From positions 1,054,001 through 1,118,000 of the forward strand of contig NZ_LT627736.1 in the NCBI RefSeq assembly GCF_900102005.1: a stretch of DNA of 64,000 nt. The letters run 5' to 3'. Shown here piece by piece: positions 1-64,000 of the stretch; positions within the stretch are counted from its first letter, which is position 1; the number at the start of each line of letters is the position of its first letter. This stretch comes from Microbacterium sp. LKL04 (GTDB taxonomy: Bacteria; Actinomycetota; Actinomycetes; Actinomycetales; Microbacteriaceae). Made by a program: the position numbers and the translations under genes. The notes beneath the pieces are model-generated. The model was not told where the DNA came from and did not search any database. It worked only from the letters and a program-made list of their open reading frames with translations.

Positions 1-630
1 GTGCCCGCTCAACAGGACGTCCGGAACGTCGTACCCGCGCCAGGAGCCCGGCTTCGTATAGGACGGGTACTCGAGGAGTCCGTCTTCGTGCGACTCCTCG
101 ACCAGGCTCTCGGGGTTTCCCACGACTCCCGGGACGAGCCGTCCGACGGCTTCGATCATCGCCATCGCCGCCACTTCGCCGCCGTTGAGCACATAATCGC
201 CCAGGCTGACGAGGCGGACCCGGCCGAGCGTCGCCGCATACGAGAAGACACGTTCGTCGATGCCCTCGTAGCGGCCGCATCCGAAGACGATGTGGCTTTC
301 GGCGCTCCACTCGCGAGCGGTCGCCTGCGTGAACCGCTCCCCCGCCGGAGACGGGAACACGAACAGGGGTCCGGATGCCGGATCCTTCTCGCCGTCGTCC
401 GGTCGAGACGCGAGCTCATCGAGGGCGAGTCCCCACGGTTCGGGCTTCATGACCATGCCGGCACCGCCGCCGTAGGGGGTGTCGTCCACGGTCCGGTGCC
501 GGTCGGTGGCGTGGTCGCGGAGATCGTGCACGCGGATGTCCAGCAGGCCGGCGCCGCGCGCGCGCCCGAGCAGCGAGACTTCGAGGACGTCGAAGAACGC
601 GGGGAAGATCGTGACGACGTCGATGCGCAC
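1..630 (-). CDS. trmD: tRNA (guanine-N1)-methyltransferase TrmD, C-terminus cut by window edge
   Basis: This enzyme methylates G37 of tRNAs next to the anticodon using S-adenosylmethionine, which prevents frameshifting. The visible 210 codons start with the family-typical RIDVVTIFP and contain the substrate-loop motif [12 protein letters not shown] and the SAM-binding trefoil-knot motif [11 protein letters not shown]. The GTG start at 630 lies 1 bp after the rimM stop, so the two are almost certainly cotranscribed. The protein runs off the left edge; families usually have 230-280 residues, so perhaps 20-70 are missing. This is the last visible gene of a minus-strand rpsP-khpA-rimM-trmD operon, and rplS would be expected next, beyond the edge. 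Confidence 0.95.
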
Positions 631-631
631 G

Positions 632-1237
632 TCAGGACCCGGCGGTACCCTCGTCGCCCGACACTGCGGGCGAATCGTCCTCGGCGGCCAGGTCTTCGAA
701 CAGACCCGCCGGCGGCGTCACGACGAGTCGTCCGGCGGCCATGTCGACCTCGGAGACGATGGCCTTCACGAACGGGACGAGGACCTCGCGGTCCTCCCCT
801 CCGGTGAGCTGGACGCTCAGCAGGTCCTGCGCCGGAAAGTGGTCGACGCGGGCGACGCGCCCCACGACCTCGCCGTCCCGGACGACATCGAGGCCGACGA
901 GTTGGTGGTCGTACCAGGCGTCGTCCTCGACGACCGGGGCGGTCGGATCCTGATCGATCCAGAGGATCGCACGGACGAGCGACTCCGCGCCGTCGCGGTC
1001 CTCGACCCCGTCGAGGAAGACGACCGGGTGGGAGTTCATCCACTTGAACTCGCGCACCGTCACGGTCTTCCCGTGCCAGGGCGAGGACTCCGGGACCTGC
1101 AGTGTGAAGACCGCACCGGGCACGAAACGGCCGTCGGGGTCATCGGTGTACAGCTCGAGCTTGAGGGCGCCCTTGAGCCCGTGTGCCTTGACGAGACGGC
1201 CGACACGCAACTGCGTCCGGGCCGGGTTGACCGACAC
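632..1237 (-). CDS. rimM: 16S rRNA processing protein RimM
   Basis: RimM is a chaperone for 30S subunit assembly that binds ribosomal protein S19 and helps mature the 16S 3' domain. The 201-aa product shows the N-terminal RimM barrel ([21 protein letters not shown] near residues 10-30) followed by a PRC-barrel domain ([15 protein letters not shown] near residues 105-120). The C-terminal tail of about 30 residues is acidic and low complexity, which is common in actinobacterial members. The start is a GTG at 1237, 1 bp after the khpA stop, and the stop is 1 bp before the trmD GTG, so translation is probably coupled through the operon. Confidence 0.95.
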
Positions 1238-1238
1238 G

Positions 1239-1469
1239 TCAGTCGTCCGCCACGTCGACGCGGACGCGCGAGCCGTCTGCCAGGGCGGAGATGAGGGTGC
1301 GCAGGGCTTTCGCCGTGCGTCCGCCGCGCCCGATCACACGACCCCGGTCATCGGGGTGCACACGCACCTCGAGCACCTCGCCGCGAGGCGAGGAGCTGGA
1401 AGCGATGGTGACGTCGTCCGGGTGATCCACGATCCCCTTGACGATGTGTTCGAGCGCGGCGGCCAGCAA
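1239..1469 (-). CDS. khpA: KH-domain RNA-binding protein KhpA
   Basis: This is a 76-aa single-KH-domain protein of the KhpA (YlqC) family. Members bind RNA and, with KhpB, affect cell division and small-RNA activity in Gram-positive bacteria. The RNA-contacting loop is visible as VIGRGGRTAKAL (a GxxG-type motif) near residues 48-59. The best start is a TTG at 1469, because the frame from there gives the standard length and begins 4 bp after the rpsP stop. It sits between rpsP and rimM exactly as in other actinobacteria (Rv2908c in M. tuberculosis), which supports the call. Confidence 0.9.
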   Translation of the reverse strand: MLAAALEHIVKGIVDHPDDVTIASSSSPRGEVLEVRVHPDDRGRVIGRGGRTAKALRTLISALADGSRVRVDVADD

Positions 1470-1473
1470 GGTC

Positions 1474-1884
1474 TTACTCGGACTCAGTCGCGTCGGCGGC
1501 CGCGGCGTCAGCGGCAGGCGCCTCGGCCTTCTTCTCCGCCTTCGGCTTGATGACCGACTTCTTCGACGAGTCGAGCTCGAAGGCGGCCTTCGGCTCGGCG
1601 GTCTTCACGGTCGAGACCGCGTCCTTGTCGCCCTTGAACTTGCCCCAGTCGCCTGTGAGCTTGAGGATGGCGGCGACCTGCTCGGTCGGCTGAGCGCCGA
1701 CGGAGAGCCAGTACTGCGCGCGCTCCGAGTCGACCTCGATGAACGAGGGCTGCTCGGTCGGGTGGTACTTGCCGATCTCCTCGATGACGCGGCCGTCGCG
1801 CTTGGTGCGCGAGTCGGCGACGACGATGCGGTAGTACGGCGCACGGATCTTGCCCATGCGCTTCAGACGGATCTTGACAGCCAC
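1474..1884 (-). CDS. rpsP: 30S ribosomal protein S16
   Basis: S16 is a primary assembly protein of the small ribosomal subunit. The 136-aa product begins [20 protein letters not shown] and keeps the IGKYHP block; the core domain ends near residue 85. The remaining 50 residues form a lysine/alanine-rich tail ending in acidic residues, an extension that is typical of actinobacterial S16 and is probably disordered. I chose the GTG at 1884 because it has an AGGAG box 4-8 nt upstream and gives the canonical N-terminus; longer in-frame starts upstream have no homology. It is the first gene of the minus-strand rpsP-khpA-rimM-trmD operon. Confidence 0.96.
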
Positions 1885-2069
1885 AATTCTCCTGAATGGT
1901 GTTGCGAGTGATGATGAACGTCGCCTGGAGCGTGGGGTGCACACCCGGCGGGAGCTCTGCGGTGGACCTCCGAGCCGGATAGAGGGTCGGGCAAGGCGGT
2001 CCAACCGTCCATTCTGCCAGATGGAGAGGGATGCCGCGAACCGCCGCACCGGCGTGCCACACTGAGCCC

Positions 2070-3227
2070 ATGACGGTGACCTTCGCCACATCCGCTCGTT
2101 CGTCCGTCGGAATCGAATGGGAGATCATGCTGGCCGACCGGTCGACCGGCGACCTCGTCCCCGCGGCTCCCGGCATCCTGGATGAGATAGAGGAGCAGAC
2201 CCGCCACGAGCGTCACACCGTCACGGGAGAACTGCTGACCAACACGATCGAAGTGACGAGCGGGGTCGGTGACACCGTCGCCGCCGCCGTCGACGACATC
2301 GGCGACGCCATCGACCTGATCCGCACGGTCACCGACCCGCGGGACATCGAACTCCTGTGCGCCGGCAGCCACCCGTTCGCCCGCTGGTACGACCAGCAGG
2401 TGACGGACAAGACCCGGTACCACAAGCTCATCGAGCGCACGCAGTGGTGGGGGCGCAACATGATGATCTGGGGCATCCACGTCCACGTCGGGGTCGAGGA
2501 CGTGTCGAAGGTGATCCCCATGATCAACGCGCTCTCCGCCTACCTCCCCCATCTGCAGGCGCTCTCCGCATCCAGCCCGTTCTGGGCGGGCGACCGAACC
2601 GGCTACGCGTCGAACCGCGCGCTCGTGTTCCAGCAGCTCCCGACTGCCGGACTCCCCTGGCCGCTCGAGACCTGGGCCGAGTACGAGGCCTACCTCGCCG
2701 ACATGGAGCGGACGGGCGTCATGGCGGACGCCACCGAGGTGCGGTGGGACATCCGTCCCGCGCCGCGATGGGGGACGATCGAGATCCGCGCGTGCGACGG
2801 GATGTCCACGCTTCCCGAGCTCGCCGCCGTCGCCGCGCTCGTCCAGGTGCTGGCGGAGCACTTCTCCCGGATGATCGACGAGGGGAGACCGTTGCCGACG
2901 ATCCAGCCCTGGTTCGTCCGCGAGAACAAATGGCGCGCAGCCCGCTACGGCCTCGACGCCGACATCATCGTCGACCGCGAGGGGCGTCAGCGACCCGTCG
3001 CCGAACACCTCCGCGAGCTCGTGGAGTCCCTCTCCCCCGTCGCATCCGAGCTCCACTGCGCGAAGGAGTTCGCCGGCATCGCCCAGATCCTGGATCAGGG
3101 CGCGAGCTACCAGCGTCAGATCCGAGTGGCGGATGCCGCCGACGGAGACCTCCGCGAAGTCGTGCACCACCTCATCCGGGAGTTCCGGGGCGGCCCGAGC
3201 CTCCGCGAGGTCGTCTCGGTCGGCTGA
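2070..3227 (+). CDS. carboxylate-amine ligase, glutamate-cysteine ligase type 2 (YbdK) family
   Basis: A 385-aa member of the GCS2/YbdK family, ATP-dependent enzymes that join an amine to a glutamate carboxylate. Visible family features are GIEWEIML at residues 14-21 (Glu ligand region), [10 protein letters not shown] near 133 and [10 protein letters not shown] near 235, with metal and ATP ligands embedded in the Glu/His motifs. The substrate cannot be fixed from sequence: YbdK of E. coli has weak gamma-glutamylcysteine ligase activity, and actinobacteria such as this use mycothiol rather than glutathione. The start at 2070 gives the normal N-terminus. The gene is divergent from rpsP and convergent with ffh (6 bp apart), so it is a stand-alone insertion in the ribosomal block. 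Confidence 0.85.
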
Positions 3228-3233
3228 GAGCGG

Positions 3234-4784
3234 TCAGTTCTTCCCGAAGAGCTTCTGGATCTCGGCGAGGTCCGCCTCGGTCGGCTCCGTCGGCGCGCCG
3301 AGGCCGAAGCCCGACCCGGACGCCGCCGTCGTCGCTGCCGAGAGGCCGGCGTTCTCGGCCGCCCGCTTCGCGGGATTGCCCGACCGCGAGCCTCCGCTGC
3401 TCTTCTGCTTCTTCCCACGCTTGCTGGACGCGCCCGGCTTTCCGCCGACGGCGCCCATACCCGGCATGGAGGGGACGCCACCGCGGGCGACCGTCTTCAT
3501 CATCTTCGCGGCCTGATCGAAGCGCTGCACGAGCTGGTTGACGTCGGTGACGGTCATGCCCGACCCCCGCGCGATGCGGAGGCGGCGCGAGCCGTTCAAG
3601 ACCTTCGGGTTGCGACGCTCGATCGGCGTCATCGAGCGGATGATGGCCTCGGTGCGATCGATCTCGCGCTCGTCGAAGTTCTCGATCTGCTGCTTCATCT
3701 GCCCCATGCCCGGCAGCATGCCGAGCATCTTCTTCATCGAGCCCATCTTGCGGACCTGCTGAAGCTGCTCGAGGAAGTCCTCGAGCGTGAACTGCTCCGT
3801 CGCGAGCTTCTCCGCGACGCGCTGCGCCTCTTCCTCGTCGAACGCCTGCTGAGCCTGCTCGATGAGGGTGAGGATGTCACCGAGGTCGAGGATGCGGCTC
3901 GCCATGCGGTCGGGGTGGAAGGGCTCGAGGTCGTCGAGGCCTTCACCTGTCGAGGCGAAGATGATCGGGCGCCCGGTGACCGACGCGACGGAGAGTGCGG
4001 CGCCACCTCGGGCGTCGCCGTCGAGCTTGGACAGCACGACGCCCGTGAAGTCGACGCCGTCCTGGAATGCCTTGGCCGTGTTGACGGCATCCTGACCGAT
4101 CATCGCGTCGATGACGAACAGGACCTCGTCGGGCGCCGTGGCAGTGCGGATGTCGGCTGCCTGCTTCATGAGCTCAGCGTCCACACCGAGACGGCCGGCG
4201 GTGTCGATGATCACGGTGTCGAACTGCTGGCGACGAGCATGCTCGACTCCGTCGCGGGCGACCTTCACGGGGTCACCGACGCCGTTGCCCGGCTCGGGGG
4301 CGTAGATGGCGGCACCGGCGCGCTCCGCGACGACGGTGAGCTGGTTCACGGCGTTCGGGCGCTGCAGGTCGCACGCGACGAGCAGAGGCGTGTGCCCGTC
4401 CTTCTCGAGCTGCTTGGCGAGCTTGCCGGCGAAGGTCGTCTTACCGGAACCCTGCAGCCCCGCGAGCATGATGACGGTGGGCGGCTGCTTGGCGAACTGC
4501 AGGCGACGCTGCTCGCCGCCGAGGATCGCGACGAGCTCCTCGTTGACGATCTGGACGACCTGCTGAGCGGGGTTCAGTGCGCGGCTGACCTCGTCGCCGA
4601 GCGCGCGGTCGCGCACCTTGCCGGTGAACTCCTTGACGACCTGGAGCGCGACGTCCGCGTCGAGCAGGGCGCGACGGATCTCACGCACGGTGCCGTCGAC
4701 GTCGGCGGGCGACAGCTTTCCCTTCGTGCGGAGGTTGCGGAAGGTCTCGGTGAGACGATCGGAGAGCGTGCCGAAGGTAGCCAT
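3234..4784 (-). CDS. ffh: signal recognition particle protein Ffh (SRP54)
   Basis: Ffh is the SRP GTPase that binds signal sequences of membrane proteins and delivers ribosomes to FtsY. The 516-aa product has an N-terminal four-helix N domain, a G domain with P-loop GLQGSGKTT at residues 109-117 and DTAGR at 194-198, and a methionine-rich M domain (MGSMKKMLGMLPGMGQMK) that holds the signal peptide and 4.5S RNA. The C-terminal 60 residues are a Gly/Ser/Lys-rich linker and tail, longer than in E. coli but common in actinobacteria. The partner receptor gene ftsY lies 3.3 kb away. The stop of the upstream TetR gene is 12 bp before the start. Confidence 0.97.
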   Translation of the reverse strand: MATFGTLSDRLTETFRNLRTKGKLSPADVDGTVREIRRALLDADVALQVVKEFTGKVRDRALGDEVSRALNPAQQVVQIVNEELVAILGGEQRRLQFAKQPPTVIMLAGLQGSGKTTFAGKLAKQLEKDGHTPLLVACDLQRPNAVNQLTVVAERAGAAIYAPEPGNGVGDPVKVARDGVEHARRQQFDTVIIDTAGRLGVDAELMKQAADIRTATAPDEVLFVIDAMIGQDAVNTAKAFQDGVDFTGVVLSKLDGDARGGAALSVASVTGRPIIFASTGEGLDDLEPFHPDRMASRILDLGDILTLIEQAQQAFDEEEAQRVAEKLATEQFTLEDFLEQLQQVRKMGSMKKMLGMLPGMGQMKQQIENFDEREIDRTEAIIRSMTPIERRNPKVLNGSRRLRIARGSGMTVTDVNQLVQRFDQAAKMMKTVARGGVPSMPGMGAVGGKPGASSKRGKKQKSSGGSRSGNPAKRAAENAGLSAATTAASGSGFGLGAPTEPTEADLAEIQKLFGKN

Positions 4785-4796
4785 GATGGCTCGAGT

Positions 4797-5378
4797 TTAG
4801 TCGAGCGGGAGCGCCCGCCCGGCGCCTCGGGCAGGCAACGTGATCGCGGCTACCCCGAGGGCACCCTCGAGCTCGTCGGAGAGCGAGGCCCGGCCGGCAC
4901 CGGCGCGTGCCCAGCGCTCGATGGCGATCATCACGGCCCCGGCGTGGGCAGCGCCGCAGACCGCGGCAGCCACCTGCTCCGCACCGTGCGCGACGAGGGA
5001 TGCCGAGACCACCGTGGCGATCCGCGCACTGCGGACCGCCGCGCCCCGTTCCAATTCATCCGTCAGGCCCATGGCGTGAGCATTGACCAGGGCGAGGGCG
5101 AGGCTGTCGGGCTGGAGATCGCGACACATGGACATCAGAGCCGCCGCCGGATCCTCCACCGGTGCGCCTGCCCGCAGCGTCTCGATCCGACCGTCGAGCG
5201 AGGACCAGAGGATGGCCTCCTTCGACTCGAAGTAGTTGAAGAAACTCGACCTGCTGACCCCCGCGCGCGCCGAGATGTCCGTGATCGATGTCGCGTCGAA
5301 ACCGCGCTCGAGGAAGAGTTCGCAGGCCGCCTCCGACAACACCTCGCGAGACGACGCGCGGGGCCGACCGGTCGTCAT
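4797..5378 (-). CDS. TetR/AcrR-family transcriptional regulator
   Basis: A 193-aa dimeric repressor-type regulator. The N-terminal helix-turn-helix is clear: [23 protein letters not shown] followed by [20 protein letters not shown] (residues about 9-58). The ligand-binding C-terminal half is alanine-rich and gives no substrate clue. It is transcribed divergently from lipB with 58 bp between the starts, and an inverted repeat in that gap is a candidate operator, so it may control itself and lipBA. It also lies directly upstream of ffh on the same strand and may share its transcript. Confidence 0.85.
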
Positions 5379-5401
5379 GACGCCAGCCTATCGGGGGCGT
5401 A

Positions 5402-5422
5402 TTGTTGCACGCAGTCCAACAA
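5402..5422. promoter_or_regulatory. candidate TetR operator between divergent TetR gene and lipB
   Basis: TTGTTG at 5402-5407 is repeated inverted as CAACAA at 5417-5422, with a 9-bp spacer. It lies in the 58-bp gap between the TetR start (5378) and the lipB start (5437), where an autoregulatory operator is expected. The repeat is read directly from the sequence; its use as an operator is inference. Confidence 0.45.
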
Positions 5423-5436
5423 CGCGAGAGGCCCTC

Positions 5437-6078
5437 ATGATCGAGATCCGCACCGTCGGCATGGCGCCCGACCTCGTCCCCTACCGTGACGGCTGGGCGC
5501 TCCAGCGCGGGCTCCACGCCGACATCGTGAACGGGAGCCGCGGCGACACGCTTCTCCTTCTGGAGCACGAGGCCGTCTACACGGCCGGAGCACGCACGGC
5601 GCCGGACGAGCGCCCGGTCGACGGTACGCCTGTCATCGATGTCGACCGCGGGGGGAAGATCACCTGGCACGGTCCGGGCCAGCTCGTCGGCTACCCCCTC
5701 GTCCGCCTTCCGGATCCGGTCGATGTCGTGGCGCACGTCCGCCGACTCGAGGACGTTCTCATCCGCGTCGCACGATCGCTCGGTGTCGACGGAAAACGCG
5801 TCGACGGGCGAAGCGGGGTCTGGGTCGATCGCGCCGGCGCGACGGCGAAGGTCGCCGCCATCGGCGTGCGAGTGCAGGGCGGGGTCACGATGCACGGGTT
5901 CGCGCTGAACTGCGACAACTCCCTCGAACCGTTCTCTCGAATCATCCCGTGCGGGATCGCCGACGCCGGCGTCACGACGCTGTCGTCGCTCCTCGGCCGC
6001 GACGTCTCGCCCCGCGAGGTCCTTCCCACGGTGGCATCCGCTTTCGCAGCGGAGTTCGGCGCGGAGGTGGCGGCATGA
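5437..6078 (+). CDS. lipB: lipoyl(octanoyl) transferase LipB
   Basis: LipB moves octanoate from octanoyl-acyl carrier protein to lipoyl domains of 2-oxoacid dehydrogenases and the glycine cleavage H protein. The 213-aa protein has the family signature [18 protein letters not shown] around residues 70-87 and the catalytic Cys in [15 protein letters not shown], with the substrate Lys in the AKVAAIGVR segment. I chose the ATG at 5437 because it gives the normal N-terminus. The stop overlaps the lipA start by 4 bp (ATGA), so translation is coupled. Confidence 0.95.
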
Positions 6079-7070
6079 GCGCGGCCGGGCCCGACGGCCG
6101 GCGGATGCTCCGCCTCGAAGTGCGCAACGCGCAGACGCCCATCGAGCGCAAGCCCGAGTGGATCCGCACGAAGGCGCGGATGGGACCCGAGTACCAGGAG
6201 CTCCAGGCCCTCGTGAAGGACGAGGGACTCCACACGGTCTGCCAGGAAGCGGGGTGCCCCAACATCTTCGAGTGTTGGGAGGACCGGGAGGCGACGTTCC
6301 TCATCGGCGGTTCGCAGTGCACGCGCCGATGCGACTTCTGTCAGATCGACACCGGAAGACCCGCCGACTACGACACGGATGAGCCCCGCCGCGTCGCGGA
6401 GAGCGTCATGCGCATGCGCCTGCGGTACGCAACCGTCACGTGCGTGGCCCGCGACGATCTGCCCGACGGCGGTGCGTGGCTCAACGCCGAGACCGTGCGC
6501 CAGATCCACGCGACGAATGCGGGAACGGGGGTGGAGCTGCTCGCCACGGACTTCAACGGCGACCCCGAACTCCTCGACGTCGTCTTCGCTTCGCGACCCG
6601 AAGTCTTCGCCCACAACGTCGAGACCGTTCCCCGGATCTTCAAGCGCATCCGCCCCGCCTTCCGGTACGAACGATCCTTGGGTGTCCTTACGCGGGCGCG
6701 GGATGCCGGATTGATCACGAAATCCAACCTCATCCTGGGCATGGGCGAGGAACGTCACGAGGTCGAGGAGGCGCTGCGCGATCTCCACGCGGCGGGGACC
6801 GACATCATCACGCTGACGCAGTACCTGCGTCCGTCGCCCCGACACCTGCCGGTAGCGAGGTGGGTGACGCCCCAGGAGTTCGTCGAACTCCGAGAGCTCG
6901 CCGAATCGATCGGCTTCCTCGGCGTGCTCGCAGGACCGCTCGTCCGTTCGTCGTACCGCGCAGGTCGGTTGTGGGCGCGATCGATGAAGTCCAAGGGCCG
7001 CGACATCCCGATCGAATTGGCGCACCTGGCGGAAGAGGCCGCTGCCGAGGGTTTCGCGCAGGCCGTCTGA
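6075..7070 (+). CDS. lipA: lipoyl synthase LipA (radical SAM)
   Basis: LipA inserts two sulfur atoms into protein-bound octanoyl groups to make lipoate. The 331-aa protein carries both iron-sulfur binding sets: the N-terminal auxiliary cluster cysteines in [13 protein letters not shown] and the radical-SAM CxxxCxxC as CTRRCDFC. The C-terminal SSYRAG segment supplies the conserved Ser ligand (VRSSYRAG). The ATG at 6075 overlaps the lipB stop. With lipB it forms a complete endogenous lipoylation pathway. Confidence 0.97.
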
Positions 7071-7150
7071 TTCCTCCACAGGCGCCGGGCGGCGGCATCC
7101 GTCCACCGGGACCGCCGTTTCCGCAGGCGCGGAGTGCTCCCGCTCGTACT

Positions 7151-7181
7151 TTCGTGGTGCCGGACCGACCGGCACCACGAA
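7151..7181. terminator. 13-bp perfect stem-loop after lipA and before the 109-aa secreted protein gene
   Basis: A perfect inverted repeat: TTCGTGGTGCCGG at 7151-7163 pairs with 7169-7181, leaving a 5-nt loop (ACCGA). It lies 80 bp after lipA and ends 13 nt before the ATG at 7195. There is no T-run, so it may be a weak terminator for lipBA or a structure in the leader of the next gene. Confidence 0.5.
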
Positions 7182-7194
7182 CGGAAGAGCCCTC

Positions 7195-7524
7195 ATGCGC
7201 ACTCCTCTCGCCCTCACCGCCCTGCTCGGAGCCGCGATCGCGGTCGCCGCGGCGCTCCCCCAGACCCACGGGGCGCAGCCCCCGGCCGAGCCGGCTGCCG
7301 ACACCGTGGTCTCCGTCACGGGTGACGACGCGAACGGATTCGAGATCACCTACTACGACGGATCGGGAGAGTATCCCCCCACGGACTCCGAGGCCATGGC
7401 GGAGTGCGCCGAGTACGAGACGCGGATCGAGCGGGTCAGATGCCGAGCCGAGGTGCGGACCTGGTACCGAGACCTGGCTACGTTGCGCGATGCCCTCGAC
7501 TGGGCGCACGCGTCACGCGGTTGA
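7195..7524 (+). CDS. small secreted protein of unknown function
   Basis: A 109-aa protein that I do not recognise. The first 27 residues look like a Sec signal peptide: MRTPLALTALLGAAIAVAAALP with probable cleavage after THGA. The mature part is acidic and has two cysteines (AMAECAEYET and RVRCRAEVRTW), spaced so that they could form a disulfide outside the cell. A GGAAGAG ribosome-binding site precedes the ATG at 7195. It converges with the DUF2004 gene, with 3 bp between the stops. Function unknown; a lineage-restricted exported protein is the most that can be said. Confidence 0.6.
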   Translation: MRTPLALTALLGAAIAVAAALPQTHGAQPPAEPAADTVVSVTGDDANGFEITYYDGSGEYPPTDSEAMAECAEYETRIERVRCRAEVRTWYRDLATLRDALDWAHASRG

Positions 7525-7527
7525 TAT

Positions 7528-8028
7528 TCAGTCGGCGCTGGTCACGGACTGCACGGCTCCCGCGACATCGAGGTTGACCAGGAGGACGTCGTCGGTCGAG
7601 TCGGGATCGAGCGCGTACTCGAGGACCGCGAAGGGGTCCTTGCCGCTGTGCTCGTCGGCGAGGATCGTCATGCTCATCAGTTGGAGGGAACGGATCACGT
7701 CCATGTGTGTGTCGCCCGAGACGTCGACGAGGAGGTCCTCGATGTCCTCCCCCAGCATCTCCTGCTGCTGCAGGATGAACTCGGTCACTTCGCTGGTGCG
7801 GTCGTCGAGCTCCGACACCATCGCGTTCCGCGCGCGGAGGTCGATGGTCTCCAGCGCGGCGATCATCGCAGCAGCGACGTCGAGCGCTTCGATCGACACG
7901 TCGTCCTGATCGGGCGCGGTGAGATCGACGGTCACCCGCTGATCACCGAAGTCGACGACTTCCGACCAGAAGATCGACCCGTCGGGTCCGGACTCCAGAA
8001 GTCCGAAGTAGTCGTGCTCGATCGCCAT
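7528..8028 (-). CDS. DUF2004 family protein
   Basis: A 166-aa soluble acidic protein resembling the DUF2004 family, with the N-terminal pattern HDYFGLLESGPDGSIFWSEVV and an alternating hydrophobic core after it. No catalytic motif, signal peptide or membrane segment is visible. Members of the family are of unknown function. The gene lies just downstream of ftsY on the same strand (44 bp) and may be the last gene of a smc-ftsY transcript. Confidence is higher for the gene being real than for the family assignment. Confidence 0.65.
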   Translation of the reverse strand: MAIEHDYFGLLESGPDGSIFWSEVVDFGDQRVTVDLTAPDQDDVSIEALDVAAAMIAALETIDLRARNAMVSELDDRTSEVTEFILQQQEMLGEDIEDLLVDVSGDTHMDVIRSLQLMSMTILADEHSGKDPFAVLEYALDPDSTDDVLLVNLDVAGAVQSVTSAD

Positions 8029-8072
8029 GCCTCAATGAAACCAGCCTTGACGGCCCTGCGCGACCGCTCGGG

Positions 8073-8945
8073 TCAATCCACCAGGGCCGAAGCGAACACG
8101 TGCGGCGTGAAACCGGTCAGATCTCCGATGCCCTCGCCCTGTCCGAGGAGCTTCACGGGGATGCCGGTGCGTTCCTGCACGGCGAGGACGAAGCCTCCGC
8201 GAGCCGAGCCATCGAGTTTCGTCAGGACGAGACCGGTCACACCGGCGTGCTCGAGGAATGCTTCGGCCTGCATGACCCCGTTCTGACCCGTCGTGGCGTC
8301 GAGGACGAGGAGCACCTCACTGATGGGGGCTTGCTTTTCGATCACGCGGCGGATCTTCGTGAGCTCGTCCATGAGCCCGGCTTTCGTGTGAAGACGACCC
8401 GCAGTGTCGACGAGGACGATCTCGGTGCCGGTGCGGATGGCGTGGTCGATCGTCTGGAAGGCGACGGATGCCGGGTCCTGACCCTCCTGCTGAGGACGCA
8501 CGATGGCCGCACCCCCGCGCTCGGCCCACGTTGCGAGCTGATCGACCGCGGCCGCGCGGAAGGTGTCGGCAGCCCCCACGACGACGCTCCGTCCGAATCG
8601 GCGCAGGTAGGCGGCGAACTTCCCGATCGTCGTCGTCTTGCCCACGCCGTTGACCCCGACCACGAGGACGACCGCGGGGCGTTCGCTGAGGCGGAGGGTG
8701 GTGTCGAACTTGGCGAAGTGCTCCTCGAGCGTTTCCCGCAGCATGCGCTGGAGGTCCTTCGGATCGGTCGTTCGGAACCGTTCCACCTTTTCGCGGAGCT
8801 CGTCGACGATGCGTTCGGTGATGTCCGGACCGAAATCCGCCGTCAGGAGTGCTGTCTCGAGGTCATCCCATGTCGTCTCATCGATCGTCGGTTTGACGAA
8901 CAGGCCACGCAGCGCGCGACCGAGGGACCAAGAGCTCTCCGCCAT
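8073..8945 (-). CDS. ftsY: signal recognition particle receptor FtsY
   Basis: FtsY is the membrane-side GTPase receptor for SRP-ribosome complexes. The 290-aa protein has an N domain (residues 1-85) and a G domain with P-loop GVNGVGKTTT at 97-106, DTFRAAA at 127-133 and DTAGR at 180-184. It lacks the acidic A domain seen in E. coli, so membrane binding should depend on the N-terminal amphipathic helix (SWSLGRALRGLF). The start at 8945 gives that helix. It lies downstream of smc on the same strand, the usual actinobacterial order. Confidence 0.96.
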   Translation of the reverse strand: MAESSWSLGRALRGLFVKPTIDETTWDDLETALLTADFGPDITERIVDELREKVERFRTTDPKDLQRMLRETLEEHFAKFDTTLRLSERPAVVLVVGVNGVGKTTTIGKFAAYLRRFGRSVVVGAADTFRAAAVDQLATWAERGGAAIVRPQQEGQDPASVAFQTIDHAIRTGTEIVLVDTAGRLHTKAGLMDELTKIRRVIEKQAPISEVLLVLDATTGQNGVMQAEAFLEHAGVTGLVLTKLDGSARGGFVLAVQERTGIPVKLLGQGEGIGDLTGFTPHVFASALVD

Positions 8946-8967
8946 GCCTCCAGGCTAGTTGACCCGA

Positions 8968-9315
8968 TCAGCCCTTCTCGCAGGCGATGCCGTCCCTGTC
9001 GCGGTCCATCCTGCTGTTGGCGTTGTACAGGGCCGTCGAGAACGTGGGCTTGACCTTGAACGCCTTGTTCTTGCCGTTGACCTTGTTGAACTTCACGCCG
9101 GCTTTGGCCACCCCGCCCTTGTGGGCCTTGTTGAGCGCCGAGCAGTTCGCGAACTTCTTCACGACGGGTTTCGCCGCCGGAGCCACACGGGTCGCAGTGA
9201 CGGATGCCGTCGGCACGGGTGCCGCGGACGCCACCGACGGCGCGCCCACCAGAGCACCCGCCACGATCACAGCAACCATCGCCCGCCGCGCACGCGCGCG
9301 CACAGATTCGTTCAT
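8968..9315 (-). CDS. secreted excalibur calcium-binding domain protein
   Basis: A 115-aa exported protein. Residues 1-32 form a signal peptide (RRAMVAVIVAGALVGAPSVASAA). The C-terminal domain has the excalibur calcium-binding signature DRDRDGIACE, an EF-hand-like DxDxDGxxCE loop, with a partner Cys in FANCSALN that probably forms a disulfide. Such domains occur in cell-wall-associated proteins and secreted nucleases; no nuclease domain is attached here. I used the ATG at 9315 because it starts directly at the signal peptide; an in-frame start near 9456 would add an unlikely Cys-rich leader. It sits between smc and ftsY on the same strand, an insertion into a conserved pair. Confidence 0.8.
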   Translation of the reverse strand: MNESVRARARRAMVAVIVAGALVGAPSVASAAPVPTASVTATRVAPAAKPVVKKFANCSALNKAHKGGVAKAGVKFNKVNGKNKAFKVKPTFSTALYNANSRMDRDRDGIACEKG

Positions 9316-9406
9316 TCCCGACCCCAGTCTTTCCCGAGGGACACCCCGTTCCCGTGCACACAGTACACAGACCGAGGACGCGGCCCCGGTGCAGAGCCCA
9401 TGGCTC

Positions 9407-12400
9407 TCAGACGGCAGCCCGCTCTCGGACGCGTTGGCCCACCACGGCCGATACACCGTCCTGACGCATCGACACGCCGTAGAGCGCGTCCGCGATCTCC
9501 ATCGTGCGCTTCTGATGAGTGATCACGATCAGCTGGCTCGATTCCCGGAGCTGCTCGAAGACGCCGAGCAGCCGCCCGAGGTTGGCATCGTCGAGCGCAG
9601 CCTCCACCTCGTCCAGGATGTAGAACGGACTCGGACGCGCCTTGAAGATCGCCGTCAGAAGTGCGACCGCGGCCAGCGAGCGTTCACCGCCGGACAGCAG
9701 CGAGAGCCGCTCGATCTTCTTGCCGACCGGTCGCACCGCGACGTCGATGCCCGTCGTCAACGGGTGATCGGGATCGGTGAGGGAGATGGACCCCGTGCCG
9801 CCGGGGAACAGGATCGGGAAGACCTCACCGAAGGCCGTCCTCGTGTCCTCGAACGCGGCGAGGAAGATGCTCTGCATCCGCTCGTCCAACTCTTCGATGA
9901 TCGTGAGCAGATCCATGCGCGTTCGCACCAGGTCATCGAGCTGAGCCGTCAGGAAGGAATGCCTCTGCTCGAGCGCGGCGAACTCCTCGAGAGCGAGCGG
10001 GTTGACCCGACCGAGCTGAGCGAGTTTGCGCTCCGCGTCATGAAGGCGTTTCTGCTGAGTGGCACGGTCGAACAGCGCGGAGTCTTCACCGGATTCGTCC
10101 CGAACCGCCGCGTCCGGAGCGTATTCCGCGAGGAGAATATTCTCGTCGAAGCCGAGTTCCGACTGGACTCTGTCGAGCAGGCTCTGCACGTGCAGACGCT
10201 TCTCGTGCATCTGCAGTTCCAGCCCATGGACGGACTCCGTCACGCGCGTGAGCCGCTCACGGACCTGCCCGTCCTCACGCCGGAGCTGCGCGAGCTCCGC
10301 GGTCAGGGCCGTGCGGGTCTGCTCCGCACGTTCCAGCTCGACCCGGGCTTGGGCGGTCGAACGGTCGATCGAGTCCAGCACGGGCGGTAGCGCCGTCACG
10401 ACCTCGGACGCGATCGAGCGCTGAGCACGACGGACGACGGCACGACGTGCGGCCGCTTCTGCCGCCGCACGTTCCTTCTCGCGCTGACGCTCGAGCTGGA
10501 CCACGCGCGCCTCCGCCGCGCGGACGCGCTCCCGCAGCGTCTCGACATCCAGACGCGTGTCCATCTCTCGACCACGGGCAGCCTCGAGTGCATCGAGGAG
10601 GCCATCCCGAGCCGACGCATCGAGGATCGGCCGGGGAGTCTCTTCCGCGGCACTGAACGCCTCCCGCGCCGTCCCCGCAGCCGTGTCGGCATCCCGCGCC
10701 GCAGCCTCCGCCTGCCGGACTCCGGCCTCCAAGCGCTGGCACTCGGCGATGGCCGCCTCGAGGCGAACCGTCGCACGGTTGAGCTTCTCCGCCTGCGCCG
10801 CGCGCTCCGAGTCGTGCTCCCGCAGCGCGGTCAGCGACTCGCGGGTTCGCTGGCGGGCGGCATCCCACGCGGACTGCGCCTCGTCGAGGGCCTCGCGCAG
10901 GGAGTCGGCGATGACCGTGACCTCCGTCAGCCGCTCCCGGGCCGCATCGCGCTCGGCCGCGAGCTCCAGACGAGATCGAGACTGTCCCGAACCCGCCTGG
11001 AGGGTGCTCGTGGTGACGGTCTCCCCTGCGCGGGTGACGGCGACGATGCGGCTGCCTGCGCGGGCAGCGCTCCGGCACGCTGCGAAGGCGCCGTCGATGT
11101 CATCGGCGATGGCGACGCCCGCCAGCGCTGCTCGCACGCCCGCGGGCGCGTCCACGACGTCCGCCGCCCACGTCCACTCTCCGTCGAGAGGCGGTTCACC
11201 TGATTCCGGTCCATCCATCAAGGCGATGTCGACAGCACCCAGATCCTGGTCCCGAGCGGTCGTGATGACCGTCCGCGCCGTCTCGAGATCGTCCACGAGG
11301 ATACCGTCCGCGAGGGCACCGAGAGCGGCGGCTACCGCGGCCTCGTACCCCGCAGTCACGCGGATCGCATCACTGACGATGCCCCGGATACCGGCGCCGC
11401 CCCGCTCGACGACGGCCGCAGCGGCGTTCCGGATGTCCAACGCACGACCCAGTGCGGCCGTCTCCGCCAGCAAGGATTCGCGCTCGCGCTCCGCCGCGTG
11501 CAGCCGCTCGCGAATCGATCCCAGCTCGCGCTCGGCGTCGGAGGCATCCCGCTGGGCGCGTTCATACGCAGTCGTGTACTCGACGGCGGAATCCTCCGGC
11601 GTCTCCGCAGCCGGGGCGATCTCCGCCAAGGCGGATTCCGCCTCGTAGCGACGCTGTTCGGCCGCATCGAGCGCCCTCTGCTGGCGTTCGACGGTTGCGC
11701 GCAGAGCCTCCGCCTTCGACACCGCCGCCTCGGCGCGACCGCGCAGAGAGGCGAGGCGCATGTCGTGTTCCGACACGAGCGCGCTCTGCGCGGCGATGTC
11801 GGTGTCGAGTGCGTCGAGGTCGGCGCGGGATCTGATGACATCACGCGCCGCCGCGGCTGCGGCATCCTGAGCTGTGCCGAGACCGGAACCGATCTCGTCG
11901 ATCTCGCTTCGGGCCTCGTCGATGACGGCTTGCGTCACCGTGGCGCTCGCGTCGGGAGCCTCTCCGTCGTCCTCGAGGAGCGTCAGTCGCTGCCCGGCGA
12001 GCGAGTAGAGACCGCGCAGCCGATCTTGCACACGACCGAGCTCGAAGGTGATGGCGCGGGCGCTGTCGACCGCTTCAGCCCGCTGGTCGTTCTCGAGTTC
12101 ATCCATCCGGCGACGGAGGCCGTCGGCGCGATCCTGCAGAACGAGACGCTCGGCGTGGCGCTCCTGTTCGTTGCGGGAATGGTCTGCGAGCTCCGCGCGC
12201 AGACGCGCCAGTTCGTCGGCGTAGAGGCGCGCCTTCGCATCGCGCACCACCGCAGCGATCGACGCCGCCTCGCGGGCGATCTCCGCCTGCTTGCCGAGCG
12301 GCTTGAGCTGGCGCCGCAGTTCGCCGGCGAGATCACTCAGCCTCGTCAGATTCGCTTCCATCGCCTCGAGCTTGCGGAGGGTCTTCTCCTTGCGCCGGCG

Positions 12401-12910
12401 ATGCTTGAGGATGCCGGCCGCTTCCTCGATGAATCCGCGGCGATCCTCGGGGCTCGCCTGGAGGACGGTGTCGAGCCGGCCCTGTCCGACGATGACGTGC
12501 ATCTCTCGACCGAGGCCGGAATCGCTCAGGAGCTCTTGCACGTCGAGGAGACGGCAGGTCTCGCCGTTGATCGCGTACTCGCTGGAGCCGTTGCGAAACA
12601 GCGTCCGGCTGATGGTGACTTCGCTGTACTCGATCGGCAGGACGCCGTCGGCGTTGTCGATCGTCAGCTGCACTTCGGCACGACCGAGCGGGCCGCGCGT
12701 CGCGGTGCCGGCGAAGATGACATCCTCCATCTTGCCGCCGCGGAGAGTCTTCGCGCCCTGCTCACCCATCACCCAAGCGAGGGCATCGACGACGTTCGAC
12801 TTGCCCGACCCGTTGGGCCCCACGATGCAGGTCACCCCCGGTTCCAGGGCGAAGGTCGTCGGCTGGGCGAAGGATTTGAACCCCTTGAGCGTCACGCTCT
12901 TCAGGTGCAT
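9407..12910 (-). CDS. smc: chromosome partition protein SMC
   Basis: SMC is the condensin ATPase that organises and segregates the chromosome. The 1167-aa protein has the Walker A GPNGSGKS at residues 31-38, a long coiled coil, a hinge around residues 500-650 (RGGAGIRGIVSDAI and GILVDDLETA), a second coiled coil, then the ABC signature LSGGERSL and Walker B FYILDEVEAALDD near the C-terminus. The ATG at 12910 gives the family N-terminus MHLKSVTLKGFKSF; the open frame continues upstream but without homology. The partners scpA and scpB are not in this window. Confidence 0.97.
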   Translation of the reverse strand: MHLKSVTLKGFKSFAQPTTFALEPGVTCIVGPNGSGKSNVVDALAWVMGEQGAKTLRGGKMEDVIFAGTATRGPLGRAEVQLTIDNADGVLPIEYSEVTISRTLFRNGSSEYAINGETCRLLDVQELLSDSGLGREMHVIVGQGRLDTVLQASPEDRRGFIEEAAGILKHRRRKEKTLRKLEAMEANLTRLSDLAGELRRQLKPLGKQAEIAREAASIAAVVRDAKARLYADELARLRAELADHSRNEQERHAERLVLQDRADGLRRRMDELENDQRAEAVDSARAITFELGRVQDRLRGLYSLAGQRLTLLEDDGEAPDASATVTQAVIDEARSEIDEIGSGLGTAQDAAAAAARDVIRSRADLDALDTDIAAQSALVSEHDMRLASLRGRAEAAVSKAEALRATVERQQRALDAAEQRRYEAESALAEIAPAAETPEDSAVEYTTAYERAQRDASDAERELGSIRERLHAAERERESLLAETAALGRALDIRNAAAAVVERGGAGIRGIVSDAIRVTAGYEAAVAAALGALADGILVDDLETARTVITTARDQDLGAVDIALMDGPESGEPPLDGEWTWAADVVDAPAGVRAALAGVAIADDIDGAFAACRSAARAGSRIVAVTRAGETVTTSTLQAGSGQSRSRLELAAERDAARERLTEVTVIADSLREALDEAQSAWDAARQRTRESLTALREHDSERAAQAEKLNRATVRLEAAIAECQRLEAGVRQAEAAARDADTAAGTAREAFSAAEETPRPILDASARDGLLDALEAARGREMDTRLDVETLRERVRAAEARVVQLERQREKERAAAEAAARRAVVRRAQRSIASEVVTALPPVLDSIDRSTAQARVELERAEQTRTALTAELAQLRREDGQVRERLTRVTESVHGLELQMHEKRLHVQSLLDRVQSELGFDENILLAEYAPDAAVRDESGEDSALFDRATQQKRLHDAERKLAQLGRVNPLALEEFAALEQRHSFLTAQLDDLVRTRMDLLTIIEELDERMQSIFLAAFEDTRTAFGEVFPILFPGGTGSISLTDPDHPLTTGIDVAVRPVGKKIERLSLLSGGERSLAAVALLTAIFKARPSPFYILDEVEAALDDANLGRLLGVFEQLRESSQLIVITHQKRTMEIADALYGVSMRQDGVSAVVGQRVRERAAV

Positions 12911-12967
12911 GCGGGGCCTCCGGGGTCGTCGTCCCGTCCACGCTAGCGGACGAATCACGGACGCCAC

Positions 12968-12997
12968 TTGACGGCGCGCCCGGGGCGGCGCTAGTGT
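12968..12997 (+). promoter_or_regulatory. sigma-70-type promoter of the small-ORF/GNAT cluster
   Basis: TTGACG at 12968-12973 and TAGTGT at 12992-12997 are separated by 18 bp. This close match to a housekeeping actinobacterial promoter points rightward to the 36-aa ORF at 13038, predicting a transcript start near 13004. Confidence 0.6.
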
Positions 12998-13037
12998 CAG
13001 GGCTCGCGTCAGAAGTCTGAGAAAGGAGGTCCCCGAC

Positions 13038-13148
13038 ATGATTACTCGCATGATGCCCACCGGAGAAGCGTTCACCGCGTTCCCGTTCGCAGGGGGGACC
13101 CTCTCCTTCGACGCCGTAGCGGACACCCGCGCTCTCACCGGCCGCTGA
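13038..13148 (+). CDS. 36-aa small ORF with a near-perfect ribosome-binding site
   Basis: The start ATG at 13038 follows an AAAGGAGGT box at 13022-13030 with 7-nt spacing, the strongest Shine-Dalgarno match noticed in the window. The peptide begins MITRMMPTGEAFTAF and ends ADTRALTGR; it has no signal peptide or membrane segment. A good promoter lies 41-70 bp upstream. It could be a true small protein or a translated leader controlling the 85-aa and GNAT genes downstream. I do not recognise it. Confidence 0.6.
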   Translation: MITRMMPTGEAFTAFPFAGGTLSFDAVADTRALTGR

Positions 13149-13333
13149 CCACGGCGCCCCTGAGCTCCGTCTTCTGACGGACGACTGCGTCGAACCCGCT
13201 CGGACTCATCGTCCCTCCCCGCCGTGTGCGGCGGCCCTCGAGGCCCGCCCACGGTCGTGCTCTCTCGTGCTGCGGCACGATCCCCGCCGCGCCCGCGGCA
13301 CAACCCACTGCAACGATCGAAATGAGATCACTC

Positions 13334-13591
13334 ATGCGCACTCTCACCGCGCCGCAGCGCACAACGGCGGTCCTCGCCGCGCTGCAGCATCCGACCCTGA
13401 CGGGGCCCGCTCCCCGTCAGACGTTCATCGACCGACTCGCCCTCCGGATCGCGCTGGCGCTGCTCCTGTGGAGCACCCGCCCCGGCGCGAACCGGGAGGA
13501 GATCGAGGCTCGACACCGCGAGAGCCTCGCTCGCCGCGAGCGGGAAGCCGAGTGGGACCGCCGCCGCGCGTTCCTCGGCCCCCGCCTTTGA
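13334..13591 (+). CDS. small protein of unknown function, 85 aa
   Basis: An 85-aa basic protein, not recognised. The middle (RLALRIALALLLWST) is a short hydrophobic stretch that could be a single membrane anchor or amphipathic helix; the C-terminal third is a highly charged helix (EEIEARHRESLARREREAEWDRRR). An alternative in-frame ATG lies 12 bp upstream at 13322; neither start has a strong ribosome-binding site. It is between the 36-aa ORF and the GNAT gene on the same strand and probably belongs to their transcript. Confidence 0.55.
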   Translation: MRTLTAPQRTTAVLAALQHPTLTGPAPRQTFIDRLALRIALALLLWSTRPGANREEIEARHRESLARREREAEWDRRRAFLGPRL

Positions 13592-13595
13592 TCCC

Positions 13596-13628
13596 GTCCG
13601 GGGCTGCGACACCGTCGCGGCCCCGGAC
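13596..13628. terminator. 15-bp stem-loop between the 85-aa gene and the GNAT gene
   Basis: Arms at 13596-13610 and 13614-13628 pair over 15 positions (one T-G) around a 3-nt loop. It starts 4 bp after the 85-aa gene stop and ends 23 bp before the GNAT ATG. There is no T-run. It may attenuate read-through into the acetyltransferase gene or stabilise an mRNA end. Confidence 0.55.
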
Positions 13629-13651
13629 CCACGCACGTCAGGAGCACGATC

Positions 13652-14740
13652 ATGACCACCCCCGCCTACGAGATCCGCCCGCTCATCGTCCCCGCCTCGC
13701 TCGATGCACCGAACGCGGCGGACTTCATCGCGATGGTCGACGTCCGCAATGAGATCTACCGAGAGATCAGCGCGAACGATGATGAAGCCGCGACACCGGC
13801 CCAGCTGCTGCCCCACTTCCAGGAAGACCCCGACAACGACAAACACAGCTGGATCGTCCTCGTCGACGACGAGGTGGCCGGACGCGTCATCGTCGACATC
13901 CCCGCCGAGCAGGGGTCACAGGTCGCGTACTGGACGGTCGAACTACTCGAACGCGTCCAGGGCAGAGGGATCGGTTCCGACCTTCTCGAACTCGTCGAGG
14001 AGACGGCACGCCAGGCTGGACGAACCGTCCTGGAATCCTGGGCGGAGCACCCGGAACCCGCGGACGGCGTGTCGGTCCCACGACTCCCCGCACCGACCGA
14101 GTTCGGCACCATCCCACAGGACCGCCCCGCGCGGTACTACCTGCGTCACGGGCACACCCTCGAACAGGTGGACCGCAAGAGCATCCTCGACCTGGATGCC
14201 TCGCTCGCGACCACCCGCGCACTGTTGGCGGATGCCGAGACCCACTCGGCGGGCTACCGCGTCGAACAGTGGCTGCTCCCCATTCCCGCGCAGTATCGCG
14301 AGAGTTTTGCCTGGGCGAAGTCCCGCATGTCGACGGATGCCCCCACGGCCGGCCTCGAGGTCGACGAGGAGAAGTGGGATCTCGATCGCCTCGAGCGTCA
14401 CGAGGCGCGTTACCTGGAAGCCGGCCAGACCGTCCTGGTCACCGCGGCGGTCCACGAGGCCACGGGCGATGTCGTCGCCTTCAACGAGCTCTGCTCCGGA
14501 GCTGACCCGACCGCGACCACGCAGCAGATGGACACCCTGGTGCTCCGGGAGCACCGTGGCCACCGTCTGGGCCAGCTCATCAAATGCGCGGGAATCCTGC
14601 GGTGGCGAGAAATCGCTCCCGAGTCACGCCGGATCATCACCTGGAATGCCGAGGAGAACCGGCCGATGCTGAGCATCAATGAGGCGATCGGGTTCGCCCC
14701 CGCCGCCTACATCGGCGCCTGGAAGAAGGTACTCGCCTAA
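13652..14740 (+). CDS. double-domain GNAT N-acetyltransferase
   Basis: A 362-aa protein built from two GNAT folds. The N-terminal copy has the acetyl-CoA pyrophosphate loop RVQGRGIGSD at residues 101-110, and the C-terminal copy has REHRGHRLGQ at 299-308, followed by the typical NENxxM-like segment (WNAEENRPMLSINEAIGF). The two-domain layout resembles mycothiol synthase MshD and antibiotic-type acetyltransferases, but the overall sequence does not identify a substrate. A CAGGAG box precedes the ATG at 13652. Its last 4 bp overlap the convergent mutM. It ends an apparent accessory cluster starting at the 36-aa ORF. Confidence 0.85.
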   Translation: MTTPAYEIRPLIVPASLDAPNAADFIAMVDVRNEIYREISANDDEAATPAQLLPHFQEDPDNDKHSWIVLVDDEVAGRVIVDIPAEQGSQVAYWTVELLERVQGRGIGSDLLELVEETARQAGRTVLESWAEHPEPADGVSVPRLPAPTEFGTIPQDRPARYYLRHGHTLEQVDRKSILDLDASLATTRALLADAETHSAGYRVEQWLLPIPAQYRESFAWAKSRMSTDAPTAGLEVDEEKWDLDRLERHEARYLEAGQTVLVTAAVHEATGDVVAFNELCSGADPTATTQQMDTLVLREHRGHRLGQLIKCAGILRWREIAPESRRIITWNAEENRPMLSINEAIGFAPAAYIGAWKKVLA

Positions 14741-15654
14741 GCTCGGCGCTGGCATTTCGGGCAGTAGTGGCTCGACCGGTTGGTGAAGCTCACCCGGACG
14801 ATCGGCGTCCCGCATCGAGGACACGGTTCGCCCGTGCGACCGTACGCGTTCAGCGAGTGGGCGAAGTAGCCGGCCTGCCCGTTGACGTTGACGTACTGCG
14901 CGTCGAAGCTCGTTCCACCCTCGGCGAGGGCCCGGTGCAGAACCGCCCGGACCTCGCCGAGGAGGCGCCCGAGCGACCGGGTCGAGAGATCGTTTCCGAG
15001 GCGCTCCGGGTGCAGCCGTGACGCCCAGAGTGCTTCATCGGCGTAGATGTTGCCGATGCCGCTCACGACGGTCTGGTCGAGGAGGACGCGTTTGACAGCC
15101 GAACGCGTGCGGAGCACCGCGCGCCGGAAGGCGTCCTCGTCGAAGGCCGGATCGAGCGGATCACGCGCGATGTGCGCGACCTGGCTCGGCACCAGCGCGA
15201 CGTCGCTCCCCCGCCCGCCGGCCGCGCCGTCGGGCGTGGGATCCAGACGATCGACGGCCAAAGATCCGAACGTGCGCTGATCGACGAAGACGACGGCGAG
15301 ATCTCCGTGTTCCGGATGCCGCACGTCGAGCCGGATGCGCTCGTGCCGCAGCGGCGGGGTCCCGGACTCGCGGAGGAGCATCTGGCCGCTCATACCGAGG
15401 TGGCCGACGATTGCCTCACGCTCACGGACGTCGGTCCCGGCCGTTGTCGTCGCCAGCGGCATCCACAGGAACTTGCCGCGACGGACGACACCGTCGATGC
15501 GTCGACCGGTCACCCGGAATTCGAAGTCGGCGGCGTCGCCCGCGTGGCGTGTCAATGCTCGCGCGTCGGAGACGGTCACGGCGTCGATCCGCGAGCTCGC
15601 CAGAGCCGGTTCGAGGCCGGCGCGGACGACCTCGACCTCAGGCAGCTCGGGCAC
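14737..15654 (-). CDS. mutM: formamidopyrimidine-DNA glycosylase MutM (Fpg)
   Basis: MutM removes oxidised purines such as 8-oxoguanine and nicks the abasic site. The 305-aa protein starts MPELPEVE, giving the catalytic Pro2 and Glu3, and has the conserved Lys in RRGKFLW, the helix-two-turn-helix near RTRSAVKRVLLDQTVVSGIGNIYADE, and a C-terminal four-cysteine zinc finger (CPRCG ... YCPKC). It lies 6 bp downstream of rnc in the usual rnc-mutM order. Confidence 0.96.
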   Translation of the reverse strand: MPELPEVEVVRAGLEPALASSRIDAVTVSDARALTRHAGDAADFEFRVTGRRIDGVVRRGKFLWMPLATTTAGTDVREREAIVGHLGMSGQMLLRESGTPPLRHERIRLDVRHPEHGDLAVVFVDQRTFGSLAVDRLDPTPDGAAGGRGSDVALVPSQVAHIARDPLDPAFDEDAFRRAVLRTRSAVKRVLLDQTVVSGIGNIYADEALWASRLHPERLGNDLSTRSLGRLLGEVRAVLHRALAEGGTSFDAQYVNVNGQAGYFAHSLNAYGRTGEPCPRCGTPIVRVSFTNRSSHYCPKCQRRA

Positions 15655-15660
15655 GGCGCC

Positions 15661-16353
15661 TCACGCCTGCGACGACAGCACGCGCCAGACGGCGAGAGCA
15701 GCCGCCATCTCGGCCTGCTTCTTGCTGGAGCCGCCCCCGGTGCGGGAGACGTCGCCGACAGCGACCGTTGCGGTGAAGACCCGATGGTGATCGGGCCCCG
15801 CGGCATCCACGCTGTAGGTCGGTGCCGACATCCCGCGCCGTGCCGCGAGCTCCTGGAGCGCGGTCTTCGGGTCCATCGCTGCGCCGTACCGCTCCGGGTC
15901 GGCCATCAACGGCGAGACGAGACGGAGCACGAGCGCGGTCGCTTCGTCGATGCCCGCGGAGAGGTAAGCGGCACCGATGAGCGCTTCGGTCGTGTCCGCG
16001 AGGATCGAATCCTTGTCGCGGCCGCCGGTCTGATCTTCACCCCGCCCCAGTCGCAGGTGGGCGCCGAGACCCATGCCGCGAGCGACTTCTGCGAGAGCGA
16101 CGGTGGATACGACGCTCGCGCGTCGCTTCGCCAGCGAGCCTTCGTCCAGCTCGGGATGCGACCGGTAGAGGTGCACGGTCACGGCCATGCCGAGGATCGA
16201 ATCGCCGAGGAACTCCAGCCGCTCGTTGTGAGCGATCCCGCCATGCTCGTACGCATACGAGCGGTGGGTGAGCGCAAGCGACACAAGCTCGGGGTCGATA
16301 TCGACCCCGAGCTTGTGTGTGAGTACCGAGTGATCGGTCACTGCGTCTGTCAC
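15661..16353 (-). CDS. rnc: ribonuclease III
   Basis: RNase III cuts double-stranded RNA in rRNA precursors and mRNAs. The 230-aa protein has the catalytic signature ERLEFLGDSILGM near residues 43-55, the second metal-binding block DTTEALIGAAYL, and a C-terminal double-stranded RNA-binding domain (DPKTALQELAARRG to the end). It is in the DUF177-rpmF-rnc-mutM order, starting 10 bp after rpmF. Codons 12-25 contain a perfect 38-bp palindrome (16281-16318) that would fold the mRNA into a long hairpin, a plausible self-cleavage site; see the separate entry. Confidence 0.96.
   Translation of the reverse strand: MTDAVTDHSVLTHKLGVDIDPELVSLALTHRSYAYEHGGIAHNERLEFLGDSILGMAVTVHLYRSHPELDEGSLAKRRASVVSTVALAEVARGMGLGAHLRLGRGEDQTGGRDKDSILADTTEALIGAAYLSAGIDEATALVLRLVSPLMADPERYGAAMDPKTALQELAARRGMSAPTYSVDAAGPDHHRVFTATVAVGDVSRTGGGSSKKQAEMAAALAVWRVLSSQA
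16281..16318. repeat. perfect 38-bp palindrome inside the 5' coding region of rnc
   Basis: ACACAAGCTCGGGGTCGAT at 16281-16299 is followed immediately by its exact reverse complement at 16300-16318. In rnc mRNA it would form a hairpin of about 17 bp with a minimal loop, spanning codons 12-25. Such long perfect duplex is the class of structure RNase III cuts. The palindrome is seen directly; the regulatory role is inference. Confidence 0.9.
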
Positions 16354-16363
16354 GACGCGGCGA

Positions 16364-16573
16364 TCAGATGTCGGCGACCTTGCGGCCCTTGTACTCGAGG
16401 AACAGCTCCGTGCCCTGCGAGTCGGTGACGACCTTCGCCTGGTGGGGACGGCTGTAGACGACCTTGCCGTTCTCGATGGTCTTGACGAGCGTGGGGGCCT
16501 CGGCCTTCCACTGCGCGCGACGCGAACGGGTGTTGGAGCGGGAGACCTTCCGCTTCGGGGGGTTACCTGCCAT
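16364..16573 (-). CDS. rpmF: 50S ribosomal protein L32
   Basis: A 69-aa basic ribosomal protein. The start MAGNPPKRKVSRSNTRSRRA is characteristic of L32. The long actinobacterial form continues with a TLVKTIENGKVVYSRPHQAK segment. No zinc-binding cysteines are present, so this is the C-minus (zinc-independent) type. The gene is 2 bp after the DUF177 stop and 10 bp before the rnc start, the standard yceD-rpmF-rnc arrangement. Confidence 0.95.
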   Translation of the reverse strand: MAGNPPKRKVSRSNTRSRRAQWKAEAPTLVKTIENGKVVYSRPHQAKVVTDSQGTELFLEYKGRKVADI

Positions 16574-16575
16574 GG

Positions 16576-17151
16576 TCAGCTCTTCTCTGTGTCGTCGGCG
16601 GCGGGGCGTACTGCCTCGTCGTCGTGGTCTGTGGATGGGGCCGACAAGGCGGCCAGCGCAGTCCAGCGCGGGTCGATCTGAGTCTCCGGGACCGGTGCTT
16701 CGGTCAGCTTCTCGCCCGTGGTCGGATCGAGTCCGGGGCAGTCCGGCTGACACACCGGCTGGAACGGAAGCGACAGGACGATCGCATCCCTGACCCCTGT
16801 TTCAAGATCCACGTGGTCGTCTTGAACCTGGAAGTCAGTCGCTTCGTCCCCAGAATACCCGAAGAGTTCCTGAAACTCGACTTCGAGCGGGCGTGTCAGG
16901 TCCATGAGGCACCGGCTGCACTGCCCCTCGTACGTCGCCGCGATGTCCGCGGTGACCAGGATCCCCTCGTGGACCGACTCGAGACGGACGTCGACACGGA
17001 CGTCGCTACCCTGGTCGACCCATGCCAGCCCCTCGCCCCACTTCTCGGGTGCCGGGACCGTCACCTCGAACTCGCGCATCTCCCCGGGTGCCCGGACGAT
17101 GTCCCGGACGGGGAGGACGAAGGGACCGCTGTTCACACGCTTTCTGACCAC
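16576..17151 (-). CDS. DUF177 (YceD) family protein
   Basis: A 191-aa protein of the DUF177/YceD family, linked in bacteria to 23S rRNA accumulation and nearly always encoded before rpmF. The family core is seen in YEGQCSRCLMDLTRPLEVEFQELF (residues 75-98), with a CxxC that pairs with later cysteines (PVCQPDCPGL). The tail is acidic. The GTG at 17151 gives the expected length. The neighbour rpmF begins 2 bp after its stop, so they are probably cotranslated. Confidence 0.88.
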   Translation of the reverse strand: MVRKRVNSGPFVLPVRDIVRAPGEMREFEVTVPAPEKWGEGLAWVDQGSDVRVDVRLESVHEGILVTADIAATYEGQCSRCLMDLTRPLEVEFQELFGYSGDEATDFQVQDDHVDLETGVRDAIVLSLPFQPVCQPDCPGLDPTTGEKLTEAPVPETQIDPRWTALAALSAPSTDHDDEAVRPAADDTEKS

Positions 17152-17192
17152 GGTCGTCCATGCTACGCGTGACGGAGACCCCGCGGGCCGGA

Positions 17193-17690
17193 TCAGCCGG
17201 TACGCGCGCCGTTGTCGAGGAAGCGCGCGACGGGGCCTGGTACGAACGGAGACACATCGCCCCCGAGCGAGGCGACCTGACGGACCAGCGAACTGGACAC
17301 CAGAGCATGCGCGGGATCGGGCAGGAGGAAGACCGTCTCGATGTGAGCGAGATGCCGATTCACGATGGCCATCGGTGTCTCGTACGCGACGTCCACCTGC
17401 GACCGGATGCCCTTCACCAGCACGCCGGCGCCCACATCGGTCGCGTAATCGACGAGGAGTCCGACGCTCCAGGCGGCCACGACCACATCACCCTCGATGC
17501 CTTCCTCCTCGATCGACTGCTCGAGGAGCGACAGACGCTGCGCGATCGGCAGCATCGCCTCTTTGCCGGGGTTGTGCACGACGAGGACATGCAGCTGGTC
17601 ATACAGTGCTGCAGCCCTGCGGATGACGTCGAGATGCCCGAGGGTCGAAGGGTCGAAGGAACCCGGCACGACGGCGATCCGGTTGTTCAT
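17193..17690 (-). CDS. coaD: phosphopantetheine adenylyltransferase CoaD
   Basis: CoaD makes dephospho-CoA from 4'-phosphopantetheine and ATP, the fourth step of coenzyme A synthesis. The 165-aa protein shows the nucleotidyltransferase motif [13 protein letters not shown] (TxGH, residues 9-21) and the C-terminal ATP site SSSLVRQ near 130. Length and start are standard. It lies between recG and the DUF177 gene on the same strand, as in other actinobacteria. Confidence 0.96.
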
Positions 17691-17732
17691 GTCGTCGAGC
17701 CTAACGACACCCTGCGCCTCCCGCGCAGCGAC

Positions 17733-19880
17733 TCAGTTCTTTCCGAGTGCGGCACGTTCGCGCTGACTGACGCGCCCGGCGATGGCGGCGGCGAGACCCG
17801 GTGTTCCATCCAGCGTCGGATCGTTCGCGAGCAGGCTCTCCGCCTCGGCGCGAGCCGTGGAGATCAGGTCCGCGTCGGCGACGACACGAAGGAGTCGCAG
17901 GGAGGATCGAACACCCGACTGCGCATCGCCGAGCACATCCCCCTCGCCGCGCAGATCGAGGTCGACTTCGGCCAATTCGAAGCCGTCCGTCGTCGCGGCG
18001 ACGGCTTCGACGCGCTGACGCGCAGGCGTGAACGGGTCGGCCTCGGTCACCAGCAAGCAGAGCCCAGGGACCGAGCCGCGACCGACGCGACCTCGGAGCT
18101 GGTGCAGCTGGGATACGCCGAATCGGTCCGCTTCGAGGATCACCATCGTCGAGGCGTTGGGAACGTCGACGCCGACTTCGACCACGGTCGTGGCGACGAG
18201 CACGTCGATGTCTCCACGGGCGAAGGCCTGCATGACGGCATCCTTCTCGTCACCGGGCATCTTGCCGTGCAGGATCTCGACGCGGATGTCCCGGAAGTCG
18301 GGATGCCCCGCCAGCAGCGCTGCGGCCTGGACGACACCCCACCGGGTGCGGCCCGGTTCTTCCGTCTCGACGGATTCCTCGTCGTCCGTGTCGGTCGCAG
18401 CGTCGATCGCCGGACACACCACGAAGGCCTGCCTTCCGAGACGCACCTCCTCGGCTAGGCGCTCCCAGACGCGTGCGAACCAGGCGGGCTTCTCCCCCAC
18501 GGGAGCGACGAAGCTCGAGATCCCGGCCCTCCCGCCCGGCATGGTGCGGATGGTCGACACGTCGAGGTCGCCGAACACGGTCATGGCGACGGTCCGCGGG
18601 ATGGGCGTCGCCGTCAGGACGAGAACGTGCGGTGAGCTGCCCTTTGCGCGGAGAGTCTCCCGCTGATCGACGCCGAAACGGTGCTGTTCGTCGACGACGA
18701 CCAGTCCCAGATCAGCGAACGTCGTGGATTGGCTCAGCAGGGCGTGCGTCCCCACCACGATGCGCGACTGCCCGGATGCGACGCGCAGGGCCGCGCGGCG
18801 GCGCTCGGCCGCGCCCAGCTGCCCGGTGAGCAGCGTCGGCATGAGCTCGGGTGCGAGCTCGGGGCCCAGCATCCGCGCCATGGAGCGCACGTGCTGAGCG
18901 GCCAGGACCTCCGTCGGGGCGATGAGCGCGGACTGCCCACCGGACTGGGCGACCTGCAGCATCGCTCGCAGGGCGACGAGCGTCTTCCCCGAACCGACTT
19001 CGCCCTGCACGAGACGGTTCATCGGCCACGGGGCCACGAGGTCCGCGGCGATCCTGTCACCCACGGTCACCTGGTCGGGAGTGCGCTCGAAGGGCAGGGC
19101 GGCGTCGAATCGCGACAGGAGTTCACCGGAGGGCCGAGCGGTGGCCGACATCATCCGGACGAAGTGACGCTGCTGCAGGAGCGCCGCCTGCAGGACGAAT
19201 GCCTCGTGCATCCGGAGCGTCTCCCGCGCCGGACCGATCTGGTCGAACGACTCCGGGTCGTGGATGCGGGTCAGCGCCATGCGGGCGTCGAGGAGGCCTT
19301 GCTCGGCACGGAAGGCGGCGGGCAGGGGTTCGGGGACGGCCCCGAGCTTGGGGAGCACCAGGTCCACGCACTTCTTGACCTGCCAGCTCGAGAGGGTGCT
19401 CGTCGCGGGGTAGATCGGGATCGGACGATTCCGCCACGCCTCCGCCGTGAGCCGGGCGGTTCCCTCGTCGTCGAAGAGCTGATAATCGGGATGCGTGAGC
19501 TGCTTCTGCCCGCGGTACTCCCCCACCTTGCCGGTGAAGATACCCTGCCGACCGGCAGTGAGATCCTTCACGCGCCACGCTTGACCGAAGAACGTGAGCG
19601 ACATGGTGCCCTCGCCATCACCGATGACGACCTCGACGAGTTCTCCGCGGCGGCCCCGCATCTGCCTCGTCGACGCGGAGCGGACCTCGGCCACGATCGT
19701 CACGAGCTCGCCGACCGGGAGCGCCGCGATGGGTGTCAGCTCCCCACGGCTCGCATACCGGCGCGGGTAGTGACCCAGCAGCTCCCCGACCGTGGTCATC
19801 TGGAAGGCGCGCTTCAGCCCTTTCGCCAGACTCTCGCCGACGGCCTCCGGGAGGGACGTGTCGAGCGAGTACGAGGCCAT
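17733..19880 (-). CDS. recG: ATP-dependent DNA helicase RecG
   Basis: RecG remodels stalled forks and Holliday junctions by branch migration. The 715-aa protein has an N-terminal OB-fold wedge domain (residues about 50-150), then superfamily 2 helicase motifs: Walker [13 protein letters not shown] box in VVDEQHRFG, motif [11 protein letters not shown], and motif VI in QLRGRVGRG. Length is a little above E. coli RecG (693). The start at 19880 is supported by the family N-terminus. It is divergent from rsmD with 44 bp between them. Confidence 0.96.
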
Positions 19881-19924
19881 GCGACGAGTCTACGAGCGGG
19901 CGCCGACGCGGATATCGTGTGGGG

Positions 19925-20527
19925 GTGACGAGGATCATCGCCGGTGACGCCGGGTCGCTCCCGCTGGCCGTGCCGAGCGCGGGCACGCGACCGACGAGCG
20001 AACGTGTGCGCGAATCGCTGTTCGGCGCGCTGGAGTCCGCCGGCCTCGTCGACGGTGCGGCCGTCCTGGACCTCTTCGCGGGTTCCGGCGCGCTCGGCCT
20101 CGAGGCCGTCAGTCGCGGCGCGGCGTCGGCCGACCTCGTCGAGCGCGCGCCGCGCGCGGCATCCGTCGTCGAACGGAACGTCCGCTCCGTCGCGCGGAGC
20201 CTTCCGGGACGACGACTGACGGTGCACCGGTCCGCCGCAGACGCATTCCTCCGGAGCGGCGGTTCGTCGTTCGACCTCGTGTTCGTGGACCCGCCGTACG
20301 ACATGACGGATGCCGAGGTCTCGGCGACCCTCGCGCTCCTCACCCCTCGACTCACCGCTTCCGCGGTGGTCGTCGTCGAGCGCGCCACACGGTCCGGCGA
20401 ACCCGATGTGCCCGCCGGCCTGGTGGCGGAGCGCGCGAAGAAGTACGGCGACACGACGCTCTGGTGGCTCAGCCCCGCGGACACCGGGGCCGCTCCTCAC
20501 CCGAGCGCCGAGTCCCAATCGACGTAG
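19925..20527 (+). CDS. rsmD: 16S rRNA (guanine966-N2)-methyltransferase RsmD
   Basis: RsmD methylates G966 of 16S rRNA during 30S assembly. The 200-aa protein has the SAM-binding motif VLDLFAGSGALGLEAVSRGA and the catalytic FVDPPYDM (DPPY) block. The GTG at 19925 (VTRIIAG) gives the family start; no AUG lies nearby in frame. The 3' end overlaps the convergent thiL gene by 31 bp. Confidence 0.93.
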   Translation: MTRIIAGDAGSLPLAVPSAGTRPTSERVRESLFGALESAGLVDGAAVLDLFAGSGALGLEAVSRGAASADLVERAPRAASVVERNVRSVARSLPGRRLTVHRSAADAFLRSGGSSFDLVFVDPPYDMTDAEVSATLALLTPRLTASAVVVVERATRSGEPDVPAGLVAERAKKYGDTTLWWLSPADTGAAPHPSAESQST

Positions 20528-21468
20528 GGGTCCCACCCGCCCCGGGCCGACGGAACCACGCCGTCAACGAGGACGGCGGCTTCCGACCGCTCACGGACAT
20601 GTCCGATGACGTCGAAGCCGAGCGGCGTGGATCCCGCCGGGAAACACGCGAGAAGCGCGTGGTCCTCCCCGCCCGTGAGGGCATCGTCGTCGAGACCGGC
20701 GTCGATCGAGATCGTCACCCCCGACGCGTCCGCGATCCGCGATGCGTCGAGGAGGAGACCGTCGGAGACGTCCATGAGCGCCGTCGCGCCCGCGCGGGCG
20801 GCAACCACGCCGAGCTCGACGGGCGGCCGCGGCCGCAACTGGGCCTCGAGGTCGTGGCGATCGGCGACCGACAGCACATCGTCATCGATGGGAAGCGGGA
20901 TGCCGTCGGCATCCCGGAACCGGTCGACAAGGATGCGCAAGCCTCGAGCCGCCGCACCCAGCTCGCCCGCGACGGCGACCTCGTCGCCGGGACGCGCCCC
21001 GGACCGGCGGACCGGCTCCACCCCGTCGAGGACGCCGAGGGCGGTGACGGCGACCGTGAGCGTCTCGGACACGGTGAGGTCGCCCCCTTCGACGGCGCAG
21101 CCCGGTGAGAGCTCCGCGAGGGCGTCGCGGAAGCCGGTGGCGAGCGCATCGACGAACGCGGCGGGAAGCGAGTCCGGGAGCGCGAGGGCGACGAGGAGCG
21201 CCGTCGGCCGCGCCCCCATCGCGGCGACGTCGGCGACGTTCACCGCAGCCGATTTGAATCCGAGGTCGTACGGGGACGTCCAGGCGAGCCGGAAGTCGGG
21301 CCCATGGACGAGCGTGTCGGTCGTGGCGACGACCCGGCCGCCGGGGATCGCGAGGACGGCTGCGTCGTCGCCGGGGCCGACCTCGGCACGCGATGCCGGG
21401 CCGAGCACGCGAAGGATACGGGCCAGCAGCTCCCTCTCGGACACGTCGCGCACACGGAGCTCACCCAT
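20497..21468 (-). CDS. thiL: thiamine-monophosphate kinase ThiL
   Basis: ThiL phosphorylates thiamine monophosphate to the active cofactor thiamine diphosphate. The 323-aa protein belongs to the PurM/SelD ATP-binding superfamily: it has GPGDDAAVLAIPGGR (residues 29-43), the Asp-rich block NVADVAAMGARP, and DVSDGLLLDASRIA for ATP and magnesium binding. I chose the ATG at 21468. The stop lies inside the 3' end of rsmD (31-bp tail-to-tail overlap). There is no TPP riboswitch motif visible upstream. Confidence 0.94.
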   Translation of the reverse strand: MGELRVRDVSERELLARILRVLGPASRAEVGPGDDAAVLAIPGGRVVATTDTLVHGPDFRLAWTSPYDLGFKSAAVNVADVAAMGARPTALLVALALPDSLPAAFVDALATGFRDALAELSPGCAVEGGDLTVSETLTVAVTALGVLDGVEPVRRSGARPGDEVAVAGELGAAARGLRILVDRFRDADGIPLPIDDDVLSVADRHDLEAQLRPRPPVELGVVAARAGATALMDVSDGLLLDASRIADASGVTISIDAGLDDDALTGGEDHALLACFPAGSTPLGFDVIGHVRERSEAAVLVDGVVPSARGGWDPYVDWDSALG

Positions 21469-21490
21469 GCGTCCACGGTAGCCTGGAGCG

Positions 21491-21967
21491 ATGCCCCGAA
21501 CCCGCTCGTCCGCTGCGCTCGCCTTGCTCGTGGCGGGAACGGCCGTCCTGTCCGGGTGCTCCGGGACGGTCGCCGTGGACACCCCTCCGCAAGCCGAGGA
21601 CCCGCGCTGCGCGCAGGTCATGGTCCGTCTGCCGGACGTCCTCGAGGACCAGCAGCGGCGGTGGACCGATGCGCAGTCGACCGCGGCGTGGGGCGAGCCG
21701 ACGACGGTGCAGTTCGCCTGCGGCGTGCAGCCGCTCGGACCGACCACACTGCCGTGCTTCACCGTCGACGGCGTCGACTGGGTCGTCGACGACTCGAAGG
21801 CGCCGCTCTACCGGATCACCACATACGGCCGGGTGCCCGCCGCGGAGCTCATCCTGGACTACGACGTCGTCTCGTCGAGCGGTCCCGTCTCCGCCCTCAG
21901 CCGACTCATCACGAAGCGGTTCGAGACGACAGCGAAGTGCGTCGCGCCGACCGAGACGCAGCCCTGA
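21491..21967 (+). CDS. DUF3515 lipoprotein
   Basis: A 158-aa exported lipoprotein. The N-terminus is a lipoprotein signal (ALALLVAGTAVLSGC) with lipobox LSGC, so the mature protein would begin at Cys23. The mature part has three further cysteines (PRCAQV, FACGVQ and the LPCFTV/AKC pair) and matches the DUF3515 family, which in actinobacteria sits next to thiL and ddl (Rv2980 in M. tuberculosis). Function is unknown; the envelope location and neighbour ddl suggest a cell-wall role, which is inference. Confidence 0.82.
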   Translation: MPRTRSSAALALLVAGTAVLSGCSGTVAVDTPPQAEDPRCAQVMVRLPDVLEDQQRRWTDAQSTAAWGEPTTVQFACGVQPLGPTTLPCFTVDGVDWVVDDSKAPLYRITTYGRVPAAELILDYDVVSSSGPVSALSRLITKRFETTAKCVAPTETQP

Positions 21968-21973
21968 CCGGGA

Positions 21974-23053
21974 TCAGCGCGCGAGTTCGACGAGTTCCGT
22001 GATGAGGTCCGGGTAGCTGAGGCCGCTCTGGATCCAGCACGTCGGGAACATCGAGATCGGCGTGAAACCGGGCATGGTGTTCACCTCGTTCACGAAGAAC
22101 TCGGATCCCGTGTAGAAGAAGTCGACACGGGAGAGCCCCTGTCCGCCGACCGCCTCGAACGCCTGGGCGGCGATGCGCTGCATCTCGCGGAGTTCGCCGT
22201 CGTGCAGCTCCGCAGGGCAGACGAGATCGATACCCGGGGCACCGAGGTACTTCGCCTCGAAGTCGTAGAAGTCCCGACCGCTGACGACGATCTCGCCCGC
22301 GACGCTGACACGGGGCTCCGCTCCGTCGCGGCCCTGCAGGACGCCGCACTCCACTTCGCGACCCGACACAGCCTGCTCGACGAGAACGCTCGTGTCCTCA
22401 TCGAAGGCGGTGTCGAGGGCGGCATCCAACTCGCTCCATTCGGACACCTTCGACACCCCCACGCTCGATCCCGCACGAGCGGGTTTCACGAAGACCGGCA
22501 GACCGAGGGCGCGGATGCGGCGGCGCCACAGGTCGTCGTCGCGCTCCAGTGCCGCACGCGTCACCGTCACCCACGGGACCACGGGGACGCCGGCGGCGCG
22601 CAGGACGCTCTTGGTCGTGTGCTTGTCCATGCCGATCGCCGACATGAGGAGCCCCGCTCCGACGTAGGGCAGGTCGAGGAGCTCGAGGAAGCCCTGGACG
22701 GTGCCGTCCTCCCCGAAGCGGCCGTGGAGGATGGGGAAGACCACGTCGATGTCGCCGAGATCTTCAACGGTCCCATCGGGACGACGGACCGAGAGGGTGC
22801 GTGTCGCCGTGGAATCCGGCCAGACGATGCGGGTGCCGTTGTCGACGACCTCGGGAAGCCGCTCGGGGTTCAGCGCGAACTTGTCGGGGTCGTCCTCCTC
22901 GAGAACGAAAGCGCCGTCGCGGGTGATGCCGACGGGGATGACCCGGTAGCGCTCACGATCGATCGCGCGCAGCACCCCGCCCGCCGTGGCGGAACTGATC
23001 GAGTGCTCGCTGGAACGCCCGCCGAAGAGCAGAACCACTACCGCCTGAACCAT
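21974..23053 (-). CDS. ddl: D-alanine-D-alanine ligase
   Basis: Ddl makes the D-Ala-D-Ala dipeptide of peptidoglycan precursors. The 359-aa ATP-grasp enzyme begins MVQAVVVLLFGGRSSEHSIS, has the DMDKHTTK-like GMDKHTTK segment, VFVKPARAGSSVGVSKV for ATP binding, and the metal site near LSRVDFFYTG...VNEVNTMPGFT. The start at 23053 has a GAGGAGAGG box. It lies inside the 3' end of gpsA by about 100 bp in another frame, so the two are tightly coupled. The ddl-gpsA order is conserved in actinobacteria. Confidence 0.95.
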   Translation of the reverse strand: MVQAVVVLLFGGRSSEHSISSATAGGVLRAIDRERYRVIPVGITRDGAFVLEEDDPDKFALNPERLPEVVDNGTRIVWPDSTATRTLSVRRPDGTVEDLGDIDVVFPILHGRFGEDGTVQGFLELLDLPYVGAGLLMSAIGMDKHTTKSVLRAAGVPVVPWVTVTRAALERDDDLWRRRIRALGLPVFVKPARAGSSVGVSKVSEWSELDAALDTAFDEDTSVLVEQAVSGREVECGVLQGRDGAEPRVSVAGEIVVSGRDFYDFEAKYLGAPGIDLVCPAELHDGELREMQRIAAQAFEAVGGQGLSRVDFFYTGSEFFVNEVNTMPGFTPISMFPTCWIQSGLSYPDLITELVELAR

Positions 23054-24101
23054 TCTGAGTCCTCTCCTCCGTGGGCTCATCGTCATCCGTCGTCAGGTGC
23101 GGAGCGATGTCACGGGGGTTCATCGTGCCGTCGAGCACCATCTTGACCTGCTCGACGATGGGCATCTGGATGCCGGCTGCCCGCGCCAGCTGAAGGACGG
23201 GAGCGACGGAGGCGAGGCCTTCGGCCGTCTGGTCCATCTGCTTCACGACCTCGGTGAAGCTGTATCCCTGTCCGAGCAGGCGGCCGGCGGTGTTGTTGCG
23301 GCTGAGGGGCGACTGACACGTCGCGATCAGGTCGCCGAGACCGGCGAGTCCCTGCAGCGTCTCGGGCTGAGCGCCCTGCGCGACCGCGAAGTCCGTCATC
23401 TCCACGAGACCGCGGGTGATGATCGACGCCTTCGTGTTCTCGCCGTAGCCCACCCCGTCGACGATCCCGATCGCGACGGCGATGAGGTTCTTCAGCACAC
23501 CGCCGAACTCGGTGCCGATCACGTCGGTGTTGACGAAGGTGCGGAAGTAGCCGTTGCGCGCGACGCGGGCGACGGCTTCAGCGGTCTCCTGGCTGGAGGA
23601 CGAGATGACTGCGGCCGTGGGCTGCTGGCGCGCGATCTCCAGGGCGAGGTTGGGCCCCGAGGCGACGGCGATGCGGGCGGGGTCGCAGCGGAGCTCTTCT
23701 TCGAGCACCTGACTCATGCGGAGCCCGGTCTTCTTCTCCACGCCCTTCATGAGGGAGACGATCGGAGCGTCGCTGTCGCCGAGCAACGGGCGGACGCCCT
23801 TCAGGTTCTGCCGCAGTGCCTGGCTCGAGATCGCGATGTAGACCTGGGTCGCACCGTCGAGCGCCTCCGCGAGATGGTGGGTCGCCGACAGCCCGCGGGG
23901 CAGGTTGATGCCCGGGAGGTACTGCGTGTTGCGCTTGCCCTCGCGGATCTCGTGCGCGAGCTCTGCTCGACGTGCCCACATCATGACGTCGGCGCCACCG
24001 TCGGCGAGGACCTTGCCGAAGGTCGTCCCCCAACTCCCGGAACCGAGAACGGCGACACGAGGAGCGACGACGTCGCGTCGCGGCGATTCCCTAGGAGTCA
24101 A
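22953..24101 (-). CDS. gpsA: glycerol-3-phosphate dehydrogenase [NAD(P)+] GpsA
   Basis: GpsA makes sn-glycerol-3-phosphate for phospholipids. The protein shows the NAD-binding motif VLGSGSWGTTFG near the N-terminus and the catalytic Lys region GVLKNLIAVAIGI. There is no ATG or GTG close to the Rossmann motif; the best in-frame start is TTG at 24101, overlapping the plsC-type gene's stop by 11 bp and giving 382 aa. The last about 50 residues are a charged Gly/Ser/Arg tail beyond the usual end, and the final 34 codons overlap the ddl start region. The start is the least certain point. Confidence 0.85.
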   Translation of the reverse strand: MTPRESPRRDVVAPRVAVLGSGSWGTTFGKVLADGGADVMMWARRAELAHEIREGKRNTQYLPGINLPRGLSATHHLAEALDGATQVYIAISSQALRQNLKGVRPLLGDSDAPIVSLMKGVEKKTGLRMSQVLEEELRCDPARIAVASGPNLALEIARQQPTAAVISSSSQETAEAVARVARNGYFRTFVNTDVIGTEFGGVLKNLIAVAIGIVDGVGYGENTKASIITRGLVEMTDFAVAQGAQPETLQGLAGLGDLIATCQSPLSRNNTAGRLLGQGYSFTEVVKQMDQTAEGLASVAPVLQLARAAGIQMPIVEQVKMVLDGTMNPRDIAPHLTTDDDEPTEERTQNGSGGSGSALRRAFQRALDQFRHGGRGAARDRS

Positions 24102-24861
24102 GACGCCCCGTCTCGTTCTGCCCGTGCTTGGCCGGGTTCCACCGCTCTGCAGGAGGCTCCTCGCCTCGAAGGCGGCCGAGGAGGATCGAGATGTCGCGCA
24201 TGACGGCATCCGTCGCGGCGGTGAGGGTGGCGGGCGTCGTGTCGGTGAAGGCGGTCAGATCGACGGGAGGGCCGACGAGGACGCGCACGCGACGACGGGG
24301 CGGCCACAGCCGCAGTCGGCCGTACCGCGGCAGGATCTCCTGCACGCCCCACGTCGCGACCGGGATCACCGGCAGCGTGCGGCCTGCGGCGAGGGCGAGC
24401 CGGACGGCGCCCGTCTTGCCGCGCATCGGCCACATGTCGGGGTCGCGTGTGAGCGAGCCCTCCGGGTAGACGATGACGCCGCGCTGCGCGGCGACGAGGG
24501 CGTTCGACTGCGCGAGGGTCTGCGTGGCAGCTGCCGAGTTCGACGCCCGGGCGACGGGGATCATGCCGGTCGCACGCAGCAGGGCGCCCAGTACGGGGAC
24601 CGTGAAGAGGCTCTCCTTCGCCATGAAGCGCGGAGCGCGGCCCATGCGCCAGGTCGCGACCGCGATGATCACGGGGTCGAACTCGCTGTAGTGGTTCGGT
24701 GCCAGGACGTACGCGCCCTCGAGCGGCAGATTCTCCGCGCCCTCGATCTCGATCCTCGCGAACCACCCCGTGGCCGGGACGACGATCATGGCGGCGGGCC
24801 AGAACACGCTGGGGCGCGTCTTCTCCGCCGACGCGCGACGACGCGGGCTCACCCGGGTCAC
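24091..24861 (-). CDS. 1-acyl-sn-glycerol-3-phosphate acyltransferase (PlsC family)
   Basis: A 256-aa acyltransferase that should esterify lysophosphatidate or a related lipid. The PlsC motifs are present: NHYSEFDP (NHxxxxD, residues about 56-63) and the PEGSL block (motif III, here YPEGSLTRDP). The N-terminal segment around FWPAAMIVVPATGWFARI is a probable membrane anchor. The GTG at 24861 overlaps the murA stop (GTGA), which favours this start. The murA-plsC-gpsA-ddl cluster links peptidoglycan and phospholipid precursor synthesis, as is common in actinobacteria. Confidence 0.9.
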   Translation of the reverse strand: MTRVSPRRRASAEKTRPSVFWPAAMIVVPATGWFARIEIEGAENLPLEGAYVLAPNHYSEFDPVIIAVATWRMGRAPRFMAKESLFTVPVLGALLRATGMIPVARASNSAAATQTLAQSNALVAAQRGVIVYPEGSLTRDPDMWPMRGKTGAVRLALAAGRTLPVIPVATWGVQEILPRYGRLRLWPPRRRVRVLVGPPVDLTAFTDTTPATLTAATDAVMRDISILLGRLRGEEPPAERWNPAKHGQNETGRLDS

Positions 24862-26222
24862 TCCGTGACGTCGAAGTCGGCGCCGAGATCCGTGAGCTTC
24901 TCGAGGAACTTCTCGTACCCCCGGCGGATGATCCCGATGTTGCGGACGGTCGACTCGCCCTCGGCGGCGAGGGCCGCGATCACGTACGAGTACCCACCCC
25001 GGAGGTCGGGCACGACGACGTCGGCGCCGCGGAGCGGAGTCGGCCCGTTGATGACGGCCGCCTGCTCGAGCGCGCGTCGGGGGACGCGCCGCTCGGAGCT
25101 CGCGATGCCGTCGGGGTGAACGACGATGTCGGCGCCCATCTGGACGAGGGCGCGCGTGAAGCCGAGCCGGTTCTCGTAGACCGTCTCGTGGACGACGGAC
25201 TCGCCCTCGGCCTGCGTCAGAGCGACGATGAGCGGCTGCTGCCAGTCGGTCATGAAGCCGGGGTGCACGTCGGTCTCGACCATGACGGGCTTGAGTGCGC
25301 CGCCGCGACGGAAGCGGATGCCGTCCTCGGCGATGTCGAAGTCGCCGCCCACCTTGCGGAAGACGTTGAGGAAGGTCAGCATCTCCTGCTGCTTCGCTCC
25401 CCCGACGAAGATGTCGCCGTCGGTCGCGAGCGCCGCGGCGGCCCACGACGCGGCCTCGTTGCGGTCAAAGATCGCCCGGTGGTCGTAGCCGCGGAGCGAC
25501 TCGACACCCTCGATGAAGATGACCCGGTTGGGCTCGTAGGAGATGATCGCGCCCATCTTCTGCAGGACGGCGATCAGATCCATGATCTCGGGCTCGATGG
25601 CTGCGTTCCGAAGCTCGGTGGTGCCCTTCGCCCGGACCGCGGTGAGCAGCACCTGCTCGGTCGCACCGACGCTGGGGTACGGGAGCTCGATGTTGGCGCC
25701 GTGCAGGCCATCGGGTGCCGAGAGACGGATGCCGCTGGGCAGCTTGTCGACGATGGCACCGAACGAGCGGAGCGCGTCGAGGTGGAAGTCGATCGGGCGG
25801 TCGCCGATGCGGCACCCGCCGAGGTCCGGGATGAACGCCTGACCCAGCAGGTGCAGCAGGGGGCCGCAGAAGAGGATCGGGATGCGGGACGCTCCCGCGT
25901 GCGCGTCGATCTCCTCCATGTGCGCCGAGACCGCGCCGCTCGGGTCGAGCCGGAGGACGCCGTCCTCGAGGTCCTCGACGCGGACGCCGTGGACCTCGAG
26001 GAGCGAACGCACGACGTGCACATCGCTGATGTCCGGCACGTCTCGCAGGATGCTGGCGGTCTCACCCAGGAGGGCGGCGACCATCGCCTTGGTGGCGAGG
26101 TTCTTCGCCCCCTTCACCTCGACGCGGCCCCGCAGCGGTCGACCGCCGCGGATCCGGAGCGTCTGGCCGGTGTTTCCGCCGCTGGCGGGGGTCGACGCGG
26201 AGTCGCTGAGAAGTGTGTTCAT
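24858..26222 (-). CDS. murA: UDP-N-acetylglucosamine 1-carboxyvinyltransferase MurA
   Basis: MurA transfers enolpyruvate to UDP-GlcNAc, the first committed peptidoglycan step. The 454-aa protein has the substrate-binding Lys-Asn pair (VKGAKNLATK, K40-N41) and the loop IPDLGGCRIGDRPIDFH with the active-site Cys at about residue 137. The Cys form is fosfomycin-sensitive in known enzymes, unlike the Asp form of mycobacteria. A long hydrophilic N-terminus precedes the core. The start ATG at 26222 is followed by leuD 66 bp away. Confidence 0.93.
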   Translation of the reverse strand: MNTLLSDSASTPASGGNTGQTLRIRGGRPLRGRVEVKGAKNLATKAMVAALLGETASILRDVPDISDVHVVRSLLEVHGVRVEDLEDGVLRLDPSGAVSAHMEEIDAHAGASRIPILFCGPLLHLLGQAFIPDLGGCRIGDRPIDFHLDALRSFGAIVDKLPSGIRLSAPDGLHGANIELPYPSVGATEQVLLTAVRAKGTTELRNAAIEPEIMDLIAVLQKMGAIISYEPNRVIFIEGVESLRGYDHRAIFDRNEAASWAAAALATDGDIFVGGAKQQEMLTFLNVFRKVGGDFDIAEDGIRFRRGGALKPVMVETDVHPGFMTDWQQPLIVALTQAEGESVVHETVYENRLGFTRALVQMGADIVVHPDGIASSERRVPRRALEQAAVINGPTPLRGADVVVPDLRGGYSYVIAALAAEGESTVRNIGIIRRGYEKFLEKLTDLGADFDVTE

Positions 26223-26288
26223 GGGTGGGACCTCATTACTGGTGTCGAGGAAGCGTGGTCCGGCCCCGTTGTGCGGGGCGCCGGCCGA

Positions 26289-26885
26289 TCAGCGGACGGG
26301 GAGCGTCCGTGGCCGCCACGCCTCGCGGCGCGCCTCGAACTGCGCGATCTGATCTTCGCTGCGCAGCGTGAGCCCGATGTCGTCGAGCCCTTCGAGAAGC
26401 CGCCACCTAGTGTAATCGTCGATGTCGAAGGAGGCCTGGAGGTCGCCGACCTCCACTGTCCGTGTCTCGAGGTCCACCGTGATCTCACGGCCGGGCTCAG
26501 CCTCGAGCGCCGCCCAGATCGACTCGAGGACGTCCTCGGTGACGACGCCGGTGACCAGGCCCTGCTTGCCCGAATTGCCGCGGAAGATGTCCGCGAACTT
26601 CGTGCTGAGGACGACCCGGAAGCCGTAGTCGCGGAGCGCCCAGACCGCATGCTCGCGGCTCGAGCCGGTACCGAAGTCAGGGCCCGCGACGAGGACGGAA
26701 CCGTCGCGGTAGGCATCCTGATTGAGGATGAACGCGGGGTCCTGGCGCCAGTTGGCGAACAGCGCGTCCTCGAAACCCGTCTTGGTGACGCGCTTGAGGT
26801 AGACGGCGGGGATGATCTGGTCCGTGTCGACGGCGGAGCGCTTCAGGGGCACGCCGACGCCCGTGTGGCGGGTGAACTTCTCCAT
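26289..26885 (-). CDS. leuD: 3-isopropylmalate dehydratase small subunit LeuD
   Basis: LeuD is the small subunit of isopropylmalate isomerase in leucine synthesis. The 198-aa protein has the swivelling-domain signature [19 protein letters not shown] and the N-terminal [23 protein letters not shown] block. It follows leuC by 1 bp, so the two subunits are cotranslated. Confidence 0.96.
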
Positions 26886-26886
26886 G

Positions 26887-28329
26887 TCAGGCCTCCGTCA
26901 GGGTCAGTGCGTCGAGATCGCTGGGGCTCGCGAGGCGGCCGAGGACGGCCGTCGCGGCGGCGACCAAAGGCGACACGAGGTGTGTGCGACCGCCCTTGCC
27001 CTGCCGGCCCTCGAAGTTGCGGTTGCTCGTCGAGGCGCATCGCTCTCCCGGCGCCAGCTGGTCGGGGTTCATGCCGAGGCACATCGAACAACCGGCGAAG
27101 CGCCACTCCGCTCCGAAGTCGGTGAAGACCTTGTCGAGCCCTTCGGCCTCGGCCTCGAGGCGCACCCGGGCGGAGCCCGGGACCACCATCACCCGAACGC
27201 CCGGGGCCTTCGCCCGGCCCTGCACGATCGACGCGAACTGACGGAGGTCCTCGATGCGGCTGTTCGTGCACGAGCCCATGAAGACGGCATCCACCGACAC
27301 GTCCTTCAGCGCCGTCCCCGGAGCGAGGTCCATGTACTCGAGGGCGCGTTCGGCCGCTGCGCGCTCATTGGGGTCGGTCATCTGCTCGGGGTTCGGGATG
27401 ACGCCGCTCAGCGACACTCCCTGACCGGGGTTCGTCCCCCACGTCACGAAGGGTTCCAGCTCGTCGGCGTCGAGGAAGACCTCGGCGTCGTAGACCGCCC
27501 CCTCGTCGGAGGGGAGCGTGCGCCAGTAGGCGACTGCGTCGTCCCAGTCGGCGCCCCGAGGGGCGTGCGGCTTGTCTTTGACGTACGCGAACGTCGTCTC
27601 GTCGGGGGCGATCATGCCGGCGCGGGCGCCCGCCTCGATCGACATGTTGCAGATCGTCATGCGCCCCTCCATCGAGAGGGAGCGGATCGCGGATCCGCGG
27701 AACTCCAGGACGTAGCCCTGACCGCCGTTGGCACCGATCTTGGCGATGATCGCGAGGATGATGTCCTTCGCGCTCACACCGGGCTTCAGCGTCCCCTCGA
27801 CGGTGATCGCCATCGTCTTGAAGGGTTTGAGCGGCAGCGTCTGCGTCGCGAGGACGTGCTCGACCTCGCTCGTGCCGATGCCGAAGGCCATGGCTCCGAA
27901 CGCGCCGTGCGTGGAGGTGTGCGAATCGCCGCAGACGACCGTGATGCCCGGCATGGTCAGACCCAGCTGGGGTCCCACGACGTGGACGATGCCCTGCTCC
28001 TTGTCGCCCAGCGAATGCAGGCGGACGCCGAACTCCTCGGCGTTGCGTCGGAGGGTCTCGATCTGGGTACGGCTCGTGAGGTCGGCGATCGGCTTGTCGA
28101 TCTCGAGGGTCGGCGTGTTGTGGTCCTCGGTCGCGATGGTGAGGTCAAGGCGACGCACGGGGCGACCTTCGGCGCGGAGCCCGTCGAAAGCCTGCGGGCT
28201 CGTCACCTCGTGCACGAGGTGGAGGTCGATGTAGATGAGGTCGGGGCTGCCGCCTTCACCCTTCACGACGAGGTGGTCGTCCCACACCTTCTCGGCGAGG
28301 GTCCGCGGACGGTCGGGAATCGTGCTCAT
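26887..28329 (-). CDS. leuC: 3-isopropylmalate dehydratase large subunit LeuC
   Basis: LeuC is the iron-sulfur subunit of isopropylmalate isomerase. The 480-aa protein has the [4Fe-4S] cysteine motifs [11 protein letters not shown] and [15 protein letters not shown] and the aconitase-type [29 protein letters not shown] block. A CAGGAG box lies 6 bp before the ATG at 28329. The 100 bp upstream hold a putative leader peptide with Leu-Leu-Ile codons and an 11-bp hairpin, suggesting control by translation of the leader (separate entries). Confidence 0.96.
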
Positions 28330-28366
28330 GATGTCTCCTGATGTCGGATGGCGCCCGCGACAGCCT

Positions 28367-28405
28367 CCGCGACGAGAGAGGGCTCAGAACGAGGTCTCGT
28401 CGCGG
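28367..28405 (-). promoter_or_regulatory. 11-bp hairpin in the leuC leader
   Basis: CCGCGACGAGA at 28367-28377 pairs exactly with TCTCGTCGCGG at 28395-28405, with a 17-nt loop. It lies 38 nt upstream of the leuC ATG, and the end of the putative leader peptide ORF lies in its loop and 5' arm, as expected for a translation-sensitive attenuator. Confidence 0.6.
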
Positions 28406-28431
28406 CCGATAAGGAGTCGAGCGGTCCGCAC
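28384..28431 (-). CDS. putative leaderless leader peptide VRTARLLIGRDETSF before leuC
   Basis: A 15-codon frame starting with GTG at 28431. It contains consecutive Leu-Leu-Ile codons (CTC CTT ATC), with CTT being a rare codon in this GC-rich genome. A TANNNT-like -10 (GATAGT, 28440-28445) ends 8 bp before the GTG, so the transcript would start almost at the start codon, a common actinobacterial leaderless arrangement. The stop falls in the loop of the hairpin described above. Unproven, but the arrangement is that of a leucine-sensing attenuator. Confidence 0.5.
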   Translation of the reverse strand: MRTARLLIGRDETSF

Positions 28432-28552
28432 GGCGCCAGACTATCACCGGCGCGGCCGGACCCGCGTGGCCGCTGCCCGTAACACCGCGTCTCACGACGA
28501 TCGCCGCGCGCGGGGCCGTGGCACTGTGTCGGTCTGAGGACAGGAGAGCCGC

Positions 28553-29872
28553 ATGACCGAACGAGCCGCGGGCGGATTCACGACGCGTCAGGTGCACATC
28601 GGGGCGGATGCCGCACCGGCGACGCCGCGCGCCATCCCCATCCACCTCACCGCCGGTTTCACGTTCGACTCCTTCGACGACGCGGCCGCGCACTTCGGTT
28701 CGGGTGACGGGTTCGGTTACTCCCGCACCGGCAACCCGACGGTCGACGCCGTCGAGAGGAAGCTCGCATCCCTCGAGGGCGGTGCCGAGGCGCTCCTCGT
28801 CGCCTCCGGCCAAGCAGCGATCGCCGTCGCCCTCCTCGGCCTGCTCGAGTCGGGATCGCACATCGTCAGCTCGACGCACATCTATGAAGGCACGCGCGGG
28901 CTCCTCCTCGACAACCTCGCGCGCCTCGGCATCGAGACGACGTTCGTCGACGACATCGCGGATCCGGATGCGTGGCGTCGAGCGATCCGGCCCGAGACCC
29001 GCGTGCTGTTCGGCGAGTCGATCGCGAACGCACGGAACGACGTCCTGGACGTCGCGGCCATCGCCGCCGTGGGCGAGGCCGCCGGCATCCCGCTGATCGT
29101 CGACAACACGTTCGCGACTCCCTACCTCCTGCGTCCTCTCGAGCACGGAGCCGCGATCGTCGTGCACTCGGCGAGCAAATTCCTGTCGGGCCACGGATCC
29201 GTCCTGGGCGGAGTCATCGTCGACGACGGTCGGTTCGACGGCACGCGTGCGGGCCGACTGTTCCCCCAGCTCGCGCGGCGTGGTCCCGACGGCTCCCCCA
29301 GCCCGTGGGAACGCCACGCGGGGCGCGCGCGGATCGCTCACCTCCGAGAGAGCGTCGCCCCGCGATACGGGCCGACGCCGTCCCCGCTGACGGCGTTCTT
29401 CGTGGGTCAAGGCATCGAGACGCTCAGCCTCCGCGTACAGCGTCAGTCCGAGAACGCGCTTGCCGTGGCACGCTGGCTCGATGCCCGCCCCGACGTCGCA
29501 GCGGTCGACTACGCCGGCCTGCCGACGCATCCCAGCCATCACCTCGCGCGGACGTATCTGCGCGGCGGATACGGCTCCGTCTTCGCCGTGACCCTACACG
29601 GCGGTCTGGCCGCGGCGCGGGCGTTCATAGAGGAGCTCTCGGTCATCACCCACATGACCCACCTGGGAGATGTCCGCTCGCTCGTGCTCCACCCGGCGAC
29701 GACGAGCCACGCACGCCGGTCACCGGAGCAGCGGACGCAGCACGGCGTCCACCCGGGGACGGTCCGACTTTCGGTCGGCATCGAGGACGTCGATGACCTC
29801 ATCGGCGACCTCGCGCGAGGACTGCAGGCCGCGGCATCCGTCGCCGAACCCGATGTGGCGGTCGTGGCGTGA
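28553..29872 (+). CDS. O-acetylhomoserine sulfhydrylase-like PLP enzyme (Cys/Met metabolism family)
   Basis: A 439-aa PLP enzyme of the cystathionine gamma-synthase / O-acetyl-L-homoserine sulfhydrylase family. The PLP Lys is in HSASKFLSGHGSVLGG, the phosphate-contacting block is YSRTGNPTVDAVERKLASLEGG, and the C-terminal SVGIEDVDDLIGDL is typical. The length fits sulfhydrylases, which make homocysteine from acetylhomoserine. The stop overlaps the next gene, an LLM flavin monooxygenase, by 4 bp (GTGA), which suggests recycling of sulfur from organic compounds. A CAGGAGAG box precedes the ATG. Confidence 0.88.
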   Translation: MTERAAGGFTTRQVHIGADAAPATPRAIPIHLTAGFTFDSFDDAAAHFGSGDGFGYSRTGNPTVDAVERKLASLEGGAEALLVASGQAAIAVALLGLLESGSHIVSSTHIYEGTRGLLLDNLARLGIETTFVDDIADPDAWRRAIRPETRVLFGESIANARNDVLDVAAIAAVGEAAGIPLIVDNTFATPYLLRPLEHGAAIVVHSASKFLSGHGSVLGGVIVDDGRFDGTRAGRLFPQLARRGPDGSPSPWERHAGRARIAHLRESVAPRYGPTPSPLTAFFVGQGIETLSLRVQRQSENALAVARWLDARPDVAAVDYAGLPTHPSHHLARTYLRGGYGSVFAVTLHGGLAAARAFIEELSVITHMTHLGDVRSLVLHPATTSHARRSPEQRTQHGVHPGTVRLSVGIEDVDDLIGDLARGLQAAASVAEPDVAVVA

Positions 29873-31179
29873 GCCGTCCGCAGCACTTCGGCTGGTTCCT
29901 CGCCCGCGGATTCGGACCGCACGGCTGGGGCCATCCGTACCTCGACTGGGACTACGACTGGACCTCACCCGCGCTCTACCAGCAGGCGGCCCGCACCCTC
30001 GAACAGGCCGGATTCGACCTGCTCATCATCGAGGACGCACCCTCGCTCGGCTCGGCCGCGACGATCGACCTGCGCGTGCGGCAGGCCTTCGGCGGGCCGA
30101 AGCTCGACCCCCTCCTGCTCGCGCCGTACCTCTTCGCGGCCACCGAGCACATCGGGATCGTCCCCACCGTCAACCCGGCCGCGACCCTTCCGTACACCGC
30201 TGCCCGCCAGTTCGCGACGCTGCAGCACCTCAGCGGGCATCGGCTCGGCCTCAACGTCGTCACCGACACAGGCAGCGCGCGCCACTTCGGAACGGCGCCC
30301 CAGCTCGGTCACGACGCCGCGTACGACCGCGCCGAGGAATGGATGTCGGCGGTCACCGCGCTGTGGCGCAGCTGGCCCGAGGGTGCCCTGATCGCAGACC
30401 CCGCCGCGGGTCGCTACGCGGACGGCACGCTGCTGGAGCCAACCGTGCACCGGGGCGAGTACTACTCCTTCGACGGGCCGCTGAACGCGATCCCCTTCGT
30501 CCAGGGCGAGCCCGTCATCGTCTCGCCGGGCGGGTCGACGCGCGGTCTCGGCTTCGCCGGGGCGAACTCCGACGTGCAGCTCGCGCTCGCGCCGATGACC
30601 GAGGACTCGGTGCGGGCCTACCGTGGTCGCATCCACGACGAGGCGACCGCGGCCGGACGCTCGCCCGACGACATCACGATCCTGTTCGCCATCCAGCCGG
30701 TCGTCGTCTCCTCACCGGAGGAGGCCGACAGGCTGGTGGCCGCGTCGCAGCATCCCGACGACAGGACACTGCAGGCGATCGCCGAGCGCCAATCGAGCGA
30801 CCTCGAGACCGACCTGACCGCACTCGACCTGGACCGCCCCGTCGACCGAGGGATCTTCGGCGAGCACGTCTCGCATGGCAGCATCCGCCGCCTCGTCGGG
30901 GATCACGACGAGGATGCGCCCTTGCGCACGATCCTCGCCGCGCACGCTCGGCTCGGCCGACTCCGAGACGGGTCCGGCTGGGTGGGAACCGCCGGCGAGC
31001 TGGCCGACCGCATCGAGGAGTACGGCACGTGGGGCAACGACGGTGTGCTCCTGTGGGGCGACCTGCACCCCGTCACCGTGCACCGCACGCTGGACGAGCT
31101 GGTGCCGATTCTGCGACGCCGCGGCATCCTCCGCCGCGAGTACGACGACACGCTGCGCAAGAACCTCCGACCGTTCTGA
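29869..31179 (+). CDS. LLM-class flavin-dependent monooxygenase (NtaA/SnaA/DszA/SoxA type)
   Basis: A 436-aa monooxygenase of the luciferase-like superfamily, subgroup of nitrilotriacetate and dibenzothiophene-sulfone monooxygenases. The family pattern is seen in YQQAARTLEQAGFDLLIIED, RQFATLQHLSGHRLGLNVVT (FMN binding) and SPGGSTRGLGFAGANSD. Such enzymes need reduced FMN from a partner reductase, not encoded nearby. Start is a GTG at 29869, overlapping the sulfhydrylase stop. The substrate cannot be read; desulfurisation of an organic sulfur compound is inference from the partner gene. Confidence 0.85.
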   Translation: MSRPQHFGWFLARGFGPHGWGHPYLDWDYDWTSPALYQQAARTLEQAGFDLLIIEDAPSLGSAATIDLRVRQAFGGPKLDPLLLAPYLFAATEHIGIVPTVNPAATLPYTAARQFATLQHLSGHRLGLNVVTDTGSARHFGTAPQLGHDAAYDRAEEWMSAVTALWRSWPEGALIADPAAGRYADGTLLEPTVHRGEYYSFDGPLNAIPFVQGEPVIVSPGGSTRGLGFAGANSDVQLALAPMTEDSVRAYRGRIHDEATAAGRSPDDITILFAIQPVVVSSPEEADRLVAASQHPDDRTLQAIAERQSSDLETDLTALDLDRPVDRGIFGEHVSHGSIRRLVGDHDEDAPLRTILAAHARLGRLRDGSGWVGTAGELADRIEEYGTWGNDGVLLWGDLHPVTVHRTLDELVPILRRRGILRREYDDTLRKNLRPF

Positions 31180-31188
31180 CGACTGCGC

Positions 31189-32283
31189 TCAGCGCGACGT
31201 GTCGCCGTCCGACGGGTGCGGGTCGACCGTGCGGGGCGTGCCCTGCTGTTCGGCGACGTCCTCCGCGTGGCGGACCGGAGTGGGACCCGTCGCCGGCAGC
31301 GGCTCCCGCAGTCCCTCGCGGCGCGCGGCGACGAGGCTGGCGACCGTCGCGACGGCCATCGACCCGACGATGACACCGAGCGACACCCATGTCGAGATCT
31401 CCGGCGCCCACTCGACGTGCTCGCCGCCGTTGATGAAGGGGAGCTCGTTCTCGTGCAGGGCGTGGAGGACGAGCTTCACGCCGATGAAGGCGAGGATGAA
31501 CGCGATGCCGAAGTGGAGGTATTTGAGCCGGTCCAGCAGCCCTCCGAGGAGGAAGTAGAGCTGGCGGAGCCCCATGAGCGCGAAGATGTTCGCCGTGAAG
31601 ACGATGAAGGCGCTCTGGGTGATGCCGAAGATCGCCGGGATCGAGTCGATCGCGAACAGCAGGTCGGTCATGCCGAGTGCCGCGAACACGATGATCATCG
31701 GCGTGAAGACCTTCTTGCCGTCGATGACGGTGCGCACCTTCGCGCCGTCGTACTCCTCGCTGACCTTCATGCGGCGACGGAGCAGGCGGACCAGGAAGCT
31801 CTCCTTCTTCTCCTCGTCCTCCTCGTCGTCACCGTCGAAGGCCTGCTTCCAGGCGGTGTAGATGAGGAAGGCGCCGAAGATGTAGAAGACCCAGCTGAAC
31901 TGCTCGATGATGGCCGCGCCGAGGAGGATGAAGATACCTCGGAGGATCAGCGCGATGATGATGCCGACCATCAGCACCTTCTGCTGCGCCGCGCGGGGCA
32001 CCGAGAACTGGCTCATGATCAGGACGAATACGAACAGGTTGTCGATGGAGAGGCTGTACTCGGTCAGCCATCCCGCGACGAACTGTCCCGCGTACTCCCC
32101 GTTCGTGACGACGAGCATCAGGAGCGCGAACAGCAGGGCGAGCGCCACGTAGAACACGACCCAGAGGGTGGATTCCTTCGTCGACGGGACGTGCGGGCGC
32201 TTGATGATCAACAGCAGGTCGGCGACGAGGATGAGCGTCAGACCGACGAGCGAGCCGACCTCGAACCAGAGGGGGAGCTCCAT
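31189..32283 (-). CDS. TerC family integral membrane protein
   Basis: A 364-aa membrane protein of the TerC/Alx family with about nine predicted membrane helices. The conserved acidic motif DNLFVFVLIM and FAIDSIPAIFGI are both present. Family members export or handle metal ions, often manganese, and some are linked to tellurite resistance. The C-terminal 60 residues are cytoplasmic and low complexity. It faces the ECF sigma gene across a 104-bp gap. No recognisable yybP-ykoY riboswitch was found in that gap. Confidence 0.9.
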   Translation of the reverse strand: MELPLWFEVGSLVGLTLILVADLLLIIKRPHVPSTKESTLWVVFYVALALLFALLMLVVTNGEYAGQFVAGWLTEYSLSIDNLFVFVLIMSQFSVPRAAQQKVLMVGIIIALILRGIFILLGAAIIEQFSWVFYIFGAFLIYTAWKQAFDGDDEEDEEKKESFLVRLLRRRMKVSEEYDGAKVRTVIDGKKVFTPMIIVFAALGMTDLLFAIDSIPAIFGITQSAFIVFTANIFALMGLRQLYFLLGGLLDRLKYLHFGIAFILAFIGVKLVLHALHENELPFINGGEHVEWAPEISTWVSLGVIVGSMAVATVASLVAARREGLREPLPATGPTPVRHAEDVAEQQGTPRTVDPHPSDGDTSR

Positions 32284-32387
32284 GGGGGCCTTTCATGCGG
32301 GGGCGACCCTAAGAGTACCTTTCGAGATGTCTGAGACGATCCCCGCAGTGGCGACACTCCCCCAGCGACAGAACGAACGAGGATGCC

Positions 32388-32948
32388 ATGGCCGACCCGC
32401 TCGCGAAGAGTGACGCGGACCTGGTGGCAGCCGCGGCGAGCGGCGACCAGCAGGCCTTCCGCGAGCTCTATCGCGCGTACGCGCGACCGGTCTACTGGCT
32501 CGCCCACGGCCTCCTCGGAGACACATCGGATGCGGAGGACGTCATGCAGGAGACCTTCCTGGTCGCGTGGCGGCGCCTGCCGACGCTCGATCTCGTCAGC
32601 GACTCGCTTCTGCCCTGGCTCGTCACGATCTGCCGGTTCCAGAGCGCGAACAGGATGCGACGACAGCGGCGCGATCGCATGAACACCGATGCCGCGGCGG
32701 ACGAGACGATCCCCGCGACCGTCGACGTCGAGGATCAGGTCATCGGTTCCGCGCTCGCCGAGCGCGTCGTCGCCGAGCTCGGAACGCTCTCGGCCCTCGA
32801 TCAGCAGATCTTCCGGCTCTGCGCCACGGAAGGGTACGCCTACGCCGCTGCGGCCGAGGAGTTGGGCATCTCGCACGCCGTCGTCCGCAACCGCCTCTCG
32901 CGGGTCCGTACCCGGTTGCGGACCGCCCTGGGAACGGAGGGATCATGA
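32388..32948 (+). CDS. ECF-type RNA polymerase sigma factor
   Basis: A 186-aa sigma-70 family factor with only regions 2 and 4. Region 2 is FRELYRAYARPVYWLAHGLLGD with DAEDVMQETFLVAWRRLP (core and -10 binding); region 4 is FRLCATEGYAYAAAAEELGISHAVVRNRLSRVRTRL (-35 helix-turn-helix). It overlaps the next gene by 4 bp (ATGA); that gene encodes a membrane protein with DUF4349. Such coupling usually means sigma and anti-sigma or sigma and regulator. Confidence 0.92.
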   Translation: MADPLAKSDADLVAAAASGDQQAFRELYRAYARPVYWLAHGLLGDTSDAEDVMQETFLVAWRRLPTLDLVSDSLLPWLVTICRFQSANRMRRQRRDRMNTDAAADETIPATVDVEDQVIGSALAERVVAELGTLSALDQQIFRLCATEGYAYAAAAEELGISHAVVRNRLSRVRTRLRTALGTEGS

Positions 32949-34012
32949 CTCCGGACGACATCGACCTCCCTACCCTCACCCGGACCCGGCAGGACGAGAT
33001 CGAGCGGGCGCTCTTCGCCGAGATCGCCGATTCCTCGCGCCCGGCGCGGGAGGCACCGGGCCGTCGGCGTCGGCGTCGGCGCGGGTGGGCGTACGCCGGA
33101 GCAGCGGCGGCCGTCATCGTGGTCGCCGGTTTCATCGGTCCGGTTCTCGCGAACGGTACCGGTTTCGGCTCTGCCGGGTCCCTGGCTGACGGTGCCGCCT
33201 CCGGGGAGTCGATGACACGCCCCGACGACGGAGGCGGCGAGATGAGCGGCGGCACGCAGGTGAACGGCGGCAGCCAGGACTTCGAGGATTCCGACGCAGC
33301 GACGACCTCCGTCGGCGAGAGAGCCGTGATCGCTCGTGCCGAAGCCCACCTCGAGGCCGAGGACCCCTCAAACGCCGCAGATGAGATCGCGACGAAGGCC
33401 CAGGCATCCGGGGGCTACGTGGAATCCCTGAACGTCAGCGACGCGACGACGGGAAACACGACGCGATCAGACGACGCCCGCATCACCGTGCGCGTCCCGG
33501 CGTCGGGCCTCGCGGAGTTCCTGCGCGACCTCGACGAGCTCGGCACCGTCGGCGCGACCGACATCTCGCGGGACGACGTCACCGCCGAGACGACGGATCT
33601 GCGCGCCCGGATCGCGTCGCTCGAGACGTCCGCGGAGCGCCTTCGGGTACTGATCTCGGATGCCGCGACCACGGCGGACGTCCTCGCGGCTGAGGACGCC
33701 CTCGCGCAACGCCAGGCCGAGCTCGATTCGCTGCGGGCCCAGGAGAAGGCTTTCTCGGACGACGTCGCGCTGTCGAGCGCGACGATCACGATCTCTCGAC
33801 CCGGCCAGTCGGTGGCCGCCGAACCGGAAGGTTTCGGTGACGGTCTCGCCACCGGGTGGAACGCCCTCCTCGTGACCCTCAACGGCGTCGTGATCGGGCT
33901 GGGATTCCTCCTCCCCTGGCTCGCGGTCGCCGCCGTCGTCATCGTCATCGTGCGCGCGGCACGGCGCGCACGACGGAACCGGCGCGCGAGGGCCACGACC
34001 GAAGAGTCGTGA
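32945..34012 (+). CDS. DUF4349 membrane protein, possible anti-sigma partner
   Basis: A 355-aa membrane protein. The first 47 residues are cytoplasmic with a charged helix (RQDEIERALFAEI) and an Arg run; a membrane helix follows (AYAGAAAAVIVVAGFIGPVL). The extracellular part contains a DUF4349 domain (RAEAHLEAEDPSNAADEIATKAQ, then VRVPASGLAEFLRDLDELG and a coiled coil around residues 220-280), and a second helix lies at about 300-330 before a basic tail. Translation overlaps the ECF sigma stop by 4 bp. No typical ZAS or RskA domain is visible, so calling it anti-sigma is inference from operon position. Confidence 0.75.
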   Translation: MTPDDIDLPTLTRTRQDEIERALFAEIADSSRPAREAPGRRRRRRRGWAYAGAAAAVIVVAGFIGPVLANGTGFGSAGSLADGAASGESMTRPDDGGGEMSGGTQVNGGSQDFEDSDAATTSVGERAVIARAEAHLEAEDPSNAADEIATKAQASGGYVESLNVSDATTGNTTRSDDARITVRVPASGLAEFLRDLDELGTVGATDISRDDVTAETTDLRARIASLETSAERLRVLISDAATTADVLAAEDALAQRQAELDSLRAQEKAFSDDVALSSATITISRPGQSVAAEPEGFGDGLATGWNALLVTLNGVVIGLGFLLPWLAVAAVVIVIVRAARRARRNRRARATTEES

Positions 34013-34026
34013 CGCAGCGCCGCAAC

Positions 34027-34062
34027 GACGAAACCCCCGACCTGATGGTCGGGGGTTTCGTC
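34027..34062. terminator. 16-bp perfect stem terminator between DUF4349 gene and tRNA-Glu
   Basis: Arms at 34027-34042 and 34047-34062 pair perfectly around TGAT. It sits 15 bp after the DUF4349 stop and 7 bp past the tRNA-Glu 3' end on the opposite strand, so it serves both convergent transcripts. Confidence 0.85.
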
Positions 34063-34069
34063 ATCTGTG

Positions 34070-34142
34070 TGACCCCAGCGGGATTCGAACCCGCGTTACC
34101 GCCGTGAGAGGGCGGCGTACTAGGCCGCTATACGATGGGGCC
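34070..34142 (-). tRNA. tRNA-Glu (anticodon CTC)
   Basis: A 73-nt cloverleaf on the minus strand, without an encoded CCA. Acceptor stem GGCCCCA/TGGGGTC, T loop GGTTCGAATCC and anticodon loop CTCTCAC (anticodon CTC, codon GAG) are all seen. The discriminator base is A. A strong terminator follows it. Confidence 0.97.
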
Positions 34143-34256
34143 GTACTTTTCGTTCCCTCCCTGCGGAGGCAACCGTTCAATTATGCACGACGTTCACAGT
34201 CGTGCAAAATCGGCGCGCCCTTGCCAATGACCGCGCGTCCTGAGTTGACTGGATGC

Positions 34257-34895
34257 ATGCGCGTTACGAAGCACGAACATGCCTGCCTCCGCCTCGACAG
34301 CGAGGGGAAGACCCTTCTCATCGATCCGGGTTCGTTCACCCTCCCCCTCGACGATCTGGGCAACCTGGTCGGTGTCGTCCTCACCCACGAGCACCCCGAT
34401 CACTGGACTCCCGCCCAGCTCGACGCGATCCGATCGCAGGCGCCCACGGTGCCGGTGTTCGGGCCGGCCGGAGTGGCTGCCGCGGCATCCGACTACGACG
34501 TCACGACGGTGGCAGTCGGGGACGAGGTGGAGATCGGTCCGTTCCGGATGCGGTTCTTCGGCGGGACGCACTCCCTGATCCACGAATCGATCCCGGTCAT
34601 CGACAACCTCGGTGTGCTCGTCAATGACGAGTTCTACTACCCCGGCGACTCGTACGCCGTCCCCGAGGGCGTCGACGTCGGGCTTCTCGCCGCGCCCGTC
34701 GGAGCGCCCTGGCTGAAGATCGGCGACGCGATCGACTACGTCCTCGCCGTGAAGCCCCGACGCGCGTTCGGCACCCACGACATGACGCTGTCGCGCGCCG
34801 GGCTCGCGATGCACCGCGACCGCCTCAAGTGGGCGACCGAGCAGAACGGCGGCGAGTTCCTCGAACTCGAACCGGGAGAGTCGGCCGACCTCTGA
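34257..34895 (+). CDS. metallo-beta-lactamase-fold hydrolase
   Basis: A 212-aa metal-dependent hydrolase of the YfiD/UlaG-like MBL fold. The metal motif is LTHEHPDHWTP (THxHxDH, residues about 43-50), then FFGGTHSLIHE, GDSY and the late FGTHDM block. The start at 34257 (MRVTKHEHACLRL) gives the normal N-terminus; an in-frame ATG 30 bp upstream is possible. Substrates of this family are often small lactones or esters and cannot be assigned here. Convergent with ptsH and separated from it by a stem-loop terminator. Confidence 0.82.
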   Translation: MRVTKHEHACLRLDSEGKTLLIDPGSFTLPLDDLGNLVGVVLTHEHPDHWTPAQLDAIRSQAPTVPVFGPAGVAAAASDYDVTTVAVGDEVEIGPFRMRFFGGTHSLIHESIPVIDNLGVLVNDEFYYPGDSYAVPEGVDVGLLAAPVGAPWLKIGDAIDYVLAVKPRRAFGTHDMTLSRAGLAMHRDRLKWATEQNGGEFLELEPGESADL

Positions 34896-34910
34896 TCGGA
34901 CACGACAGAA

Positions 34911-34950
34911 TGACGGATGCCGCGGGGCTTTCGCTCCGCGGCATCCGTCA
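34911..34950. terminator. bidirectional stem-loop terminator between MBL hydrolase and ptsH
   Basis: TGACGGATGCCGCGG at 34911-34925 pairs perfectly with 34936-34950 around a 10-nt loop. It is placed between convergent genes and should end both transcripts. Confidence 0.8.
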
Positions 34951-34967
34951 TTCGTGGGGGTCGAGAC

Positions 34968-35237
34968 TCACTCGGCGTCGTGGTCCGTCTCGATGAAGGC
35001 GACGAGCTTGTCGAGCGCCTCATCGGCGCCCTCGCCCTCGGCCTTGAGCGTCACGACAGTGCCCTGCGTCGCGCCCAGACCCATGAGGGTGAGGATGCTG
35101 CCGGCGTTCTGATCGGGACCGCCGGGAACGGCGATCGTGACGGGCACACCCGTCTCCTTGACCGCCTGCACGAAGAGCTTTGCGGGGCGGGCGTGCAGTC
35201 CAGAGCTGCTCGCGACGGTTGCGGTCCGTTCGGCCAT
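34968..35237 (-). CDS. ptsH: phosphocarrier protein HPr
   Basis: HPr relays phosphate from enzyme I to sugar-specific PTS enzymes. The 89-aa protein has the phospho-His site GLHARPAKLFVQ (His15) and the Ser regulatory region NAGSILTLMGLGA near residue 47. It lies 34 bp downstream of fruA on the same strand, so it is probably in the fru operon. I chose the ATG at 35237; an upstream start at 35300 would add a non-homologous extension. Enzyme I is not in this window. Confidence 0.95.
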   Translation of the reverse strand: MAERTATVASSSGLHARPAKLFVQAVKETGVPVTIAVPGGPDQNAGSILTLMGLGATQGTVVTLKAEGEGADEALDKLVAFIETDHDAE

Positions 35238-35271
35238 GGTGGTTCTTCCTCCTTGAGTCGGTACGACGAGA

Positions 35272-37335
35272 CTATGCCGTGACGGCCACGGCAGGCGCAT
35301 CGACCTCGACGGGACGACGGCGGGCGTAGCGCTTGAGCAGAACGACCGAGACTGCGCTGACGACGGTGCCGATCGCGATGGACAGCAACCACAGCCAGAA
35401 GTTGTCGATGGCGAAGAACACGAAGACGCCGCCGTGCGGGGCGCGCGAGGTGATCCCGAAGAACATCGACAGCGCGCCGGTCACGGCACCGCCGAGCATG
35501 GCGGCGGGGATGACGCGGAACACGTCGGCCGCCGCGAACGGGATGGCGCCCTCGGAGATGAAGGCGGCACCGAGCAGCCAGGCGGCCTTGCCGTTCTCGC
35601 GCTCGGGGGCGGTGAAGAGCTTACGGCCGAGGACGGTGGACGCGAGCGCCATGGCGAGGGGCGGCACCATGCCCGCGGCCATGACAGCCGCCATGATCTG
35701 GAGGTAGCGCTCGTCGCCGGCGATGCCCTGCGCGAGGTTCGCCGTGGCGAAGCCGTAGGCGACCTTGTTGAGCGGCCCACCGAGGTCGAAGCACATCATG
35801 AGCCCGAGGATGACGCCGAGCAGGATGACGCCGGCGCCGGAGAGTCCGGACAGCCAGTCGTTGAGGAGCTTCGTGAGTGCGGCGATCGGACCGCCGAAGA
35901 CGAACAGCAGCAGCCCCGACGCGAAGATCGAGCCCAGCAGCGGGATGATGACGACCGGCATGAGGCCGCGCAACCAGCGCGGGACGGACAGGCGGTTGAG
36001 CCACCACGCGGCGAGACCGGCGAGCAGACCACCGACGATGGCGCCGATGAAGCCCGCACCCATGAAGGTGGCCGCGGCACCGGCGACGAAACCGGGGGCG
36101 ATGCCCGGACGGTCAGCCAAACCGTAGGCGATGTAACCGGCGAGGGCGGGGACCAGGAAGGCGAACGACAACTGTCCGATCTGGAATGCCGCGGCGCCGA
36201 GATAGTAGACGAGTCCTTCGGGCGGCAGGTTCCAGAGGGTGAAGTTCTGCAGCGTGAAGATCGCGTTGTTGACGGTGTTCCCGTCGGCGGTGTTCGCGAT
36301 CTCGTACCCGGCGAGGGCGAACCCGAGCGCGATCAGGAGACCGCCGCCGGCCACGAACGGGATCATGTAGCTCACACCCGTGAGCAGTGCTCGACGAATC
36401 GCGCCCCCGAGAGAGTTCGGCGCGGCGTCACTCGCCGTCGCGGCGCCCGACGCGGCCGGAACGCGGGCCGCATTCGGGTTCTTCGCGGCGGCGACGGCTT
36501 CGCGCACCATCTGAGCGGGCTGCTCGATACCGCGCTTCACACCGGAGCGGACGACGGGCTTGCCGGCGAACCGGGCCTGCTCGCGGACGTCGACGTCGAC
36601 GGCGAAGATGACCGCGTCGGCCTCGTCGATGATCCGCTGGTCGATGGCCTTGTAGCCGCTCGAGCCCTGCGGCTCGACCGTGAGGTCGACGCCGTCCTTC
36701 TTGCCGGTCGCGGTGAGCGCATCGGCGGCCATGAAGGTATGGGCGATCCCGGTGGCGCACGCGGTGACCGCGACGATGCGTGCGGGACGGCCGTCGATCA
36801 GGAGTTCGTCGTCGACGGCGGGCGCGGACGGCGCCGCCGCGCGCGCCTCGGCGCGAGACGTGGGCGCTTCTGCGGCGGCGGGCGCATCGGAGATCGCGTC
36901 ACGGACGATGGCGACGATCTCGTCGGCGCTCGTGGCCGCACGGAGTCCCGAGGTGAAGTCATCGCGCATGAGGCTGCGCGCGAGCTTGGACAGCACGGCG
37001 AGGTGCTCCTCGGCCGCGGTGTCGGGGGCGGCGATGAGGAAGACGAGGTCCGCCCCACCGTCCTCGGCACCGAAGTCGACGCCGGGGTTCAGCCGAGCGA
37101 AGGCGAGCGACGCCTGCGTCACCGCGGCGCTCTTGGCGTGCGGGATGGCGATGCCGCCGGGAAGCCCGGTCTCGTCCTTCTCCTCGCGGGCCCACGCGTC
37201 GTCGGCCAGGCGGGCACCGTCGGTGGCCCTCCCCTGCGCGGCGACGCGGTGCGCGAGTGCGTCGATGACGGCGCGCTTGTCGGCGCCGAGCGGCTCGTCG
37301 ATACTGACGAGTTCCGCGGTGATGATCTCAGTCAC
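35272..37335 (-). CDS. fruA: PTS fructose transporter subunit EIIABC (FruA)
   Basis: FruA imports and phosphorylates fructose to fructose 1-phosphate. The 687-aa protein reads in order EIIA (phospho-His66 in GIAIPHAKS), EIIB (Cys193 in VTACATGIAHT) and a membrane EIIC domain with several helices from about residue 300. The GTG at 37335 starts it, overlapping the fruK 3' end by 8 bp. With fruK upstream and ptsH downstream it makes a complete fructose-uptake operon. Confidence 0.96.
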   Translation of the reverse strand: MTEIITAELVSIDEPLGADKRAVIDALAHRVAAQGRATDGARLADDAWAREEKDETGLPGGIAIPHAKSAAVTQASLAFARLNPGVDFGAEDGGADLVFLIAAPDTAAEEHLAVLSKLARSLMRDDFTSGLRAATSADEIVAIVRDAISDAPAAAEAPTSRAEARAAAPSAPAVDDELLIDGRPARIVAVTACATGIAHTFMAADALTATGKKDGVDLTVEPQGSSGYKAIDQRIIDEADAVIFAVDVDVREQARFAGKPVVRSGVKRGIEQPAQMVREAVAAAKNPNAARVPAASGAATASDAAPNSLGGAIRRALLTGVSYMIPFVAGGGLLIALGFALAGYEIANTADGNTVNNAIFTLQNFTLWNLPPEGLVYYLGAAAFQIGQLSFAFLVPALAGYIAYGLADRPGIAPGFVAGAAATFMGAGFIGAIVGGLLAGLAAWWLNRLSVPRWLRGLMPVVIIPLLGSIFASGLLLFVFGGPIAALTKLLNDWLSGLSGAGVILLGVILGLMMCFDLGGPLNKVAYGFATANLAQGIAGDERYLQIMAAVMAAGMVPPLAMALASTVLGRKLFTAPERENGKAAWLLGAAFISEGAIPFAAADVFRVIPAAMLGGAVTGALSMFFGITSRAPHGGVFVFFAIDNFWLWLLSIAIGTVVSAVSVVLLKRYARRRPVEVDAPAVAVTA

Positions 37336-38311
37336 GGTGACCTCCAGTGGTCGGGTTTTCCTGCTGCGGGAGTCGTCGGACCGGCACCTCGCCGGTCGAC
37401 AGGTCGTTCGGGGTCGGGGGTTGCGTACCGGGCAAGGCAGCGGCGGCGGATCCGTAGCGGATGCCGGAGCGCAGGCGCTCTGCGGGGTCGGCGCCGGTCG
37501 CCTCGGCGAGGAGATACCCGGCGAGCGAGCTGTCCCCCGCGCCGACGGTGCTCCGGACGCGCGTCGGGGGCGGCGAGCCGTGCCAGGACCCGTCGCCGGT
37601 CACGAGGACCGCGCCGTCGCCGCCGAGGGTCACGAGTGCGGTGCCGACCCGCGCAGGCACGAGCTCCGCGGCGATCTCGGCGACGGCATCGGCGAGGCCG
37701 ACCGTGGTGTCGAGGTCCCGCCCGGCGAGCTCGGCCAGTTCCTCGTCGTTCGGCTTGATGAGATCCGGGCGACCCGAGGCGACGGCGGCCGCGAGCGCCG
37801 GCCCCGAGGTGTCGACGGCGATGCGAGGGGCCGCGGTGCCCCACACCGAACGGACAGCCTCGATGACGGTGACGTAGTAGTCGTCCGGCAATCCCGGGGC
37901 GAGCGAGCCGGCGAGGACGAGCCAGGAGGCGCCCTCCGTCGCGGCGACGACCGCGGCGGTGAGGGCCGCGGCATCCGCTTCGGTGAACGCCGCACCCGGA
38001 AGGTTGAGCTTCGTCGTGGTGCCCGCCTCGTCGGCGATCGTGACGTTGGCGCGGGTGGCACCGTCGTGCGGGACGATCCGGGCGGGGATGCCGGTGGCCG
38101 CCAACGCCACGGCGAAGGGGTCGGCGGCATCGAGAGGCAGGACCGCGAGAACGGGACGGGATGCCGCCGCAACGACCCGCGCGACGTTGATGCCCTTCCC
38201 ACCCGCATCCTCGCGTGCACCGAGCGCCGCCTGCACTTCGCCGACTCGCAGCGGCTCGCCGAGCGAGATGGTGCGATCGAGCGAGGGGTTCGTGGTCAGC
38301 GTGACGATCAT
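37328..38311 (-). CDS. fruK: 1-phosphofructokinase FruK
   Basis: FruK phosphorylates fructose 1-phosphate to fructose 1,6-bisphosphate. The 327-aa PfkB-family protein begins MIVTLTTNPSLDRTI and has the catalytic GAGDSSLAGYLLA block near residue 255 with the base Asp. Overlaps fruR by 4 bp and fruA by 8 bp, so all three are coupled. Confidence 0.93.
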   Translation of the reverse strand: MIVTLTTNPSLDRTISLGEPLRVGEVQAALGAREDAGGKGINVARVVAAASRPVLAVLPLDAADPFAVALAATGIPARIVPHDGATRANVTIADEAGTTTKLNLPGAAFTEADAAALTAAVVAATEGASWLVLAGSLAPGLPDDYYVTVIEAVRSVWGTAAPRIAVDTSGPALAAAVASGRPDLIKPNDEELAELAGRDLDTTVGLADAVAEIAAELVPARVGTALVTLGGDGAVLVTGDGSWHGSPPPTRVRSTVGAGDSSLAGYLLAEATGADPAERLRSGIRYGSAAAALPGTQPPTPNDLSTGEVPVRRLPQQENPTTGGHRD

Positions 38312-39090
38312 GCGAGCTGGACCTCCACATCGGCCTCGCGGAGAGCTTCCGCGAGGATCCTTCCGGGCGTCGTGTCGGTCAGGAGCACGTCGACGTCCGA
38401 CAGCGAGGCGAAGGAGACCAGGAGCTCTGCATCGAATTTGTCGCCGTCGGCGACCACGACGACCCGGCGTGCGGACGCGACGATCGCGCGCTTGACGGCC
38501 GCCTCATCGGGATCAGGGGTGCTGAGGCCGAAGCCCGCGGCGACGCCGTTCGTGCCGATGAAGGCGATGTCCGGTCGCAGGCGGGCGATCGCCTCCACGG
38601 TCTGCGCGCCGACGGCCGCGGCGGTCAGCCCCCGGACACGCCCGCCGATCGCGGTCAGCCCGATTCCCTGCGCGCCGGCCAGTGTGTGCGCGACCGACAT
38701 CGAATGGGTCACGACCTCGAGGTCGCCGGCGGGATGGGGACCGGTCACCAGGAGCTGTGCGATGGCATCGGTCGTGGTCCCCGCATCCAGGTACAGGGCA
38801 CCGTCGAGCTCGGAGCCGAGGAGGTCGACCGCCGCACGGGCGATCGCCTGCTTGGAGCCGCTGCGCTGCGAGGCGCGCTCGGCGACGGACGCCTCCGCGG
38901 TGCTGGCGCGGGCACGGTGGACCGCTCCCCCGTGGACGCGGCGCACGATGCCGGCCCGTTCGAGGGCGGCGAGGTCGCGGCGGACGGTTTCGGTCGTGAC
39001 GCTGAAGCGGTCGGCGAGGTCCATGACGGCGACGCGGCCGTCACTGACGATCAGCTGCTCGATCTGCTGCTGGCGCTCCGTTGCGTACAT
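38308..39090 (-). CDS. fruR: DeoR-family regulator of the fructose operon
   Basis: A 260-aa DeoR-type repressor. The N-terminal helix-turn-helix is RQQQIEQLIVSDGRVAVMDLADRFSVTTETVRRDL (residues 6-40); the C-terminal DeoRC domain is likely to sense a sugar phosphate, probably fructose 1-phosphate from position in the operon. The start at 39090 has a GAGGAGG box. It is first in the fruR-fruK-fruA-ptsH operon, which favours autoregulation through the repeats upstream. Confidence 0.9.
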   Translation of the reverse strand: MYATERQQQIEQLIVSDGRVAVMDLADRFSVTTETVRRDLAALERAGIVRRVHGGAVHRARASTAEASVAERASQRSGSKQAIARAAVDLLGSELDGALYLDAGTTTDAIAQLLVTGPHPAGDLEVVTHSMSVAHTLAGAQGIGLTAIGGRVRGLTAAAVGAQTVEAIARLRPDIAFIGTNGVAAGFGLSTPDPDEAAVKRAIVASARRVVVVADGDKFDAELLVSFASLSDVDVLLTDTTPGRILAEALREADVEVQLA

Positions 39091-39113
39091 GTGGTCCTCC
39101 TCGAACAAGTCCA

Positions 39114-39143
39114 CACGTTACAACAGAAACCAACATGAAACAA
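39114..39143 (-). promoter_or_regulatory. three 10-bp direct repeats on the fruR promoter
   Basis: Read on the minus strand, TTGTTTCATG, TTGGTTTCTG and TTGTAACGTG follow each other with a 10-bp period, one helical turn apart. They coincide with a promoter: TTGTTT as -35 and TAACGT as -10 with 17-bp spacing. This phasing is typical of DeoR-type operators, so it is the likely FruR binding site. Confidence 0.6.
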
Positions 39144-39156
39144 GAATGCGATAACG

Positions 39157-39191
39157 GACGACGCCCCCGGTTCCGGACCGGGGGCGTCGTC
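39157..39191. terminator. 14-bp perfect stem terminator after the oxygenase gene
   Basis: Arms at 39157-39170 and 39178-39191 pair perfectly with a 7-nt loop. It lies just downstream of the oxygenase stop (39207) on the minus strand and upstream of the fruR promoter, separating the two transcripts. Confidence 0.85.
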
Positions 39192-39206
39192 GCGTGGTTC
39201 GGAGGC

Positions 39207-39980
39207 TCAGGCCTCGCTCATGGCGAGGACCTCGCGCTGACCGCGTGCCGCGAGTGCGGCGGCACGAGCGGCGATGCGACGCTCCTGCTCGGCCTGCCCG
39301 GCGTCGATCGTCTCCTGATCGAGCGGGACGCTCTCGACCGTGTTCACGCCGTTGTACTTTTCCATGTAGGCGTCGAGCTCGGGGCCCGACTCCCACGACG
39401 TGATGAGGCAGTAGCGAGGGGCGTCGCCCGGGTGGTAGGCGGCGTGCCAGAGGCGCTGCGTGTCGATGACGAGCTGCGCACCGGCGGGGAGAGCGATGCG
39501 GGTCTCACCGTTCGGGTCGGTGCGGTTGTCACGCAGGACGAAGAAGCTGTCCTTGTCATCGGTGAGGTTGAAGAAGCTCCGGACGACCCAGCCGGTCCCG
39601 TCGGGGTTCAGCCGGTTGTTGTCGTCCTGGTGCAGGTTGTACAGCGCGTCGGCGTACGTGTTCGGCTGCAGCTCGATGATGCGGCAACGTCCGACGTTCG
39701 AGCCGGGTTCGAGCGCACGCTCGGTGAGGGTCGGCGCCTTCTCGGTCTGCGACGGGATCCAGACGCCGTCCTTGTCGGTGCGCGGCGGCTGGTGGTTCCA
39801 GAAGCCGTTGCACTCGATCTCGCCCTTGGCCGAAGCCAGCGGCGCGAATCGCGTGTCGCCGGAGGACTTCCAGTCGACGTACTCGATGTCGAGCCATTCC
39901 TTGGGATCGATTTCCTTGCCGTACATGTCGAGGACGACGTAGCCGGTCTCCTCGAGCAGAGCACTCTTGATGTAACCCAT
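39207..39980 (-). CDS. putative Fe(II)/2-oxoglutarate-dependent oxygenase
   Basis: A 257-aa soluble protein that I do not recognise by name, but which carries the facial-triad pattern of 2-oxoglutarate oxygenases: HQD at residues 117-119, then H179 and, 10 residues later, R189 (HxD ... Hx10R), where H and D bind iron and R binds 2-oxoglutarate. The ATG at 39980 follows an AAAGG box by 9 nt. A DtxR/IdeR-like box overlaps its predicted promoter, so expression may follow iron. The substrate is unknown. Confidence 0.7.
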   Translation of the reverse strand: MGYIKSALLEETGYVVLDMYGKEIDPKEWLDIEYVDWKSSGDTRFAPLASAKGEIECNGFWNHQPPRTDKDGVWIPSQTEKAPTLTERALEPGSNVGRCRIIELQPNTYADALYNLHQDDNNRLNPDGTGWVVRSFFNLTDDKDSFFVLRDNRTDPNGETRIALPAGAQLVIDTQRLWHAAYHPGDAPRYCLITSWESGPELDAYMEKYNGVNTVESVPLDQETIDAGQAEQERRIAARAAALAARGQREVLAMSEA

Positions 39981-40027
39981 GCGGATCAACCTTTCTGTCG
40001 GGCGAGCGAAGTTTTTACAGGCCCGAC

Positions 40028-40063
40028 TTAGGTCAGCCTACCTAGCGCCTCCGAGACCGTCAG
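40028..40063 (-). promoter_or_regulatory. promoter with overlapping DtxR/IdeR-like box for the oxygenase gene
   Basis: On the minus strand CTGACG (-35, 40058-40063) and TAGGCT (-10, 40035-40040) are 17 bp apart. The -10 lies inside TTAGGTCAGCCTACCTAG (plus strand, 40028-40045), close to the 19-bp iron box but with a spacer one base shorter. Overlap with -10 is the classical way iron repressors block transcription. Confidence 0.5.
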
Positions 40064-40103
40064 TAGACTCGACCGGGAAAATTCGAGGAGCGATTCGAGG
40101 AAC

Positions 40104-42116
40104 ATGAGCAGCGCCACGAACGTCGATGCGACCGCCGTCAACACGATCGATTGGCTCTCCGCCTCGGACACGACGATCGTCGTTCCGGTGTACCAGCGGC
40201 AGTACCGGTGGGACATCGGGGGGTGCGAGCAACTCCTCGGAGACATCCGCGCCGTCGCCGGCAGCGACGACGGTCAGACGCACTTCATCGGTTCCATCCT
40301 GTCGACCGCGAGCACATCGGCCGATGACGACGCGCACCTCGTCCTCATCGACGGACAGCAGCGCGTGACGACATTGATGCTGCTCATCGCCGCACTCCAT
40401 CACACGCTCCGCGAGGACGATCCGGCCCTCGCGGCGGAGCTCGAGGCCGTCCTCGTGCGACGCGACGATCCCCGCCGGACGAAACTGCGTCCGCACCGGG
40501 CGTGGGCGGACGTCTTCGAGAGCGTGGTCCTGGACCGCCGCGCCCCCGCTGATGCCGACCGCGCATCGCGCTTCGACGACAACTACGCGTTCTTCCGGAG
40601 TCAGATCCGTCCTGACGAGGCTGCGGGGATCTGGCGCGGTCTGCGCAAGCTCGAACACGTGTCGATCACCCTGGGCGTAGGCGCCAACGCTCAGCAGATC
40701 TTCGAGAGCCTCAACTCGACGGGTGAGCCTCTCCGCGATCACGAGCTCATCCACAATTACGTCCTCATGGGGCTTTCTCACGCCGAGCAGAGCGAGATCG
40801 AGAACGAGTACTGGCTCCCGATCGAGGCGAACACCGGTGAGCAGATCGGCGCGTTCTGGCGGGACTACCTCGTCATGCTCACCGGTCGCGAGGTGCTCGT
40901 CGAGGGTGAGCGCGGGGTGTACGACGCGTTCCGGCACGAATTCCCCCGACTCGACCGAGAGACCCTCCGTGCGAACGCGGCGCAATGGCGGGAGCTGTCG
41001 GAGATCTACCGACTCCTGCTCGAACCGGCCGAAACGACGGATCCCGCGGTCGCGCGCCACTTCGGGGCGATCAACGTCCTCGGTCGCGGCATGTTCCCTA
41101 TCGCGATGCGTCTGTATCGCGACCACCTGCGGGGCGAGCTGTCGGCATCCGATCTCTCTCAGGCCCTCACCCACGTCGAGTCGCTCCTGCTGCGTCGGAC
41201 GGTCGTCGGCTTGCCGATCGACCGCCTGGTCGCCCGCTTCTGCCGGGCCGCGGACGAGGGCATGGAATCGCTCGTCCTCGCGATCGCGCGCATCACGCCC
41301 TCCGATGAGCGCACGCGGGTCGGCCTCCGCTACGGGGAGCTGCCGCACGCGGCTTTCGTCCTCGAGCGCCTCGCGGGAGTCGACCCCGATTCGGACCTCG
41401 TCCTCGAGCACATCCTGCCCACCGCTCCCTCTGACGACTGGAGCGGGGACGGGGTCCGCCGGTGGGCGGCTCTCACCGACGATGAGCAGAACGCGCACCG
41501 GGCACTCGTGAACACCCTCGGAAACCTGACCCTCCTCGAGGAGCACCTCGCGGACCGCGTGTTCGATGCGTCATTCCCCCACAAGCGCACGGCGTACGAG
41601 ACGAGCTCGGTCCCGCTGACCCGTGAGGTCGCGGGCGCCGCGGCATGGTCGACGGCGCAGATCGCGGCGCGCACCGAACAGCTGACCGCCCGCTTCATGG
41701 ATGCCTGGCGCCGGCCTGCCGTCGTGGGGATCGACGACGACAACCTGACGCCGATCCTCGATGCCAAGAAGCGGCGCGGCTGGCCGCGCGGCTGGCAGCG
41801 GGAGTTCGATTACGTCGAGTACCGCGGCGAGCACTGGGATGTGCGGGACGTCCGCTACCTCTTCAACCGAGTGTTCGCCCGACTCTGGGCAGACTCACGT
41901 CAGAGCGTCATCGACTACAGCGCACGCCAGGGTGGTCCGGTGTACCCCGCGATGGCGTGGAACGGTCAGTGGGACCAGCTGGGTGAGGGTCAGTACCTGT
42001 ACCTCGGGTGGGATTCGAAGTACATGCTCTCCGCGGTCCAGGGCGTGCTCGAAGAGGCGGGCTGGGCGTCGGAGGTCTTCGTCATCTACTCCTACATCGG
42101 CGACGCGATGCGCTGA
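40104..42116 (+). CDS. DUF262-DUF1524 protein (GmrSD/BrxU-like, type IV restriction type)
   Basis: A 670-aa protein. DUF262 (residues 10-370) shows YQRQYRW at 30-36, FIGSIL, LIDGQQRVTT (DGQQR at 83-87) and FESLNSTGEPLRDHEL near 200-214, giving a ParB/Srx-like NTP-binding domain. DUF1524 follows with LEHILP (His436) and LVNTLGNLTLLEEH (residues about 468-481) plus FPHKRTAY, an HNH-type nuclease. A 130-residue C-terminal domain (from about 540) has aromatic-rich Trp motifs. GmrSD, BrxU and SspE, which share this layout, cut modified DNA or phage DNA. No modification genes adjoin it, so it is a stand-alone system. Confidence 0.85.
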   Translation: MSSATNVDATAVNTIDWLSASDTTIVVPVYQRQYRWDIGGCEQLLGDIRAVAGSDDGQTHFIGSILSTASTSADDDAHLVLIDGQQRVTTLMLLIAALHHTLREDDPALAAELEAVLVRRDDPRRTKLRPHRAWADVFESVVLDRRAPADADRASRFDDNYAFFRSQIRPDEAAGIWRGLRKLEHVSITLGVGANAQQIFESLNSTGEPLRDHELIHNYVLMGLSHAEQSEIENEYWLPIEANTGEQIGAFWRDYLVMLTGREVLVEGERGVYDAFRHEFPRLDRETLRANAAQWRELSEIYRLLLEPAETTDPAVARHFGAINVLGRGMFPIAMRLYRDHLRGELSASDLSQALTHVESLLLRRTVVGLPIDRLVARFCRAADEGMESLVLAIARITPSDERTRVGLRYGELPHAAFVLERLAGVDPDSDLVLEHILPTAPSDDWSGDGVRRWAALTDDEQNAHRALVNTLGNLTLLEEHLADRVFDASFPHKRTAYETSSVPLTREVAGAAAWSTAQIAARTEQLTARFMDAWRRPAVVGIDDDNLTPILDAKKRRGWPRGWQREFDYVEYRGEHWDVRDVRYLFNRVFARLWADSRQSVIDYSARQGGPVYPAMAWNGQWDQLGEGQYLYLGWDSKYMLSAVQGVLEEAGWASEVFVIYSYIGDAMR

Positions 42117-42119
42117 GGG

Positions 42120-42338
42120 TCAGTCGCCGTCGGCTCCGCCATCGGCCTCGGGCGCGGGGTCGACCGGGATCTCGATCCAGGTGGCCGTTACGGGCGCCTG
42201 CGACAGCAGATCGGGCGTCCACCCGCCGACCGCCGGGCCCTCACCCAGCCGATCGACCGGGTTCGTCGGTTCGAGAGGCTCGGACGGAAGACCGCCCCAT
42301 TCGGTCGGTTCTTCGGGTCGTTGCGTGAAGAGTCCCAT
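42120..42338 (-). CDS. small acidic protein of unknown function
   Basis: A 72-aa protein, Pro- and acid-rich, with MGLFTQRPEEPTEWGGLPSEPL at the start (a sequence pattern that I associate with small conserved Microbacteriaceae proteins) and an acidic C-terminus. There is no signal peptide or domain. It converges with the DUF262 gene, 3 bp apart. Function unknown; confidence reflects the gene call. Confidence 0.6.
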   Translation of the reverse strand: MGLFTQRPEEPTEWGGLPSEPLEPTNPVDRLGEGPAVGGWTPDLLSQAPVTATWIEIPVDPAPEADGGADGD

Positions 42339-42389
42339 GGGACCATTGTGCGCCTGCGCGGCGAGCCGCGACAGCTCTTGCTGAAAAGC

Positions 42390-42417
42390 AAAAACCCCCG
42401 CCGGAGCGGGGGTTTTT
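42390..42417. terminator. 12-bp stem terminator with T-tracts on both strands
   Basis: AAAAACCCCCGC at 42390-42401 pairs with 42406-42417 around CGGA. Five T follow on the plus strand and, read on the minus strand, five T also follow, so it terminates tRNA-Gln. Confidence 0.9.
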
Positions 42418-42424
42418 CATCTTG

Positions 42425-42496
42425 CTGGGGTACCTGGACTCGAACCAAGAACAACGGAACCAGAAACCGCCGTGTTGCCAATTACACCATACCCCA
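42425..42496 (-). tRNA. tRNA-Gln (anticodon CTG)
   Basis: A 72-nt minus-strand tRNA: acceptor TGGGGTA/TACCCCA, D stem GTGT/ACAC, anticodon loop TTCTGGT (CTG, codon CAG), T loop GGTTCGAGTCC, discriminator G. The CCA end is not encoded. The last anticodon stem pair (31-39) reads T-T as I fold it, which is unusual. A terminator follows 8 bp downstream. Confidence 0.92.
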
Positions 42497-42565
42497 CTGG
42501 ATCCGGCCGGAACCGTTCCGAGGGTCAAGCTTAGCCCACGCCGCGGTCCCGGCCAAACCGAGGCA

Positions 42566-44080
42566 TCAGCCGCGTGTCGCCCGCAGCTTCTCGAGACGCG
42601 CGATCGACACGTCCTTGCCCAGGAGCTCCATCGACTCGAAGAGCGGCGGCGAAACGCGACGGCCGCTGAGCGCGACGCGGGCGGGCCCGTAGGCGACGCG
42701 GGGCTTCAGGCCCAGTCCGTCGATGAGTGAGCCCGCGAGGGCCGCCTGGATGGTTTCGGCGCGGAAAGCGTCGGCCTGCACCCCCTCGAGTGCGTCGATG
42801 GACGCGGCCAGGACCTCGGCGGCGTTCGCGGGCAGCCCCTTGAGAGCATCCTCGTCGTAGGTCTCGACGTCGCGGAAGAGGAAGCCGAGCAGGCCCGGCG
42901 CCTCACCGAGCATCTGCATGCGCTCCTGGACGAGCGGTGCGGCCTTCGCAAGCATCTCGCGCTGCACGTCGGTGGGAGGCGTGCTGACCACGCCGGCGCC
43001 GACGAGGTAGGGCACCAGACGCGACGCGAAGTCGCCCGGCTCCAGCATCCGGATGTGGTCCCCGTTGATGGACTCGGCCTTCTTCTGATCGAAGCGGGCC
43101 GGGTTGGGGTTGACGTTCACGATGTCGAACGCCTCGATCAGCTCCTGACGCGTGAAGACGTCGCGGTCGGCGGCGATGGACCAGCCGAGGAGCGACAGGT
43201 AGTTCAGCAGACCCTCGTGGATGAAGCCCTTCTCGCGCTGCAGGAAGAGGTCGGCCTTCGGATCGCGCTTGGAGAGCTTCTTGGTGCCCTCCTCGCCCAG
43301 CACGAGCGGCATGTGCGCGAAGCGCGGCACGAAGTCGGTCACCCCTGCGTCGATCAGCGCACCGTAGAGCGCGAGCTGGCGCGCCGTCGACGGCATCAGG
43401 TCCTCGCCGCGGAGGACGTGGGTGATACCCATGAGCGCGTCGTCGACGGGGTTGGTGAACGTGTAGAGCGGGATGCCGCCGGCGCGGACGACCACGAAGT
43501 CGGGGAAGGACCCGGCGGGGAAGGTGACCTCGCCGCGGATGAGATCGACGTAGGTGACGTCCTCGTCGGGCACACGCAGGCGCCACGCGGGCTCGCGCCC
43601 CTCGGCGCGGAAGGCGGCCTTCTGTTCGTTGGTGAGGGTTCGGTCGTAGTTGTCATAGCCGAGCTGCTTCGCGCGGCCCGCCGCGACGTTCCGAGCGTCG
43701 ATCTCCTCGGCCGTCGAGTAGGACTCGTAGACCGCTCCGCTGGCTATCAGCTTGTCGAGCACCTCACGGTAGATGTCGTGGCGCTGAGACTGTCGGTACG
43801 GCTCGTGCGGTCCGCCCTTCTCCACGCCCTCGTCCCAGTCGATCTCGAGCCACGTGAGCGCGTCGACGAGCTGACGGTAGCTCTCCTCGCTGTCGCGCGC
43901 CGCGTCGGTGTCCTCGACGCGGAAGATCATCTTGCCGCCTGTGTGCCGCGCATACGCCCAGTTGAACAGGGCGGTGCGGACCATGCCGACGTGCGGGAGG
44001 CCGGTCGGCGAGGGGCAGAAGCGGACGCGGACGTCCGAGCCGGAAGCGGTCGTGGTGAGGGGGTGCGGTGCAGTGGACAT
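42566..44080 (-). CDS. gltX: glutamyl-tRNA synthetase
   Basis: GltX charges tRNA-Glu (and, in most actinobacteria, tRNA-Gln for later amidation). The 504-aa class I synthetase has the HIGH-like [18 protein letters not shown] motif near residue 20 and the KMSKS-like [12 protein letters not shown] near 260. The ATG at 44080 is the natural start. It lies next to tRNA-Gln, and tRNA-Glu is about 8 kb away in the same window. Confidence 0.97.
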
Positions 44081-44122
44081 CGCCGTCAAGTCTACGGCCG
44101 CGGCCCGTGCCCTCCCGCGAGC

Positions 44123-45358
44123 TCAGCGGCGGGCGTAGGGCGAGAGGACCGTGATCGCGATGACGACCGCGAGCGCGACGAGCGCGAGCCCCCCGTACCC
44201 GATGAGACTGAGGATGCCGCCGGCCAGCACGGAGCCGATGGCCGCCGACAGCGTCATCGCCGTGTCGCTGCGTCCCTGCCGGCGCGGTCGGAGCTCGGTC
44301 GGCGTCGCCTCGGTCAGCAGCGCCGCACCGCCCACGGTCGCGGCGCTCCACCCGAGCCCGAGCAGCAGGAGCGCGATGAGCACGGCTGTCGGCGAGTTCG
44401 GCGCGATCGCCGCCGTGACGAGCGAGGCGGCGAGGATCGCCTGCCCGAGCAGGATCGTCTGCAGCCTCCCCCACCGATCGGCCAGGATGCCGAACACCGG
44501 CGAGAGACCATACATGCCGAACACGTGCAACGCGATGGTGACGCCCACGATCGTCGTGACGTTCCGGGGGTCGAGGTGGGACAGATGCACCGGCGTCATC
44601 GCCATGACGGACGCCATCGTCACGTGCGACCCCGCCACGGCGAACACCGCGTATCTCGCGACGATGGGACGGTCGACCTCGACGATTCGCTGCGCCCCGA
44701 TGTCCCTCGTTCGCGCGAGCTGCTGCGCGACCTTCAACGGGTCCGGCCGGAGGGCGACGAGGTACAGGATCAGGGCGAGCGTCTGCGCGACGATCGAGAA
44801 AGCGTACGAGCCGGTGAGCGGCGGCATCCCGAGCCACTGGCCGACAGTTTCACCCGGTGTCAGCATCAGGGGCCCCACGACCCCGCCCACGGTCGTCGCC
44901 CACACCACGGTGCCGAGGTCCCGTCCGCGACGCCCCTGCCCCGAGAGATCGGTCGCGGCGAACCGCGACTGCAGGTTGCCCGCATTGCCGGCGCCGATGA
45001 GGATGACACCGACGAGCAGGAGCGGGAACAGCCGCAGGGCGGCCGACGTGATCACCACGGCGATCCCGACGAGGGCCAGCAGGTTCCCGAGGGTCAGCGC
45101 GCGACGGCGCCCCTGCGCCGACGCGAGTCGGGCGAGGGGGATCGCGCAGAGCGCGGCTCCGAGGGTGACGGACGCCGTCGCGAACCCCGACAACGACTCC
45201 TCGCCCGACAGGTCGGCCGCGAGCAGCGCCCCCAGCGAGACCGTCGAGCCGAAGGCGACGCCGCCGAGGACCTGCCCGGCAGCGAGGACGCCGACCGTCC
45301 GCCGCTGGATGCGGGCGACGTCGGCCGCCGAGAGGGTGAGGTCTCCCCCGTCAGGCAT
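44123..45358 (-). CDS. MFS transporter
   Basis: A 411-aa major facilitator with about 12 membrane helices. Helix-rich segments start from VGVLAAGQVLGGVAFG and the conserved loop 2-3 motif (LARLASAQGRRRALTLG) is in place. The gene is coupled to the FAH-family gene upstream (8-bp overlap) and to gltX 42 bp away, the arrangement seen around Rv2994 in M. tuberculosis. Substrate not identifiable; a small-molecule or drug exporter is likely. Confidence 0.9.
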   Translation of the reverse strand: MPDGGDLTLSAADVARIQRRTVGVLAAGQVLGGVAFGSTVSLGALLAADLSGEESLSGFATASVTLGAALCAIPLARLASAQGRRRALTLGNLLALVGIAVVITSAALRLFPLLLVGVILIGAGNAGNLQSRFAATDLSGQGRRGRDLGTVVWATTVGGVVGPLMLTPGETVGQWLGMPPLTGSYAFSIVAQTLALILYLVALRPDPLKVAQQLARTRDIGAQRIVEVDRPIVARYAVFAVAGSHVTMASVMAMTPVHLSHLDPRNVTTIVGVTIALHVFGMYGLSPVFGILADRWGRLQTILLGQAILAASLVTAAIAPNSPTAVLIALLLLGLGWSAATVGGAALLTEATPTELRPRRQGRSDTAMTLSAAIGSVLAGGILSLIGYGGLALVALAVVIAITVLSPYARR

Positions 45359-46118
45359 TCCGCGCCGTGTTGCGCAGGATGCCGAGACCCGTGATCTCGA
45401 CTTCGAGCACATCGCCGGCGTGGAATTCACCGATCCCTGCGGGCGTGCCCGTCAGGATCACGTCGCCCGGCAGAAGCGTGAAGGCCGCGGACGCGTAGGC
45501 GATGATCTCCGGCACGGAATGGACCATGTCGGAGATGGGGCCGTCCTGACGCACCTCGCCGTTGACGCGGGACACGATCCGCGCCCCGCCCTCCGGGTCG
45601 AATTCGGTCTCGATGATCGGACCCAGGGGGCAGAACGTGTCGAATCCCTTGGCACGGGACCACTGTCCGTCGGAGCGCTGCAGATCGCGGGCCGTGATGT
45701 CGTTGCCGATCGTGTACCCGAAGACGTAGTCGAGCGCTTTCTCGACGCTGACGTTCTTGGCGACACGTCCGATGACCACGGCGAGCTCGCCCTCGTAGTC
45801 CGTGCGCTCGGACTGCGGCGGGCGGACGACGGCGTCGTCGGGACCGATGACGGACGTGTTCGGCTTCAGGAACAGCAGCGGTTCGCCGGGGGCCTCGCCG
45901 CCCATCTCCGCGGCGTGGTCCCGGTAGTTCTTGCCGACGCAGACCACCTTGGAGCGCGGAATGGACGGGGCGAGGAGGGTGATCTCGGCGAGCGGAATGC
46001 GCTCCCCCGTCGTCTCGAAACCGGCGAACATCGGGTCGCCGGCGAGCTCGACGACCTCCTTCTCGTCGATGATCCCGTAGCGGATGGCCTCGTTGCGGCG
46101 GTAGCGGACGATGCGCAC
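45351..46118 (-). CDS. fumarylacetoacetate hydrolase family protein
   Basis: A 255-aa FAH-superfamily enzyme (hydrolase, isomerase or decarboxylase of dioic-acid metabolites). Visible signatures are VCVGKNYRDHAAEMG, EGELAVVIGR and DITARDLQ, with metal ligands in the E-x-E block, and TGTPAGIGEF. GTG start at 46118. It stands between ilvE and the MFS gene with overlapping or 3-bp gaps. The exact substrate is not readable; this gene is fixed next to gltX in actinobacteria (Rv2993c). Confidence 0.88.
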   Translation of the reverse strand: MRIVRYRRNEAIRYGIIDEKEVVELAGDPMFAGFETTGERIPLAEITLLAPSIPRSKVVCVGKNYRDHAAEMGGEAPGEPLLFLKPNTSVIGPDDAVVRPPQSERTDYEGELAVVIGRVAKNVSVEKALDYVFGYTIGNDITARDLQRSDGQWSRAKGFDTFCPLGPIIETEFDPEGGARIVSRVNGEVRQDGPISDMVHSVPEIIAYASAAFTLLPGDVILTGTPAGIGEFHAGDVLEVEITGLGILRNTARNA

Positions 46119-46121
46119 GGC

Positions 46122-47216
46122 TCAGCCGTCCAGCCGGGTCAGCCAGCCGTGCACGTCTTCGGCGCGACCGTACTGGATGTCGGTGAGGTGCTGACGGAGC
46201 TCGAGCGCGAGGCTGCCCGTGGGCTGGACGTCTTCGAAGCCAGACGCCTTCAGCGCGCCGATCGGGGTGACGACTGCGGCGGTGCCGCAGGCGAACACCT
46301 CGACGATGTCGCCCGACGCGACGCCCTCACGCCAGTCGGCGAGCGAGACGGGGCGGCGTTCGACCCGATGCCCGCGGTCCTCCGCCAGCTGCAGGATCGA
46401 GTTGCGGGTGATCCCGGCGAGGATCGACTCGGACTCGGGGGTCACGAGCGTGCCGTCCTTCATCACGAAGACGACGTTCATGCCGCCCAGCTCCTCGACG
46501 TTGCCGTCCTCGTCGAGGAAGACGACCTGGTCGCAGCCCTTCTCGTAGGCCTCGGACTGCGGCAGAAGACTCGCGGCGTAGTTGCCGCCGGTCTTCGCTG
46601 CTCCTGTGCCGCCCTTGCCGGCCCGCGCGTAGTCCTCGCTCAGCCAGATCTTCACGGGGTTCACGCCCCCCTTGAAGTAGGCGCCGGCGGGGCTCGCGAT
46701 CAAGTAGTACGCGACCTTCTCCGCAGGGCGGACGCCGAGGAAGGCCTCCTTCGCGAACATGAAGGGGCGCAGATAGAGACTCTGGTCCTCGCCGGAGGGA
46801 ACCCACGCGCCGTCGACGGCGATGAGCTCGCGGAGCGACTGCAGGAAGTACTCCTCGGGGAGCTCCGGAAGCGCCATCCGACGAGCCGACCGCTGCAGGC
46901 GCGCCGCGTTCTCCTCAGGACGGAACGTGTGGATCGAGCCGTCGGCGTGGCGGTACGCCTTGATGCCCTCGAAGATTTCCTGGCCGTAGTGCAGCACGGC
47001 TGCGGCGGGCGAGAGCGAGATGGGGCCGTACGGCGAGACGCGCGGACGATGCCACCCGCCCTTGACCGACCAGCAGATGTCGACCATGTGGTCGGTGAAG
47101 TTCGTGCCGAACCCGGGGTTCGCGAGGATCTCCTCGCGGGCGGACGGCGAGACCGCGGCCAGGTTCTTCGTCACCGAGAAGGTGAGGGGGGCTGCGGTCG
47201 AGTCGGTGAGGGTCAT
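46122..47216 (-). CDS. ilvE: branched-chain amino acid aminotransferase IlvE
   Basis: IlvE makes leucine, isoleucine and valine from their 2-oxo acids. The 364-aa PLP enzyme has the fold-type IV pattern [14 protein letters not shown] (residues 76-89), PLP Lys in [14 protein letters not shown] and the NSILQL and [10 protein letters not shown] blocks. The start at 47216 was chosen by the family N-terminus. It follows leuB by 49 bp, so it is in a leuB-ilvE-FAH-MFS transcript. Confidence 0.96.
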
Positions 47217-47265
47217 GTCATTCCTGTTCCTCGCGCGGCGTCTGCGCGGCGCGCATCCAGTCAGA

Positions 47266-48318
47266 TTACGCCCGGAGGCGTGCGGTGATGGCGTCGCCGA
47301 CCTGCGCGGTCGTACGGGCGGAGCCGTCCCGCGCCTCGATGTCCTCTCGCGCAGCGCGGGTGACGCGCTGCGCCTCGTCACTCAACCCGAGGTGCTCGAG
47401 CAGGAGGGCGACGGAGAGGATCGCGGCGGTGGGATCGGCGATCTGCTGTCCGGCGATGTCGGGCGCGGAACCGTGCACGGGCTCGAACATCGACGGGAAC
47501 GCGCCGTCGGGGTTGATGTTCCCCGAAGCGGCGAGGCCGATGCCTCCGGTGACGGCGCCGGCCAAGTCGGTCAGGATGTCGCCGAAGAGGTTGTCGGTGA
47601 CGATCACATCGAAGCGGCCCGGGTTCGTGACCAGGAAGATCGTCGCCGCATCGACGTGCAGGTAGTCTACGGCGACGTCGGGGTGCTCCTGCGCCACCTC
47701 GTCGACGATCCGCTTCCACATTCCCCCGGCGTGGACGAGGACGTTCGTCTTGTGGACGAGGGTGAGCTTGTTGCGACGCCTCTCGGCCTGCGCGAAGGCG
47801 AACCGAACGACCCGTTCGATGCCGAACGCCGTGTTGACCGACGTCTCGTTCGCGATCTCGTGCGGGGTCCCCGTGCGGATGGAGCCGCCGTTGCCGACGT
47901 AGGGACCCTCAGTGCCCTCACGGACGACGACGAAGTCGATGTCCCCGGGGTTCGCGAGCGGCCCGGAGGCGCCCGGGTAGAGCACGGACGGGCGGAGGTT
48001 GACGTAGTGGTCCAGGGCGAAGCGCAGCTTCAACAGCAGGCCCCGCTCGATGTTCGCGTCCTTCAGGCGAGGGTCCCCCGGCATCCCGCCGACGGCGCCG
48101 AGCAGGATCGCCTCGTGGGACGCGATGGCTGCGAGGTCATCGTCGGTGAGAGTGTCACCGGTCTCGAGGAAGCGTGCGGCGCCGAGGGAGAAGCGGGTCC
48201 TCTCGAACGTCACCTCCGTGCCTTCGGTGACCGCGTCCAGAACCTTCTCGGCTTCTGCGACGACCTCGGGGCCGATGCCGTCTCCGGGGATGACGGCCAG
48301 CTTCACGACGCGCGACAT
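47266..48318 (-). CDS. leuB: 3-isopropylmalate dehydrogenase LeuB
   Basis: LeuB oxidises 3-isopropylmalate in leucine synthesis. The 350-aa protein shows the [20 protein letters not shown] start, [14 protein letters not shown], and [29 protein letters not shown] for NAD and metal binding. First gene of leuB-ilvE, whose partners leuC and leuD are 19-22 kb to the left. Confidence 0.97.
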
Positions 48319-48352
48319 CGCTCTCCTCGTTGTCGGGGGGACTCGCGTGTCG

Positions 48353-49900
48353 TCAGTGGTCGACGCGCGGAGTGCGGGTTCCCTTCAGCGTAGTGGCCGC
48401 GATGACGGCTGCGCAGACGACGAGGACCGCGCCGATGATCGACGTCACGCCGACACCGGAGTCGAAGGCGGATGCCGCGGCATCCAGCACGCGCTGGCCG
48501 AGCCCCGCCGGCAGCCCCTCCGCCACCGTCACCGCGCCGCCCAGTGTTTCGCGGGCGGCGTCCGCAGCATCGGCGGGCACCCCCTCGGGAAGGCGGATGC
48601 CGGAGCGGTAGAGAGCGGTCAGGATGCCGCCGAGCACAGCCGTGCCCAAGACCGCGCCGAGCTCGTATGCCGTCTCGGACACCGCGCTCGCGGCACCCGC
48701 CTTGGTCGGCGGAGCGGTCGCGAGGATCAGTTCGTTCGACACCGTCTCCGCGGCGCCGATGCCGAGACCGAGGAGCCCGAAGGCGGCGATGAGCGTGCCG
48801 AGGGCCGCGGCATCCGTCGACAGGGCGATCATCACATACGCGGCGACCGAGAGCGCCAACGCGACGGGTACGACCACTCGCGGAGATACCCGGCGCGAGA
48901 TCGGCACGACGGCGAGGCCGGAGACGATCATCAGCACGAGCCCGGGCACGAGGGCGAGACCGGCCTGCAGCGGGCTGAGGCCGACGATCAGCTGAAGATG
49001 CTGCGTCACGAAGTACAAGAACCCGACGAGGGCGACCACGCTGAGGAGGTTCACCAGCAGCGCGCCCGTGAACGCCCCCTGCCGGAAGAGCCGCATGTCG
49101 AGCATCGGGGCGTCGGAGCGCAGCTGACGGCGCACGAACATCCACCCGAAGGCCAGACCCGCGAGCACGAGCACGACCGGCAGCACGCCGGGACCGTGGA
49201 CCGCGAACTCCTTGATCGCGTAGACGATCGGAACCATCGTCGCCATGCTGAGGACGATACTCAGCGGATCGATCCTGCCCGGCTTCGGATCGCGACTCTC
49301 GGGGACGAGGATCGGCGCCAGCACCAGGAGCGGAACGAGAACCGGGACGGCGAGGAGGAACACGGAACCCCACGCGAAGTGCTCGAGGAGCACACCTCCG
49401 ACGATCGGGCCGAGGGCCGAACCGGCCGAGAACATCGACGCCCACACCGCGATCGCGAGCCGCCGCTGGTCCCGGTCGGTGAAGATGCTCCGCAGGAGCG
49501 ACAGCGTCGACGGCATGAGCATCGCCCCGAAGAAACCCATCGCCGCGCGGGCGACGATCAGGAGCTCCGCCGAGGGCGCGAACGCCGCCAGCGCGGAGAT
49601 GACCGCGAACCCGGTGGCACCGATCATCAGGAGCCGCCGGCGACCGAGACGGTCTCCCAACGAGCCCATCGTCACCAGCAGTCCGGCCAGAACGAGCGGG
49701 TACACGTCGATGATCCACAGCTGCTGCGCGCTCGTCGGGGTCAGGTCACGCGCGATCTCGGGTAGCGCGAAGCTCAGCACCGTGTTGTCCACCGACACCA
49801 GGAGCACCGGGAGCATGAGCACCGCGAGCGCCGCCCAGCCCCGCCATCCCTGGCGCGTTCCCGCGGCGTCGGCCACCCGGATCTCTTCTGTCAACGTCAT
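48353..49900 (-). CDS. MFS drug exporter, DHA2 (QacA/EmrB) type
   Basis: A 515-aa protein with about 14 membrane helices, of the DHA2 family. Motif A is [20 protein letters not shown] (GxxxDRxGRR), and helix 5 motif C lies near [12 protein letters not shown]. Typical substrates are cationic drugs and dyes. It is divergent from a TetR gene (65 bp), and a shared operator covers the 9 bp upstream of the ATG. Downstream is leuB. Confidence 0.9.
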
Positions 49901-49903
49901 GAT

Positions 49904-49929
49904 TTATACACCGTCCAGCCGGTATAGTA
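49904..49929. promoter_or_regulatory. candidate TetR operator shared by the exporter and its regulator
   Basis: ACCG (49910-49913) and CGGT (49920-49923) form the core of an imperfect inverted repeat flanked by TATA-like bases, 9 bp before the exporter ATG. It would overlap the promoter of the exporter. The arrangement is typical of TetR-regulated drug exporters. Confidence 0.5.
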
Positions 49930-49965
49930 ACAGAATCGGATGCCGTACGGGAGAGGATCGGAGAC

Positions 49966-50508
49966 ATGAGTAGACCTCCTCGGGCGCGCGAGAGCGTCCT
50001 CGACGCCTTCGAAGCCGCCCTGATCGATGAGGGCGCACGCGGCGCGACGATGGATGCCGTGGCCGCCGCGGCCGGCGTCTCGAAGGGCGGACTGCTCTAC
50101 CACTACGCCACGAAGGAGGCGCTCGAAGCCGCCCTGATCGAGCGGATGCGACGACTCGTCGACGCGGACGTGGAGGACATGCTCCGCTCCCCCGACGGCA
50201 TCGTCTCCGCCTTCGTCCGCACCTCCGTCCAGTCCGACACTCCCCTGGACCGCGCGATGGTGGCGACCTCCCGCCTGGCGCAGACCGGGCACGACGCGGC
50301 ATCCGTCGCCCTCCGCGACGTGCGGCGGGTATGGGAGGACGCTCTCCGGCCGCACACGCGCGATGAGAGCGCTCTGCAGCTGGTGCTGCTCGTCAGCGAC
50401 GGGCTCTACTTCAACAGCGCACTGGCGACGACGGGCGTGCCCGGCCCCATCCCGCAAGGCGCCGACCTCGACGCACTGATCGCGCTCGTCGAGCGCGCAG
50501 CGCGCTGA
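49966..50508 (+). CDS. TetR-family regulator of the adjacent exporter
   Basis: A 180-aa TetR-type repressor. The helix-turn-helix is RESVLDAFEAALIDEG and ATMDAVAAAAGVSKGGLLYHYATKEAL (residues 6-49). It is divergent from the DHA2 exporter and is probably its repressor. The ligand pocket sequence gives no specific clue. Confidence 0.88.
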   Translation: MSRPPRARESVLDAFEAALIDEGARGATMDAVAAAAGVSKGGLLYHYATKEALEAALIERMRRLVDADVEDMLRSPDGIVSAFVRTSVQSDTPLDRAMVATSRLAQTGHDAASVALRDVRRVWEDALRPHTRDESALQLVLLVSDGLYFNSALATTGVPGPIPQGADLDALIALVERAAR

Positions 50509-50547
50509 GGCATCCCCCGCCGACCGGGCGAAGGATGCCGCAGCGCG

Positions 50548-52152
50548 TCAGACCTCGGTGAGTTCGATCTGCCGGAAGAGGTCGGCCTGGACCGAGGCGC
50601 GGAGCTCGTCGAGCATCGGCTCGGGGATCGGCGAATCGACGGTCAGGACCGACAGCGCGCGGCCGCTCGCGTCGGGACGCGCGACCTGGAGCCCGGCGAT
50701 GTTGATGCCCGCTTCGCCGAGCTTCTGGCCGTAGATCGCGACGATGCCGGGCCGGTCGGCGTACCGCATCACCACGTGATAGCGGTTGATCGGCACCTCG
50801 ACCTCGTAGCCGTTGATGCCGACGACCTTCGGCACCATGCGCGTGCCGGCGAGGGTCCCCTCGACGGTGAGGACGGTGCCGTCCGACAGCGTCCCCCGGA
50901 GGATCGTGATGTTCCGGTAGAGCGGGCTCTCGGACTCGACGATCAGTCGCGTCTCGATGCCGCGCTGCTCGGCGAACAGCGGCGCATTCACGTAGGACAC
51001 GTTCTCGCTCACGATGTTCGTGAAGATGCCCTTCAGCGCTGCCAGCCGGTAGACGCTGACGTCGTAGTCGGCGAGCTCGCCGCGCACCTCGATGTCGAGG
51101 CTCGTGAGGGCGCTCGGGGCGAGCCCCGTGAAGATCTGACCCAGCTGCTCGACGAGCGCGATGCCGGGACGCACGAACGGGTCGATGACGCCACCGGCGA
51201 CGTTCACGGCATCCGGAACGAGGTCGCCCTCGAGCGCGAGCTTGACGGACTTCGCGACCGACACGCCCGCCTTCTCTTGGGCCTCTTCGGTCGACGCGCC
51301 CAGGTGGGGCGTGACGATGACGTTCGGCAGGGACAGCAGCGGGAAGGCCGTGCCGTCCTCCTTCGGCGGCTCGCTCGTGAACACGTCGAGTCCGGCGCCG
51401 GCGATCTGGCCGGTCGTCAGCGCCGTGTGCAGCGCCGCCTCGTCGATGAGGCCGCCGCGGGCGACGTTCACGACGTAGGCGGTGTCCTTCATGATCTCGA
51501 ACTGCGCAGCGCCGATCATGCCGGTCGTCTCAGGGGTCTTCGGCATGTGGATCGTGACGAAGTCGCTGGAGCTCAGCAACTCGTCGAGACCCAGGAGCTG
51601 CACTCCGAGCTGCTGCGCGCGCGTGGGGGTGACGTAGGGGTCGTAGGCGACGACGGAGACCCCGAAGGCCTGCAGGCGCGCCGCGATGAGCGCGCCGATG
51701 CGACCGAGGCCGATGATGCCGACGGTCTTCTCGTAGAGCTCGGTGCCCGTGAACGACGAGCGCTTCCACGCGCCGGTCGCCAGCGACGCGTGCGCCGCCG
51801 GGATGTGACGGGCGAGGCTCAGGATGTGACCGACGGTGAGTTCGGCGGCCGAGATGATGTTCGACGTCGGCGCGTTGACGACCATGACGCCCGCGCTCGT
51901 CGCGGCCTTGATGTCGACGTTGTCGAGACCGACCCCGGCGCGCGCGATGACCTTGAGCGACGGGGCTGCGGCGATCGCCTCGGCATCCATCTTCGTGGCG
52001 GAGCGGATGAGGACGGCGTCCGCATCGGCGAGGGCAGGGAGGAGCGCGGCACGGTCGGCGCCGTCCACGGATCGGACGTCGAAATCGGGGCCCAGGGCCT
52101 CGATCGTGGCGGGAGAGAGTTCTTCGGCGATCAGGACGACAGGCTTGGGCAC
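50548..52152 (-). CDS. serA: D-3-phosphoglycerate dehydrogenase SerA
   Basis: SerA starts serine synthesis by oxidising 3-phosphoglycerate. The 534-aa protein has the GLGRIGALIA NAD motif near residue 148, the substrate-binding GLIDEAAL and catalytic His in TPHLGAST, then an allosteric substrate-binding domain (residues 320-460) and a C-terminal ACT domain (residues 460-534), the long actinobacterial form inhibited by serine. GTG start at 52152. Confidence 0.96.
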   Translation of the reverse strand: MPKPVVLIAEELSPATIEALGPDFDVRSVDGADRAALLPALADADAVLIRSATKMDAEAIAAAPSLKVIARAGVGLDNVDIKAATSAGVMVVNAPTSNIISAAELTVGHILSLARHIPAAHASLATGAWKRSSFTGTELYEKTVGIIGLGRIGALIAARLQAFGVSVVAYDPYVTPTRAQQLGVQLLGLDELLSSSDFVTIHMPKTPETTGMIGAAQFEIMKDTAYVVNVARGGLIDEAALHTALTTGQIAGAGLDVFTSEPPKEDGTAFPLLSLPNVIVTPHLGASTEEAQEKAGVSVAKSVKLALEGDLVPDAVNVAGGVIDPFVRPGIALVEQLGQIFTGLAPSALTSLDIEVRGELADYDVSVYRLAALKGIFTNIVSENVSYVNAPLFAEQRGIETRLIVESESPLYRNITILRGTLSDGTVLTVEGTLAGTRMVPKVVGINGYEVEVPINRYHVVMRYADRPGIVAIYGQKLGEAGINIAGLQVARPDASGRALSVLTVDSPIPEPMLDELRASVQADLFRQIELTEV

Positions 52153-52274
52153 GGCAGACCTTCGGGTACGCGAGTGTGGATCGCCACGAGTCCGGCCGGG
52201 CTGGGACCGACGACGGTACGCGGCACGGCCAGCCTAGCGAATTCGACCGGACGGCCCCGACCGTGTGACGCCGA

Positions 52275-52616
52275 TCACGACCCGATGAGGGAGTTCCCGT
52301 TGGTGATCGCGTACGTGAGGATGTTCAGCCAGAAGACGGCGACGAGCCCCAGCCCGACGAAGAGGACGACCGCGAGCTGGAGGAGCGGGCGTCGACGGCC
52401 GAGCACCACGGCTGCGACGAACACGATGATCGGGAAGACGACCGAGAACAGCAGAATCGCCCATCCGCCGCCGTTCAGTCCCTCGACACCGCTCGCCTGC
52501 GCGATGAGGAAGGCAACCGCCGTCCACACCGCGTAGGCGTAGAAGAGTCCGAAGACACCCGCGATGGCAGCGGGGACCCAGGACGGTCCGCGACGGACAG
52601 CAGAAGACGAAGTCAT
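52275..52616 (-). CDS. small membrane protein, three helices
   Basis: A 113-aa protein with three or four hydrophobic stretches (GVFGLFYAYAVWTAVAFLIAQ, GGWAILLFSVVFPIIVFVAAVVL, LAVVLFVGLGLVAVFWLNIL). An in-frame GTG just before gives one more residue. It follows another membrane protein gene by 7 bp, so the two are probably a pair. No family is recognised. Confidence 0.65.
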   Translation of the reverse strand: MTSSSAVRRGPSWVPAAIAGVFGLFYAYAVWTAVAFLIAQASGVEGLNGGGWAILLFSVVFPIIVFVAAVVLGRRRPLLQLAVVLFVGLGLVAVFWLNILTYAITNGNSLIGS

Positions 52617-52623
52617 CACGGCG

Positions 52624-53106
52624 TCACAGTCCGATCACGAAGGGCCAGGGAACGAGGAGGAAGACGCCGACCACCAGCCAGGCGAACCGAATCCACGTTG
52701 CAGCGGACCGGGTCAACAGGAACGTCCCCCCGAACCACAGCACCGGGGCCGCAGCGGCCACGAACAAGGCCGGGACGACCGAGGCAGGCTCGAGCCAGAA
52801 CGACGTCGCTGCCGACAGGCGGGACGCCGCCAGGATCCAGCCCACGGTGTAGAGCAGGTAGATCCCGCCGAGCAAGCCGAGCGAGACGAGTGCGACGTTG
52901 CCGAGGGATGCCGGGGGCTCCGCCTCGACCGTTGCGACCACATCAGCCGGCGCCGGCTCGGTGGCGGCCGCACCGCTCCCCTTCCCCACGGCCTGCCAGC
53001 CGCTCGGCAGAGCCGCATCGGTGCGCTCGGGGCGCGGCGGTCGCGTCGGGGAATCGTCGCCTTCCCAGCGGAAGGCGTCCTCGTCGTCTCGGGGGTCGGA
53101 AGCCAC
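52624..53106 (-). CDS. membrane protein with long hydrophilic N-terminus
   Basis: A 160-aa protein. The first 65 residues are hydrophilic and Pro/Asp-rich (PTRPPRPERTDAALPS), then three helices (ALVSLGLLGGIYLLYTVGWILA, VPALFVAAAAPVLWFGGTFLL, FAWLVVGVFLLVPWPFVIGL). Coupled to the next small membrane gene (7 bp). No family is recognised; the two may form a complex, which is inference. Confidence 0.65.
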   Translation of the reverse strand: MASDPRDDEDAFRWEGDDSPTRPPRPERTDAALPSGWQAVGKGSGAAATEPAPADVVATVEAEPPASLGNVALVSLGLLGGIYLLYTVGWILAASRLSAATSFWLEPASVVPALFVAAAAPVLWFGGTFLLTRSAATWIRFAWLVVGVFLLVPWPFVIGL

Positions 53107-53128
53107 GGTCCGAGTCTACCGACGCCGA

Positions 53129-53157
53129 AGGCCCGACCCCTTGTAAGGGTCGGGCCT
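53129..53157. terminator. 11-bp stem terminator between ilvC and the membrane protein genes
   Basis: AGGCCCGACCC (53129-53139) pairs with 53147-53157 around a 7-nt loop. It follows ilvC on the minus strand and ends the ilv operon. Confidence 0.8.
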
Positions 53158-53213
53158 CCGTGGCTCATGTCAAGCCGATCCCGGCGGATGCGCCGAGGGC
53201 TGGATGCCGAAGG

Positions 53214-54284
<1,071 letters not shown>

Positions 54285-54794
54285 TCAGCCGCGCAGGACG
54301 CGCTCGGTGATGCTCTTGCCGCCTCGGCCGATGGCGACCATTCCGGACTGCGCGAGCTCTTTCACGCCGAACGGCTCGAGGGCTTTGAGGAAGGCGTCGA
54401 CCTTGCCGCGGTCGCCGGTGACCTCCACCACGAGTGCGTCGGTGGCGTAGTCCACGACCGAGGCGCGGAAGAGGTTGACGACCTCGATGACGTTCGAGCG
54501 CGTCTGGTTGTCGGCGCGGACCTTGACGAGCATGTGCTCGCGCTGGACCGACGTCGCGTAGTCGAGCTCGACGATCTTGATGACGTTGACGAGCTTGTTC
54601 AGCTGCTTCGTCACCTGCTCGAGGGGCAGCTCCTCGACGTCGACGACCACCGTGATCCGGGAGAGCCCGGGGACCTCGGTGACGCCCACGGCGAGCGAGT
54701 CGATGTTGAATCCGCGGCGGGCGAACAGGCCCGCGACGCGGGTCAGCAGACCGGGCTTGTCCTCGACGAGGAGGCTCAGGACGTGCTTGCTCAT
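54285..54794 (-). CDS. ilvN: acetolactate synthase small subunit IlvN
   Basis: The regulatory subunit that gives valine feedback inhibition. The 169-aa protein has an ACT domain (LSLLVEDKPGLLTRVAGLFARRGFNIDSL, residues 6-34) and a C-terminal domain. The ATG at 54794 is 2 bp after the ilvB stop, so the two subunits are cotranslated. Confidence 0.96.
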   Translation of the reverse strand: MSKHVLSLLVEDKPGLLTRVAGLFARRGFNIDSLAVGVTEVPGLSRITVVVDVEELPLEQVTKQLNKLVNVIKIVELDYATSVQREHMLVKVRADNQTRSNVIEVVNLFRASVVDYATDALVVEVTGDRGKVDAFLKALEPFGVKELAQSGMVAIGRGGKSITERVLRG

Positions 54795-54796
54795 CG

Positions 54797-56590
54797 TCAG
54801 TCCCCCTGCTCGAACGCCGGCGCGTGCTCGCGCGCGTACTGGATGTAGCTGTTGCTGACGCCTTGCGGCACCATCGGCCACACCATCGCGTCGGCGCTCA
54901 CGACGAAGTCGATGACGACGGGACGGTCGTTGGTCTCGAGCGCGGTCTGGATCGCGGCATCCACGTCCTCCGCCTTCTCGACGCGGATGCCGAGGCAGCC
55001 GTACGCCTCGGCGAGCTTCACGAAGTCCGGGATGCGGATGCTGTCGTGGCCCGTGTTGAGATCGGTGTTGGAGTGGCGCCCGTCGTAGAAGAGCGTCTGC
55101 CACTGCCGCACCATGCCGAGCGACGAGTTGTTGATGATCGCGACCTTGATGGGGATGTTGTTGATCGCGCAGGTGGCGAGCTCCTGATTTGTCATCTGGA
55201 AGCAGCCGTCACCGTCGATCGCCCACACCGTCCGGTCCGGCTCGGCGACCTTGGCGCCCATCGCGGCAGGGACCGCGTAGCCCATCGTCCCGGCGCCGCC
55301 GGAATTGAGCCAGGCGTTGGGGCGCTCGTATCCGATGAACTGCGCCGCCCACATCTGGTGCTGCCCGACGCCCGAGGCGTAGACGCCCTCGGGCCCGGTC
55401 AGCTCGCCGATGCGCTGGATGACATGCTGCGGCGACATGAGACCGTCCGTGGTCGGCGCGTACCCCAGCGGGAACTCGGTGCGGAGGCCCTCGAGATAGG
55501 ACCACCACTCCGAGATGTCGGGCTTGTCCACCCCCGCGAACGCCGCGTCGAGGTCGACCAGGACGTCCTTCAGGTCACCGACGATCGGGACGTCCGCCGT
55601 CCGGATCTTGGAGATCTCGGCGGGGTCGATGTCGACGTGGATGACCTTGGCGTCGGGGGCGAACAGCGCCGCCTTGCCGGTGACCCGGTCGTCGAAGCGC
55701 GCACCCAGCGCGATGAGCAGGTCGGATTCCTGCAGCGCCAGGACGGCCGGCACCGTGCCGTGCATGCCCGGCATGCCGAGCTGCTGCGGGTGGGAGTCGG
55801 GGAACGCGCCGCGCGCCATCAGGGTCGTGACGACGGGCGCACCCGTCGCTTCAGCGAACCGCCGCAGTTCCGCGGCCGCGCCGGCGCGGACCACGCCGCC
55901 GCCGACGTACAGCACCGGCTTCTTGGCTTCTGCGATCAGCTGAGCCGCTGCCTGAATCTGCTTGCCGTGGGCCTTCGTGACCGGGCGGTAGCCGGGGAGG
56001 TCGACCTTCGGCGGCCAGACGAAGGGAGCCTTGGCCTGCTGGGCGTCCTTCGTGATGTCGACGAGGACGGGGCCCGGGCGACCCGTGGAGGCGATCTCGA
56101 ACGCCGCCGCGATGGCACCGGGGATCTCGGCCGGGTCCTTCACGAGGAACGAGTGCTTCGTGATCGGCATCGTGATGCCCACGATGTCGGCCTCCTGGAA
56201 GGCGTCCGTCCCCATGAGGGTCGAGTACACCTGCCCGGTGATGCAGACGATCGGCATCGAGTCCATGTAGGCGTCCGCGATCGCGGTGACGAGGTTGGTG
56301 GCACCGGGGCCGGACGTCGCGATCGCGACGCCGACGCGACCGGATGCCGCGGCGTAGCCCTCGGCCGCGTGGCCGGCGCCCTGCTCGTGACGGACCAGGA
56401 TGTGACGCAGATCGGTGGAGTCCATCAGCGGGTCGTAGACCTCGATGATGGCGCCGCCCGGGAGGCCGAAGACGTCGGTGACGCCGAGGAGCTCCAGCGA
56501 GCGGACGACGGCCTGAGCTCCGGTGAGCACTGGCGTGGACGAGCCTCCGGCCGGTGGCCGGGGCACGGCGGCGACGGTGTCAGAAGACAT
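54797..56590 (-). CDS. ilvB: acetolactate synthase large subunit IlvB
   Basis: The thiamine-diphosphate catalytic subunit. The 597-aa protein has the ThDP N-terminal [12 protein letters not shown] and catalytic Glu in [13 protein letters not shown], and the C-terminal ThDP metal motif [15 protein letters not shown] with [12 protein letters not shown]. It lies 41 bp after ilvD on the same strand. Confidence 0.97.
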
Positions 56591-56631
56591 GAGAGAGACC
56601 TCTGTGGTGATGGATGACGAGTGTGTGGGGC

Positions 56632-58338
56632 CTAGCCCGTCGTCGCGCCCTCCGCAGCGGAGCGCACGAGCTTCGAGTACTTGGCCAACACGCCACGGGT
56701 ATAGCGCGGGGGAAGGGGCTCCCAGCCCTCACGGCGGGAGTTCAGCTCAGCTTCGTCGACGAGTAGGTCGAGAGAACGAGCCGCGATATCGACCCGTATC
56801 AGATCACCATCGCGCACGAAGGCGATGGGACCAGCGTCCACCGCTTCGGGTGCTATGTGGCCGATGCACAGGCCGGTTGTGCCGCCTGAGAATCGTCCGT
56901 CCGTCAACAGTAGTACATCTTTTCCGAGGCCTGCGCCCTTGATGGCGGCCGTCACGGCGAGCATCTCGCGCATGCCGGGACCGCCCTTGGGACCCTCGTA
57001 GCGGATGACGACGACGTCGCCGGCGGCGATGCGTCCCTCCTCCAGCGCGTCCATGGCGGCGCGCTCGCGCTCGAACACCCGGGCGGGTCCTTCGAAGACG
57101 GCGGCGTCGAACCCAGCGGTCTTCACGACGGCGCCTTCGGGGGCCATCGAGCCGTGGAGGATCGTGATTCCGCCGGTGGCGTGGATCGGGTCGTCGAACG
57201 TGTGGATGACGGTGCCGTCGATCGGGTCCGGGTCGAGGTCGCGGAGGTTCTCAGCGAGCGTCTTGCCCGTGACGGTGAGCGCGTCGCCGTGGAGCAGGCC
57301 CTCGTCGAGCATGGCCTTCATGATGACCGGGATGCCGCCGTGTCGGTCGACGTCGTTCATGACGTAGGTGCCGAACGGCTTCATGTCGGCCACGTGCGGG
57401 ACCTTGTCGCCGATGCGGTTGAAGTCGTGGAGCGTCAGGTCGACCTCGGCCTCACGGGCGATGGCGAGGAGGTGCAGCACGACGTTCGTCGAGCCGCCGA
57501 GGGCCATCGCGAGCGTGATCGCGTTCTCGAAGGACTCCTTCGTGAGGATGTCGCGAGTCGTGATGCCCTGGCGGAGGAGGTTGACGACGGCCTCGCCGGA
57601 GCGGTGCGCGAAGTAGTCGCGGCGACGGTCAGCGGAGGGCGGGGCCGCGGAGCCGGGGAGGCTGAGCCCCAGGGCCTCGGCGACAGACGCCATCGTGTTG
57701 GCCGTGTACATGCCGCCGCACGCGCCCTCACCGGGGGCGATGGCGCATTCGATGCGCTTGAGGTCCGCCTCGCTCATCTTGCCCGCGAGGCACGCTCCCA
57801 CGGCCTCGAAGGAGTCGATGATCGTGACGTCCTTCTCGGTGCCGTCGCTGAGCTTGACCCAGCCCGGCGCGATCGAGCCCGCGTAGAGGAAGACGCTCGA
57901 GAGGTCGAGGCGGGCGGAGGCCATGAGCATGCCCGGGATCGACTTGTCGCAGCCGGCGAGCAGCACCGAGCCGTCGAGGCGCTCGGCCATCATGACCGTC
58001 TCGACGGAGTCGGCGATGACCTCGCGGCTCACGAGCGAGAAGTGCATGCCCTCGTGGCCCATGGAGATGCCGTCCGAGACCGAGATCGTGCCGAACTGAA
58101 GGGGGTAGCCGCCACCGGCGTGCACTCCCTCCTTCGCGCCCTGGGCGAGCCGGTCGAGGCTCAGGTTGCAGGGTGTGATCTCGTTCCAGCTCGAGGCGAT
58201 GCCGATCTGGGGCTTGTCCCAGTCCTCATCGCCCATGCCGACCGCGCGGAGCATTCCGCGCGAGGTGGTGGCTTCGATGCCGTCGGTGACCGCGCGGCTG
58301 CGGGGCTTGATGTCGATGATCTCGTCGGGAGAGGGCAT
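56632..58338 (-). CDS. ilvD: dihydroxyacid dehydratase IlvD
   Basis: IlvD dehydrates dihydroxy acids to the 2-oxo acids of valine and isoleucine. The 568-aa protein has the iron-sulfur cysteine patterns in [24 protein letters not shown] and [19 protein letters not shown]. The start at 58338 gives the family N-terminus. It lies 9 bp downstream of otsB, so it may be cotranscribed with the trehalose genes. Confidence 0.96.
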
Positions 58339-58347
58339 TCTCGAAGT

Positions 58348-59115
58348 CTATTGCTGTGCGGCGACGCGCTCGCGTGCGACAGTCGACAGCAAAGCGGCGA
58401 GTTCTTCGATGTCTCCCACACGGACCGATGCCGCGGTCTCCCCCGCTCCGACCCGGATGCCGAGATCGTCGGGTCCGAGTGAGCGGAGCGCGTCCTCGTC
58501 GGTGACGTCGTCTCCGGCGAAGATCACCGCCGAGGCGTCGACGACATCGCGGAGGTGGGCGATGGCGGCATCCTTCCCCACATCCGTGAAGGCGTACTCG
58601 ACGATGCCGTGTCCCTGCCGGCGACGCCAGTGGGGTGCGGCATCCGCCACGAGCGCGTCCACCGCAGATCGCAGTCGCTCGGCCGCGGACGGATCCGAGA
58701 CGGTGCGCAGGTGCACCCCGAACCCGAACGTCTTCGGCTCGATCCATGCGCCCGGCACCTCGCGGGCCGATTCCTCGGCCTGGGTGCGCAGGCGGTCGCG
58801 CAGATCGGTGTCGCCCGGATCCAGTGCGGCCTTGGAGTCCGCCCCGGGGAGGAGGTACTCCGCGCCGTGCGATCCCGCGAGCAGGATCGGGGAATCGTCG
58901 CTGTGCTCCGCGATGATGCGGAGGTCGCCGAGCGAGCGGCCGGAGACGAACGCGACGACCGTCGCGGGCGCGGCGACGAGGCCATCCACGGCGGCACGTG
59001 CGGCCGGCGCCATGCGGGCGCTCATCGGCTCGTCGACGAGGGGCGAGAGCGTGCCATCGAAGTCCAGCGCGACGAGCAGCTTCTTCGTCCGCGCGACGGC
59101 GTGGACGTCGCTCAT
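58348..59115 (-). CDS. otsB: trehalose-6-phosphate phosphatase OtsB
   Basis: OtsB dephosphorylates trehalose 6-phosphate to trehalose. The 255-aa HAD-fold protein has the catalytic [10 protein letters not shown] (Asp at residues 18 and 20) and the later [12 protein letters not shown] motif. The ATG at 59115 overlaps the otsA stop by 4 bp, so the two are coupled. Confidence 0.93.
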
Positions 59116-60524
59116 GAACGCTCCTCGCGCGCGGCGCTCAGGTCCGAGAGGAACCGTTCGGACCACTTCGCGACGTCGTTCTCGCGCACACGTCGACGGA
59201 GCGCGCGCATGCGGCGGTCCTTCTCCTTCTCGGGCATCTCGATCGCCTGCATGATCGCGTCCTTCAGTCCCGCGATATCGTGCGGATTGACCTTTATCGC
59301 CTGGGTCAGTTCGTCCGCCGCGCCGGTGAACTCGCTCAGCACGAGCGTCCCGCCACCGTCGACCCGGCTCGCGACGTATTCCTTCGCGACCAGGTTCATG
59401 CCGTCGCGCAGGGCTGTGACGAGCATGACGTCGGCAGCGAGGAAGAGGGCGACCATCTCCTCGCGAGGGTACGAGTGGTGCAGGTACTGGATGGCGCTGT
59501 AGCCGAGCTCGTCCGCGTCCCCGTTGATGCGACCGACGGTCAGTTCGATCTCGTCACGGAGCTCCATGTACGTCTGCACCCGCTCGCGGCTGGGGCTCGC
59601 GACCTGGACGAGGATCACGTCGTGTACCGACAGTCGGCCGTCGGCCAGCAGTTCGCCGTACGCCTTCAGACGGTGACGGATCCCCTTCGTGTAATCGAGG
59701 CGATCCACGCCAAGGAGGATCGCCTTCGGGTTTCCCAGGCTGGAGCGGATCTCCTCCGCGCGCGCCCGGATGTCGGGCCGCTTCGCGAGCTCCTCGTACT
59801 CCGCGGCATCGATCGAGATCGGATAGGCGCGGGCCACCGCCGTGCGCACTCCCCCGTCCTCCGTAGGGACGGCGATGGCGCCCGCCTTGGTGTCGAATCC
59901 CAACTGGCGGCGCACGGCACGCGCGAAGTTGCCGGCATCCGCCACCCGCTGGAAGCCGATGACATCGGCGCCCAGCAGTCCTTCGAGCACCTGGCGGCGC
60001 CACGGCAACTGCGCATACAGCCCGTATGCGGGGAACGGAATGTGGTGGAAATAGCCGATGGTGAGGTCGGGGCGGAGCTCGCGGAGGAGCTTCGGCACGA
60101 GCTGGAGCTGGTAGTCGTGTACCCACACGGTCGCCCCCTCGGCGGCGTGCTCCGACGCCGCCTCGGCGAACCTCTTGTTGACCTTGACATAGGCGTCCCA
60201 CCAGGTGCGGTGGTAGGTGGGAGCGGCGATGACGTCGTGGTACAGCGGCCAGATCGTGTCGTTCGAGAAGCCCTCGTAGTAGAGCTGCATGTCGTCGGCC
60301 GAGAGCGTTACGGGCACCAGGTGCAGGCCGTCGAACTCGAATGGGTCGAGCTCGACACCCGGCTGGCCGGGCCAGCCGACCCAGGCACCGTTGGTGCTGC
60401 GCATCACGGGATCGAGGGCGGTGACGAGTCCACCGGGAGAGCGTCGCCAGGGTTCGTTCTCATCGTCGGTCCGGTCGACGGGAAGGCGGTTGGACACGAC
60501 GACGAAGTCGGAAGCCACAGTCAC
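59112..60524 (-). CDS. otsA: trehalose-6-phosphate synthase OtsA
   Basis: OtsA joins UDP-glucose and glucose 6-phosphate. The 470-aa GT20 enzyme has [28 protein letters not shown] and [11 protein letters not shown], with [17 protein letters not shown] near the end. The GTG at 60524 has an AGAGG box 7 nt upstream; longer in-frame starts are without homology. Divergent from a small membrane-protein gene. Confidence 0.95.
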
Positions 60525-60597
60525 GGTGTTCCTCTCGATGGATGACTTCAGGCTAACAACCGCCGCGGCATGCGTCCGGCGCAGTACCGTGGGTGGT

Positions 60598-60852
60598 ATG
60601 CGCAAATACCTGTTCGGAACCGGCCTGCTGTCAGCCCTCACCGGCGGTGTCACGCTGCTGCGCTCCGCGCGCAGCCCGGAGCCCTTCACGTGGCGCACCG
60701 CCCTCGCATGGCTGAGCTGGGGCATCACCCTTGCGCTCGCGATCGGCTCGGTCGTCGACACACGTCGAGCATCCCGGGGCAAGCTCATCCCGATGGACTC
60801 GCCGCGCGACGGAGAGAAGACGAAGCTGCTCAAGCGCCGCCTCTCCCGCTGA
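60598..60852 (+). CDS. small membrane protein, 84 aa
   Basis: An 84-aa protein with two hydrophobic helices ([17 protein letters not shown] and [20 protein letters not shown]) and a basic C-terminal tail ([11 protein letters not shown]). There is no known family. It is divergent from otsA and converges with the thiolase gene. Confidence 0.6.
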
Positions 60853-60864
60853 CGTCCGGCGGAT

Positions 60865-62046
60865 TCAGCGCGTCAGGATGAGCGCTTCGCCCTGACCGCC
60901 GCCGCCGCACAGGCCGACCGCAGCGATCCCCGTCCCTCGACGAACGAGTTCGTGCACCGCGTGGACGACCAGTCGTGCACCGGAGGCGCCGATCGGGTGA
61001 CCGATCGCGATACCGCCGCCGTGGATGTTCACGATGTCCTCGTCGACGCCGAGCTCCCGCTGCGACTGGGCGACGACCGCGCCGAAGGCCTCGTTGATCT
61101 CGACGACGTCCAGGTCGGATGCCGACAGCCCCTGCCGCTCGAGGGCGTGAGCGATTGCGCGGGCCGGCTGGGAGTGCAGCGAGCTGTCGGGTCCCGCCAC
61201 CTGCCCTGCGGCGCCGATCACCCCGAGGACAGTCCATCCTTCTGCCTCGGCGCGGGATCGCGTCGTCACGACGACCGCGGCCGCGCCGTCCGAGATCGGC
61301 GAGGCGTTCCCCGCGGTGATGTCGCCGTCGGGTGAGAACGCAGGTCGCAGCCCCGCCAGGCTCTCCACCGTCGTATCGGGGCGGACGCCCTCGTCGGCGG
61401 TGATCCGTCGCGGCTCACCCTTGCGCTGGGGAACCTCGACCGTCACGATCTCCGCGTCGAACACGCCCGCCTCGGCCGCGGCGGCCGCACGCTGGTGCGA
61501 GAGCGCCGCGACGGAGTCCTGCTCCCGCCTCGTCAGTCCGAGACCCGGGTTGCGCCGCTCGGTCGAGAGCCCCATAGAGATCCCCTCGGCGGCGTCCGTG
61601 AGTCCGTCGTGCGCCATGTGGTCGAGGACCTCGATCGAGCCGTACGCCCAGCCGTCGCGCGAACCCGTCAGAAGGTGCGGGGCACGGGACATCGACTCCA
61701 TCCCGCCGGCGACGACGACCGCGGCATCCCCCGACGCGATCATGCGCTTGGCGTCGATCACCGCGGTGAGACCGGACAGGCAGACCTTGTTGACGGAGGA
61801 TGCCGGGACGCCCCAGCCGATGCCGGCCCCGAGAGCCGCCTGCCGCGCCGGATTCTGACCCGAACCGGCGGGCAGGACCTGTCCCATGATCACCGCGTCG
61901 ACCGCCGCGGGATCCACCCCACCGCGTTCGAGGGCTCCGCGGATCGCGAACGACCCGAGCTCCGGCGCCGAGAAGGACGACAGCGCGCCCTTCAACTTGC
62001 CCTGCGGGGTGCGGGCCGCACCGACGATGACGATCTCTTCGCTCAT
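60865..62046 (-). CDS. acetyl-CoA C-acetyltransferase (thiolase)
   Basis: A 393-aa thiolase that cleaves or forms acetoacetyl-CoA. The nucleophile Cys is in [12 protein letters not shown] (about residue 89), and the catalytic His and second Cys are in [17 protein letters not shown] and [12 protein letters not shown]. It resembles acetoacetyl-CoA thiolases (AtoB type) more than PcaF. It is coupled to scoB by a 4-bp overlap, consistent with acetoacetate use. Confidence 0.92.
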
Positions 62047-62693
62047 GACTCCACCTTCGCATCGGACACGATGAGGCCCGGCTCCGTCGCGTCGCGGACA
62101 TCCTGCACGCTGACGCCGGGGGCGCTCTCCACCAGCACCAGACCGTCGCCCGTGACGTCGATCACGGCGAGGTCCGTGATGATGCGGTCGACCACGCCGC
62201 GGCCGGTCAACGGCAGGGAACACGCGTCGACGATCTTCGGAGAGCCGTCCCGGGCGACGTGCTCCATCAGGACGATCACGCGGGCTGCGCCATGGACCAG
62301 GTCCATCGCCCCGCCCGGACCCTTGACCATCTTCCCGGGGATCATCCAGTTCGCGAGGTCGCCGGTCGCCGAGACCTGCATCGCGCCGAGGATCGCGGCG
62401 TCGATCTTCCCCCCGCGGATCATCCCGAAGCTGAGTGCGGAGTCGAAGAACGCAGCCCCCGGGAGCGTCGTCACCGTCTCCTTTCCCGCGTTGATGAGGT
62501 CGGGATCGACGTCGGCCTCTCGGGGGTAGGGCCCGACCCCCAGGATGCCGTTCTCGGACTGCAGTACGACCACGACCCCTTCGGGCACATGATTGGGAAC
62601 CAGAGTCGGGAGCCCGATCCCCAGGTTCACGTAGGAGCCGTCCTGCAGCTCCGCGGCCGCCCGTGCCGCCATCTGATCCCTGGTCAGCGCCAT
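62043..62693 (-). CDS. scoB: 3-oxoacid CoA-transferase subunit B
   Basis: The B subunit (ScoB/AtoA type) of a two-subunit CoA-transferase. The 216-aa protein has the active Glu in [12 protein letters not shown] (SENG motif, residues about 45-48) and the [19 protein letters not shown] block. It follows scoA by 1 bp and overlaps the thiolase start. Confidence 0.92.
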
Positions 62694-62694
62694 C

Positions 62695-63468
62695 TCACTC
62701 CCCCTCCGCAGCGACCGTACGTCGCTCGATGCGCTTCTCGATCTCGGTCCCGACCTCCACCACACGATGCACGAAGACGCCGGGCAGGTGGACGGCATCC
62801 GGATCGATCCCGCCCGGCTCGATCAGCTCCTCGACCTGCGCGATGCAGACGCGACCCGCCATCGCGGCCAACGGGTTGAAGTTGCGGGCCGACTTCGCGA
62901 AGACGAGGTTCCCGTGCCGATCGCCGCGGAGCGCGTGCACGAAAGCGAAGTCGGTCGTGATCGCCTCCTCGAGCACGTACTCCTTCTCGACGCCATCGAC
63001 CGCGAACGTCCGGACGTCCTTGGCCGGGGATGCCAGCGCCACCCCGCCCCGGCCGTCGTAGCGCCGCGGCAACCCGCCGTCGGCGACCTGCGTCCCGACG
63101 CCCGTCTGCGTGAAGAACGCCGCGATACCCGAGCCGCCGGCGCGCAACTTCTCGGCGAGGGTCCCTTGAGGCGTCAGCTCGAGTTCGAGTTCACCCGAGA
63201 GGAACTGCCGCTCGAACTCCTTGTTCTCACCGACGTAGGACGAGGTCATCTTCCGGATGCGGCGCGCACGCAGAAGGATGCCCAACCCCCAGTCGTCGAC
63301 CCCGCAGTTGTTGGAGACGATCGAGAGGTCCGTTGTGCCCTGCGCGAGCAGGGCCTCGATCAGGGCGATCGGATTGCCCGAGAGCCCGAAACCGCCCACG
63401 GCGATGCTCGCGCCGTCCGGGATGTCGGCGACCGCCTCCGCCGCGCCTGCCACCGTCTTGTCGATCAC
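62695..63468 (-). CDS. scoA: 3-oxoacid CoA-transferase subunit A
   Basis: The A subunit, which binds CoA through [20 protein letters not shown] (residues 27-46). The 257-aa protein is complete; the GTG at 63468 is its start. With scoB and the thiolase it should activate acetoacetate with succinyl-CoA and split the product to acetyl-CoA. Beta-ketoadipate transfer is the alternative; no pca genes are in the window. Confidence 0.92.
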
Positions 63469-63564
63469 TGCGCACTCCTTCGTGTCGTCCGCCCTCCAGC
63501 TTCCCCCGTCGGTGAGCCGGAGCGGGAACGGATGATTGCCATGTGGGCGAGCCGGCGCCTAGGG

Positions 63565-63577
63565 TCCACATTGTGGA
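63565..63577. promoter_or_regulatory. candidate IclR operator overlapping the regulator start codon
   Basis: TCCACA (63565-63570) and TGTGGA (63572-63577) form an inverted repeat with a 1-bp spacer. It resembles the palindromes bound by IclR-family regulators and overlaps the GTG start of the regulator, so it could give autoregulation. Confidence 0.45.
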
Positions 63578-64000
63578 ACGACCCGCGGCATCCGTCCCCG
63601 GCGCGCAGGCGATCGCGCGCGCCGTCCACCTGCTGCGACTCGTGAGCGCGGCGGGGACGACGGGCAAGGGTGTGCGGGAGCTGGCCGTCGACGCCGGCCT
63701 TACACGCACGACCACCCACCGCCTCCTGTCCGCCCTCCGCGCGGAGGGGCTCGTCGACCAGGACGAACGGAGTGCGCGCTGGCTCGCAGGCCCGGAGCTG
63801 TTCCTCATGGGCGCCGCGGCCGCCCCTCGCTACGACGTCACCCATCTCGCGGGCGACATCGTCCGCTCCCTCGCAGTCAAGACGGAGGAGAGCGCGTTCC
63901 TGTCCGTCCGGAGAGGCGACGAGACCGTGTGCCTGGTGCGCGAGGAGGGCTCGTTCCCGATCCGGTCCTTCGTTCTCAGCGAGGGCGTCCGATTCCCCCT
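63573..64000 (+). CDS. IclR-family regulator, cut by window edge
   Basis: The first 142 codons of an IclR-type regulator. The winged helix is in AIARAVHLLRLVSAAG and VRELAVDAGLTRTTTHRLLSALRAEGLVDQDE (residues 13-63). The ligand-binding domain begins after it and is incomplete. It is divergent from the scoAB-thiolase operon with 104 bp between, so it probably controls it. The GTG at 63573 is the chosen start. Confidence 0.85.
   Translation, partial: MERPAASVPGAQAIARAVHLLRLVSAAGTTGKGVRELAVDAGLTRTTTHRLLSALRAEGLVDQDERSARWLAGPELFLMGAAAAPRYDVTHLAGDIVRSLAVKTEESAFLSVRRGDETVCLVREEGSFPIRSFVLSEGVRFP

Follow-up and report, generated by a model that had tools for sequence, protein, structure and literature searches.

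A perfect palindrome within the first codons of rnc

The stretch of Microbacterium sp. LKL04 DNA that was analyzed, 64,000 nucleotides long and referred to here as the window, contains on its minus strand an open reading frame (15661..16353) that starts with GTG and encodes a 230-aa RNase III, with an RNase III domain and a dsRNA-binding domain (Pfam: Ribonucleas_3_3, E 1.9e-38; Ribonuclease_3, E 5.7e-24; dsrm, E 2.1e-13). Three neighboring genes on the same strand were likewise assigned from their open reading frames and Pfam matches. The rpmF gene for ribosomal protein L32 (16364..16573) is the immediate upstream neighbor, separated from the rnc start by 10 nt, and is preceded by a yceD/DUF177 gene (16576..17151); mutM, encoding formamidopyrimidine-DNA glycosylase (14737..15654), lies downstream of rnc. 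The rpmF and rnc genes are presumably co-transcribed.

Positions 16281-16299 (19 nt) are followed with no spacer by their exact reverse complement at 16300-16318, which confirms the perfect 38-bp palindrome reported in the original prediction. On the minus strand it opens with the third position of codon 12 and closes with the first position of codon 25 of rnc, within the first 25 codons as had been stated. The predicted hairpin of about 17 bp was recovered by folding: as RNA, 16281..16318 folds at −34.2 kcal/mol into a stem of 17 bp capped by an AUAU loop, with a z score of −10.3 alone and −5.8 in a 141 nt context. The 5' arm (16302..16318) begins with the last base of codon 12 and ends with the initial base of codon 18, the loop occupies 16298..16301, and the 3' arm (16281..16297) reaches the first base of codon 25. 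The hairpin is within the coding strand of the RNase III gene, and hence in the predicted rnc transcript.

The next longest perfect palindrome with zero spacer in the window is 18 bp. Looped hairpins of similar strength also occur elsewhere in the window, and by the hairpin score used here, which together with its strong-hairpin threshold of 30 is our own, the one in rnc takes fourth place among 23 minus-strand hairpins. Other long hairpins of the window, of about 15-21 bp, are found at 34908-34953, 34024-34065, 39157-39191, and 50501-50547 and are possibly terminators or repeats. The rnc hairpin itself is not an intrinsic terminator, since what comes after the stem on the minus strand is a run of mixed rnc codons, TCG CTT GCG, and not a U-tract. 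Covariance models of Rfam detected no family at gathering score in the interval 15000-17500, where the overlapping matches, of 17.9 and 17.6 bits, were to miRNA families with gathering scores of 50 and 100.

The hairpin exceeds what protein sequence and codon usage provide

The RNase III motif KLGVDIDPEL, encoded by the stem, can in principle pair with itself at the codon level, since reverse-complementing any KLGVD codon gives a codon that IDPEL could use. It must be considered that the palindrome is a chance by-product of this motif and codon bias, or that it acts as DNA, as a protein-binding or recombination site. We regard this alternative as extremely improbable, for reasons given here and in the following sections. 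For the comparison, each sequence was set separately against synonymous sequences encoding the same protein, with codons drawn from pooled codon usage. The set comprised the window and 79 of 80 fetched relatives (n = 80; L050 was missed by the motif). In keeping with the pairing capacity of the motif, the mean of the null was already 9.6 of the 13 core pairs.

Only a small fraction of synonymous sequences of the window reached the 13-pair core (P about 0.002). All 13 pairs are Watson-Crick in 59 of the 80 sequences, and 75 have at least 12 pairs when G-U is allowed: 64 with all 13 (synonymous P ≤0.012) and 11 with 12 (P about 0.02-0.04). Leifsonia shinshuensis, which is outside Microbacterium, is among those with all 13. 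Three of the 80 (L044, L046, and L079) are not above the synonymous null (P 0.10-0.25), as a by-product of motif and codon bias would predict. The low P values of most of the set argue against that reading, as does the recurrence of the hairpin with new codons in three further family groups of the order, f6, f7, and f9, which we suspect to be Micrococcaceae, Brevibacteriaceae, and the Dermatophilaceae/Intrasporangiaceae group. P was ≤0.05 against the synonymous null in 26/28 sequences of f6, 28/28 of f7, and 26/28 of f9, and all 13 pairs were present in 19/28, 26/28, and 23/28, compared with 23/28 in the Microbacterium genus sample (g1). Sequences within a group are related, so the per-sequence P values are not independent; their kinship is partly addressed by the tree counts given below and by replication across the four groups.

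Rare codons are preserved in the stem, for example CTT, which accounts for 7% of Leu codons. Along rnc, the two 10-codon windows with the highest excess of synonymous identity begin at the first stem codons, and the sole codon with its third base in the loop has no excess codon identity (−0.09). The synonymous null, a scan of the whole gene, and controls with slid pairing partners all led us to reject an origin by chance under the given protein and codon usage. Judged by these comparisons, the rnc hairpin is neither a chance structure nor a by-product of the protein. One relative in the set, L004, comes from a contig titled Stenotrophomonas maltophilia; it has the same hairpin, and its RNase III shares 82% identity with the Microbacterium query. 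The contig is probably a contaminant or mislabelled.

The scan of the whole gene was made without prejudice as to site: 2,714-2,822 combinations of position and loop over the whole of rnc were compared with synonymous nulls. The stem site came first in Microbacterium (n = 29) and in f6, f7, and f9 (n = 30 each); it was not at the top of the scan for 88 sequences of other Microbacteriaceae genera, nor for 28 sequences of the class. In Microbacterium rnc, a second and weaker pairing excess occurs some 194 nt past the K codon (9.0 vs. 6.7 in the null, of 13 pairs). The mean folding z score of the 60-nt window over the site was −5.6, −6.6, −6.4, and −5.7 in the four groups, that of the neighboring next window about −4 to −4.6, and those of the remaining windows −1.7 to +1.0. 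The 90-nt bin of the site holds 127 strong hairpins over 129 sequences, and the surrounding kilobases 0.005-0.023 per bin and sequence. When a covariance model of the hairpin was run on its own 2.9-Mb genome, the rnc site scored 59.6 bits and the next match 19.9 bits (150 of 9,673 candidates were scored).

Compensatory changes and linked amino acids

In 189 sequences of the four groups, 97.8% of the cells at the 13 core pairs are paired. Across 55 distinct sequences and all 17 pairs, the figure is 95.1%, with 10 pairs changed on both sides. The covariation score of these 55 sequences was 0.432 vs. 0.148 after shuffling, and none of 500 shuffles was as high; the count of pairs changed on both sides is, by itself, less striking, with 35 of 500 shuffles as high. 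Changes were also counted on a tree of 325 sequences, a protein tree made from the rest of RNase III. Over the whole tree, 76 branches carry a double change from one pair to another at the 13 pairs, whereas partners slid by +3, −3, +1, and −1 gave 15, 19, 14, and 10. Single changes, counted on the whole tree with all lineages together, break a pair 429 times and restore one 186 times. The tree counts and pairing statistics indicate that the structure is under strong selection at the RNA level, beyond protein coding, across several families.

The original prediction had named a lack of conservation or of compensatory change in close relatives as a possible refutation; instead, conservation and compensation both proved strong, and they reach beyond Microbacteriaceae. 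Compensation had been expected at third codon positions. It was found, in the form of linked synonymous and amino-acid changes, because in this register third codon positions pair with first positions. In Microbacterium, the Gly-Pro codons GGG/CCC are exchanged for CGC/GCG (Arg-Ala), AGG/CCT (Arg-Pro), and GGC/GCC (Gly-Ala), and also for GGA or GGG with TCC (Gly-Ser), all of which pair; GGA/CCC, with one A-C mismatch, is likewise found. Besides AAG/CTT (Lys-Leu), the outer codons in f6, f7, and f9 are CGT/ACG (Arg-Thr), AGT/ACT (Ser-Thr), or CAT/ATG (His-Met); in these groups GTC/GAC also alternates with ATC/GAT. AAG-CTT (115), CGT-ACG (39), and AGT-ACT (15) together account for 169 of the 189 sequences. 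Thr occurs as the last codon 55 times, and the first codon is then always Arg or Ser; Leu is the last codon in at least 117 of 136 other sequences. The third base of the Gly codon is linked more loosely to its partner residue: GGG with Pro in 113/116 and GGC with Ala in 13/15, yet GGA with Pro in 11/15. As read from these alignments, the hold of pairing extends from codons to the amino acids themselves, most often as Lys-Leu AAG/CTT, Arg-Thr CGT/ACG, and Ser-Thr AGT/ACT.

The type of imperfect pair bears on whether the palindrome acts as DNA. In Microbacterium, G-U (13 cells) and A-C (14 cells) are equally frequent, as a DNA element would allow, but in f6, f7, and f9 G-U clearly prevails (43 vs. 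11 cells; 56 vs. 25 overall). Sense-strand RNA is thus the better reading of these sequence data than DNA, with the Microbacterium count neutral. The exact dyad center is also not conserved: the central bases vary in relatives, with GAT, GAC, GAG, CAC, and others as the loop codon, and the conserved object is therefore the stem and not the full DNA palindrome.

Distribution and relocation of the hairpin

A strong hairpin is present at the same codons in 182 of the 189 rnc sequences of Microbacterium and the family groups f6, f7, and f9. Classic RNase III substrates have two helical turns, and the Microbacterium stem is below that, often being short (median 15 paired bp, range 12-19). The seven remaining sequences are without a strong hairpin, and L044 and L046, which group with Microbacterium, have none scoring even 20 near the rnc start, which suggests that the hairpin is dispensable in some species; these two apparent losses provide a useful comparison.

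Conservation of the exact site throughout Microbacteriaceae was rejected, the site being occupied in 13 of 89 sequences outside the genus. Class-wide conservation was also rejected: all 13 pairs were found in 0/28 class sequences, P ≤0.05 in 5/28, and a strong hairpin at the site in 2/27. At the threshold of 30, no strong 5' hairpin was found among other Microbacteriaceae in 58 of 89 sequences, among the remaining sequences of the order in 13 of 20, and in the class sample in 25 of 27. L312, the one class sequence that we judge to be Streptomyces-like, forms 7 of 13 pairs at the site, and over the stretch that was scanned it showed no strong hairpin. Within the samples compared, the hairpin is a common but not a universal feature.

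In genomes of the order, 79 of 198 have a covariance model match at E ≤0.01 anywhere, the weaker of which are not necessarily in rnc. Two f7 matches of about 37-39 bits are outside rnc (G173:C16:155470-155513 and G239:C6:28273-28315) and could be hairpins of the same shape.

To describe hairpins at other places, a relocation set was used (n = 110) that consists of 88 sequences from other Microbacteriaceae genera, 21 from other families, and L082 of Microbacterium. Its strong hairpins cluster near the gene start: 39 fall between −90 and +45 of the K codon (three bins of 45 nt) and nine in all other bins, over about 1 kb. By our reading of the list, 14 of the 39 share the site of the four groups and the other 25 do not. 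Newly drawn samples were then compared by genus. In one genus (g15), a hairpin lies 29 nt before the K codon in 26/30 sequences; in a second (g3), it is at −8 in 6/6; and in a third (g32), a hairpin of 18-22 paired bp is at −39 in 28/29. These hairpins are of 14-22 bp and are conserved within each genus, with 83.9% (g15), 89.2% (g3), and 93.7% (g32) of cells paired, compared with 50.2%, 46.1%, and 49.6% for the best slid partners. Covariation is clear in g15 (0.219 vs. at most 0.102 when slid) and absent or weak in g3 (0.039 vs. ≤0.035) and g32 (0.092 vs. ≤0.041), where the hairpins are kept mainly by identity. On this comparison, the hairpin of the codon 12-25 type is, in some genera, replaced by other hairpins nearby. 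The relocated hairpins differ in sequence and have non-palindromic loops. A DNA palindrome is therefore judged unlikely, since the dyad center varies and the hairpins relocate.

A probable target of RNase III in its own mRNA

The best explanation of the element, and one that we consider likely, is autoregulation by self-cleavage of the rnc mRNA. The 5' coding part of the message would fold into a long, near-perfect hairpin with a core of 13 bp, group median lengths of 15-18 bp, and a small loop, the core beginning about 9-14 codons past the start codon. This hairpin would be a cis-acting site for RNase III, which would bind there and cleave the message that encodes it. With RNase III in excess of its other substrates, the stem would be cut and the rnc message inactivated, so that less RNase III is made, and the rpmF part upstream would be spared or separated after the cut. 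Translating ribosomes and RNase III could compete at the hairpin. We infer RNase III to be the reader, cutting to be its action, and negative feedback to be the effect. That RNase III itself is the reader is suggested by the fact that the double strand is kept and the sequence is not: a structure that stays constant while sequence and place shift fits a reader of double-stranded RNA with little sequence preference. The autoregulation reading of the original prediction is supported by the conservation and compensation described above, and the putative element is in the right gene and as large as RNase III substrates are.

The covariation would look the same under another role, be it one of dsRNA binding or one at the level of the ribosome, which counts against taking it as a mark of self-cleavage. 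One such role is that of a regulatory or kinetic translation element that RNase III does not cut, and that slows ribosomes or represses early elongation on rnc, perhaps with another factor bound. Strong structure in the 5' coding region generally affects translation, and the nearest candidate ATG or GTG start lies 27-42 nt before the core (group medians; none was found in 3/30 sequences of f6 and 1/100 of g1). The initiating ribosome, whose footprint ends just short of the core, would thus probably not cover the hairpin, and the position just outside it is one that a translation element might occupy. We nevertheless consider this explanation unlikely: the length is kept (a core of 13 bp, up to about 22 bp) with freedom of sequence and place, and among the surrounding kilobases such hairpins are nearly confined to this part of rnc, all of which points to a reader of double-stranded RNA that the gene itself encodes.

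The hairpin might instead serve rpmF, with RNase III or another nuclease processing the rpmF-rnc transcript to yield a separate L32 mRNA or to protect its 3' end, and control of rnc being secondary. In favor of this, 187 of the 189 four-group sequences have an L32 motif at most 420 nt upstream, with its stop codon 28-117 nt before the K codon. However, in the four groups the hairpin is inside rnc codons, with matched changes of RNase III residues, even though the intergenic sequence could accommodate it; cleavage of the stem would leave rpmF with no protective hairpin; and with no U-tract there is no intrinsic terminator. A primary role for rpmF is accordingly quite improbable.

If self-cleavage by RNase III is accepted, the enzyme would be under a double constraint in this order, a proposal that we favor with some reserve. 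The N-terminal codons would have to form the enzyme's own cleavage substrate, and the helix would have fixed or exchanged residues in matched pairs (K-L, R-T, S-T, H-M, and, with exceptions, the third base of Gly with P, A, S, or T). Where a lineage is without the helix, a different one could be found elsewhere near the gene start, and the self-targeting operator would then move while the circuit stays in place.

Relation to known systems

The principle of RNase III autoregulation is already known in Escherichia coli, Streptomyces, and Staphylococcus aureus. A class of RNase III autoregulatory mRNA hairpins is a functional one and implies no common ancestry. In E. coli, the rnc stem-loop (rncO) is in the 5'-UTR, whereas the hairpin described here is within codons. 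Autoregulation of S. coelicolor absB (rnc) was reportedly described by Xu et al. in 2008.

In S. coelicolor, as summarized in the available part of a review, RNase III cuts the polycistronic absB transcript once in the rnc cistron and once upstream (PMC10126417). The likeness is that of an actinobacterium, with the cutting within the rnc cistron being a feature of S. coelicolor; the cuts are in loop regions according to the same part of the review. For E. coli RNase III sites, the accessible text of another source describes no strong consensus and a dependence on stem structure (PMC8708148).

The accessible portions of the S. aureus study report that RNase III cuts a hairpin in its own coding sequence, that catalytic mutants accumulate more of the protein, and that the hairpin (helix III, cut at U+296) is, according to its authors, conserved among staphylococci; the authors also state that the regulatory site differs between distant bacteria (PMC3386247). 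The common feature is an RNase III gene with a stem-loop in its own coding sequence; the demonstrated cut and negative feedback are those of S. aureus. Its helix is long and irregular and near nt 296, whereas the helix here is near-perfect and at codons ~9-25, with cleavage predicted, and no homology of sequence or position is implied. The same portions give a stem of at least one helical turn as the minimal RNase III substrate (PMC3386247), and the stem of the candidate substrate is at least that long (17 bp in the window; medians of 15-18 paired bp in the four groups). The hairpins of the DGCR8 mRNA that are cut by Microprocessor, as described in the available part of PMC2736397, are an analogy only, being eukaryotic and involving another gene and another machine.

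Among the literature matches listed, judged by title and start of abstract, there was no description of the element; subscription papers are mostly outside the coverage of the search. Four things appear to be new: the element, how far it extends in the order, the influence it has on amino acids, and its relocation. They would make a case, built on sequence alone and on tree-based compensatory changes, for RNase III autoregulation through coding sequence in several families of one bacterial order, and would clearly exemplify an mRNA helix that dictates residues of the enzyme it encodes. If the reading is true, synonymous recoding of the stem codons should release rnc from feedback. Genera with the hairpin at the same place, at other places, and with none form a natural series in which the evolutionary relocation of a regulatory RNA can be studied.
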